A stretch of 41,759 bases of DNA from positions 1 to 41,759 of the forward strand of contig JAUILS010000004.1 of NCBI GenBank assembly GCA_030432975.1, written 5' to 3'. Source of the stretch: Actinomycetes bacterium (GTDB lineage Bacteria; Actinomycetota; Actinomycetes; Propionibacteriales; Nocardioidaceae). Below, piece after piece: positions 1 to 41,759 of the stretch (positions are counted from its first letter, which is position 1; each line of letters opens with the position of its first letter). The position numbers and the translations under genes were made by a program. The notes under the pieces are model-generated. The model worked only from the letters and a program-made list of their open reading frames with translations, searched no databases and was not told where the DNA came from.

Positions 1-306
1 CGGGCCATCGAGCAGGCCGCGCAGAAGGAGGGGATCGCCGTCGCCGACATCGACCTGTTCGAGCTCAACGAGGCGTTCGCCGCGGTCGGCATCGAGTCCG
101 CCCGCCAGCTGGGCGTCGACGAGGACCAGGTCAACGTCAACGGCGGCGCGATCGCGCTGGGCCACCCCGTCGGCATGTCCGGCGCCCGCATCGTCCTCCA
201 CCTCGCCCTGGAGCTGCAGCGGCGCGGCGGCGGCGTGGGCGCGGCGGCGCTGTGCGGCGGTGGCGGCCAGGGCGACGCCCTGATCGTCCGCGTCCCCGCC
301 TCCTGA
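1..306 (+). CDS. Thiolase (acetyl-CoA acetyltransferase), C-terminal part
   Basis: Frame 1 is open from the window edge to a TGA at 304-306. The product is the C-terminal ~100 residues of a thiolase, the enzyme that condenses two acetyl-CoA or cleaves 3-ketoacyl-CoA. Seen: the family signatures [20 protein letters not shown] (active-site His in the GHP motif) and the terminal CGGGGQG, which carries the second catalytic Cys. The N-terminal half with the acylated Cys lies outside the window. meaB follows 29 bp downstream on the same strand, so the two are probably cotranscribed. Thiolase beside meaB fits acyl-CoA/propionyl-CoA metabolism. Substrate chain length cannot be told from this fragment. 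Confidence 0.93.
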
Positions 307-335
307 CCCGGCCGACCCGCCACCCGGGCGCCTCG

Positions 336-1301
336 GTGTCACGATCCGCGCCGGTCGCCGACCTGGTGGCGCGGGCGCGTGCCGGCGAGCCCCGCGCGGT
401 GGCCCGGCTGATCTCGTGGGTCGAGGACGAGGCGCCCGCGCTGCGCGAGGTGATGGCGGCCCTGGCCGCCGACACGGGCCGCGCCCACGTGGTGGGCGTG
501 ACCGGCCCGCCGGGCGTCGGCAAGTCCACGACCACCTCGGCGCTGGTGGCAGCGCTGCGGCGGGCGGGCCGCCGGGTGGGGGTGCTCGCCGTCGACCCGT
601 CCTCGCCGTTCTCCGGCGGCGCGCTGCTGGGCGACCGGGTGCGGATGGGTGAGCACGCCGTCGACGCGGGCGTCTTCATCCGCTCGATGGCCTCCCGCGG
701 GCACCTCGGGGGCCTCGCCTGGAGCACGCCCCAGGCCCTCCGGGTGCTCGACGCGGCGGGCTTCGACGTCGTCGTCGTCGAGACCGTGGGCGTCGGGCAG
801 AGCGAGGTCGAGGTGGCCGCGCTGGCCGACACCACGCTCGTGCTGCTCGCCCCCGGCATGGGCGACGGCATCCAGGCCGCCAAGGCCGGGGTCCTCGAGA
901 TCGGCGACCTCTACGTCGTCAACAAGGCCGACCGCGACGGCGCCGACCAGCTGCGCCGCGAGCTGCGCGGGATGCTGGCGCTGGTCGACCGGCCGGCAGG
1001 CGGCTGGGTGCCGCCGATCGTGGCCACGGTGGCCTCGCAGGGCGAGGGGATCGACGATCTGCTCGCCGCCGTGGACGCCCATCGGTCGTGGCTGGCCGAC
1101 AGCGGAGAGCTCGCGCGCCGGCGTACCCGCCGGGCGGCGGCCGAGGTCGAGGCGCTCGCGCTGGCCGCGCTGCGGAGCCGCTGGGGCGGGGTCGGCGGCG
1201 ACGGGAGGGTCGACGAGCTGGCCGCGGAGGTGGCCGCCGGCACCCTCGACCCGTACGCCGCGGCGGACCGGCTGGTGGCCGAGCCGCCGAGGCCCGGCTG
1301 A
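336..1301 (+). CDS. meaB: Methylmalonyl-CoA mutase-associated GTPase MeaB
   Basis: G3E-family P-loop GTPase of 321 residues that gates cofactor loading and protects adenosylcobalamin-dependent methylmalonyl-CoA mutase. Seen: Walker A GPPGVGKST (about residues 57-65), the DPSSPFSGGALLGDR segment, VETVGVGQSE as the Walker B/switch region, and the guanine-specificity motif NKAD (196-199), followed by a C-terminal helical dimerisation arm. The ORF track starts at 252, inside the thiolase gene. The GTG at 336 is the first in-frame start after the thiolase stop and gives a normal-length N-terminus. No mutase subunits lie in the window; they may be upstream or elsewhere. Confidence 0.93.
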   Translation: MSRSAPVADLVARARAGEPRAVARLISWVEDEAPALREVMAALAADTGRAHVVGVTGPPGVGKSTTTSALVAALRRAGRRVGVLAVDPSSPFSGGALLGDRVRMGEHAVDAGVFIRSMASRGHLGGLAWSTPQALRVLDAAGFDVVVVETVGVGQSEVEVAALADTTLVLLAPGMGDGIQAAKAGVLEIGDLYVVNKADRDGADQLRRELRGMLALVDRPAGGWVPPIVATVASQGEGIDDLLAAVDAHRSWLADSGELARRRTRRAAAEVEALALAALRSRWGGVGGDGRVDELAAEVAAGTLDPYAAADRLVAEPPRPG

Positions 1302-1359
1302 GCCCTGCTGAGCGCGCCTCACCCACTCGCGGGCGGCTTGCTGCTAGGAAGGTGCCGTC

Positions 1360-1395
1360 ATGTCGACGACGTCTGCCCGGGAGCTCCCACGATGA
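1360..1395 (+). CDS. 11-codon leader mini-ORF upstream of small membrane protein
   Basis: ATG at 1360 opens an 11-residue frame (MSTTSARELPR) ending in TGA at 1393-1395. That TGA overlaps the ATG of the next gene at 1392 (ATGA). AGGAAGG, a good Shine-Dalgarno, lies about 8 nt upstream. The geometry suggests translational coupling to the 56-residue membrane protein. It could equally be a fortuitous short ORF; nothing in the peptide is recognisable. Confidence 0.35.
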   Translation: MSTTSARELPR

Positions 1396-1562
1396 ACGCG
1401 AAGAAGCTGTTCCTCATCGTGGTCGTCGTGTTCGTGGGCTTCTGGATGTTCACCGACCCCAACGGCCTCGCCGACGCCGCGAGGGCCGGTGTCGGCCAGG
1501 TGTGGAGCCTCGCGACCCAGCTGTTCGGCGCCGTCATCGACTTCATCGCCGCCCTCACCTGA
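1392..1562 (+). CDS. Small single-pass membrane protein (56 aa)
   Basis: The product begins MNAKKLFLIVVVVFVGFW: a positively charged N-terminus followed directly by a strong hydrophobic segment (about residues 5-20), then an amphipathic C-terminal stretch. The start at 1392 is preferred over the track's 1338 because it puts the lysines next to the membrane segment and has GGGAG about 8 nt upstream. A PH-domain gene follows after 13 nt, so both probably share a transcript and may act together at the membrane. I do not recognise a characterised family; function unknown. Confidence 0.72.
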   Translation: MNAKKLFLIVVVVFVGFWMFTDPNGLADAARAGVGQVWSLATQLFGAVIDFIAALT

Positions 1563-1575
1563 GGCCCGCGCCGCG

Positions 1576-2097
1576 ATGAGCCTGCTCGCCAGACTCGAGC
1601 CCGACATCGGCAAGCACCTGCTGCGCGACGAGGGCGAGGTCGTCGTCGACGTGATCACGAAGCACTGGGTGGCCTACTGGCGGCCGCTGGTCGGGACGGT
1701 CGCCGGGGTGGCGCTCCTGGCGCTGATCCCGTTCGCGACCCTCGACCTGGCCTGGGTGCCCATCCTGCTGTCGGGTGTCGTGTTCGGGCACGCGGTGTGG
1801 CGGGCGCTGCAGGTCAAGGTGGACCGGTTCGTCGTCACCAACATGCGGGTCTTCCGGATCCACGGGGTCCTCAACCGCAAGATGGCCACCGTGCCCCTGG
1901 TGCGGATCCTCGACATCACCGTGGCCAAGCCGCTGACCGGGCGGGTGCTGGGCTACGGCCACTTCGTGTTCGAGTCCGCCGCGCAGGAGCAGGGCCTGCG
2001 CGAGATCCGCTTCGTCGGCCGGCCCGACGACCGCGACCTGGAGATCCAGCGGATGCTGCAGCGCTCGGGCCTGCGCGGCCCGCGGCTGGTCAACTGA
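1576..2097 (+). CDS. PH domain-containing membrane protein (bPH2/DUF304 type)
   Basis: 173 residues. Two closely spaced hydrophobic segments (about 35-75: WRPLVGTVAGVALLALIPFA and LAWVPILLSGVVFG) are followed by a soluble C-terminal bacterial PH-like domain. That domain carries the typical pattern VDRFVVTNMRVFRIHGVLNRK, then VPLVRILDITV and GYGHFVFESAAQ. Proteins of this type are membrane-anchored with the PH-like domain on the cytoplasmic face; no enzymatic role is established. The start ATG at 1576 is chosen because the track start at 1489 overlaps the upstream gene. Cotranscribed with the 56-aa membrane protein. Confidence 0.85.
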   Translation: MSLLARLEPDIGKHLLRDEGEVVVDVITKHWVAYWRPLVGTVAGVALLALIPFATLDLAWVPILLSGVVFGHAVWRALQVKVDRFVVTNMRVFRIHGVLNRKMATVPLVRILDITVAKPLTGRVLGYGHFVFESAAQEQGLREIRFVGRPDDRDLEIQRMLQRSGLRGPRLVN

Positions 2098-2133
2098 CCG
2101 GCTCACCTGCCCCGCTCACCTCGCCGGGCCCGG

Positions 2134-2901
2134 TCAGCGCCGGGTGAGCCCGACCGGGAGCGTCTGCCCGCTCAGCCCGCCCGAGGCGCTGCTGGCGAGG
2201 AAGAGGGACAGGTCGAGCACCTGCTGCTCGACGAGCGTGCGGGCGCCGGTGGTGCGGGTGAGCAGCGGACCGTCCTGATGCCCTGCGGAGGCTGCCGGGG
2301 GGCTCAGCTCGCCGCGCTGCTCGGGCACCGCGAGCGGCGCGGTCACCGTGTTGACCCGGACGCCCAACCGGCCCCAGGTGCTGCCGAAGCGCTGCGTGGT
2401 CCGCTCCAGCTCGACGTCGGGGCTCGGCGCCGAGGCGGGGGGCGCGGGCCCGCCGGCCGCGAGGGCGAACCAGCCGCGGGTGGCCGGCAGGTTGACGATG
2501 CTGCCGCCGCCGGACATCTCGCTGGCCGCCATCCGGAGCCGGAGCCGCGTGGCCAGCTGGAACGGGCCGACGAGCGTCAGCCGGGCCGCCTGCGCGAGGA
2601 ACTCCCGCTCGGCGTCGTCGGCGGCCGTGCTGATCCGTGGCGCCGCCGCGTTGACCAGCACGTCGAGCGGACCCAGCCGCTCCGCGAGGTCGGCGATCTC
2701 GTCGCCGTCGGTGAGGTCGACCTGGTGGTAGCCGAACCGTGCGACGCTCGGGTCGTAGTAGGACACCAGCGAGGACGTGCCGGTCACGGCGACCTCCGCG
2801 CCCGCGTCGGCGAGCGCGTGTGCCACGAGCAGCCCGACGCCGCGCGTGCCCCCGGTGACGAGGGCCCGACGACCGGAGAAGTCGTAGCTGGCTAGGCCCA
2901 C
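2134..2901 (-). CDS. SDR-family protein lacking the YxxxK active site
   Basis: 255 residues with a Rossmann fold. Seen: TGGTRGVG cofactor-binding loop near residue 17, then VLVNAAAPRIS (NAAA in place of NNAG), GGGSIVNLPATRGW at the catalytic Ser strand, and LGVRVNTVTAPLA. At the place where SDRs carry YxxxK the sequence reads GGPAPPASAPSPDVEL, so neither Tyr nor Lys is present although spacing to RVN is normal. The nucleotide-binding half is intact, but classical dehydrogenase activity is unlikely. GTG start at 2901 with GAGGAG about 7 nt upstream. Convergent with the PH-domain gene, divergent from the CoA-transferase gene. It may be a binding or scaffold protein, or a decayed enzyme. Confidence 0.82.
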   Translation of the reverse strand: MGLASYDFSGRRALVTGGTRGVGLLVAHALADAGAEVAVTGTSSLVSYYDPSVARFGYHQVDLTDGDEIADLAERLGPLDVLVNAAAPRISTAADDAEREFLAQAARLTLVGPFQLATRLRLRMAASEMSGGGSIVNLPATRGWFALAAGGPAPPASAPSPDVELERTTQRFGSTWGRLGVRVNTVTAPLAVPEQRGELSPPAASAGHQDGPLLTRTTGARTLVEQQVLDLSLFLASSASGGLSGQTLPVGLTRR

Positions 2902-3036
2902 CGCTCTCCTCGTCGTCTGGTCGTTGCGTCCATGATGCCCGCCTCGACAAGCCCGGCGGCCCGCGTCTCAACGTAGGGGAAACCGCACCGTCCCGGCCAC
3001 CCGGGACCCCGGCTGGCACGGGTCGGACGGGACTGG

Positions 3037-3042
3037 TGGAAT
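3037..3042 (+). promoter_or_regulatory. Leaderless-type -10 (TGGAAT) for the CoA-transferase gene
   Basis: TGGAAT ends 6 nt before the GTG start at 3049, placing the expected transcription start at the start codon. No Shine-Dalgarno is seen. Same geometry as many other genes in this window. Confidence 0.5.
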
Positions 3043-3048
3043 GGGGTC

Positions 3049-4260
3049 GTGAACCTGTCAGCGATCCTGGCCGACCTCCCCGAGAACCCCCGCGTCGTCG
3101 CGACCGGCAACCACGTCACCCCCTGGCACACCCTGGGTCTGGTCGACGCCGCGCTGCCGGCGTACCGCCTGTGGGTGCTCAACGGCCAGCGCGGGCTGCC
3201 CGACCGCGACGGGGTGACCCTCGAGACGTCGTTCGTGGGCCCGGCCCAGCGCCGGTCGCCCCGGCTGTCCTACGTGCCCTGCCGGCTGTCGCTGGTGCCG
3301 CTGACGTTCCAGGGCCCGCTGCCGCCCGACCTGGTGCTGCTGCACACGACGCGTCCCGAGGGCGGCAAGGTCTCGCTCGGCACCGAGGTCAACGTGCTGC
3401 CGGCCGCGGTGGAGGCGGTCCGCCGGCGCGGCGGCAAGGTCGTCGCGCAGGTCAACGCCCACATGCCGTGGACGTACGGCGACGCGGAGCTGCCGGTCTC
3501 GGAGATCGACGTGATGGTCGAGGCCGACGAGGAGCTCCCCACCGCCCCGGTCACGGCGATCGACGACGACTCGGCACAGATCGGCGCGCTGGTGGCCGCC
3601 CGGGTCCCCGACGGGGCGACCCTCCAGGCCGGCATCGGTGCCGTGCCCGACGCGGCGCTGCGCGGGCTCACCACGCGGTCCGGGCTGCGGGTCTGGACCG
3701 AGATGTTCTCCGACAGCATCCTGGCCCTCGAGCGGGCCGGCGCCCTGGACCGCGCGGTCCCCATCACGGCGTCGTTCCTGTTCGGGTCCCCCGAGCTGAT
3801 GGAGTGGGTCGACCGCAACGAGCGCATCCACATGGTGCGCACCGAGGTGACCAACGACCCCGCGCTGATCGCCCGCAACCCGTCGATGGTCTCCGTCAAC
3901 ACCGCGCTGCAGGTCGACCTCTTCGGCCAGGCCAACGCGTCGCGGATCGACGCCCGGATCTTCTCGGGCTTCGGCGGTCAGACCGACTTCATCGTCGGCG
4001 CGCTGCACAGCCACGGCGGCCAGGCGATGATCGCGCTGCGCTCGTGGCACCCGAAGGCCGACTGCTCCACCATCGTCCCGCTCGTCGACGAGCCGGTGAC
4101 GTCGTTCCAGATGAGCGCGATCGTCACCGAGCAGGGGGCCGCGCAGGTGTTCGGCAGCGACCAGAAGACCCAGGCCCGGCAGCTGATCGAGCACTGCGCG
4201 CACCCCGACGTGCGCGAGGAGCTCTACGAGGAGGCCGTCGCCCTGGGGCTGGCGCCCTAG
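3049..4260 (+). CDS. Acetyl-CoA hydrolase/CoA-transferase family protein
   Basis: 403 residues matching the acetyl-CoA hydrolase/transferase family (4-hydroxybutyrate CoA-transferase-like, two-domain). Seen: GGKVSLGTEVN in the N-terminal domain; GIGAVPDAALRGL; the segment RVWTEMFSDS, whose Glu (about residue 218) is my candidate catalytic glutamate; and the CoA-site loop GFGGQTDFIVGA with the conserved late segment TSFQMSAIVTEQGAA. The enzyme moves CoA between short-chain acids or hydrolyses acetyl-CoA; the acceptor cannot be deduced. GTG start; the promoter hexamer abuts it. Stands alone on the plus strand, divergent from the SDR-like gene. Confidence 0.88.
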   Translation: MNLSAILADLPENPRVVATGNHVTPWHTLGLVDAALPAYRLWVLNGQRGLPDRDGVTLETSFVGPAQRRSPRLSYVPCRLSLVPLTFQGPLPPDLVLLHTTRPEGGKVSLGTEVNVLPAAVEAVRRRGGKVVAQVNAHMPWTYGDAELPVSEIDVMVEADEELPTAPVTAIDDDSAQIGALVAARVPDGATLQAGIGAVPDAALRGLTTRSGLRVWTEMFSDSILALERAGALDRAVPITASFLFGSPELMEWVDRNERIHMVRTEVTNDPALIARNPSMVSVNTALQVDLFGQANASRIDARIFSGFGGQTDFIVGALHSHGGQAMIALRSWHPKADCSTIVPLVDEPVTSFQMSAIVTEQGAAQVFGSDQKTQARQLIEHCAHPDVREELYEEAVALGLAP

Positions 4261-4278
4261 CCCCCACCCGCCGCCACC

Positions 4279-4284
4279 TAGGAT
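4279..4284 (+). promoter_or_regulatory. Leaderless-type -10 (TAGGAT) for ybbN-like gene
   Basis: TAGGAT lies 7 nt upstream of the ATG at 4292. Its AGGA could instead act as a Shine-Dalgarno for the same ATG. Either reading favours 4292 over the in-frame ATG at 4283, which overlaps the hexamer. Confidence 0.5.
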
Positions 4285-4291
4285 GGCGCGC

Positions 4292-5239
4292 ATGACGCAG
4301 CAGCCGTTCAGCCGTCCGGGCGCCGTGGACCTCTCAGGTCTCAGCGGCGGTCCCGCCGCCCCCGGAGCCGGTGCCGGAGGTGCCGCCGGAGGGGCCCCCG
4401 GCGGGATCGCCGGCGGGTCGGCGTACGCCGTGCCGATCGACGAGCAGAACCTCCAGACGGTGCTCGAGTCCTCGATGACCGCACCGGTCCTGCTGGTGTT
4501 CTTCTCCCGCTCTCGGATGCCCGAGTCCGGCCAGCTGGCCGACGACGTCGAGACGCTGTCGAGGGAGTTCGAGGGGCGCTTCCTCGCCGGGCTGGTCGAC
4601 ATCGACGCGACGCCGCAGATCGCGCAGGCGATGCAGATCCCCAGCGTGCCGCTGGTCGTGGTCGTGCTCGACGGGCGCCCGATGCCGCTGCTGCAGTCGG
4701 TGGTGCCGATCGAGGAGCTCCGGGACGCGCTCACCCAGGTGCTCCAGCAGCTCACCGCCCAGGGCGTGACCGGCCGGCACACCCCGCGAGCCACCGCTGC
4801 CCCCGACGCTGAGGGCGAGGAGGGGCCCGACCCGCGCTACGCGCCGGCGTACGACGCGCTCCAGGCGGGCGACGTCGACACCGCGATCGCCGAGTTCCAG
4901 AAGCTCGTCGACGCCAACCCGGCCGACACCGAGGCAGCCTCCGGGCTGGCCATGGCCGCCATCCTGCGCCGGACCCAGGGGGTCGACCTGAACGCCGCGC
5001 GCGCGGCCGCCGCCGCGGCCCCCGACGACGTCGACGCCCAGACGATGGTCGCCGACCTCGACATGCTGGGCGGCCACGTCGAGGACGCCTTCGGGCGGCT
5101 CGTCGAGCTGGTCCGCCGCACCGCCGGCGACGACCGCGACCGGGTGCGCCAGCACCTGCTCGACCTCTTCGCGGCCGTGGGCAACGACGACCCGCGCGTC
5201 CTGCGGGGTCGCCAGAACCTCGCCTCCGCGCTGTTCTGA
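4292..5239 (+). CDS. Thioredoxin-TPR protein, YbbN/CnoX-like
   Basis: 315 residues. A Gly/Ala/Pro-rich N-terminus (to ~40) precedes a thioredoxin fold (about 45-150: VLLVFFSRSRMPESGQLADD, DIDATPQIAQAMQIPSVPLVVVVLDGRP) and a C-terminal TPR region (YDALQAGDVDTAIAEFQKLV, NPADTEAASGLA). The CxxC redox site is replaced by SRSRMP, so it cannot act as a dithiol reductase. That is common in actinobacterial members, annotated as tetratricopeptide co-chaperones. Start at 4292 chosen over 4283 from the promoter/SD position. The downstream EamA transporter starts 22 nt later and may be cotranscribed. Confidence 0.87.
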   Translation: MTQQPFSRPGAVDLSGLSGGPAAPGAGAGGAAGGAPGGIAGGSAYAVPIDEQNLQTVLESSMTAPVLLVFFSRSRMPESGQLADDVETLSREFEGRFLAGLVDIDATPQIAQAMQIPSVPLVVVVLDGRPMPLLQSVVPIEELRDALTQVLQQLTAQGVTGRHTPRATAAPDAEGEEGPDPRYAPAYDALQAGDVDTAIAEFQKLVDANPADTEAASGLAMAAILRRTQGVDLNAARAAAAAAPDDVDAQTMVADLDMLGGHVEDAFGRLVELVRRTAGDDRDRVRQHLLDLFAAVGNDDPRVLRGRQNLASALF

Positions 5240-5261
5240 ACGCCGTGCCTGCGAGCGCGCC

Positions 5262-6209
5262 GTGACCCCCCGTGACCGCGCCGCTCTCGTGCTGGTGACG
5301 CTGATCTGGGGGCTGAACTTCGTCGTCATCGACTGGGGGATGGCCGGGGTGCCGCCGCTGGTCTTCGCGGCGCTGCGGTTCACGCTGGTGATGGTGCCGG
5401 TGCTGTGGCTGCCCCGCCCCGCGGTGCCGTTCCGCTACGTCGCCGCCGTCGGCGTGTTCATGTCGCTGGGTCAGTTCGGGCTGCTCTACGTCTCCCTCGA
5501 CCTCGGCATGCCGCCCGGCTTGGCCTCGCTGGTGCTGCAGGCCCAGGTGGTCTTCACCGTGGCGGTCGCCGCCGTGGCGCTGGGGGAGCGGCCGCTGCCG
5601 TGGCAGCTGGCGGGCATCGTGGTGGGCAGCGCGGGGCTGGTGCTGATCGGCTGGACCCGCACCGAGGGTGGCCTCGGTCTCGCCGCGCTCGCGACGTGCG
5701 TGCTCGCGGCGCTCTCGTGGGCGATCGGCAACGTCGTCGCACGCGCCGCCGGGGTGCGCGCCGGGTTGTCGCTCACGGTCTGGTCGGCCGTGGTCGTGCC
5801 CGTCCCGCTGTTCGCGCTGGCGCTCCTGGTCGACGGCCCGGCAGCCGTGGTCGACGCCCTGGCCGGCCTCGGCCCACGCGCGGCCCTCTCGACGGCGTAC
5901 ACCGTGGTGCTGGCGTCGTTCGTGGGCTACGGCATCTTCACCACGATGCTCGCGAGGTACCCCTCCGCCGTCGTCGTGCCGTGGATCCTGCTGGTGCCCG
6001 TCTTCGGCATGTCGTCGGCGTGGCTGCTCCAGGGGGAGCGGCCCGATCCCGCCGAGCTGGTCGGCGGGGCGGTGCTGCTCGCCGGCGTCCTGCTGGCCGC
6101 CGGCATCCGGCGGCCCGGACACCGGCCGCCCGCTGCGGCTCAGCCGATGGCCGACCGCCCCGCCTCGAGCCGCGCGACCGGCACGCGGAACGGGGAGCAG
6201 GAGACGTAG
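5262..6209 (+). CDS. EamA/DMT-superfamily transporter
   Basis: 315 residues, about ten hydrophobic helices in two EamA repeats. Seen: LVTLIWGLNFVVIDWGM at the N-terminus, LGERPLPWQLAGIVVGSAGLVLIGW closing the first repeat, and GERPDPAELVGGAVLLAGVLLA closing the second. The family exports small metabolites such as amino acids; substrate unknown. GTG start 22 nt after the ybbN-like gene without an obvious SD. The hydrophilic C-terminal tail after AAGIRRPG is read through the antisense of the ppdK 3' end (70-bp convergent overlap), so it is probably an extension created by loss of an earlier stop. Confidence 0.87.
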   Translation: MTPRDRAALVLVTLIWGLNFVVIDWGMAGVPPLVFAALRFTLVMVPVLWLPRPAVPFRYVAAVGVFMSLGQFGLLYVSLDLGMPPGLASLVLQAQVVFTVAVAAVALGERPLPWQLAGIVVGSAGLVLIGWTRTEGGLGLAALATCVLAALSWAIGNVVARAAGVRAGLSLTVWSAVVVPVPLFALALLVDGPAAVVDALAGLGPRAALSTAYTVVLASFVGYGIFTTMLARYPSAVVVPWILLVPVFGMSSAWLLQGERPDPAELVGGAVLLAGVLLAAGIRRPGHRPPAAAQPMADRPASSRATGTRNGEQET

Positions 6210-8800
6210 TCGAGCCCGACGTCGTCGAAGAAGTGGATCGACTCCGGGTCGCCGCCGTGCTCGCCGCAGACCCCCAGGTGCAGGTCGGGACGAGCCTGGC
6301 GACCGGCCTCCGCGGCGCGGCGCACCAGCGCCCCGACCCCCTCCTGGTCGATCGACTCGAAGGGCGAGACCGGGAACACGCCGGACTCGAGGTACTGCGA
6401 GAAGAACGCCGCCTCCACGTCGTCGCGGGAGAAGCCCCAGGTCATCTGGGTGAGGTCGTTGGTGCCGAAGGAGAAGAACTCCGCCGACGGTGCGATCTGC
6501 TCCGCGGTGAGGGCGGCGCGCGGCAGCTCGATCATCGTGCCGATGTGGACCGGCAGCTCGACACCCTCCGCCTCCTGGATCTCGCGGGCCACGGCGAGGA
6601 TCTTGGTGCGGACCAGCTCCAGCTCGCGGACGGACGCGACCAGCGGGATCATGATCTCGGGGCGCGGGTCGCCGCCGGCCTTGATCCGGGCCGCCGCGGC
6701 CTCGAGGACCGCCCGGGACTGCATCACGAACAGGCCGGGGATGACGATGCCCAGACGCACGCCGCGCAGCCCCAGCATGGGGTTCTGCTCGTGCAGCCGG
6801 CGGACGGCATCGAGCAGCTTGCGCTCGTGACGCTTGCGGTGGCCCCGCACGTCGGCGACGGCCATCTTGACCGAGAGCTCGGTGTAGTCGGGCAGGAACT
6901 CGTGCAGCGGCGGGTCGATCAGCCGGATCGTCACCGGCAGCCCGTCCATCGCCTCCAGGATCTGGGTGAAGTCCTGGCGCTGCAGGGGCAGCAGCTCGGC
7001 CAGCGCCGCCTCCTGCTCCTCCTCGCTCTCCGCGACGATGAGGTGCTCCACCAGCAGGCGCCGGTCGCCGAGGAACATGTGCTCGGTGCGGCACAGCCCG
7101 ATGCCCTCGGCGCCGAACCGGCGGGCGCGGGCGGCGTCATCGGGGGTGTCGGCGTTGGTGCGGACGTGCAGCCGCCGCTTGGTGTCGGCGTGCTCCATCA
7201 GTCGGCGTACGGCGTCGACCAGGGGCTCGTCGACGTCCTGGCCCTCGAAGTAGCGCACCACGTGGGAGTCGGCCACCGGCACGGCGCCGGCGAAGATCTC
7301 GCCCGTCGTGCCGTCGATGGAGATCAGGTCGCCCTCGTGGATGACCGGACCGCCGCGCACGGTGAAGCGGCCGTGCCGGGCGTCGACGTCGAGCGCCTCG
7401 GCGCCGCAGACGCAGGTGCGGCCCATGCCGCGGGCCACCACGGCGGCGTGCGAGGTCTTGCCGCCGCGGCTGGTGAGGATGCCCTTGGACACCATCATCC
7501 CGTGCAGGTCCTCGGGGCTGGTCTCTTTGCGGACGAGGATGACGTCCTCGCCCTTCTCGGCCCAGTCGACGGCGGTGGCCCAGTCGAAGACCACCTTGCC
7601 GACGGCCGCGCCGGGGGAGGCGTTCATGCCGGTGGCGAGCAGGTCGCGCCTCGCTGCGTCGTCGAAGCGCGGGAACATCAGCTGGGCCAGCTGCTGGCCG
7701 GTGACGCGCTGCAGCGCCTCGTCCATCGTGATCAGGCCCTCGTCGGCCATGTGGACGGCGATCCGGAAGGCGGCCTCGGGGGTGCGCTTGCCGACCCGGG
7801 TCTGCAGCATCCACAGCTTGCCCTGCTCGACGGTGAACTCGATGTCGCACATGTCGCGGTAGTGGTTCTCGAGCGTGGCCATGATCTGCATCAGCTCGTC
7901 GTGGGACGTCGGGTCCATCTCGGCCATGTCGTCGAGGGACACCGTGTTGCGGATGCCGGCGACGACGTCCTCGCCCTGGGCGTTGGCGAGGTAGTCGCCG
8001 TAGACGCCCTGGTGGCCGGAGGCGGGGTCACGGGTGAACCCGACACCCGAGCCGGAGCTCATGCCGCGGTTGCCGAAGACCATCGCCTGGACGTTGACGG
8101 CGGTGCCGAGGTCCTCGGGGATCCGCTCGGAGCGGCGGTAGAGCACCGCGCGCTCGGTGTTCCAGGAGTCGAAGACCGCGCGGACGGCGAGGTCGAGCTG
8201 CTCGCGGGGGTCCTGGGGGAAGGGGCGGCCGGTGTGCTCCTCGATGATCTTCTCGTAGCGCTGCGCGAGGGCGCGCAGGTCGTCGACGTCGAGGTCGAGG
8301 TCGGCCGTGGTGCCCTTGGCCTTCTTGGCCTCGTCGATCGCCTCGGAGAACAGCTCGGAGTCGACGTGCAGCACGGTCGACCCGAACATCGACAGCAGCC
8401 GACGGTAGGAGTCGGCGGCGAACCGCTCGTTGTCGCTCTGCGTGGCCAGCCCGCGGATCGACTCGTGGTTGAGCCCGATGTTGAGCACCGTCTCCATCAT
8501 CCCGGGCATCGAGAACTTCGCACCGGACCGGACCGACACCAGCAGCGGGTCGTCGGGGTCGCCCAGCCGGCGCCCCATCTTCTGCTCGAGCCGGGCCAGG
8601 TGGTCGCCGATCTCGGCCGCCAGCTCGTCGGGCTCGGTGCCGGCCTGCAGGTAGGCCTGGCACGCCTGCGTGGTGATCGTGAACCCCGGTGGGACGGGCA
8701 GGCCGAGGTTGGTCATCTCGGCCAGGTTGGCGCCCTTGCCCCCCAGCAGGTCCTTCAGGTCCTTGTTGCCGTCCGCGAAGTCGTACACGTAGGTGGTCAC
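6140..8800 (-). CDS. ppdK: Pyruvate, phosphate dikinase
   Basis: 886 residues, full length for the family. Interconverts pyruvate + ATP + Pi and PEP + AMP + PPi. Seen in order: N-terminal ATP-grasp region beginning VYDFADGNKDLKDLLGGKG, with GSGVGFTRDPASG; the phosphohistidine domain with GGKTSHAAVVARGMG (catalytic His near residue 450); and the C-terminal PEP/pyruvate TIM barrel with GIGLCRTEHMF and GVCGEHGGDP (catalytic Cys near 845). The track ORF continues upstream to 9301, but GTG at 8800 gives the correct N-terminus (TTYVYDF) and has TTAGAT 6 nt before it. Monocistronic on the minus strand; its 3' end overlaps the EamA gene tail-to-tail. Confidence 0.97.
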   Translation of the reverse strand: MTTYVYDFADGNKDLKDLLGGKGANLAEMTNLGLPVPPGFTITTQACQAYLQAGTEPDELAAEIGDHLARLEQKMGRRLGDPDDPLLVSVRSGAKFSMPGMMETVLNIGLNHESIRGLATQSDNERFAADSYRRLLSMFGSTVLHVDSELFSEAIDEAKKAKGTTADLDLDVDDLRALAQRYEKIIEEHTGRPFPQDPREQLDLAVRAVFDSWNTERAVLYRRSERIPEDLGTAVNVQAMVFGNRGMSSGSGVGFTRDPASGHQGVYGDYLANAQGEDVVAGIRNTVSLDDMAEMDPTSHDELMQIMATLENHYRDMCDIEFTVEQGKLWMLQTRVGKRTPEAAFRIAVHMADEGLITMDEALQRVTGQQLAQLMFPRFDDAARRDLLATGMNASPGAAVGKVVFDWATAVDWAEKGEDVILVRKETSPEDLHGMMVSKGILTSRGGKTSHAAVVARGMGRTCVCGAEALDVDARHGRFTVRGGPVIHEGDLISIDGTTGEIFAGAVPVADSHVVRYFEGQDVDEPLVDAVRRLMEHADTKRRLHVRTNADTPDDAARARRFGAEGIGLCRTEHMFLGDRRLLVEHLIVAESEEEQEAALAELLPLQRQDFTQILEAMDGLPVTIRLIDPPLHEFLPDYTELSVKMAVADVRGHRKRHERKLLDAVRRLHEQNPMLGLRGVRLGIVIPGLFVMQSRAVLEAAAARIKAGGDPRPEIMIPLVASVRELELVRTKILAVAREIQEAEGVELPVHIGTMIELPRAALTAEQIAPSAEFFSFGTNDLTQMTWGFSRDDVEAAFFSQYLESGVFPVSPFESIDQEGVGALVRRAAEAGRQARPDLHLGVCGEHGGDPESIHFFDDVGLDYVSCSPFRVPVARLEAGRSAIG

Positions 8801-8806
8801 GGTTCG

Positions 8807-8812
8807 ATCTAA
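8807..8812 (-). promoter_or_regulatory. Leaderless-type -10 (TTAGAT) for ppdK
   Basis: On the minus strand TTAGAT is followed by exactly 6 nt and the GTG start at 8800. No SD is present, so a leaderless transcript is inferred. Confidence 0.52.
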
Positions 8813-8916
8813 GCACTCCTGCGCCGCCGTGTTGAGGGGGGTCGGGCTGCGGCGGCGCGAGCCGGGCGGTGCGAACCGGGCGGCGGCGGGGTGGCCGGCG
8901 TACGCGCGGAGGAGGG

Positions 8917-9957
8917 TCAGTCGCGGCCGGACTCGGTGTAGGCGCCGCCCTGGGCTCGCCGGCGGGCGGCGAGCGCGGCGGCGATGCGACGCGCGGTGAA
9001 GTCGGCCGCCCGCGCGGCCACCTCCTCGGGGGTGCAGAACGCGACGTCCTTGATCTCGCGGGGGTCCTTGACGACGCCGGCGAGCAGGCCGGGGTCGTGG
9101 GTGCCGCCGTCGAAGACCAGGCAGAGGGCGTCGTCCCAGCCGCCCCACGGGGGCAGCCAGTCGGTGAGCAGGAGCGGGCCGGGAGCGAGCTCGATCCCGA
9201 GCTCCTCGGTGCACTCGCGGGCCAGCCCGACGCGCGGTGACTCGCCCACCTCGATCACGCCGCCGGGGAGGTCCCAGTCGCGCTTGTAGGTCAGCTGGCA
9301 CAGCAGCACGCGGTCGTCGGGGTCGCAGACCAGCAGCTGGCTGATGCCGCGCTTGCGCGGGAGGATCGAGTTGAGCAGCGCGCGGAACCCCTCGGGGTCG
9401 CTGATGGGCGGGTCGGTCGCGAGCCTGGCCAGGATGACGTACTCCGTCGCCTCGGGCCGCTCGCCGGTGCCGGCCGGGATCCGGCGGACCCCCTCCCGAC
9501 GCAGCCCCGCGCGGCTCGCCACCCGGAGCGAGGCCAGGTTGTCGGGCTCGACGCGGGCCTGGATGCGGCCCAGCCCGAGGCCGCCGTCGGGCTCGTCGGT
9601 CATCGCGTAGTCGGCCAGGATGCGCACCGCGCGAGTCGCGTGGCCGCGGCCCCGGTGGCCGGCGTACAGGGTCCAGAAGAGAGTGCCGGTGTGGTCCTCC
9701 TGCTGGAGCTCACAGCCGCCGACCAGGGTGCCGTCGTGCTCGATGGCGAAGCCGACCAGCCGGCGATGGTCGGCGTACCCCGTCCGCCAGCGGCGGATCC
9801 GCTCGCGCATCTCCTCGGCCGTGGGGCGATGGCCCTCCGGGCCGAACCAGTGCGCCGCCAGCTCGTCGTGCCCCGCCGCCGCCGGCTCCGCATCCTCCTC
9901 GCGCCACGGCCGCAGCGTCACCACGCCGTCCGTCAGCGTCGGCTGGGGCTGGGTCAC
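8917..9957 (-). CDS. GNAT acetyltransferase-Nudix hydrolase fusion
   Basis: 346 residues, two domains. Residues ~8-165 are a GNAT N-acetyltransferase of the RimJ/RimL type (VTLRPWREEDAE at the start, YAGHRGRGHATRAVRILADYA for the acetyl-CoA pyrophosphate loop, RIQARVEPDNLASLRVASRAG). Residues ~185-335 are a Nudix hydrolase with a complete box: GGVIEVGE, then seven residues, RECTEELGI (about 229-251). The GNAT half should acetylate an amine and the Nudix half should hydrolyse a nucleoside-diphosphate-linked compound; substrates are unknown. GTG start supported by TAGGCT 6 nt upstream. Palindromic repeat copy 1 lies 31 bp upstream of the start. Confidence 0.9.
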   Translation of the reverse strand: MTQPQPTLTDGVVTLRPWREEDAEPAAAGHDELAAHWFGPEGHRPTAEEMRERIRRWRTGYADHRRLVGFAIEHDGTLVGGCELQQEDHTGTLFWTLYAGHRGRGHATRAVRILADYAMTDEPDGGLGLGRIQARVEPDNLASLRVASRAGLRREGVRRIPAGTGERPEATEYVILARLATDPPISDPEGFRALLNSILPRKRGISQLLVCDPDDRVLLCQLTYKRDWDLPGGVIEVGESPRVGLARECTEELGIELAPGPLLLTDWLPPWGGWDDALCLVFDGGTHDPGLLAGVVKDPREIKDVAFCTPEEVAARAADFTARRIAAALAARRRAQGGAYTESGRD

Positions 9958-9963
9958 CTTCGC

Positions 9964-9969
9964 AGCCTA
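9964..9969 (-). promoter_or_regulatory. Leaderless-type -10 (TAGGCT) for GNAT-Nudix gene
   Basis: TAGGCT on the minus strand, followed by 6 nt and the GTG start at 9957. The repeat at 9988-10083 begins just upstream, so it may overlap the -35 zone. Confidence 0.52.
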
Positions 9970-9987
9970 CGGGGTGGGTGCGGGGGG

Positions 9988-10083
9988 TGGAGGTTCACCA
10001 TGTGATGCTGGTGAGTTGTCACTTCTCGTGCTGAGTTCACCGTGGGAAGTGATGGTTCGTCTGCATCACATGATGAACCTCCA
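9988..10083. repeat. Palindromic intergenic repeat, copy 1
   Basis: Imperfect palindrome with perfect 10-bp ends (TGGAGGTTCA / TGAACCTCCA), a second 9-bp stem (ATGTGATGC / GCATCACAT) and an inner stem (TCACTTC / GAAGTGA). The core from TTCACC (9994) to TGAA (10077) is 84 bp, identical in length to the cores of the copies near 11.2 and 21.4 kb. Located between the 5' end of the GNAT-Nudix gene and the 3' end of the AbiEi-like gene. Probably a REP/MITE-like element; no ORF inside. Confidence 0.85.
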
Positions 10084-10120
10084 GTGACGCTGAGGTGAGG
10101 GCACGGCCGACCCGACGAGG

Positions 10121-11065
10121 TCAGGCGGCGCGTCGCATCAGGGCGGCAATGCGCGTTGCGGTCTCGCGAGGGTGATCGAGATCGCGCCACACGAGGCGGA
10201 TCATTGCGAAGCCGGTGGCCTCGCGGATCGCGTCCTCGCGTTGCTTCTCCCGGAAGACGACGTCGCCGGGATCCTGGCCTTCGGCGAGCAGCCGTCCATA
10301 CTTCATCCGCCCGTCGAACTCCCCCAGCAACCCCAGGTCTGGCCAGCCCCAGTCGCAGATGCCGAGTAGGTGTCCCGACGCATCGTGGACGGGGTACTGG
10401 GTTTGAGGCGCCGGGAGGTGATGGCGCCAGAAGAGCCAGCGGCCCCTGGACTCGCCGGGGCTCTGGCCGCCGGCGTCGGCTAGTCGGACGGGAACATGCA
10501 GTCGCCGTGCCCCGGGCCACTGCGCCATCTGCTCGAACGCGCTCTGAAGTTCATCTGGGGTGGTGAGGCCGAGGTGGAGCGAGGAGTCGAGCATCACAAG
10601 GGCACGCTCCGGAGTGACGAGCGTGCTGGACTCCAGCACACAACGCGCCGCCGAGAGCGCCGTGAGCCCGTTGTCCAGATGGTGCACATCACGGCCTTGC
10701 GCTACGCCGACGTGGTGCTCGACGTCACCCTCGATCCGCCCGGACCCATGGTCGAGCCGGGTGACGTGGACCCTCCTTAGCGGGACTCCCCAGGTGGCCA
10801 CACCATGGGCGAGAGCGCCGGCGACGTGGCTGAGAGCGACCCTAGGACCTAGCGAATGGAGGACTGCTGACGAGCGGATCAGATGCTTTTGCTCCGGCGA
10901 GCTGGCTGCCCACGTGTCGGGGGATGTGTAGTAGCCACGCCGAAAGCGAATCCACTCACCTCGCCTCAGCGCGGCGGCGATGTCGCGGTCGTGGAGGCCG
11001 ACCGCGCGGGCATCCGCTCGGGTGAAGAAGTCACGGTCGTCGAGCAGGTCTGAGGGGTCGATCAT
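10121..11065 (-). CDS. AbiEi-type winged-helix protein with nuclease-like C-terminus
   Basis: 314 residues. The N-terminal ~60 residues look like the AbiEi antitoxin winged helix (FFTRADARAVGLHDRDIAAALRRGEWIRFRRGYY). The middle (ALSHVAGALAHGVATWG, LSAARCVLESS) matches the long actinobacterial AbiEi-like proteins. The C-terminus carries GEFDGRMKYGRLL (about 248-260) and a distal REKQREDAIREATGFAMIRL. This D...ExDGxxK layout resembles a PD-(D/E)XK/DUF559 nuclease fold. No AbiEii toxin gene is adjacent. ATG at 11065 is used instead of the track's 11152: it has CATTGT 6 nt upstream and matches the domain start. Codon usage looks less GC-biased than its neighbours, and repeat copies lie on both sides, both suggesting acquisition by transfer. 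Function in this strain is unknown. Confidence 0.8.
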   Translation of the reverse strand: MIDPSDLLDDRDFFTRADARAVGLHDRDIAAALRRGEWIRFRRGYYTSPDTWAASSPEQKHLIRSSAVLHSLGPRVALSHVAGALAHGVATWGVPLRRVHVTRLDHGSGRIEGDVEHHVGVAQGRDVHHLDNGLTALSAARCVLESSTLVTPERALVMLDSSLHLGLTTPDELQSAFEQMAQWPGARRLHVPVRLADAGGQSPGESRGRWLFWRHHLPAPQTQYPVHDASGHLLGICDWGWPDLGLLGEFDGRMKYGRLLAEGQDPGDVVFREKQREDAIREATGFAMIRLVWRDLDHPRETATRIAALMRRAA

Positions 11066-11071
11066 GGTTCG

Positions 11072-11077
11072 ACAATG
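11072..11077 (-). promoter_or_regulatory. Leaderless-type -10 (CATTGT) for AbiEi-like gene
   Basis: CATTGT on the minus strand, then 6 nt, then the ATG at 11065. Weaker hexamer than the others (C at position 1). Confidence 0.4.
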
Positions 11078-11184
11078 CCGGGAAGATGGGCCCGTCGATG
11101 CGGCGTACTCACAAACCTTGCCCCGGCGGCGCTTGCGCGGCTGCCTGTGCACGGAATCTGGCCCGCTGTCTCTCGGTGCGAGGG

Positions 11185-11280
11185 TGGAGGTTCACCAGGT
11201 TATGCAGGCGAGTGGTCGCTTCTCATGGTGAGTTCATCATGAGAAGCGATGGTTCACCTGCATCACATGGTGAAGCAACA
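11185..11280. repeat. Palindromic intergenic repeat, copy 2
   Basis: Closely related to copy 1: the 84-bp core runs from TTCACC (11191) to TGAA (11274). It has an inner perfect 12-bp stem, TCGCTTCTCATG / CATGAGAAGCGA, around a 10-nt loop, plus TGCAGG / CCTGCA and TTCACCA / TGGTGAA. Lies between the 5' region of the AbiEi-like gene and the stop codon of glgB (11288). The strong inner hairpin could act as a terminator or 3' stabiliser for the glgB transcript. Confidence 0.87.
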
Positions 11281-11287
11281 ACACCCC

Positions 11288-13480
11288 TCACGCCCGCCGC
11301 AGCCACACGGTGGCAAGGGGAGGGACGATGATCGTGGCGCTGGCGGGCTGACCGGACCAGGGCTCGTCGGTGGCCTCGGTGCCGCCGAGGTTGCCGACAC
11401 CGGAGCCGGTGTAGGACTCGGCGTCGGTGTTGACGACCTCCTCCCAGCGGCCGGCGGAGGGGAGGCCGACGCGGTAGCCGTCGTGGGGCAGGGCGGCGAA
11501 GTTGGCGACGCACACCAGGTCGGGCCCGTCGCCGCCGCGGCGCACGAACGAGAAGACGTTGCGGCCGGCGTCGTTGGCGTCGATCCAGTCGAAGCCGCCC
11601 GGCTCGTTGTCGCGCGCCCACAGCGAGGAGGTCTCGGCGTAGACCCGGTTGAGGTCGCGCACCAGCGACTGCATGCCGCGGTGCTCGGGGTGGTCGAGCA
11701 GCCACCAGTCGAGCTCGCGCGCCTCGGCCCACTCCGACTCCTGGCCGAGCTCGGCGCCCATGAACAGCAGCTGTTTGCCGGGGTGCGCCCACATGAACCC
11801 GAGGTACGCGCGGAGGTTGGCGAGCTGCTGCCACCGGTCGCCCGGCATCTTCCGCAGCAGCGAGCCCTTGCCGTGGACCACCTCGTCGTGGCTGAGCGGC
11901 AGCACGAAGTTCTCCGACCAGGCGTAGACGGTCGAGAACGTCATCTCGCCGTGGTGGTACGCGCGGTGCACCGGGTCGTGCTCCATGTAGGAGAGCGAGT
12001 CGTGCATCCAGCCCATGTTCCACTTGAAGCCGAAGCCCAGCCCGTCGGCCGACGTCGGCTTGGTGACGCCCGGCCAGGAGGTCGACTCCTCGGCGACGGT
12101 GATCGCGCCCGGGACGCGCTTGTAGACGGTGGCGTTCATCTCCTGCAGGAACTGCACCGCCTCGAGGTTCTCGCGGCCGCCGTAGACGTTGGGCGTCCAC
12201 TGGCCGTCCTCGCGCGAGTAGTCGAGGTAGAGCATCGAGGCCACCGCGTCGACGCGCAGCCCGTCGATGTGGAACTCCTCCAGCCAGTAGAGCGCGTTGG
12301 CGACCAGGAAGTTGCGCACCTCGTGGCGGCCGAAGTTGAAGACGTAGGTGCCCCAGTCGGGGTGCTCGCCCCGGGTCGGGTTGGGGTCCTCGTAGAGCGG
12401 CGTCCCGTCGAAGCGCGCCAGCGCGAAGGCGTCCTTCGGGAAGTGCGCCGGCACCCAGTCGACGATGACGCCGATGCCCGCCTGGTGCAGCCGGTCGACG
12501 AGGTAGCGGAAGCCGTCGGGGTCGCCGAAGCGCGCGGTCGGGGCGTAGTACGACGTCACCTGGTAGCCCCACGACCCGCCGAAGGGGTGCTCCATCACCG
12601 GCAGGAACTCCACATGGGTGAAGCCCAGGTCGGCGACGTAGGACACCAGCTCGTCGGCGAGCTGGCCGTAGTTCAGCGTGGTGCCCCACGGCTTGCGCCA
12701 CGACCCGAGGTGGAGCTCGTAGACCGACATCGGCCGCTCGACGGGCGGCTGGTCGCTGCGACGGGCCATCCACTCGTCGTCGCCCCACTCGTAGTGCGAC
12801 TGGTAGACCACCGAGGCCGTCGACGGCGGCACCTCGGTGTGGAAGGCCATCGGGTCGGCCTTCTCGCGCCACTCACCGTCGGCGCCGAGGAGCAGGAACT
12901 TGTAGCGGCTGCCGGAGCCGACATCGGGCACGAACAGCTCCCACACCCCGGAGGTGCCGAGCTGGCGCATCGGGTGCTCGCGGCCGTCCCAGTTGTTGAA
13001 GTCCGCCTTCACGCGCACGCCCCGGGCGGCCGGCGCCCACACCGCGAACGACGTGCCGGTGACCGACCCGGTGGGGGAGTCGTAGGTGCGCACGTGGGCA
13101 CCCAGCACCTCCCAGAGCTGCTCGTGGCGCCCCTCGTTGAACAGGTGGAGGTCCGTCTCGCCGAGCGTCGGGAGGAAGCGGTAGGGGTCGTCGACCACGG
13201 TCGGCTCGGAGTCGTAGGCCACCGCGATCCGGTAGTCGGGCACCTTCGCCACCGGCAGGACGCCCACCCAGATCCCCCCGTGCTCGTGGTCGAGCGCGGT
13301 CTCACTGGTCTTGCCGTCGACGGTCCAGCGGACCACCACGCTGGCGGCCAGCGGCTTGAACACGCGGACGGTGACGCCGTCGTCGTGGGTGTGTGGGCCG
13401 AGGACGGCGTGCGGGTGGCCGTGCTCGCCGCGGAGGACCAGCTCCAGCTCGGCGCGGTCGATCGGATGGATCTCGCTCAT
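11288..13480 (-). CDS. glgB: 1,4-alpha-glucan branching enzyme GlgB
   Basis: 730 residues, normal for GH13_9 GlgB. Cuts alpha-1,4 chains and re-attaches them as alpha-1,6 branches. Seen: an N-terminal beta domain and CBM48 (about 25-220, with [20 protein letters not shown] and [22 protein letters not shown]), then the catalytic barrel with [37 protein letters not shown] (nucleophile Asp near 409), [12 protein letters not shown] (acid Glu near 462) and [16 protein letters not shown]-terminal beta domain follows. Last gene of the glgE-treS-mak-glgB operon; its ATG overlaps the mak stop by 4 nt. Repeat copy 2 follows the stop. Confidence 0.98.
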
Positions 13481-14897
13481 GACTCGCTCTCCTCCGCGTG
13501 GGAGTCGGTGGTCCGGCCGGGCCGGGGTCGGTGCCAGCGTGCCAGCGCGTCCAACGGGATGGACACCCAGGTGGGCCGGTTGCGTGCTTCGTAGACGGCC
13601 TCGTAGACCGCCTTGTCGGCGACGTAGGCCGTGAGGATGACGCCTTCGGTCTCGGTCAGCTCGCGGCCGGCGTACGCCGTCAGGAAGGCGTCGCGGTTGC
13701 GGTCGGCCCACTCCGCGGCGCGAAACGCCAGCTGGTCGTGGCTGGCCGGGCTCTCGCCGCCCATCGTCCGCTCGACCACGCGGGCGGCGTAGTCGAAGGA
13801 GCGCAGCATGCCCGCGACGTCGCGCCAGCGGGAGTCGGGCAGCATCCGCTCGGCCAGCGGCTTGGCGGGCTCGCCCTCGAAGTCGACGAGCTTCCACCCG
13901 CGCACGGTGCGCAGCGTCTGGCCGAGGTGCAGGTCGCCGTGGATCCGCTGGGCCTCGAGGGCGCCGAGCGCCCCCAGACGGGCGAACGAGGCTCGCAGCG
14001 TCTCCTCGTGCGCCGCCAGCTCGGGCACCACCGGCAGGGCCAGGTCGAGGCGCGCGTTCATCTGGTCGGCGAGGTCGCGCGCCGGCAGCGAGGAGCCACC
14101 GAGCTGGTCGAGCAGCGTGGTGTGGACCTCGGCCACCGCCTCGCCCAGCCGGGCGGACTCGCCGGCGAAGTCGCCGCCCACCTCGTCGGCGTGCAGGTCG
14201 GCCTCGGCGTAGAGGTTGCGGACGCTCGCCTGCGCGAGGTCCCAGCCGTCGCTGGCGGTGCGGAGGAACTGCTGCAGCATCGCGAGGTGCATGGTCCCCC
14301 CGGGGCCGTCGACCTCGATCCAGCCGTAGAGCGCGGCGACGTGCTCGCTCCCGCCGCGGGTCAGCGTCTCGTGGAGGGTGATGTCGGGGTTCTCGCCGGG
14401 CGTCACCTTGCGGAAGACCTTCATCAGCGAGTCCTCGCCGAAGGCCACCGAGGAGTTCGACTGCTGGCCCGAGAACAGCGTCGAGTGCACGTCGGGGTCG
14501 AGCTCGTGCCCCGGCACCCGCCGGAAGCGTACGCCGGCCGCAGCAGGTCCGCCGTCGTCGCCGGCGGCCGCGAACGCCCGGAGGTAGAGCGCCATCGCGG
14601 CCCGGTCGTGCACCGCGTCGTAGGCGTGCACGAACTCGCCGTCGCCGCCGTCCCACCACCCCACGAAGGCGTGGTCGAGCTGGGGCTGGGTGTCGCGGTA
14701 GAGCGACAGGGGGAGCTGGTAGTAGTCGACCCCGCCCTCCGCGTCGGTGAACTCCACCGGCAGCAGCTCCACGACCACCTCGGGCTCGTCGTCGGCGCCG
14801 CCGAGCGACCCCAGCCGGACCAGGTCACCGAGCGTGAACGGGCGGCCCTTGCCGCCGAACCAGCGGGCGGCCTGGAGATAGGGGGTCAGGTCGGTGG

Positions 14898-14901
<4 letters not shown>
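13477..14901 (-). CDS. mak: Maltokinase
   Basis: 474 residues; also called Pep2. ATP-dependent phosphorylation of maltose to alpha-maltose-1-phosphate, the substrate of GlgE. Seen: N-terminal cap region ([14 protein letters not shown]), then an aminoglycoside-phosphotransferase-like kinase domain with [19 protein letters not shown] (ATP-site Lys) and the catalytic loop [12 protein letters not shown] (about 318-329), followed by [15 protein letters not shown], the DFE metal-binding motif. Here it is a free-standing gene, not fused to treS. GTG start at 14901 overlaps the treS stop (GTGA), and its stop overlaps the glgB start (ATGA), so translation is likely coupled through the operon. Confidence 0.95.
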
Positions 14902-16636
<1,735 letters not shown>

Positions 16637-16640
<4 letters not shown>

Positions 16641-18625
16641 GTGTGCCTCCGCACCGTGAGCACGTGGGCCGGCTCGACGTGGGGGTCGAGCCGGACATAG
16701 CTGTGCTCGTGCCAGGTCCAGCTCTGGCCGGTGATCTCGTCGTGGACGACGAAGGAGTCCTGCCAGTCGAGCCCGAGCGCCGGCATGTCGAGGTGCACCG
16801 TGGTCTCGCGGGTGCCGTGGGGGTCGAGGTTGACCACGACGATCACCACGTCGTCGGACCCGTCGTCGCGCCGGGCCCGCTTGCTGAAGACCAGGACCGA
16901 GTCGTCGTCGCTGCTGTGGATGGTCAGGTTGCGCAGCAGCTGCAGGGCCGGGTGCGCGCGGCGCATCTCGTTGAGGCGGGTGAGGTACGGCGCCAGCGTG
17001 CGGCCGCTGGCCTCCGCCTCGGCCCAGTCGCGGACCCGGATCTGGTACTTCTCCGAGTCGAGGTACTCCTCGCTGCCGGGGCGCACCGCCACGTGCTCGT
17101 AGAGCTCGTAGCCGGCGTAGACGCCCCAGCTGGGCGAGCCCATCGACGCCAGCACGGCGCGGATCTTGAACGCCGGCGGGCCGCCGTACTGCAGGAACGC
17201 GTGGAGGATGTCGGGGGTGTTGACGAAGAAGTTGGGCCGCATCAGGTGGTCGGACTGCGACGACACCTCGCGGAGGTAGTCCTCGAGCTCGTGGCGGGCC
17301 GTGCGCCAGGTGAAGTAGGTGTAGGACTGGTGGAACCCCACGGCGCCCAGCGCGTGCATCATGGCCGGCCGGGTGAACGCCTCGGAGAGGAACACCACGT
17401 CGGGGTCGGTGCGGCGGACCTCGCCGAGCAGCCACTCCCAGAACTCCACGGGTTTGGTGTGGGGGTTGTCGACGCGGAAGATCCGCACGCCGTGCGACAT
17501 CCAGAGCCGCACGATCCGGAGCACCTCGGCCCGGATGCCCTCCGGGTCGTTGTCGAAGTTGACGGGGTAGATGTCCTGGTACTTCTTCGGAGGGTTCTCG
17601 GCGTAGGCGATGGTGCCGTCGGCGCGGGTGGTGAACCACTCGGGGTGGGAGGTGACCCACGGGTGGTCGGGCGCCGCCTGCAGCGCCAGGTCGAGCGCCA
17701 CCTCGAGGCCCTCCTCCCGGGCGCGGGCGACGAACGCGTCGAAGTCGTCGAAGCCGCCGAGGTCGGGGTGGATGGCGTCGTGGCCGCCGTCCTTGCTGCC
17801 GATCGCCCAGGGCGAGCCGGTGTCGTCGGGGCCGGGGGTGAGCGTGTTGTTGGGGCCCTTGCGGTTGACCTCGCCGATCGGGTGGATCGGCGGGAGGTAG
17901 ATGACGTCGAAGCCCATCGCGGCCACGGCGGGCAGCCGCTCGGCGGCGGTGCGGAGCGTGCCGCTGGTGACCGCGCCTGTCTCGGGGTCGCGGGTCGCGC
18001 CCTCGGAGCGCGGGAAGAACTCGTACCAGCTGCCGTAGAGCGCGCGGGCGCGGTCGGCGTAGGCCGGGAAGGGGCCCTCGACGCTGACCAGCTCGCGGAT
18101 CGGGTGCTTGCGCATCAGGGCACGCACCTCGGGGGAGAGCATCGCGGCCAGCCGGGCCTCGTCGGGACGCTTGGTGTCGCGGGCGGCCTCCAGGGCCGCC
18201 TTGACCAGGGCGCGACAGGCGTCGTCCTTGCGCGGCAGCCGCTTCTGGACCTGCTGGAGCAGCAGGCGGCCCTCGGTGAACATCAGCTCGACGTCGACGC
18301 CGGCCGGCACCTTGATGCCGGCGTTGTGGGCCCAGGTCGCCAGCGGGTCGGACCAGGCCTGCACCTCGAACTGCCAGGCGCCTTCGGTGTCGGGGGTCAC
18401 CCAGGCGCGGTAGAGGTCGGGCACCCAGGCGTCGGGCTCCATCCGCACCGGGTCGCGGCGGCGCCCGTCAGGGCCGATCGTCACCACCTCGGCGGCGAGC
18501 TTGTCGTGACCCTCCCGGAACACCTTCGCGGTGACGGGGAAGGGCTCGCCCGCGGTCGCCTTCGCGGGCAGACGACCGCGATCGACGAGGGGGGTCACGT
18601 CCATGACGGGGATCCGGCCGACCAT
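16637..18625 (-). CDS. glgE: Alpha-1,4-glucan:maltose-1-phosphate maltosyltransferase GlgE
   Basis: 662 residues, GH13_3. Transfers maltose from maltose-1-phosphate to growing alpha-1,4-glucan, releasing phosphate. Seen: N-terminal domain ([18 protein letters not shown]) and an insert helical segment; then [50 protein letters not shown] (nucleophile Asp near 384) and [14 protein letters not shown] (acid Glu near 412); and [14 protein letters not shown], typical of GlgE. First gene of the minus-strand operon. ATG at 18625 has AAGGG about 9 nt upstream; the track's 18751 start would overlap the glgP promoter. Divergent from glgP across a ~140-bp shared control region. Confidence 0.97.
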
Positions 18626-18733
18626 GCTGCAACCCTTGCGAAGTCCGGTGCCCGATGCAAGGCGGAGCCGGACGGCCGCGCGCGGCGGCGGGCAAAATCG
18701 TCCGGGCGGGCGTCGCAGCGGGCCCCGCCGGGC

Positions 18734-18747
18734 TTGGAACGATCCAA
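18734..18747. promoter_or_regulatory. LacI-like operator overlapping the glgP -35
   Basis: TTGGAACGATCCAA is an imperfect inverted repeat (TTGGA/TCCAA perfect) around a central CG, the layout typical of LacI-family operators. It covers the TTGGAA -35 of glgP and sits in the glgE-glgP divergent region, so one regulator could touch both directions. No regulator gene is in the window. Confidence 0.42.
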
Positions 18748-18762
18748 ACATTCCGTTACCGT
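18734..18762 (+). promoter_or_regulatory. glgP promoter (-35 TTGGAA, -10 TACCGT), leaderless
   Basis: TTGGAA at 18734-18739, a 17-bp spacer, TACCGT at 18757-18762, then 6 nt to the GTG start at 18769. This is the most complete promoter in the window and settles the glgP start. Confidence 0.62.
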
Positions 18763-18768
18763 CCCTTC

Positions 18769-21354
18769 GTGCGAGCCATCCGTCGATTCACCGTCCGTCC
18801 CGTCCTCCCCGCCGAGCTGCAGCCGCTGGGTGAGCTGGTGGCCAACCTGCGGTGGTCGTGGCACCCGCCGACGCAGGACGTCTTCCGCACCGTCGACCCC
18901 GAGGTGTGGGAGCAGGTCAACCACGACCCCGTCCGCCTGCTCGGCACGGTCAGCCGCGCCCGGCTGGAGGAGCTCGCGGGGGACGCGTCGTTCCTCTCCG
19001 CGCTGGGGGCGGCACACGCCGACCTGACGGCGTACCTCACCGACGAGCGGTGGTACCACCAGCGGGTCGGCGAGGACGCGCCCGCGGCGATCGGCTACTT
19101 CTCGCCCGAGTTCGGCATCACCCACGTGCTGCCGCAGTACTCCGGCGGCCTCGGCATCCTGGCCGGCGACCACCTCAAGGCCGCCTCCGACCTCGGCGTC
19201 TCGCTGGTCGGCGTCGGGCTGCTCTACAAGTACGGCTACTTCAAGCAGTCGCTCTCCCGCGAGGGCTGGCAGCAGGAGACCTACCCCGTCCTCGACCCCG
19301 ACGAGCTGCCGATCACGCCGCTGCGCGAGGCCGACGGCAGCCGTGCGTGCGTGACGATCGCGATGCCCGACGGCCCCGACCTGGTGGCGCGGATCTGGGT
19401 GGCGCAGGTCGGCCGGGTGCCGCTGCTGCTGCTCGACAGCGACATGGAGGAGAACCCGCAGCACCTGCGCGAGGTCACCGACCGGCTCTACGGCGGGACC
19501 ACCGAGCACCGGCTGCGCCAGGAGCTGCTGCTCGGCGTCGGCGGCGTCCGTGCGCTGCGCGTCTACGCCCGGATCACCGGCACCCCCGCCCCCGAGGTGT
19601 TCCACACCAACGAGGGCCACGCCGGCTTCCTCGGGCTGGAGCGGATCCGCGAGCTCACCGTCGCCGCGGACGGCCCCGAGCTCGACTTCGACACCGCGCT
19701 CGAGGTCTCGCGGGCCGGCACGGTGTTCACCACCCACACGCCGGTGCCGGCGGGCATCGACCGCTTCCCGCTGGAGCTGGTCGAGCAGTACTTCGGCGGC
19801 AACAGCCCCACGCCGGGCGTGCCGGTCGACCGGATCCTCGCCCTGGGCGCGGAGGACTACGAGGGCGGCGACCCCGCGGTCTTCAACATGGCCGTGATGG
19901 GCTTCCGCCTCGCCCAGCGCGCCAACGGCGTCTCGCTGCTGCACGGCCACGTGTCGCGCGGGATGTTCCACGGGCTGTGGCCGGCGTTCGACGAGGCCGA
20001 GGTGCCGATCGGCTCCATCACCAACGGCGTCCACGCCGGGACCTGGGTCGCGCGCGAGATCTTCGAGCTGGCCGCGGAGTACGGCGTCGACATCGACGAG
20101 GACCCCGACCAGGTGTGGAGCCTGGTCGACAAGATCCCCGGCAAGGAGATCTGGGACCTCAAGCGGGTGCTGCGCGAGCGGCTGGTGCTCGACGCCCGGG
20201 CTCGGCTGGCGAAGTCCTACGCCAAGCGCGGCTTCGCGAAGGCGGAGTACTCCTGGACCGAGTCCGCGCTGGACCCCGACGTGCTGACGATCGGCTTCGC
20301 GCGTCGCGTGCCGTCGTACAAGCGGCTCACGCTGATGCTGTCCGACCCCGAGCGCCTCAAGGCGCTGCTGCTCCACCCCGAGCGCCCGGTCCAGCTGGTG
20401 ATCGCGGGCAAGTCGCACCCCGCCGACGACGGCGGCAAGCGGCTGATCCAGGAGCTGCAGCGCTTCGCCGACGACCCGGAGGTGCGCCACCGGATCGTCT
20501 TCCTGCCCAACTACGACATCGCGATGGCGCAGCCGCTCTACCCCGGCTGCGACGTGTGGCTCAACAACCCGCTGCGGCCCTACGAGGCGTGCGGCACGTC
20601 CGGCATGAAGGCCGCGCTCAACGGCGGGCTCAACCTGTCGATCCTCGACGGCTGGTGGGACGAGTGGTACGACGGCTCCAACGGCTGGGCGATCCCGTCC
20701 GCCGACGGCGTCGAGGACCCCGACCGGCGTGACGACCTCGAGGCCGCGTCGCTCTACGACCTGATCGAGAACGAGGTCGCGCCGAAGTTCTACGACCTCG
20801 ACGCCGACGGCGTGCCCCCGCGGTGGCTGGAGATGGTGCGGCACACGCTGAAGTCGCTCGGCCCGAAGGTGCTGGCGCGACGGATGGTGCGCGACTACGT
20901 CCGGCAGCTCTACGCCCCGGCCGCCCACACGGCCCGCGCGCTCAACTCCGACTTCGCCGGCGCCCGCGAGCTCACCTCGTGGAAGAAGCTCGTGCGCTCC
21001 TCGTGGAGCTCGGTGCGCGTGGAGCACGTCGAGTCCAGCGGCGTGGGCGACGCCCCCGAGGTTGGCGCCACGCTGACCGTGCGCGCCTTCGTGGCGCTCG
21101 GCGACCTCAGCCCTGACGACGTCGACGTGCAGGTGGTCTTCGGCACCACGACGCCGGACGACGTCCTCCTCGACGAGTCGGTGGAGGTCGCCTCGATGAG
21201 CGTGGCCGAGTCCTACGACGGTGGCCGTCACCGCTTCGACGCCCCGGTGACCATCGACGCCTCCGGCGCCTTCGGCTACACCGTCCGCGTCGTGCCCCGC
21301 CACCCCTCCCTCAGCTCGGCCGCCGAGCTCGGGCTGGTGTCGCTGCCGGGGTGA
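18769..21354 (+). CDS. glgP: Alpha-glucan phosphorylase (GlgP, short actinobacterial type)
   Basis: 861 residues, GT35. Phosphorolysis of alpha-1,4-glucan to glucose-1-phosphate. Seen: an N-terminal domain found in the short (MalP-divergent) phosphorylase subgroup (RRFTVRPVLPAELQPLGELV, NLRWSWHP), then AIGYFSPEFGITHVLPQYSGGLGILAGDH, VFHTNEGHAGFLGLERI, FTTHTPVPAGIDRF, SITNGVHAGTW, and the PLP-binding GTSGMKAALNGGLN (Lys614). A C-terminal beta domain follows. GTG at 18769 is supported by the promoter; the track's 18655 start lies upstream of it. Converges on glgX with repeat copy 3 filling the gap. Confidence 0.96.
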   Translation: MRAIRRFTVRPVLPAELQPLGELVANLRWSWHPPTQDVFRTVDPEVWEQVNHDPVRLLGTVSRARLEELAGDASFLSALGAAHADLTAYLTDERWYHQRVGEDAPAAIGYFSPEFGITHVLPQYSGGLGILAGDHLKAASDLGVSLVGVGLLYKYGYFKQSLSREGWQQETYPVLDPDELPITPLREADGSRACVTIAMPDGPDLVARIWVAQVGRVPLLLLDSDMEENPQHLREVTDRLYGGTTEHRLRQELLLGVGGVRALRVYARITGTPAPEVFHTNEGHAGFLGLERIRELTVAADGPELDFDTALEVSRAGTVFTTHTPVPAGIDRFPLELVEQYFGGNSPTPGVPVDRILALGAEDYEGGDPAVFNMAVMGFRLAQRANGVSLLHGHVSRGMFHGLWPAFDEAEVPIGSITNGVHAGTWVAREIFELAAEYGVDIDEDPDQVWSLVDKIPGKEIWDLKRVLRERLVLDARARLAKSYAKRGFAKAEYSWTESALDPDVLTIGFARRVPSYKRLTLMLSDPERLKALLLHPERPVQLVIAGKSHPADDGGKRLIQELQRFADDPEVRHRIVFLPNYDIAMAQPLYPGCDVWLNNPLRPYEACGTSGMKAALNGGLNLSILDGWWDEWYDGSNGWAIPSADGVEDPDRRDDLEAASLYDLIENEVAPKFYDLDADGVPPRWLEMVRHTLKSLGPKVLARRMVRDYVRQLYAPAAHTARALNSDFAGARELTSWKKLVRSSWSSVRVEHVESSGVGDAPEVGATLTVRAFVALGDLSPDDVDVQVVFGTTTPDDVLLDESVEVASMSVAESYDGGRHRFDAPVTIDASGAFGYTVRVVPRHPSLSSAAELGLVSLPG

Positions 21355-21355
21355 C

Positions 21356-21463
21356 GGGGGTGGTCGCTTCACCATGCTGGGTAGGCGAAGCCGCACCTAG
21401 CACGCCCAGTTGGCCGTGCGAAGTGCTGTGCCAGCCACTCAGCATGGTGAAGCAGCAACCCCC
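21356..21463. repeat. Palindromic intergenic repeat, copy 3
   Basis: Fills the entire convergent gap between the stops of glgP and glgX. Perfect 14-bp inverted repeat GCTTCACCATGCTG / CAGCATGGTGAAGC, outer GGGGGT / ACCCCC ends, and an inner GCAC..GCACG / CGTGC..GTGC stem. Core TTCACC (21368) to TGAA (21451) is again 84 bp, with AGTT at the same internal offset as copies 1 and 2, though the sequence is otherwise diverged. Its last bases abut or form part of the glgX stop. Probably also works as a bidirectional terminator. Confidence 0.85.
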
Positions 21464-23616
21464 TACCGAGCGTGGTCGGTCTGGCGCAGCACCAGGACGG
21501 ACCGGCCGGCGAGGGTGAACTGGTCGCCGGAGGCGACGGGGGTGCCGACGGCGATGTCGGGGTCGGTGGAGAGCACGACCTCGCCGTGGTTGACCCACTG
21601 GTTGCGCGGCAGGGTCAGCGCGACCGCCTCGGGGCCGCCGTTGAACCACATCAGGAACGAGCAGTCGTGCTGCTGCTCGCCGCTCGGGCCGGGGGAGCGC
21701 AGCGGGTCGCCGGAGACGAACATCCCGACCGTGTGGAGGTCGGTGTCGTACCAGTCCTTCTCCACCATCTCCCGACCCGAGGGGTGCATCCAGGCGAGGT
21801 CCTTCGGCCCGCCGTCGATGGTGGGCGTGCCGACGAAGTGGTGCCGCTGCCGCAGCGTGGCGTGCTCGCGGCGCAGCCGCAGCGCCGCCTTGGTGAACTC
21901 GTAGACGTCGAGCCACGCGTCGTCGGGTCGCCAGTCGACCCAGGAGACCTCGTTGTCCTGCACGTAGGCGTTGTTGTTGCCGCGCTGGGTGCGGCCGCGC
22001 TCGTCGCCGGCGGTGAGCATCGGCGACCCGTTGGACAGGCACAGCGTGACCATCATGTTGGCCGCCTGCCGCCGCCGCAGAGCGACGATCTCGGGGTCGT
22101 CGGTCTCGCCCTCCACCCCGTGGTTCCACGAGCGGTTGTGGTCGGTCCCGTCGCGGTTCTCCTCGCCGTTGGCGAGGTTGTGCTTGGTGTTGTAGGACAC
22201 CAGGTCGCGCAGCGTGAAGCCGTCGTGGGCGGTCACGAAGTTCACCGAGGCGTACGGCGACCGGCCGTCGTCGGCGTACAGGTCCGAGGAGCCGGCCAGC
22301 CGCGAGGCCACGTCGCGGATGCCGCCCGACGACGCGCGCCAGAAGTCGCGCATCGTGTCGCGGTAGCGGTCGTTCCACTCCACCCACGGCGGCGGGAAGG
22401 AGCCGACCATGTAGCCGTCCATCGACGCGTCCCACGGCTCCGCGATGAGCTTGACGTGCCGCAGCACCGGGTCCTGGCTGATCGTGGTCAGGAACGCGCT
22501 GCGCATGTCGATGTCGTGGCCGGTGCGCGACAGCGCGGAGGCGAGGTCGAAGCGGAACCCGTCGACGCGCATCTCGGCCGCCCAGTAGCGCAGCGAGTCG
22601 AGGATCAGCCGCAGCGCCGCGAGGTTGGTGGTGTCGACGGTGTTGCCGCAGCCCGTCACGTCCCAGTAGGCGTCGCCGGGCGTGCCGGAGCGCTTGTAGA
22701 AGCCGTGGTCGTCCAGCCCCCGGAAGGAGTACGCCGGCCCGTCGGCGCCGCCCTCGGCCGTGTGGTTGTAGACCACGTCGAGGAACACCTCGATCCCCGC
22801 CGCGTGGAAGTTCTTGACCATCTGCTTGAACTCGGCGATCTGCTGCCCCCGGTCGCCGGCTGCCGAGTAGGCCCCGTGCGGGGCGAAGAAGCCGATCGAG
22901 TTGTAGCCCCAGTAGTTGACGTGGCCGCGCTGGGCGACGCCCGGCTCGGTGAAGAACTGCTGGACGGGCAGCAGCTCGACGGCCGAGACGCCGAGGTCCT
23001 TGAGGTAGTCGATGACGGTGTGGCTGCCGAGGCCGGCGTAGGTCCCCCGGAGGTGCTCGGGGATCTCGTTGTGCAGGGCGGTGAAGCCCTTGACGTGCAG
23101 CTCGTAGATCACGGTGTCGCGCCAGCGGGTGCGCAGCCGCCGGTCGTCGCCCCAGTCGAACTCGTCGTGGGTGACGACGCAGCGCGGCATGCTGGCGGCC
23201 GAGTCGAGCGGGCTGCGCGCGGTCGGGTCGCCGACCATCGCGGGCAGCGTCTCGGGCCCGTAGCGCACCTCGCCGCTGACCGCTCGCGCATAGGGGTCGA
23301 GCAGCAGCTTGGCGGGGTTGAACCTCCGGCCGTGGGCGGGGTCCCAGGGCCCGTCGGCGCGCAGCCCGTAGAGCTGTCCGACCGGCACGCCCGGGATCTG
23401 CCCGTGCCAGACGCCGAGGGTGTGCTCGGTGAGCCGGTGGCGCGTCTCGGCGCCGTCGTCGTCGAAGAGGCAGACCCACATGCTGGTCGCCTCGGGCGAC
23501 CACACCGCGAAGTTGGTGGCCTGCGGACCCCACGTGGCCCCGAGCTGCTGGTGGTGGCCGGGCCACACCGGAGCGGTCTCGTCGCGGCTCTGCCAGCTCC
23601 AGGTGTTCGGGGTCAC
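21463..23616 (-). CDS. glgX: Glycogen debranching enzyme GlgX
   Basis: 717 residues, GH13_11 isoamylase/GlgX type; hydrolyses alpha-1,6 branches of phosphorylase-limited glucan. Seen: N-terminal CBM48 (LGATWGPQATNFAVWSPEAT), YGLRADGPWDPAHGRRFNPAKLLLDPYA, VIYELHVKGFTALH, EVFLDVVYNHTAEGG, MRVDGFRFDLASALSR (nucleophile Asp near 355), LIAEPWDASMDGYMVG (acid Glu near 391) and FVTAHDGFTLRDLVSY, then MLTAGDERGRTQRGNNNAY. GTG at 23616 is chosen because CAGAAT lies exactly 7 nt upstream; the ATG at 23625 (three codons earlier) overlaps that hexamer and is the alternative. The track ORF beyond is noise. Confidence 0.95.
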   Translation of the reverse strand: MTPNTWSWQSRDETAPVWPGHHQQLGATWGPQATNFAVWSPEATSMWVCLFDDDGAETRHRLTEHTLGVWHGQIPGVPVGQLYGLRADGPWDPAHGRRFNPAKLLLDPYARAVSGEVRYGPETLPAMVGDPTARSPLDSAASMPRCVVTHDEFDWGDDRRLRTRWRDTVIYELHVKGFTALHNEIPEHLRGTYAGLGSHTVIDYLKDLGVSAVELLPVQQFFTEPGVAQRGHVNYWGYNSIGFFAPHGAYSAAGDRGQQIAEFKQMVKNFHAAGIEVFLDVVYNHTAEGGADGPAYSFRGLDDHGFYKRSGTPGDAYWDVTGCGNTVDTTNLAALRLILDSLRYWAAEMRVDGFRFDLASALSRTGHDIDMRSAFLTTISQDPVLRHVKLIAEPWDASMDGYMVGSFPPPWVEWNDRYRDTMRDFWRASSGGIRDVASRLAGSSDLYADDGRSPYASVNFVTAHDGFTLRDLVSYNTKHNLANGEENRDGTDHNRSWNHGVEGETDDPEIVALRRRQAANMMVTLCLSNGSPMLTAGDERGRTQRGNNNAYVQDNEVSWVDWRPDDAWLDVYEFTKAALRLRREHATLRQRHHFVGTPTIDGGPKDLAWMHPSGREMVEKDWYDTDLHTVGMFVSGDPLRSPGPSGEQQHDCSFLMWFNGGPEAVALTLPRNQWVNHGEVVLSTDPDIAVGTPVASGDQFTLAGRSVLVLRQTDHAR

Positions 23617-23734
23617 CCGGCCCATTCTGGACGACCGCCCACCCCTGAGGGTGACCGGCCTTCCGGAGAGGCTGCTGGCTAGGCTCGCGGGGGAGCCGGG
23701 CGCAGGGCCCGGCCGCGGGCCGAGGGAGCAGCGC

Positions 23735-24514
23735 ATGGGTGAGTTCGTCCGACTCGAGGTGGCCGACGGGGTCGGCACCATCCGGCTCGACCGGCCCAAG
23801 ATGAACGCCCTCGACGCCGCGATGCAGGAGGAGATCCGGGAGGCCGCCCACGAGGCCACCACCCGTGACGACGTCCGGGCGGTCGTGCTCTATGGCGGCG
23901 AGAAGGTCTTCGCCGCCGGCGCGGACATCAAGGAGATGGCGGCGATGTCCTACACCGACATGGTCCGGCACTCCGGGGTGCTGCAGTCGGCGTTCACCGC
24001 GGTCGCGCGGATCCCCAAGCCGGTCGTCGCCGCGGTCACCGGCTACGCCCTCGGCGGCGGCTGCGAGCTGGCGCTGTGCGCGGACATCAGGGTCGCGGCC
24101 GACGACGCGGTGCTGGGCCAGCCGGAGATCCTGCTGGGCATCATCCCCGGCGCCGGCGGCACCCAGCGGCTCACCCGGCTGGTGGGGCCCAGCCGGGCCA
24201 AGGACCTGATCTTCACCGGCCGCTTCGTCAAGGCCGACGAGGCGCTGGCGATCGGCCTGGTCGACACGGTGGTGCCCGCCGACCGGGTCTACGCCGAGGC
24301 GATGGCGTGGGCCGGGCAGTTCGCCGGCGGGGCGGCGTACGCCCTGCGCGCCGCCAAGGAGGCCGTCGACCGCGGCCTGGAGACCGACCTCGACACGGGA
24401 CTGGAGATCGAGAGGCAGCAGTTCGCCGCGCTCTTCGCGACCGAGGACCGCACCATCGGGATGACGTCGTTCGTCGAGAACGGCCCCGGAAAGGCGCGGT
24501 TCGTGGGCCGCTGA
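23735..24514 (+). CDS. Enoyl-CoA hydratase/isomerase (crotonase family)
   Basis: 259 residues. Hydrates trans-2-enoyl-CoA in beta-oxidation. Seen: TIRLDRPKMNALDAAM, the oxyanion-hole motif FAAGADIKEM, then GYALGGGCELALCAD with Glu111 and GQPEILLGIIPGAGGTQRLTR with Glu131. These are the two catalytic glutamates of true hydratases, so hydratase rather than a mere crotonase-like function is likely. ATG at 23735 has GAGGGAG about 9 nt upstream; the track's 23420 start runs into the glgX 5' region. A TAGGCT hexamer at about 23687-23692 is a possible -10. Followed by etfBA, consistent with fatty acyl-CoA oxidation. Confidence 0.93.
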   Translation: MGEFVRLEVADGVGTIRLDRPKMNALDAAMQEEIREAAHEATTRDDVRAVVLYGGEKVFAAGADIKEMAAMSYTDMVRHSGVLQSAFTAVARIPKPVVAAVTGYALGGGCELALCADIRVAADDAVLGQPEILLGIIPGAGGTQRLTRLVGPSRAKDLIFTGRFVKADEALAIGLVDTVVPADRVYAEAMAWAGQFAGGAAYALRAAKEAVDRGLETDLDTGLEIERQQFAALFATEDRTIGMTSFVENGPGKARFVGR

Positions 24515-24549
24515 GCGCGTGCCTGGCCTGTGACTGACTCCACCCGGAC

Positions 24550-24583
24550 GTCGGTACCGACTCCGCCTACCGGCGGGTAGCCT
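24550..24583 (+). promoter_or_regulatory. Putative etfBA control region: two palindromes and a -10
   Basis: A perfect 12-bp palindrome GTCGGTACCGAC (24550-24561) is followed by CTACCGGCGGGTAG (24567-24580), an inverted repeat with perfect CTACC/GGTAG arms. TAGCCT (24578-24583), a plausible -10, overlaps the second repeat. A regulator bound there would block RNA polymerase. TACC...GGTA half-sites resemble those of TetR-family regulators near beta-oxidation genes; the regulator is not in the window. Confidence 0.38.
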
Positions 24584-24661
24584 CACCAGAGCACGTCCGT
24601 GACCCGGCTCTCGTCCGGGCCCGACCCGGCGGCCTCGGCGCCGCCCACGATAGGACCAGCT

Positions 24662-25453
24662 GTGAACATCGTCGTCTGTGTGAAGTACGTCCCCGACGCC
24701 TCGGGCGAGGTCGCCTTCGAGTCCGACAACACCGTCGACCGCACCGCCACCGACGGCCTGCTCTCCGAGCTCGACGAGTACGCCGTCGAGCAGGCGCTGC
24801 AGGTCAAGGAGAAGCGTGAGGACGAGGAGGTCACCGTGACCGCCCTCTGCGTCGGCCCCGAGAAGGCCGCCGACGCCGTCCGCAAGGCGCTGCAGATGGG
24901 TGCCGACCAGGGCGTCCACGTGCTCGACGACGCGATCGCCGGCTCCGACGCCGCCGCCACGTCGCTGGTGCTGGCCGAGGCCGTGAAGAAGGCAGGGCCG
25001 GCTGATCTCGTCATGTGCGGGATGGCGTCGACCGACGGCGGGATGAGCGTGGTGCCGGCGATGCTGGCCGAGCGGCTCGGCCTGCCGCAGGTGACGTTCG
25101 CGTCGGTCCTGGAGACCCAGGGCGACCAGGTCCGCATCAAGCGCGACGGCGACGTCGCGACCGAGGTGGTCGGCGCGACGATGCCGGTGGTGGTCTCGGT
25201 GACCGACCAGACCGGCGAGGCGCGCTACCCGTCGTTCAAGGGGATCATGGCGGCGAAGAAGAAGCCGGTGGAGACCTACTCCCTGGCCGACCTCGGCGTC
25301 GAGCCTTCGCAGGTCGGCCTGTCGGTCGCGTGGAGCGCCGTCGAGGAGACCACCGCCCGCCCGCCGCGCACCGCCGGCGAGGTCGTGCCCGACGAGGACG
25401 GCGCGGGCGCCCAGGCGCTGGCCGACTTCCTCGCGTCCAAGAAGTTCATCTGA
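24662..25453 (+). CDS. etfB: Electron transfer flavoprotein beta subunit
   Basis: 263 residues. Forms the AMP-binding half of the heterodimeric EtfAB flavoprotein that takes electrons from acyl-CoA dehydrogenases. Seen: NIVVCVKYVPDASGEV at the N-terminus, LNEYALE-like LDEYAVEQALQVKE, CVGPEKAADAVRKALQMGADQGVHV, LVMCGMASTDGG and the late segment RYPSFKGIMAAKKKPVETYSLADLGV. GTG at 24662 is chosen because AGGA lies 6-7 nt upstream and the family starts here; the track start at 24599 adds a non-homologous tail. etfA follows after 39 nt. Confidence 0.96.
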   Translation: MNIVVCVKYVPDASGEVAFESDNTVDRTATDGLLSELDEYAVEQALQVKEKREDEEVTVTALCVGPEKAADAVRKALQMGADQGVHVLDDAIAGSDAAATSLVLAEAVKKAGPADLVMCGMASTDGGMSVVPAMLAERLGLPQVTFASVLETQGDQVRIKRDGDVATEVVGATMPVVVSVTDQTGEARYPSFKGIMAAKKKPVETYSLADLGVEPSQVGLSVAWSAVEETTARPPRTAGEVVPDEDGAGAQALADFLASKKFI

Positions 25454-25492
25454 GCAGCCCTCCGATTAGCAGAGATCACGGGAGCCACAGTC

Positions 25493-26455
25493 ATGTCTGA
25501 AGTCCTGGTGCTGGTCGACCACGTCGACGGCGCAGTCCGCAAGCCCACGTTCGAGCTGCTCACCATCGCGCGCCGCCTCGGCGAGCCGTCCGCGGTGTTC
25601 ATCGGCGCCGCCGACCAGGCGGCCGCCGCGGCCGAGTCGCTGGGGAAGTACGGCGCGGAGAAGGTCTACGCCGTCGACGACGCGCAGATCCGCGGCTACC
25701 TCGTCGCCCCCAAGGCAGAGGCGCTCCAGCAGGTCGCCGGCCAGGTGAGCCCGGCGGCGATCCTGATCTCCTCCACCGCCGAGGGCAAGGAGGTCGCGGG
25801 CAGGCTCGCGGTCAAGCTCGAGTCCGGCCTGATCACCGACGCCACCGACGTCCAGGCGGGTGAGGGCGGCCCGGTGACCACCCAGTCGGTCTTCGCCGGC
25901 AACTACACCGTGACCGCGAAGGTCACCCAGGGCACGCCGATCATCACGGTCAAGCCCAACTCCGCCACGCCGGAGGAGGTGGCCGGCGCCGCCGCGGTCA
26001 GCGAGGTCGCCGTGACCGTCTCCGACGCCGCCAAGACCGCGCAGATCATCGCCTCCCAGCCCCGCCAGGCCACCGGCCGGCCCGAGCTGACCGAGGCCGC
26101 GATCGTGGTCTCCGGCGGGCGTGGCACCGGCGGCAACTTCGAGCCGGTCGAGCAGCTCGCCGACTCCCTCGGCGCGGCCGTGGGCGCCTCGCGGGCCGCG
26201 GTCGACTCCGGGTGGGTGCCGCACACCTACCAGGTCGGCCAGACCGGCAAGACCGTGTCGCCGCAGCTCTACGTCGCCGCCGGCATCTCCGGCGCGATCC
26301 AGCACCGCGCCGGCATGCAGACCTCCAAGACGATCATCGCGGTCAACAAGGACGAGGAGGCGCCGATCTTCGAGCTCGTCGACTTCGGCGTCGTGGGCGA
26401 CCTGCACGCCGTGCTGCCCGCCCTCACCGAGAAGGTCACCGCCCGCAAGGGCTGA
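25493..26455 (+). CDS. etfA: Electron transfer flavoprotein alpha subunit
   Basis: 320 residues. Carries the FAD of EtfAB. Seen: an N-terminal nucleotide-fold domain ([20 protein letters not shown]) and the C-terminal FAD domain, [65 protein letters not shown] and the ending [14 protein letters not shown], the ETF-alpha signature region. Start ATG has GGGAG upstream. In operon with etfB. Ends 2 bp from the convergent lysyl-oxidase-like gene. Confidence 0.97.
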
Positions 26456-26457
26456 GG

Positions 26458-27975
26458 TCAGCCGCCGAAGCGCTCTCGCAGGAGGGCCGCCCGGAAGTAG
26501 TAGCCGCCGTACTCGTCGATGACCCCGACCTGGGCCGCTCGCACCCAGCGCTTCTTGCCCTTGCCGCCGATCCGGATCTTGCGCAGGGACTCGTTGTTGG
26601 TGCTGTCGCCCTCGACGAGGTTGCCCTCCGGGTTGGCGGTCACCCGGATGTAGTAGACGCCGTTGGGGAGCGTGCCGAGCCGGAACGCCTGCCCGGTGCG
26701 GTACTGGTAGTAGGTGTCGCCCGAGCCCGACGGCAGCACCTCGCGGATGCTCTGCATCTCCTGGCCGCCGCAGGCCGTCGACAGGTCGGTGTTCCACGGG
26801 TGCCAGTCGGCGCCGGGCACGGTGTAGTCCACCGCGTCGGTGGCCGCGAGGCAGAACGACTGCTTCTTCGACTTCACCGCCAGCGACAGGTCGGCGTTGA
26901 GCAGCTCGTACTTCGCGAAGTCCTCGAAGTGCCAGTGGCGGTGGTTGCCCTCATGCCAGTGCATCTCGCCGACCTGCTGGTAGCCGGTCTCGTTGCCGTC
27001 GGCGTCGAAGAAGTACTGGTAGGCGCCCATGACGTCCTCGCCGGGCCGGCGGAACCCGTCGATCAGCAGCGGGCTGTCGCCGGCGTTCCACACGTTGGCG
27101 CCGAAGCGGATCGCGGTGCGGTCCTTGTTCATGCTGATGCCGAACGCCGGCAGCGAGCGGAGGTCCATCACGGTCTCGGGCACGACGCCGGCCGCCTCGG
27201 CGGTGGGGCGGGTGGCGTGCGGCCGCGCGTCGGCCGGCCGGGGCGCGGTGGCGCGCGGGGCGGTGCGGCAGCCGCGCGGACTGGTGGCCGTGGCCCGGCA
27301 GCCGGTGCCGGACTGCACGACCATCGTGAACGTCGTGCGGGCGTCGTCGAGCGCGATGCCGAGCGACTGGCGGAAGGGCAGCGCGATGACCACGGTCACC
27401 GTGTAGGTGCCGGGCCGCACGCGCAGCGGCCGCTGCCAGTTCTGCAGGGTGGCGCCCCAGTCCTGCTGGATGCCCATCACCCCGCCGAGGGTGTAGGGGT
27501 TGTAGGGGCACCACTCGGGGTACGGCGACCGGAGCGGGCTGTCGGGACCGTTGCGGGTGTTGGCCTCGTTGAGGCAGACGCCCAGCGTGCGACGGGCCGC
27601 CACGCTGCCGTCGGCGCGCCGCACCCGCAGGGAGTAGAACCGCGAGAGCTCGGCGAAGCTGGTCATCGCGCCCTCGGGAAGCGGGCCGGACAGACCGCCG
27701 CTGCGCCACTCGCCGGTGATCGGGTCGTCGTAGGTCGCCCGGTTGGCCCAGACCTCGAACGGCTGGTCGGGCGCGGTGACGCGCACCCCGAGCGGGTCGT
27801 AGATGTAGTTGCCGCTGTAGCTCGTGACGGTGACGGACTCGGGTGCGGTCAGCACCACCGGGGGACCGGCCGGGTCGGCGCCGGCGGCCGGCAGCGTGGA
27901 CGGTGCCGCCACGGCGAGCGTGGCCGGCAGGGCCGCGGCAACGACGCTCGCGGCGAGTGGACGGAGTGGACGCAC
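26458..27975 (-). CDS. Secreted lysyl-oxidase-like protein
   Basis: 505 residues. N-terminal signal peptide (MRPLRPLAASVVAAALPATL...AAGA). Residues ~30-215 form a beta-rich domain; residues ~270-490 match the lysyl oxidase fold. Seen: HWHEGNHRHWHF (about 339-350), the His-rich copper-binding loop; KSKKQSFCL (about 368-376), aligning with the LTQ-forming Lys region of animal LOX (KASFCL); and GDTYYQY, aligning with the LTQ Tyr region (YDTYG). NPEGNLVEGDSTNN matches the conserved late segment. Thus copper and quinone-cofactor residues look complete, suggesting an active amine oxidase outside the cell; the substrate is unknown. GTG start with AGGGGG about 6 nt upstream. Convergent with etfA, divergent from proA. 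Confidence 0.85.
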   Translation of the reverse strand: MRPLRPLAASVVAAALPATLAVAAPSTLPAAGADPAGPPVVLTAPESVTVTSYSGNYIYDPLGVRVTAPDQPFEVWANRATYDDPITGEWRSGGLSGPLPEGAMTSFAELSRFYSLRVRRADGSVAARRTLGVCLNEANTRNGPDSPLRSPYPEWCPYNPYTLGGVMGIQQDWGATLQNWQRPLRVRPGTYTVTVVIALPFRQSLGIALDDARTTFTMVVQSGTGCRATATSPRGCRTAPRATAPRPADARPHATRPTAEAAGVVPETVMDLRSLPAFGISMNKDRTAIRFGANVWNAGDSPLLIDGFRRPGEDVMGAYQYFFDADGNETGYQQVGEMHWHEGNHRHWHFEDFAKYELLNADLSLAVKSKKQSFCLAATDAVDYTVPGADWHPWNTDLSTACGGQEMQSIREVLPSGSGDTYYQYRTGQAFRLGTLPNGVYYIRVTANPEGNLVEGDSTNNESLRKIRIGGKGKKRWVRAAQVGVIDEYGGYYFRAALLRERFGG

Positions 27976-28122
27976 GTTTCCCCCTGAGAAGTGACGGATG
28001 GGTCACTCCGTCAGACGCCGTCCGGGACGGTTCGGTTGCCTCGGCGGAGCAGAGGGATTGTGGCACCTCCGGGGCCGCTCCGGGAGGCGAGACGGGTGGC
28101 CGGTTGCGGACAGCCGGGTGAC

Positions 28123-28128
28123 TACCCT
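28123..28128 (+). promoter_or_regulatory. Leaderless-type -10 (TACCCT) for proA
   Basis: TACCCT followed by 7 nt and the ATG at 28136. The GGGAGG between them is too close (1 nt) to the ATG to be a good SD. Confidence 0.5.
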
Positions 28129-28135
28129 GGGAGGC

Positions 28136-29386
28136 ATGAACGACGACCATCCGGTGCTGGTGGCGGCCGAGCGTGCCCGGGCCGCGAGCTATGGCCTCGC
28201 GGTGGCCACCCGCGAGCAGAAGGACCGCGCCCTGCACGGCATGGCGGCGGCTCTCGAGACCCACCGCGACACGATCCTCGCGGCCAACGCCGACGACGTC
28301 GCGCGGGCTGAGGAGGGCGGCACGCCGGCCAACATCGTCGACCGGCTGCGGCTCACCCCCGAGCGCCTGGCCGGCATGGCCGACGGGCTGCGCGACGTGG
28401 CCGGGCTGCCCGACCCGGTGGGCGAGGTGGTGCGCGGCAGCACGCTTGCCAACGGGCTGGAGCTGCGGCAGGTGCGCGTGCCCTTCGGCGTGGTCGGCAT
28501 GATCTACGAGGCCCGCCCCAACGTCACCGCCGACGCCGCGGGCATCTGCCTGAAGTCCGGCAACGCCGTCCTGCTGCGCGGGTCCTCGAGCGCCCGGTCG
28601 AGCAACGCCGCGATCGTCGAGGCGCTCCGCGAGGCCGTGGTCGCGGCCGGCCTCGAGGCCGACGTCGTCCAGCTGGTGCCGGGCGACTCCCACGAGAGCG
28701 TCAAGGTGCTGATGCGCGCCCGCGGCCTGGTCGACGTCCTCATCCCGCGCGGGGGAGCGGGCCTGATCCGCTCGGTGGTCGAGGAGTCGACGGTGCCCGT
28801 CATCGAGACCGGCGTCGGCAACTGCCACGTCTACGTCGACGCCGGGGCCGACCTCGACAAGGCGCTCGCCATCGTCGTCAACGCCAAGACCCACCGCACC
28901 TCGGTCTGCAACGCCGCCGAGTCCCTGCTGGTCCACGCCGACGTGGCCGAGGAGTTCCTGCCGCGGGTGGTGCCCGCCCTGCAGGAGGCCGGCGTGACCA
29001 TCCACGGCGACGCCGCCTTCACGGCGTACGCCGACGTGGTGGAGGTGACCGAGGAGGACGACGCGACGGAGTACCTCTCGCTCGACATCTCAGCCCGCGT
29101 GGTGCCCTCCCTGGACGCCGCTGTCGACCACATCCGGCTCTGGTCCAGCCAGCACTCCGACGCGATCGTCACCGACGACCTCACCGCCGCTCGCCGCTTC
29201 ACCGCGGCCGTCGACTCCGCCGCCGTGCTGGTCAACGCCTCGACGCGGTTCACCGACGGCGGGGAGTTCGGCTTCGGCGCGGAGATCGGCATCAGCACGC
29301 AGAAGCTCCACGCCCGCGGCCCGATGGGGCTGCCCGAGATGACGTCGACGAAGTACGTCGTCACCGGGGACGGTCACATCCGCTGA
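28136..29386 (+). CDS. proA: Glutamate-5-semialdehyde dehydrogenase (gamma-glutamyl phosphate reductase)
   Basis: 416 residues, second step of proline synthesis: NADPH reduction of gamma-glutamyl phosphate. Seen: [61 protein letters not shown] with catalytic Cys258, and the ending [21 protein letters not shown]. Start ATG at 28136 chosen from the promoter and family N-terminus; the track start at 27998 lies upstream of the promoter. proB is not in the window. In other Actinobacteria proA lies close to nadD, as here. Confidence 0.97.
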
Positions 29387-29388
29387 GC

Positions 29389-29439
29389 GGCGCCGACCGG
29401 CCGGGAGCGGGTGGCCCCCGGTGGTCGGTGGTCGGTGCC
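29389..29439. terminator. Possible GC-rich hairpin between convergent genes
   Basis: GGCGCCGACC (29389-29398) can pair with GGTCGGTGCC (29430-29439), ten pairs with one G-U, right after the proA stop and before the convergent 2TM gene stop. No U-tract. Candidate bidirectional terminator. Confidence 0.35.
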
Positions 29440-29452
29440 TGTCGGTGCCCGG

Positions 29453-29755
29453 TCAGTGCAGGTGGGCGAGGCGGTCCATCTCGTGCTGGATGGCCTCCTC
29501 CCCGAACTCGCCGCCGCGGTAGGCGTCGTACCAGTGCGCGACGAGCCCGATGGCCCAGCCTCCGATCGCGAAGATCGGCCAGAAGAACCCGTCGGGGCCG
29601 ATGGTCACCGCCCAGATCACCACGAGAAACGCGTTGACCGCGACGTAGACGAGTGCGTGCACCCGGAAGTCGCGGCGCTTGCTGAGCTGCTTGACGGCGC
29701 GCTCGCGGAGCTCAAGCGGTGGCGGAGCAGGATCGTTCGGTTCGTTGTACGACAT
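29453..29755 (-). CDS. 2TM domain-containing small membrane protein
   Basis: 100 residues. A short Pro-rich N-terminus, then RERAVKQLSKRRDFRVHALVYVAVNAFLVVIWA (first helix), GFFWPIFAIGGWAIGLVAHW (second helix) and an acidic C-terminal stretch (EFGEEAIQHEMDRL). This matches the 2TM domain family, often found alone or fused to histidine kinases; function unknown. ATG at 29755 is chosen because GGAAGGAG is 7-9 nt upstream; the track ORF to 30064 overlaps the next gene's 5' region. A TAGCGT hexamer about 30 nt upstream is a possible -10. Confidence 0.85.
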   Translation of the reverse strand: MSYNEPNDPAPPPLELRERAVKQLSKRRDFRVHALVYVAVNAFLVVIWAVTIGPDGFFWPIFAIGGWAIGLVAHWYDAYRGGEFGEEAIQHEMDRLAHLH

Positions 29756-29953
29756 CTCGCTCTCCTTCCCTCCCTTCCACGCTAGGCCCGTCTCGGCCCC
29801 CCGCTCCTGTGAGAACGCAGACATCGAACCGCCGGCCACTGTGGCCTCCGGCGCATCCTCACGGACGGACGGAAACAACGGCGATCGGCTCGGCACCGGC
29901 ACGCTCGGCGATATCCGGTTGCTGCCCGCCTGGTGCCGCAGCATGCTGCCGGC

Positions 29954-30649
29954 GTGGACAACGCCTCGGACCCGACGCCACCCTGGGCAGCGCCGCTGCT
30001 CGCAGCGGTGGACCGGGCCTTCCTGCGCACCGGAGCGGCGACGCCGGGATGGCCGGACCCGCATCGGGGCGCGGCCCCTCGCCCGGAGGAGTACTCACGG
30101 GTCACAGAGGTGGGGAAGTACCGCATCCTGGATGCGCGCCTCGAGGCATGGGTGGAGGTGTTGGCCGACGCAGACGTCGCCACGACAGCCGACGTTGCCG
30201 CCAGGGCGTGGCCCGGCGCCCGTCGACCGCCCGAGCACTACGCACGAGTGCGTCTCGTGGAGCCGGTCGCCCAGGGCGGACTGAGCCTGCTCGCGGGCAA
30301 CAACCTGGTCGACGGTGAGCCCTTCGGGCTTGACCTCGGGATCGCCTCGGATCGCGAGGGTCTCGTCTTCCTGGCTGGGCTCCCCGGCTGCGGTTGCGAC
30401 GCCTGCGACGACGGCTCTGACGCCCTGCTCGACGAGATGGACGGATGGATGCTCACGGTGGCGCGTGGTGGGGTGGTGCACGCCAGGCGAGGTGACGACT
30501 GGGCCACGCGCATCGGGAGCGGCTCGGAGCGGGCCAACCGCGGCTCCCTTGCCTGGCTCGACGAGGCGATCGCGGCGCCGGACGGCGTACGCCGGTGGAC
30601 GGGCGCCCCGTGGCTGAACGGGACCGCTACGGGGGAGAGGGGCGGGTGA
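29954..30649 (+). CDS. DUF6226-like protein
   Basis: 231 residues, soluble. Seen: EEYSRVTEVGKYRILDARLEAW, then RLVEPVAQGGLSLL, a FLAGLPGCGCDACDDGSD segment with three closely spaced cysteines (CxCxxC), and LDEMDGWMLTVARGGVVHAR. The layout reminds me of the actinobacterial DUF6226 family; no function is known to me. The cysteines could bind a metal. GTG at 29954 has CATGCT exactly 6 nt upstream; GTG at 29933 (track start) is the alternative. Codon choice is less strict than in neighbours. Confidence 0.7.
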   Translation: MDNASDPTPPWAAPLLAAVDRAFLRTGAATPGWPDPHRGAAPRPEEYSRVTEVGKYRILDARLEAWVEVLADADVATTADVAARAWPGARRPPEHYARVRLVEPVAQGGLSLLAGNNLVDGEPFGLDLGIASDREGLVFLAGLPGCGCDACDDGSDALLDEMDGWMLTVARGGVVHARRGDDWATRIGSGSERANRGSLAWLDEAIAAPDGVRRWTGAPWLNGTATGERGG

Positions 30650-30653
30650 CCGG

Positions 30654-30659
30654 TACGCT
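30654..30659 (+). promoter_or_regulatory. Leaderless-type -10 (TACGCT) upstream of small TM gene and nadD
   Basis: TACGCT, 6 nt, then ATG at 30666. No SD. It would drive the small membrane protein, nadD, rsfS and the phosphatase as one unit. Confidence 0.55.
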
Positions 30660-30665
30660 GTCGCC

Positions 30666-30815
30666 ATGTCGAGCACCGTCATCCGTCTCGCCGAGACCGC
30701 GGAGCACAGCAGCAGCTCCCTGAACCCCTACGCCGTGGGCGGCGTGACGCTGGCGATCCTGCTGTTCCTGCTGGTCGCCCTGCTGATGTTCGGCAAGGGA
30801 CGAGACCACAGCTGA
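30666..30815 (+). CDS. Small single-pass membrane protein upstream of nadD (49 aa)
   Basis: Too short for the ORF track. [14 protein letters not shown], then [20 protein letters not shown] as one membrane helix and a short basic tail (FGKGRDHS). Ends 2 bp before the nadD start, so it is the first gene of that operon. Evidence that it is real: a promoter hexamer in leaderless geometry, tight coupling to nadD and a coherent helix with a charged tail. Function unknown. Confidence 0.75.
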
Positions 30816-30817
30816 GC

Positions 30818-31489
30818 GTGTCCGACGCCTCGCTCACGCCGCCTTCCCGCACCGCTCCCGGGCGCCGGGTGGGCGTCATGGGCGGCACGTTCGACCCCAT
30901 CCACCACGGGCACCTGGTGGCGGCGTCGGAGGTGCAGGCGTGGTTCGACCTCGACGAGGTCGTGTTCGTGCCGACGGGCGACCCGTGGCAGAAGTCCGAC
31001 CGGCAGGTCACGACGGCCGAGCACCGCTACCTGATGTCGGTGATCGCGACGGCCTCCAACCCGCGGTTCTGGGTGTCCCGGGTCGACATCGACCGCGACG
31101 GGCCGACGTACACCATCGACACGCTGCGCGACCTGCGCGGGCAGCTGCCCGACGCCGAGCTCTACTTCATCACCGGTGCCGACGCGCTGGCCGACATCTT
31201 CACCTGGCGCGACGCGGAGGAGCTGTTCGAGCTGGCGCGGTTCGTCGGCTGCACCCGCCCGGGCTACACCATGCCACCGGAGACGCTGGCCAAGATCCCC
31301 TCCGACCGGGTGACGCTGGTCGAGGTGCCGGCGCTGGCGATCTCCTCCTCCGACTGCCGCGCGCGGCGGAGGCGGGGCGAGCCGGTGTGGTACCTCGTGC
31401 CCGACGGTGTGGTGCAGTACCTCGCCAAGCACGACCTCTATCCGACCGAGACCCCGACGCCGACCACGGCCAGAAAGCCCGAGGCATGA
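30818..31489 (+). CDS. nadD: Nicotinate-nucleotide adenylyltransferase
   Basis: 223 residues. Adenylates nicotinate mononucleotide to NaAD in NAD synthesis. Seen: [20 protein letters not shown] (nucleotidyltransferase HxGH motif), [26 protein letters not shown], and [26 protein letters not shown], where ISSSDCR takes the place of the ISSTxxR motif. GTG start, 2 nt after the small membrane gene. Its stop overlaps the rsfS ATG (ATGA). Confidence 0.97.
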
Positions 31490-31950
31490 CCGCGACCGAC
31501 CACGCGACCGACCTGGTCCACACCGCCGCCCTGGCGGCCGCCGACAAGCTGGCCCAGCACATCATCGCCTTCGACGTCTCCGACCAGCTGGCGATCACCG
31601 ACGCCTTCCTGCTGGCGTCGGCGCCCAACGACCGACAGGTGCGGGCGATCGTCGACGAGATCGAGAAGAAGCTCCGCGAGCACGACGCGAAGCCCATCCG
31701 CCGCGAGGGGCACCGCGAAGGCCGCTGGGTGCTGCTGGACTACGGCGACCTGGTGGTGCACGTGCAGCACGAGGAGGAGCGCCAGTTCTACGCCCTCGAG
31801 CGGTTGTGGCGAGACTGTCCGGTCATCGCGCTCCCCGACGAGGTGGCGGCTCACGCGGCGGCGGCCGAGGCGACGGATGCGCCGGCCGGGACGTCGCCCG
31901 AGGTGGAGCCAGACGTGGAGCACACCGCGAACCCCGACACCGATGGGTGA
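31486..31950 (+). CDS. rsfS: Ribosome silencing factor RsfS
   Basis: 154 residues. Binds ribosomal protein uL14 and blocks subunit joining under nutrient stress. Seen: [83 protein letters not shown], the family signature. After about residue 115 an Ala/Glu-rich tail follows. 4-nt overlap with nadD and 8-nt overlap with the phosphatase gene show tight coupling. Confidence 0.96.
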
Positions 31951-32626
31951 GCGGCGCACGCTCATCCTGCTCCGGCACGGCCGCACCGCCTGGAACGCCG
32001 TCGGGCGGGCGCAGGGGCACGCCGACGTACCACTGGACGAGCTGGGCCGTGCCCAGGCCGAGGCGGCGGCGCGCGCGCTGGCGGGACGTGGCCCGGTGCG
32101 GCTGTGGTCGTCCGACCTGGCCCGCGCCCGCGAGACCGCGGAGCGGGTGGCGGTGGCCACCGGCCTGACGGTGGAGACCACCGAGGCGTTCCGGGAGTAC
32201 TCCGTCGGCGACCGGACGGGGCTGACCCTGCCGGAGTTCGCCGAGCGCTTCCCGGACGAGTACGCCGCGTGGCAGGCCGGCACGGCGGGAGTGGCGGGGG
32301 CGGAGAGCGACGCCGACGTGCTCGCGCGTTTCGTGCCGGCGCTGCGCGCGGCGCAGGACGCGCTCGGCCCGGGGGAGACCGGCATCGTGGTGACCCACGG
32401 CGCCGCGATGAAGGCGGCGCTCGCCGAGGTGCTGGGGCTGGGCGTCGTCGGCCGCGACGCCCTGGGGGTGCTGGGCAACGCGCACTGGGTCGAGCTGGCC
32501 CACGCCGCCTCCGGTTTCCTGGGCGGCGAGCCGCGTTGGCGGCTGGCGGGCTACAACCTCGCGGCGCCCGGCGCGCCCACCGACGAGCCGGGGGCCGATT
32601 TCGTCTCCGACCAGCCCGCCCGCTAA
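31943..32626 (+). CDS. Histidine phosphatase family protein (GpgP/Gpm2-like)
   Basis: 227 residues. Seen: LILLRHGRTAWNAVGRAQGHADVPLDELG (phosphohistidine RHG motif near residue 11) and GIVVTHGAAMKAAL (second catalytic His), with WSSDLARARETAERVA between. The mycobacterial gene in the same nadD-rsfS position encodes a phosphatase studied as glucosyl-3-phosphoglycerate phosphatase; by synteny that is a candidate role here, but unproven. ATG at 31943 overlaps the rsfS stop by 8 nt. tRNA-Ala follows 46 bp downstream. Confidence 0.9.
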   Translation: MGERRTLILLRHGRTAWNAVGRAQGHADVPLDELGRAQAEAAARALAGRGPVRLWSSDLARARETAERVAVATGLTVETTEAFREYSVGDRTGLTLPEFAERFPDEYAAWQAGTAGVAGAESDADVLARFVPALRAAQDALGPGETGIVVTHGAAMKAALAEVLGLGVVGRDALGVLGNAHWVELAHAASGFLGGEPRWRLAGYNLAAPGAPTDEPGADFVSDQPAR

Positions 32627-32672
32627 GATTCCCGAGTTGCCCAGCCGGTCCCGGCGGGGCAGCCACCCACCC

Positions 32673-32745
32673 GGGGCTGTGGCGCAGCTGGTAGCGCACC
32701 TGCATGGCATGCAGGGGGTCAGGGGTTCGAGTCCCCTCAGCTCCA
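32673..32745 (+). tRNA. tRNA-Ala (anticodon GGC)
   Basis: Folds as a cloverleaf: acceptor GGGGCTG/CAGCTCC (one G-U), D-arm GCGC/GCGC with AGCTGGTA loop, anticodon stem CCTGC/GCAGG with loop ATGGCAT giving anticodon GGC, T-arm AGGGG TTCGAGT CCCCT, discriminator A. The next bases are CCG, so CCA is not encoded. G3-U70 in the acceptor is the classic alanine identity pair. Confidence 0.97.
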
Positions 32746-32751
32746 CCGACA

Positions 32752-32789
32752 CGAGGGTCGGCCGTTCAGGCCGGCCCTCGTCGGTCTTT
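32752..32789 (+). terminator. Terminator after tRNA-Ala
   Basis: CGAGGGTCGGCC pairs with GGCCGGCCCTCG (12 pairs, one T-G) around a 5-nt loop GTTCA, followed by TCGGTCTTTC with a short T run. The loop contains the stop codon of the convergent downstream gene. Confidence 0.8.
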
Positions 32790-33959
32790 CCGGGCCTGCC
32801 ACACCCCCGCGACGACGGCGAGCCCGAGGAGAGCGGCGAGGACCACTTGGCGCCAGTACCACGTCCAGGTCCAGGCCGCGGTGCCCATCACCATCGGCGT
32901 GGGGCCCTCGGCGAGGGCCGCCGCGGTGATGGTGACGCACTGCGACTGCATCCGGTGGTGGACCGCGACCAGATCGGTCAGCCCTCGTGTGGTCAGCTGT
33001 CGCACCCGGACCTGGTAGCCGAACCCGCGGTCACCCCCGCTGAAGACCGGCTGGTCTCCCGCCCAGCCGATGGCGCAGACCCCATCGAGACGCAGCGTCT
33101 CGGACCTCCGCTCGGCACCCGTGACGGGGTCGAACCAGCGCACCACCTCGTCCTCGCCCTGCACTCGCTCGACCAGGAGCAGCTCACCTCCGGGAGACAC
33201 CGTGGCCGTGAGGGCGTCGCCGGTCCAGGGGATGGCGGGGCGGAGCCTGACCGACGCGGCGCGGGGCTCGTCCGGCCCGACGAAGGACAGGGCGACCACA
33301 GGCGCGTCCTCCGGGCCGGAGACCCGGAGGGCGGCGGCCCGGCCGTCGGGCAGGAAGCCGAACGGTCTGCCGGCGAGCGGCAACGGCCGCACCTCGCCTC
33401 GCGCCGGGTCGACCAGGGCGGCGGCCCGGCTGTTCGACGCGTTGCGTCCGAGCGGCACCAGCAGCATGCTGCCGTCGGGCGACCAGGCGACCGGAGCGTT
33501 GACGTGCACCCATTTCCTCGGCACCCCGGCGGCGACGGCGGCCAGGCGCAGGTCGCGCTGGGGCAGCGGCGTCGTCGTGCCCGACACCAGGTCGCGGACG
33601 GCGTACGTCGTGTCCTGCGAACGCCTGCCCTCGGACACGAGCACGAGGCTGGTCCCGTCGTCGGCGAGCAGGGCCGGCCACTCGTCGCCGCCTCGCCACC
33701 AGCGACCCGTCGTGTCGAGGACCTCCCAGGCGCCGACGCCGAAGTTGTTGTCGTCGACGACCATCACCAGCGGGCCGGGGGCGGCCGGCAGCGCGGGGGA
33801 GTCGCGCACGAAGCCGACCCGCTCCGGGAAGCCGCCCTCCGCCGGCCCGGGCAGCCACGTCAGGCGAGGAGCAGCTCCGGGCACGAACGACACCAGCAGG
33901 CCGACGACCGCGAGCGCCCAGGCCGCCCGGAGCAGCCGCCGTCCCCATGCTGGCGTCAT
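32766..33959 (-). CDS. Membrane-anchored beta-propeller-like protein, unknown function
   Basis: 397 residues. N-terminal hydrophobic helix (about 10-30), a large beta-rich extracellular region with propeller-like repeats (VAWSPDGSMLLVPL, GFLPDGRAAALRV, ATVSPGGELLLVERV, WFDPVTGAERRSETL), and a C-terminal helix (VVLAALLGLAVVAGVW) with a basic tail (QARKDRRGPA). So both ends are membrane-embedded with the propeller outside. I do not recognise a named family. ATG at 33959 has TAGGTT 7 nt upstream. Its stop lies in the loop of the tRNA terminator hairpin. Confidence 0.78.
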   Translation of the reverse strand: MTPAWGRRLLRAAWALAVVGLLVSFVPGAAPRLTWLPGPAEGGFPERVGFVRDSPALPAAPGPLVMVVDDNNFGVGAWEVLDTTGRWWRGGDEWPALLADDGTSLVLVSEGRRSQDTTYAVRDLVSGTTTPLPQRDLRLAAVAAGVPRKWVHVNAPVAWSPDGSMLLVPLGRNASNSRAAALVDPARGEVRPLPLAGRPFGFLPDGRAAALRVSGPEDAPVVALSFVGPDEPRAASVRLRPAIPWTGDALTATVSPGGELLLVERVQGEDEVVRWFDPVTGAERRSETLRLDGVCAIGWAGDQPVFSGGDRGFGYQVRVRQLTTRGLTDLVAVHHRMQSQCVTITAAALAEGPTPMVMGTAAWTWTWYWRQVVLAALLGLAVVAGVWQARKDRRGPA

Positions 33960-33966
33960 GGCCGGA

Positions 33967-33972
33967 AACCTA
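33967..33972 (-). promoter_or_regulatory. Leaderless-type -10 (TAGGTT) for propeller-like gene
   Basis: TAGGTT on the minus strand, 7 nt, then the ATG at 33959. No SD. Confidence 0.5.
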
Positions 33973-34078
33973 GCCGTGGGCCGCCGCCGGCGCGCCGGCC
34001 TTCACGAGACCGCTACAGGTCCGTCACCGGACCCGCACGGCCCGCGGGCCAACACCGGGCGGCGACGCGTACGCCGGG

Positions 34079-35557
34079 TCAGTCCTGGCAGACCCGGGCC
34101 GACTCCGACCAGCTCTGCTCGTAGGAGTCGAACTTCTTGCGGTAGTCCAGGGTCCAGTCGGCCTCGGAGTTGCGCGAGGAGTCGAAGTAGTTCAGCCCGG
34201 CTCCGCCCATGGCGCGCATGTCGCGGTAGGCGCGCGCGATCCAGTTCGGGTCGACGTCGGCGCTGGCCGCGGTCTGGCCGGTCTCACCAATCGCCCAGCC
34301 CTTCGTGCCGTGCGCCTCGGCCCACGCCGCCATCTTCTCGTAGTAGGTGGTGATGTCGAGCGAGTTGGTGATCATCTTGCCGTTCTTGTACTTCCCGTAC
34401 GGGTTGTAGGCGTCGACGGCGAGGATGTCCACGTGCTGGTCGCCGGGCCACTTGGTGGCCACGTTGTCCTTGCCCTGCGCGTAGGTGTGCCAGCCGCCGT
34501 AGATCACGGAGTAGGCCACGTTGTCGGTCCGGGCGTGGATGATCGGGGCGACCCGGCGCTGCATCTCCGTCCAGAGCTGCATGTCGCCGTCCATCTCGGG
34601 CTCGTGGTGGATCGCGAGCCAGACCGGGCCGGGCACCGTCGCGAGGGCGTCGGCGAGCTGGCGGCTCCAGGCGTCGCCCTCGCCGGCGGCCATCGACTCC
34701 CACGACATCGGGGGCTTGAAGCTGATCCAGGGCAGTCGGCCCAGCGCGAGGTCCTCCTTTGCCACGCGCACCGCCCGGTCGATCTGGTCGCCCTGGTAGT
34801 ACGTGCGGTGCAGCGGGAGGGTGCCGCCGAGCTCGGACTCACGCGCGCCGATGTCCGAGGTGCCGCCGACAGCGGCGCCGAGCAGCGTCGTCCCGGGGGC
34901 GGGGATCCCCATCGGGTCCGCGATGCAGGGCGGGGTCCCGGGGTCCTGCGGAGCGGGCGCCGACGTGCCGCCGTCGGAGGTCATCGAGATGTCGTCGACC
35001 AGCAGGGCGACGTGCGTGCCGAGCTTGTCGCCGGCGACGCTCACGTCGAGCGCGGCGGCCTTGGAGGGCGTGAACTGCAGGCGCACCCGCTTCCAGCCGT
35101 CGCCGGCGCGGAACCGCTTCCAGTGCCGCTTGACCACGGTGCCGTTCTTGACCTCGCGCACCCGGAGCCGGCCCGGGATGACCTTGCCGGTCGAGCGGAC
35201 GTACGCCGTCAGCGTGTAGGTCGCGTCGGTGTCCGCCGTCGCGACCGACGGGCGGGTGTTCTTCAGCACCGTGCGGCCGGGGACGGTCACCTTGAGCCGG
35301 GCCGAGCTGGCGCCGCTCACCGACGGGCGGGTCGCCCTCAGGGTCTGCCGCTTCCGGTTGGTGCGCCAGGCGGCGATCCCGTCCTCGAAGCCGCCGTTGG
35401 TCACCAGCTCCACCTCCTGCACGGCGGCCGCCTGGGCGGGCGCCGGGCCCCACGCCGGCACGACAGCGGCCAGCGGGAGCAGCAGGGTCGCGAGCACGGA
35501 GCTCAGCAGGGCCGACCGTCGTCGGCCGGGGTGCGGGCGAGTGGCGGGGTGGTCCAT
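34079..35557 (-). CDS. Secreted glycoside-hydrolase-like protein with carbohydrate-binding module
   Basis: 492 residues. Signal peptide (RRRSALLSSVLATLLLPLAAV...PAQAAAV). Residues ~48-190 form a jelly-roll CBM (LVTNGGFEDGIAAWRTN, YTLTAYVRSTG, KRVRLQFTPSKAAALDVSVAG). A Pro-rich linker follows, then a TIM-barrel-like domain with WISFKPPMSWES, VWLAIHHEPEMDGD (candidate acid/base Glu), VDILAVDAYNPYG and GWAIGETGQTA (candidate nucleophile Glu). The two glutamates at strand ends fit clan GH-A; it looks most like GH26-type enzymes, but the family is inferred. ATG at 35557 is chosen over GTG 35599 for signal-peptide length. Likely acts on extracellular polysaccharide. Confidence 0.78.
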   Translation of the reverse strand: MDHPATRPHPGRRRSALLSSVLATLLLPLAAVVPAWGPAPAQAAAVQEVELVTNGGFEDGIAAWRTNRKRQTLRATRPSVSGASSARLKVTVPGRTVLKNTRPSVATADTDATYTLTAYVRSTGKVIPGRLRVREVKNGTVVKRHWKRFRAGDGWKRVRLQFTPSKAAALDVSVAGDKLGTHVALLVDDISMTSDGGTSAPAPQDPGTPPCIADPMGIPAPGTTLLGAAVGGTSDIGARESELGGTLPLHRTYYQGDQIDRAVRVAKEDLALGRLPWISFKPPMSWESMAAGEGDAWSRQLADALATVPGPVWLAIHHEPEMDGDMQLWTEMQRRVAPIIHARTDNVAYSVIYGGWHTYAQGKDNVATKWPGDQHVDILAVDAYNPYGKYKNGKMITNSLDITTYYEKMAAWAEAHGTKGWAIGETGQTAASADVDPNWIARAYRDMRAMGGAGLNYFDSSRNSEADWTLDYRKKFDSYEQSWSESARVCQD

Positions 35558-35738
35558 GGGGGCGGGGTTCCTCGGGTCGCGTCGGGTGCTGTCGAGCACC
35601 CATGCAAGCCACGCGCGCCGCTCCTGTTCGCCGAATGGAGAACTCCTGACCGTTCGGCCGCCACTGGTCTAGCGCGCTGTGACTCGTGTGGCGCCTGTGA
35701 CGTGACCCGCCTCTCATCGCGGGCCGCGGCCCCGGTGG

Positions 35739-35744
35739 GATGAT
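35739..35744 (+). promoter_or_regulatory. Leaderless-type -10 (GATGAT) for universal stress protein
   Basis: GATGAT, 6 nt, ATG at 35751. A perfect 12-bp palindrome GGGCCGCGGCCC (35721-35732) lies just upstream. Confidence 0.45.
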
Positions 35745-35750
35745 CGAGGT

Positions 35751-36206
35751 ATGACGAAGACGCACGAGCACGACTGGTCGCCGACCGGGGTCGTGGTCGG
35801 CGACGACGGGTCCACCGGCGCCGCCGCCGCCGTCCGGTACGCCGTCGAGGAGGCCCAGCGCCGCGGCTGCACGGTGCACGTGGTGCGCGCCTACACCCTG
35901 CTCAGCAGCAGCCGCCCGGCCGACGTGCCGTTCGGCGTGGTCCCCTCCGACGAGGAGCTCCGCCAGGCGGCCGAGTCGGAGCTGGCGGCGCGCTGGCGCA
36001 GCCTCGCCGAGGAGAGCGGCGTGGAGATCGACTGCCATCCCGTGCACGGCCGCGCCGACCAGGTGCTGATCGACGCGAGCCACTCCGCCAGCGCCGTCGT
36101 CGTGGGTGCGCGCGGTGTCGGCGGCATCGAGGCCCTGCTGCTCGGGTCGGTAGCCGACCGGGTGGTCCACCACGCCCGCTGCCCGGTGGTGGTGGTCCGC
36201 GGGTGA
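35751..36206 (+). CDS. Universal stress protein (single UspA domain)
   Basis: 151 residues. Seen: GVVVGDDGSTGAAAAVRYAVEEA, HPVHGRADQVLIDASHSASAVVVGARGVGG and GARGVGGIEALLLGSVADRVVHHARCPVVVV, which carries the ATP-binding G-x2-G-x9-G-S pattern, so nucleotide binding is expected. Cytoplasmic stress protein; precise role unknown. Its stop overlaps the mmuM start by 4 nt (GTGA), an unusual pairing that suggests joint expression. Confidence 0.93.
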   Translation: MTKTHEHDWSPTGVVVGDDGSTGAAAAVRYAVEEAQRRGCTVHVVRAYTLLSSSRPADVPFGVVPSDEELRQAAESELAARWRSLAEESGVEIDCHPVHGRADQVLIDASHSASAVVVGARGVGGIEALLLGSVADRVVHHARCPVVVVRG

Positions 36207-37096
36207 CCGACGCCTCCGGCCGGTCGCTGGCCGAGACCCTGGCCACCAGGGTCGTCGTGCTCGACGGAGGCCTGGCCACTCGGCTCGAGGAGCGCGGCCA
36301 CGACCTCTCCGACGACCTGTGGTCGGCCCGGCTGCTGCTCGACGCGCCCGACGAGGTCCGCGCCGCCCACGCCGACTACGCCGCCGCCGGGGCAGAGGTC
36401 GCCGCCACGGCGTCGTACCAGGTGTCCTACGGCGGCCTGGCCGCCCGCGGGGTGGACGCCGCACGCGTCGACGCGCTGCTGCGGCGCAGCGTCGCCCTGG
36501 CCCGGGAGTCGGGGTCCCGCTGGGTCGCCGCTTCCGTCGGGCCGTACGGCGCCGCGCTCGCCGACGGCCAGGAGTACACCGGCGACTACGACCTCGACGT
36601 CGCGGGGCTGCGCCGCTGGCACCGCCGCCGGCTGGGCGTGCTGGCCGAGGCGGGCCCCGACGCGCTCGCTCTCGAGACCATCCCGTCGCTTGCCGAGGTC
36701 GAGGCGCTGCTGGCCGAGGTCGCGGGGCTCGGGGTCCCGTGCTGGCTGTCGCTGACCGCCGACGGCGACCGGACCCGCCGCGGCGAGCCGGTCGCGGAGG
36801 CCTTCGCGATGGCCGCCGACGTGCCCGAGGTGGTGGCCGTGGGTGTCAACTGCTGCACCGCCGACAGCGCCGACGCCGATGTGCCGCTGGCCCGCGCGGC
36901 CGGGCGGCCGGCCGTCGCCTACCCCAACTCGGGCGAGGCGTGGAACGGCACCGGACGGCACTGGGTCGGCGACCCCACGTTCACCCCCGCGCGGGTGGGC
37001 CGCTGGGTCGAGGACGGCGCCCGGCTGGTCGGCGGCTGCTGCCGCGTCGGGCCGGAGCAGATCGCGGCAGTGGCGGCCCTGGTCCGGGGGAGGTGA
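36203..37096 (+). CDS. mmuM: Homocysteine S-methyltransferase
   Basis: 297 residues. Transfers methyl from S-methylmethionine or SAM to homocysteine. Seen: VVLDGGLATRLEERGHDL, ASYQVSYGGLAARGVD, SVGPYGAALADGQEYTGDY, LALETIPSLAEVEAL, and the zinc-binding cysteines in VGVNCC and VGGCCR. YPNSGEAWNG is also typical. GTG at 36203 overlaps the universal stress gene stop, so it is the second gene of a two-gene operon. No SAM or B12 riboswitch is seen upstream. Confidence 0.94.
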   Translation: MTDASGRSLAETLATRVVVLDGGLATRLEERGHDLSDDLWSARLLLDAPDEVRAAHADYAAAGAEVAATASYQVSYGGLAARGVDAARVDALLRRSVALARESGSRWVAASVGPYGAALADGQEYTGDYDLDVAGLRRWHRRRLGVLAEAGPDALALETIPSLAEVEALLAEVAGLGVPCWLSLTADGDRTRRGEPVAEAFAMAADVPEVVAVGVNCCTADSADADVPLARAAGRPAVAYPNSGEAWNGTGRHWVGDPTFTPARVGRWVEDGARLVGGCCRVGPEQIAAVAALVRGR

Positions 37097-37123
37097 CCCG
37101 GGGCACACGCCGCGCCCGGGAAT

Positions 37124-37139
37124 GGTTGAAGGTTCAACC
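37124..37139. promoter_or_regulatory. Operator-like palindrome upstream of nitroreductase
   Basis: GGTTGAAGGTTCAACC: perfect 7-bp arms around a 2-bp centre, 14 nt before the nitroreductase ATG. Size and AT-rich arms in a GC-rich genome are typical of a MarR- or MerR-type operator. No regulator gene is adjacent. Confidence 0.55.
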
Positions 37140-37153
37140 TTGTTCTGCCGGGC

Positions 37154-37744
37154 ATGACTGAACTCGTGCTCGCCCCCGACGCCCAGGACCTGCTGTTCCG
37201 CGAGGCCCGCACCGCCAACGCGTTCACCGACGAGCCGGTGACCCGCGAGCAGGTGGCCGCGATCTACGACCTGGTGAAGTACGGCCCCACCGCCATGAAC
37301 GGCCAGCCGCTGCGCATCCTGCTGGTCGACGCCGAGCAGCGCGAGCGGCTGCTCAAGCACATGGCCGACGGCAACCGCGACAAGACCGCCGACGCCCCGC
37401 TCGTCGCCGTCCTGGCGGTCGATACCGACTTCCACGAGCAGCTCCCTCGCACCTTCCCGCACGCTCCGCACGTCAAGGACGCCTTCGCCGACGCCGAGAA
37501 GCGCGAGACCAACGCCCGCTTCAACGCCGCCCTGCAGGCGGGGTACTTCCTGATCGGCGTCCGCGCGGCCGGTCTCGCCGCCGGTCCGATGGGCGGCTTC
37601 GACGCCGCCGGGATCGACGAGGAGTTCTTCTCCGGCACCAGCTGGAGGTCCTTCCTGGTCGTCAACCTGGGCCGGCCCGCGGAGAACGCCTGGTTCGACC
37701 GGCTGCCGCGGCTGGAGCTCGACGAGGTCGTCGCCGAGGCGTGA
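37154..37744 (+). CDS. Nitroreductase, RutE/HadB (malonic semialdehyde reductase) type
   Basis: 196 residues, FMN-dependent nitroreductase fold. Seen: LLFREARTANAFTDEPVTREQVAAIYDLVKYGPTAMNGQPLR, ARFNAALQAGYFLIGVRAAGLAAGPMGGFD, and WRSFLVVNLGRPAENAWFDRLPRLELDEVV, the pattern of the RutE/HadB group annotated as malonic semialdehyde reductase. Actual substrate may be another aldehyde, quinone or nitro compound. Preceded by an operator-like palindrome, which suggests induction by a small molecule. Convergent with the next gene. Confidence 0.9.
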   Translation: MTELVLAPDAQDLLFREARTANAFTDEPVTREQVAAIYDLVKYGPTAMNGQPLRILLVDAEQRERLLKHMADGNRDKTADAPLVAVLAVDTDFHEQLPRTFPHAPHVKDAFADAEKRETNARFNAALQAGYFLIGVRAAGLAAGPMGGFDAAGIDEEFFSGTSWRSFLVVNLGRPAENAWFDRLPRLELDEVVAEA

Positions 37745-37768
37745 GCCTCGGCTCCACCCGTCCCTGGG

Positions 37769-38362
37769 TCACTCGCTCCCGAGGGCGGCGAGCTGCGCTT
37801 CCGTCCACCCGTCGGCGACGCCTCCGGCGTCCATGAGGTACGCCGCGTGGTCGGCCGCCGAGCCCCCGTGGGCCTCGAGCAGCCCGGCCACGATCGTCCG
37901 GGCGTAGGCCGGCGCGGGCGGGGCCGGCTCGGCCGCGCGCCGGGTGGTCAGGGTGAACATCGGGTGCCCGTCGCGCTCGCCCAGGCCGACGACGCGCTCG
38001 TAGGCGGGCGGCTCCGCGTCCCAGCTCCCGGCCTCCCGGGTCAGCGCCGGCCCCGCGCCGACCGCGACCCGCGCCTCCTGGGCGGCGACGTCGCGCAGCT
38101 GCCCCGCGGTGAGCAGGTAGGCCCGGCCCAGCGCCCGCCCGTCGGCGTCGGCGTCGAGGTAGGCCAGCCCGCCGCCCCACGTCGGCGACGCGCCGCCGAA
38201 GCAGAGCCGGCCGGGCATCGTCACCGGCGCCGCGTCCCGCCACGGGGTGGTGTCGCGGCAGCCGGCGTACTCACGGCGGGCGCCGGGCGGCCGACCCCCG
38301 GCGAGGTAGCAGCCGAAGCGTGCCGCCAGCAGGTTGGAGCCGTAGGCGGCGTACCAGACCAG
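37769..38362 (-). CDS. Gamma-glutamylcyclotransferase-fold protein, probable CTG start
   Basis: 197 residues. Begins VWYAAYGSNLLAARFGCYL, the YGSNL loop of the gamma-glutamylcyclotransferase/AIG2-like fold, then RLCFGGASPTWGGGLAYLDAD, GRAYLLTAGQLRDVAAQEA and AGLLEAHGGSAADHAAYL. Between the upstream SDR stop and the conserved YAAYGSNL there is no in-frame ATG, GTG or TTG. GGAGG lies exactly 5 nt before CTG at 38362, which puts the start right at the domain edge. The alternative is GTG at 38488 inside the SDR gene, adding about 42 unrelated residues. 50 bp after the SDR stop, probably cotranscribed. Substrate unknown. Confidence 0.78.
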   Translation of the reverse strand: MVWYAAYGSNLLAARFGCYLAGGRPPGARREYAGCRDTTPWRDAAPVTMPGRLCFGGASPTWGGGLAYLDADADGRALGRAYLLTAGQLRDVAAQEARVAVGAGPALTREAGSWDAEPPAYERVVGLGERDGHPMFTLTTRRAAEPAPPAPAYARTIVAGLLEAHGGSAADHAAYLMDAGGVADGWTEAQLAALGSE

Positions 38363-38412
38363 GTCGTCCTCCGCGAGGGAGGGCGACCCCGGCGCAGCGT
38401 CGGCCGTGGGGC

Positions 38413-39099
38413 TCAGGTGATGCTCATCCCGCCGTCGACCACGATCGTCTGGCCGGTGACGTAGGCGCCGGCGGGGGAGGCGAGCCACACCGCGGTCGCG
38501 GCCAGCTCCGCCGGGTCGCCCCACCGGCCGGCCGGCACCCGCCACTGGAGGATCATCTGCACGCCGTCCGGAGGCAGCTGGGCGGTCATCTCGGACTCGA
38601 AGAAGCCGGGGGCCAGTGCATTGACCCGAATGCCCTTGCGGCCGGTCCACTGCTGGGCGAGCACGGACGAGAGGTTGATGATGCTGCTGCCGGGCTCCAT
38701 CACGCGGCCACAGGCCTGGGCCATCCAGTAGCAGCCGTTGAGGTTGACGTCGACGACCGAGCGGAACTCCTCGGGGGTCTCCCGCGTCGCCGGCACCGCG
38801 GAGGGGACGCCGGCGTTGTTGACGAGCACGTCGACCCGCCCGAACTCGGCGACCGTCGCGTCCACCAGCGCCTGGCACTGGTCGGGGTCGGTGACGTCGG
38901 TCTGGACCGTGAGGGCGCGGCGACCCGCGCCGCGCACCAGCGCGGCCGTCTCCTCGAGCCGGTCGGCGCGCCGCGCGCCCAGTGCCACGTCGGCGCCCGC
39001 CTCGGCGAAGGCCTTGGCGAACGCCACCCCGAGGCCGCTGGACGCCCCGGTCACGATCGCCACCTTGCCGTCCAGCCCGAACATCTCCAGCACGCTCAT
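38413..39099 (-). CDS. SDR-family protein with deleted catalytic segment
   Basis: 228 residues instead of the usual ~250-260. Seen: KVAIVTGASSGLGVAFAKAF (cofactor loop), VDVLVNNAGVPSAVP, GSSIINLSSVL (catalytic Ser strand), then at once AQQWTGRKGIRVNALAPGFF and GQTIVVDGGMS. In complete relatives, 20-30 residues containing YxxxK separate the Ser strand from this RVN segment; here they are missing with the frame intact. NAD(P) binding may remain but dehydrogenase catalysis should be lost. ATG at 39099, TAGCCT 7 nt upstream. It may be a pseudo-enzyme or a decaying gene. Confidence 0.83.
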   Translation of the reverse strand: MSVLEMFGLDGKVAIVTGASSGLGVAFAKAFAEAGADVALGARRADRLEETAALVRGAGRRALTVQTDVTDPDQCQALVDATVAEFGRVDVLVNNAGVPSAVPATRETPEEFRSVVDVNLNGCYWMAQACGRVMEPGSSIINLSSVLAQQWTGRKGIRVNALAPGFFESEMTAQLPPDGVQMILQWRVPAGRWGDPAELAATAVWLASPAGAYVTGQTIVVDGGMSIT

Positions 39100-39106
39100 G
39101 GGGGCC

Positions 39107-39112
39107 AGGCTA
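39107..39112 (-). promoter_or_regulatory. Leaderless-type -10 (TAGCCT) for SDR gene
   Basis: TAGCCT on the minus strand, 7 nt, ATG at 39099. No SD. Confidence 0.5.
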
Positions 39113-39256
39113 GCGAGCCCGGCCGGGGGTCCGCGTACGCCGACCCCGAGGCCACCCTGAGGTCACCCCGAAACGGGATGAAGCGGAGGTCGCGGCGCGG
39201 TTCACTGGAGACAGGACCGAGATCCGGTCCGCGCGACCCGGTCCCAGGAGGACACG

Positions 39257-39667
39257 ATGAACGACCAGGCCCAGCAGCTCCCGCAGGGCAGCCCCGTCAC
39301 GCCGGCGGCACCCCGCCCGATCGACCCGTCCGCCGAGCGCGGCTGGGGCACCATCACCCATGTCGTGCCGCTCGTCGCGACGGTGGCGTCGGTGGGCACG
39401 CTCGGCTTCGTCGGCTCGCTGGTGATCTACCTGCTCTACAAGGACCGCGGGCCCTTCGTCCGCGCCAACGCCGCCAACTCGCTCAACATCCAGATCACGA
39501 CCGGCATCGTGCTGTTGTTGTCGTTCCCGCTGATGCTCATGCTGGTGGGCTTCCTGACCTACCCGCTGGCCCTGGTCTACGCCGTTGTGATGCACGTCAT
39601 CGGCGCGATCAAGGCCAACAACGGCGAGTGGTGGAACCCGCCGCTCACGCCGCGCTTCGTCCGCTGA
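39257..39667 (+). CDS. DUF4870 domain-containing membrane protein
   Basis: 136 residues. Pro/Gln-rich N-terminus (~25 residues), then three hydrophobic segments (TITHVVPLVATVASVGTLGF; LNIQITTGIVLLLSFPLMLM; YPLALVYAVVMHVIGAIKANNG) with the family pattern YKDRGPFVRANAANSLN between the first two. Function of DUF4870/Tic20-like proteins is not established. ATG with a strong AGGAGG 7 nt upstream, one of the clearest SDs in the window. Two GC-rich hairpins follow the stop. Confidence 0.88.
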   Translation: MNDQAQQLPQGSPVTPAAPRPIDPSAERGWGTITHVVPLVATVASVGTLGFVGSLVIYLLYKDRGPFVRANAANSLNIQITTGIVLLLSFPLMLMLVGFLTYPLALVYAVVMHVIGAIKANNGEWWNPPLTPRFVR

Positions 39668-39674
39668 CGGGCCG

Positions 39675-39700
39675 GGCCACCGCGTCGCGGCGCGGTGGCC
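39675..39700 (+). terminator. Hairpin after DUF4870 gene
   Basis: GGCCACCGCG / CGCGGTGGCC, perfect 10-bp stem, 6-nt loop, no U-tract. Likely a U-less actinobacterial terminator, paired with the next hairpin. Confidence 0.5.
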
Positions 39701-39728
39701 GGCCCCATCCCGCTGCGGTTGGGGCCGG
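39699..39728 (+). terminator. Second hairpin, tandem
   Basis: CCGGCCCCA / TGGGGCCGG, perfect 9-bp stem, 12-nt loop, no U-tract. Shares its first bases with the end of the preceding hairpin. Confidence 0.45.
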
Positions 39729-39752
39729 CGCCACCACCTCGGGCGAACGGCG

Positions 39753-39782
39753 GTGAACCACGACGCGCGCAGGCGCTACCAT
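39753..39782 (+). promoter_or_regulatory. leuS leader promoter (GTGAAC ... TACCAT)
   Basis: TACCAT at 39777-39782 is 7 nt before the leader-peptide ATG at 39790. GTGAAC at 39753-39758 gives an 18-bp spacer and is an acceptable -35. Predicts a transcript beginning at or next to the leader ATG. Confidence 0.6.
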
Positions 39783-39789
39783 GGTGGGC

Positions 39790-39816
39790 ATGCGCAGGAC
39801 CCTGCTCCTTCTCTAG
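39790..39816 (+). CDS. Leucine leader peptide (MRRTLLLL) upstream of leuS
   Basis: Eight codons: ATG CGC AGG ACC CTG CTC CTT CTC then TAG. Half of the peptide is four consecutive leucines read by three different codons (CTG, CTC, CTT, CTC), including CTT, which is rare in this GC-rich genome. An in-frame ATG at 39781 would add MVG but overlaps the -10. Followed directly by a terminator hairpin and then leuS, so it fits a ribosome-mediated transcription attenuator sensing charged tRNA-Leu. Confidence 0.8.
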
Positions 39817-39867
39817 CCGCGTCGACCACACCCGGCGCGGCTGCCCCTCGTGTGCGAGGGGCTTTTT
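39815..39867 (+). promoter_or_regulatory. Attenuator: hairpin plus intrinsic terminator in leuS leader
   Basis: Two adjoining stems. First: AGCCGCG (39815-39821) with CGCGGCT (39836-39842), starting inside the leader TAG stop. Second: GCCCCTCG / CGAGGGGC (39843-39862), perfect 8-bp stem, loop TGTG, then TTTTT, a textbook intrinsic terminator placed 40 bp before the leuS ATG. A terminator there makes sense only if it is conditional. Which segments form the antiterminator was not resolved by eye; GCTCCTT in the leucine codons can also pair with GAGGGGC of the terminator arm. Confidence 0.82.
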
Positions 39868-39907
39868 CATGTCCCGAGCGGATCCCGACAGCGAGCGAGA
39901 GAGACCG

Positions 39908-41759
<1,852 letters not shown>

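Follow-up and report, generated by a model that had tools for sequence, protein, structure and literature searches.

The window analysed here, a stretch of 41,759 nucleotides, is contig 285 of a 3.43-Mb draft genome. On its forward strand (+) it ends in leuS, which encodes leucine--tRNA ligase and extends from 39908 to 41758, where it runs off the window. The leuS frame scores 762.7 bits against TIGR00396 (cut-off 548.4) and shows the Pfam domains tRNA-synt_1_2 and tRNA-synt_1; the closest leuS relatives belong to Nocardioides, with identity of up to 83%. The gene upstream encodes a DUF4870 protein (39257-39667). The leuS frame stays open back to 39695, across the leader and the terminator described below (window 39695-39907), so gene finders may place the start of leuS too early, for instance at ATG 39869; the ATG at 39908, with the purine-rich GAGCGAGAGAGA in front of it, is the likelier start.

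The remaining features also lie on the forward strand. A -10 element, TACCAT (39777-39782), is found 7 nt before the ATG of a short open reading frame (39790-39816) with the codons ATG CGC AGG ACC CTG CTC CTT CTC TAG, which encodes the leader peptide MRRTLLLL; relatives show a leader at the same place and with a Leu run. The control codons are CTG CTC CTT CTC (39802-39813). Stem 1, the proposed antiterminator (39815-39842), is supported by covariation and folding, and its 5' arm begins inside the leader stop codon. The arms AGCCGCGUCG (39815-39824) and CGGCGCGGCU (39833-39842) form 10 pairs, one of them G-U, and stem 1 alone reaches -18.9 kcal/mol. It is followed by an intrinsic terminator (39843-39867), which consists of a perfect 8-bp stem (39843-39850 with 39855-39862) and TTTTT (39863-39867), and reaches -15.7 kcal/mol alone. 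A promoter scan detected no promoter-like site between the terminator and leuS. The original prediction had named TACCAT 7 nt before an eight-codon ORF ending in four Leu codons, the perfect 8-bp stem with TTTTT and leuS downstream of it, and all of these were located as described; it had also proposed a 7-bp stem starting in the stop codon, whose starting point is right but whose length is 10 pairs.

No E. coli-type promoter was recognised in front of the leader (0 matches in a promoter scan). A weak hexamer, TGAACC (39754-39759), separated from the -10 element by a 17-nt spacer, is the sole -35-like sequence at the leader; read from the sequence, it is doubtful as a -35 because the scan missed it and it is not conserved in the family, and no -35 conservation was found among the aligned leuS leaders. 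The TAnnnT geometry of the -10 element, on the other hand, is kept: 98 of the 100 leaders show it 6-7 nt upstream of an in-frame ATG or GTG (6 nt in 84 and 7 nt in 14), against 3.0 per 100 expected at that spacing in shuffled upstream sequence. The proposed promoter is thus borne out in its TACCAT and spacing, but not as a recognisable E. coli-type promoter or in a conserved -35. Leaderless promoters of S. lividans have a -10 of the form TAnnnT at a mean distance of 6.3 nt from the start, and the leuL2 leader of that species is leaderless (PMC8079986). Because of this and of the fixed distance between TAnnnT and the start codon, the leaderless start of the leuS leader ORF, which had been suggested from the window, is strongly supported by promoter geometry, and transcription likely starts at 39790.

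The upstream regions of 109 leuS loci were read by simple rules before any model existed, and by these heuristics most of them show the same order of parts. A covariance model, R1, was built from 24 leaders, that of the window among them, and used to align 100 leuS leaders; on the window it gives 87.3 bits (E 8e-18 for the whole genome), the window being one of the 24 sequences of the model. The leader architecture in the window is more than chance, since its fold of -41.5 kcal/mol compares with -26.6 +/- 3.3 for shuffled sequences (z -4.55, reached by 0 of 200 shuffles), one terminator was found in the region where 0.1 were expected, the order of parts is kept in most of the 109 loci and R1 scores it as stated.

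Leaders of leuS usually carry three Leu codons, and 93 of the 100 have CTT as the third (39808-39810 in the window). Within leuS genes, CTT accounts for 1.8% of 3,528 Leu codons; its place in the leader may be due to its being slow and rare or to a constraint on the RNA. Exactly one codon separates CUU from stem 1. Counted from the first base of the CUU codon, the stop codon follows at 6 nt in 47 leaders (TAG) and at 15 nt in 49, four leaders being exceptions, and the gap between stem 1 and the terminator is 0 nt in 96 leaders and 1 nt in four. The spacing between the Leu codons and stem 1 is held constant, and so is that between stem 1 and the terminator. Length varies in the stretch of leader upstream of the Leu run and in the loops of the two hairpins.

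On the structure-fitted alignment, two-sided changes were found at 12 of 17 pairs, with 147 cells compared to 50 +/- 8 in shuffled alignments. As a fitted alignment leans toward the structure, the covariation analysis was repeated on a structure-blind alignment, in which the strongest signals include the stem 1 pairs 34-45, 32-47, 33-46, and 31-48 and the terminator pairs 54-73, 58-69, and 60-67 (numbered with A39790 as 1); covariation in this alignment showed no third helix. The stop-codon base 39814 also covaries with the terminator base 39843, a U at the first going with a G at the second and a C with an A, which probably reflects two leader lineages, of UAG and UGA forms, and was set aside. 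The check suggested by the original prediction was to look upstream of leuS in relatives for a conserved Leu run and for stem covariation, and both were found; the conserved Leu run and the covariation of stem 1 and the terminator support the interpretation of the element as an attenuator before leuS.

R1 matches at E <= 0.01 were found in 183 of 390 good genomes of the class, although the weakest of them may be chance, and in a phylum-wide draw 33 of 391 genomes pass E <= 1e-4, three of them being strong matches in one genus outside the class. All 37 leuS-type matches whose surroundings were read lie directly before leuS. Most sampled genomes of the window's genus carry the leuS attenuator, and it is present in Nocardioidaceae, Micrococcaceae, Propionibacteriaceae, Streptosporangiales and others. 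By this search it is absent from five Nocardioides relatives (L091, L093, L094, L095, and L100); most of these show a TATCCT box about 6-7 nt before a GTG, which suggests that their leuS may itself be leaderless. Upstream of leuS in Arthrobacter sp. MYb214 and MYb213 (L072 and L079) there are divergent leaders, MNPKRNLA and MHFQRNLG, each ending at a stop codon. Their only Leu codon is a rare CTA, TAGAAT precedes the ATG by 6 nt, and a hairpin and a terminator are present; the Leu-run rule applied to the 109 loci misses these leaders. In Streptomyces-like genomes (L152-L156) the attenuator precedes a LeuS only about 40% identical to that of the window, so the leader is kept across divergent LeuS types; the LeuS proteins of L157 and L158 are 66-69% identical to that of the window.

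R1 also matches elsewhere in the same genome, at a leader before cimA that encodes MHHLEIIIA (ending ATC ATC ATT GCC TAG) and is followed by a stem and a terminator (L145:508-593, corresponding to G000:C74:17207-17292). The gene (648-2258) encodes a citramalate synthase according to TIGR00977 (638.9 bits). Five other genomes of the genus show a like leader before cimA, and the last control codon is ATT in all six cimA leaders, own genome included; in cimA, ilvB and leuS of the own genome, ATT is used for 0 of 65 Ile codons. No relevant publication on a cimA leader attenuator turned up in a literature search. Before ilvB, whose gene starts at 756, there is a further leader with a terminator (L144:563-669, G000:C74:1562-1668), which, read from the ATG at 561, encodes MCCEQLVLSRRVG up to its stop codon and resembles the S. 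lividans ilvL peptide MRTRILVLGKRVG (PMC8079986).

Taken as a whole model, and judged from sequence, the element is very probably an orthologue of the attenuator predicted in Streptomyces and controls leuS by ribosome-mediated attenuation of transcription. The transcript would begin at the AUG of the leaderless leader ORF. When Leu-tRNA is sufficient, the ribosome would reach the stop codon and cover the 5' arm of stem 1, which would then not form; without stem 1 the terminator would form unopposed and leuS would be left untranscribed. When Leu-tRNA is short, the ribosome would wait at the first or second Leu codon with its front edge just before stem 1, and the 10-bp stem would form against the base of the terminator, hindering its completion inside RNA polymerase and allowing readthrough into leuS. 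The abutting stem could act by keeping the lowest terminator pairs from forming in the RNA exit channel. We infer a leucine response of leuS through this leader, by which the enzyme would probably be raised when leucine-charged tRNA is low.

The 100 leaders were each folded with the ribosome at five positions, assuming that the ribosome covers 16 bases, counted from the start of the P-site codon. The modelled probability of stem 1 is 0.82 without a ribosome, 0.83 with the first Leu codon in the A site, 0.59 at the second Leu codon, 0.17 at the third and 0.00 at the stop codon, and that of the terminator is 0.95-0.98 in every state. Since stem 1 alone changes with ribosome position, the ribosome in this model gates stem 1 and nothing else. 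Because leuS is expected to be switched on by starvation, stem 1 is most simply read as the antiterminator. With the stop codon at +6 or +15, as in 96 of the 100 leaders, a ribosome that has reached it would always cover the 5' arm. The terminator is predicted at all ribosome positions, so that the switch is invisible to equilibrium folding, which counts against the model. The geometry suggests that stem 1 opposes the terminator by abutting it and not by sharing bases with it, and we give this part of the model an even chance; a literature search, covering titles and abstracts, for an effect of a hairpin directly upstream of a terminator yielded no direct precedent. Two further observations speak against the model: five relatives are without the attenuator, and the most conserved rare codon is the third, where a stalled ribosome is predicted to disturb stem 1 already.

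It is mainly this conserved rare CUU at the third codon that leads us to retain another reading, in which stem 1 helps the terminator. A ribosome at the third codon would cover stem 1, which is largely lost in that state (0.17), and so weaken termination, whereas a finishing ribosome would leave quickly and both hairpins, set in tandem with zero gap, would form; the element would still attenuate in response to leucine, but stem 1 would play the opposite part. We consider this unlikely, as the ORF ends within or beyond the 5' arm in 96 of 100 leaders, so that the finishing ribosome would cover stem 1 too, and the terminator is already strong by itself (-15.7 kcal/mol).

Strand exchange of the classical trp-operon type, with an antiterminator that shares bases with the terminator, is how the Streptomyces leuS leaders were published, namely as 'classical candidate attenuators' with antiterminator and terminator hairpins (PMC1262725), and one shared pair, U39814-G39843, is possible in the window. 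However, such an antiterminator was found neither by covariation, which shows no third helix, nor by folding the 100 leaders with the ribosome at the five positions. The 5' arm of the terminator pairs with upstream sequence at a probability of only 0.04 across the 100 folded leaders, a value that covers secondary structure of the RNA by itself, and stem 1 adjoins the terminator with a gap of 0-1 nt in all 100. Strand exchange is accordingly improbable, and a scheme of two mutually exclusive folds needs revision here, as the analysis gave no fold in which the terminator arms are sequestered. Finally, it is hardly credible that this is the ordinary terminator of the DUF4870 gene with a chance Leu-rich ORF beside it and leuS transcribed from elsewhere: the terminator does sit between that gene, which ends at 39667, and leuS, but the element is kept in front of leuS although only 19 of 110 leuS loci have a DUF4870 homologue, the scan detected nothing promoter-like between the terminator and leuS, and the conservation of the -10, the start codon, the Leu run and the register would be left without explanation.

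For the preferred attenuator, with stem 1 as the antiterminator, we tentatively propose, at somewhat less than even confidence, a class-wide design without strand exchange. An abutting ribosome-gated hairpin would block the terminator by position alone, a rare synonym ending in U would serve as the last control codon (CUU for leuS, AUU for cimA), and the distance from the control codons to the hairpin would be fixed to the nucleotide. The attenuator would form a feedback loop, as the sensed tRNA is charged by the regulated enzyme itself, and its fixed register, abutting hairpins and single rare control codon offer a compact, testable model of termination gated by a leaderless ribosome. The Ile version before cimA suggests a modular design. 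The leuS attenuator is not confined to Streptomyces but widespread in actinomycetes, and it has no Rfam family: Rfam, T-box included, gave no match at gathering score for the leuS leader, and the sub-threshold matches to anti-hemB and Chlorobi-1 are unrelated and look like hairpin-plus-U matches.

Several known systems resemble this leader in part. The mycobacterial leaderless poly-Cys short ORFs (Canestrari et al. 2020, cited in PMC13236596) share a leaderless short ORF in which a run of one codon serves to sense its amino acid; they differ in preceding cysteine genes and, in that citation, are given as a case of translation attenuation and not of an intrinsic terminator. The LEU element before leuA (PMC1262725) shares a Leu-run leader peptide in Actinobacteria, but it has a pseudoknot, a pairing of Leu codons with the Shine-Dalgarno sequence and no usual terminator. 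A LEU-type pairing of the Leu codons with the leuS Shine-Dalgarno sequence was rejected, with -10.1 kcal/mol for own, -10.7 for swapped and -10.4 for shuffled sequences in 99 loci.

The ilvB or ilvBN(H)C attenuators of Actinobacteria (C. glutamicum; the ilvB-II motif, PMC10272879; M. tuberculosis ilvB1, PMC13236596) share an upstream ORF with branched-chain codons, a ribosome-maskable hairpin and a terminator, but belong to another gene and use mixed Leu, Val and Ile codons. In the scheme put forward for M. tuberculosis ilvB1 the ribosome works by the same logic: the hairpin can form when the ribosome stalls before reaching it and is masked when the ribosome arrives at the stop codon. Replacement of the ilvB1 control codons abolished induction (PMC13236596); unlike the leuS leader, that of ilvB1 is not leaderless, to judge from its length, and is drawn with mutually exclusive folds (PMC13236596). 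Exchange of the presumed control codons in the ilvB leader of S. coelicolor was without effect (cited in PMC1262725), which indicates that a convincing leader alone does not prove regulation.

The closest system is the leuS attenuator of Streptomyces. Attenuators of leuS were predicted in S. avermitilis and S. coelicolor (Seliverstov et al. 2005, PMC1262725), and RNA-seq of S. lividans showed leuL2, a leaderless ORF encoding MRAVRLLLSEPR up to its stop codon, followed by a terminator before leuS (PMC8079986); these earlier papers cover only two or three Streptomyces species and term the attenuator classical (PMC1262725, PMC8079986). In a search that reached few subscription papers, no description was found of the spread beyond Streptomyces, the fixed CUU and register, or the absence of an overlapping antiterminator. 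R1 matches genome G443 (L152) with 56.1 bits at a leader before leuS that encodes MRAVRLLLSEPR, the same peptide as leuL2. From this match and the earlier Streptomyces descriptions, the leuS leader of the window is, by its predicted parts, a member of the leuS attenuator type already described in Streptomyces. Both are found by the same covariance model, and both consist of a leaderless short ORF with a Leu run, a hairpin and a U-run terminator before leuS; they differ in that the window shows the short UAG form, with eight codons of which four are Leu, whereas the Streptomyces ORF reads on through stem 1 (xEPR, then UGA).
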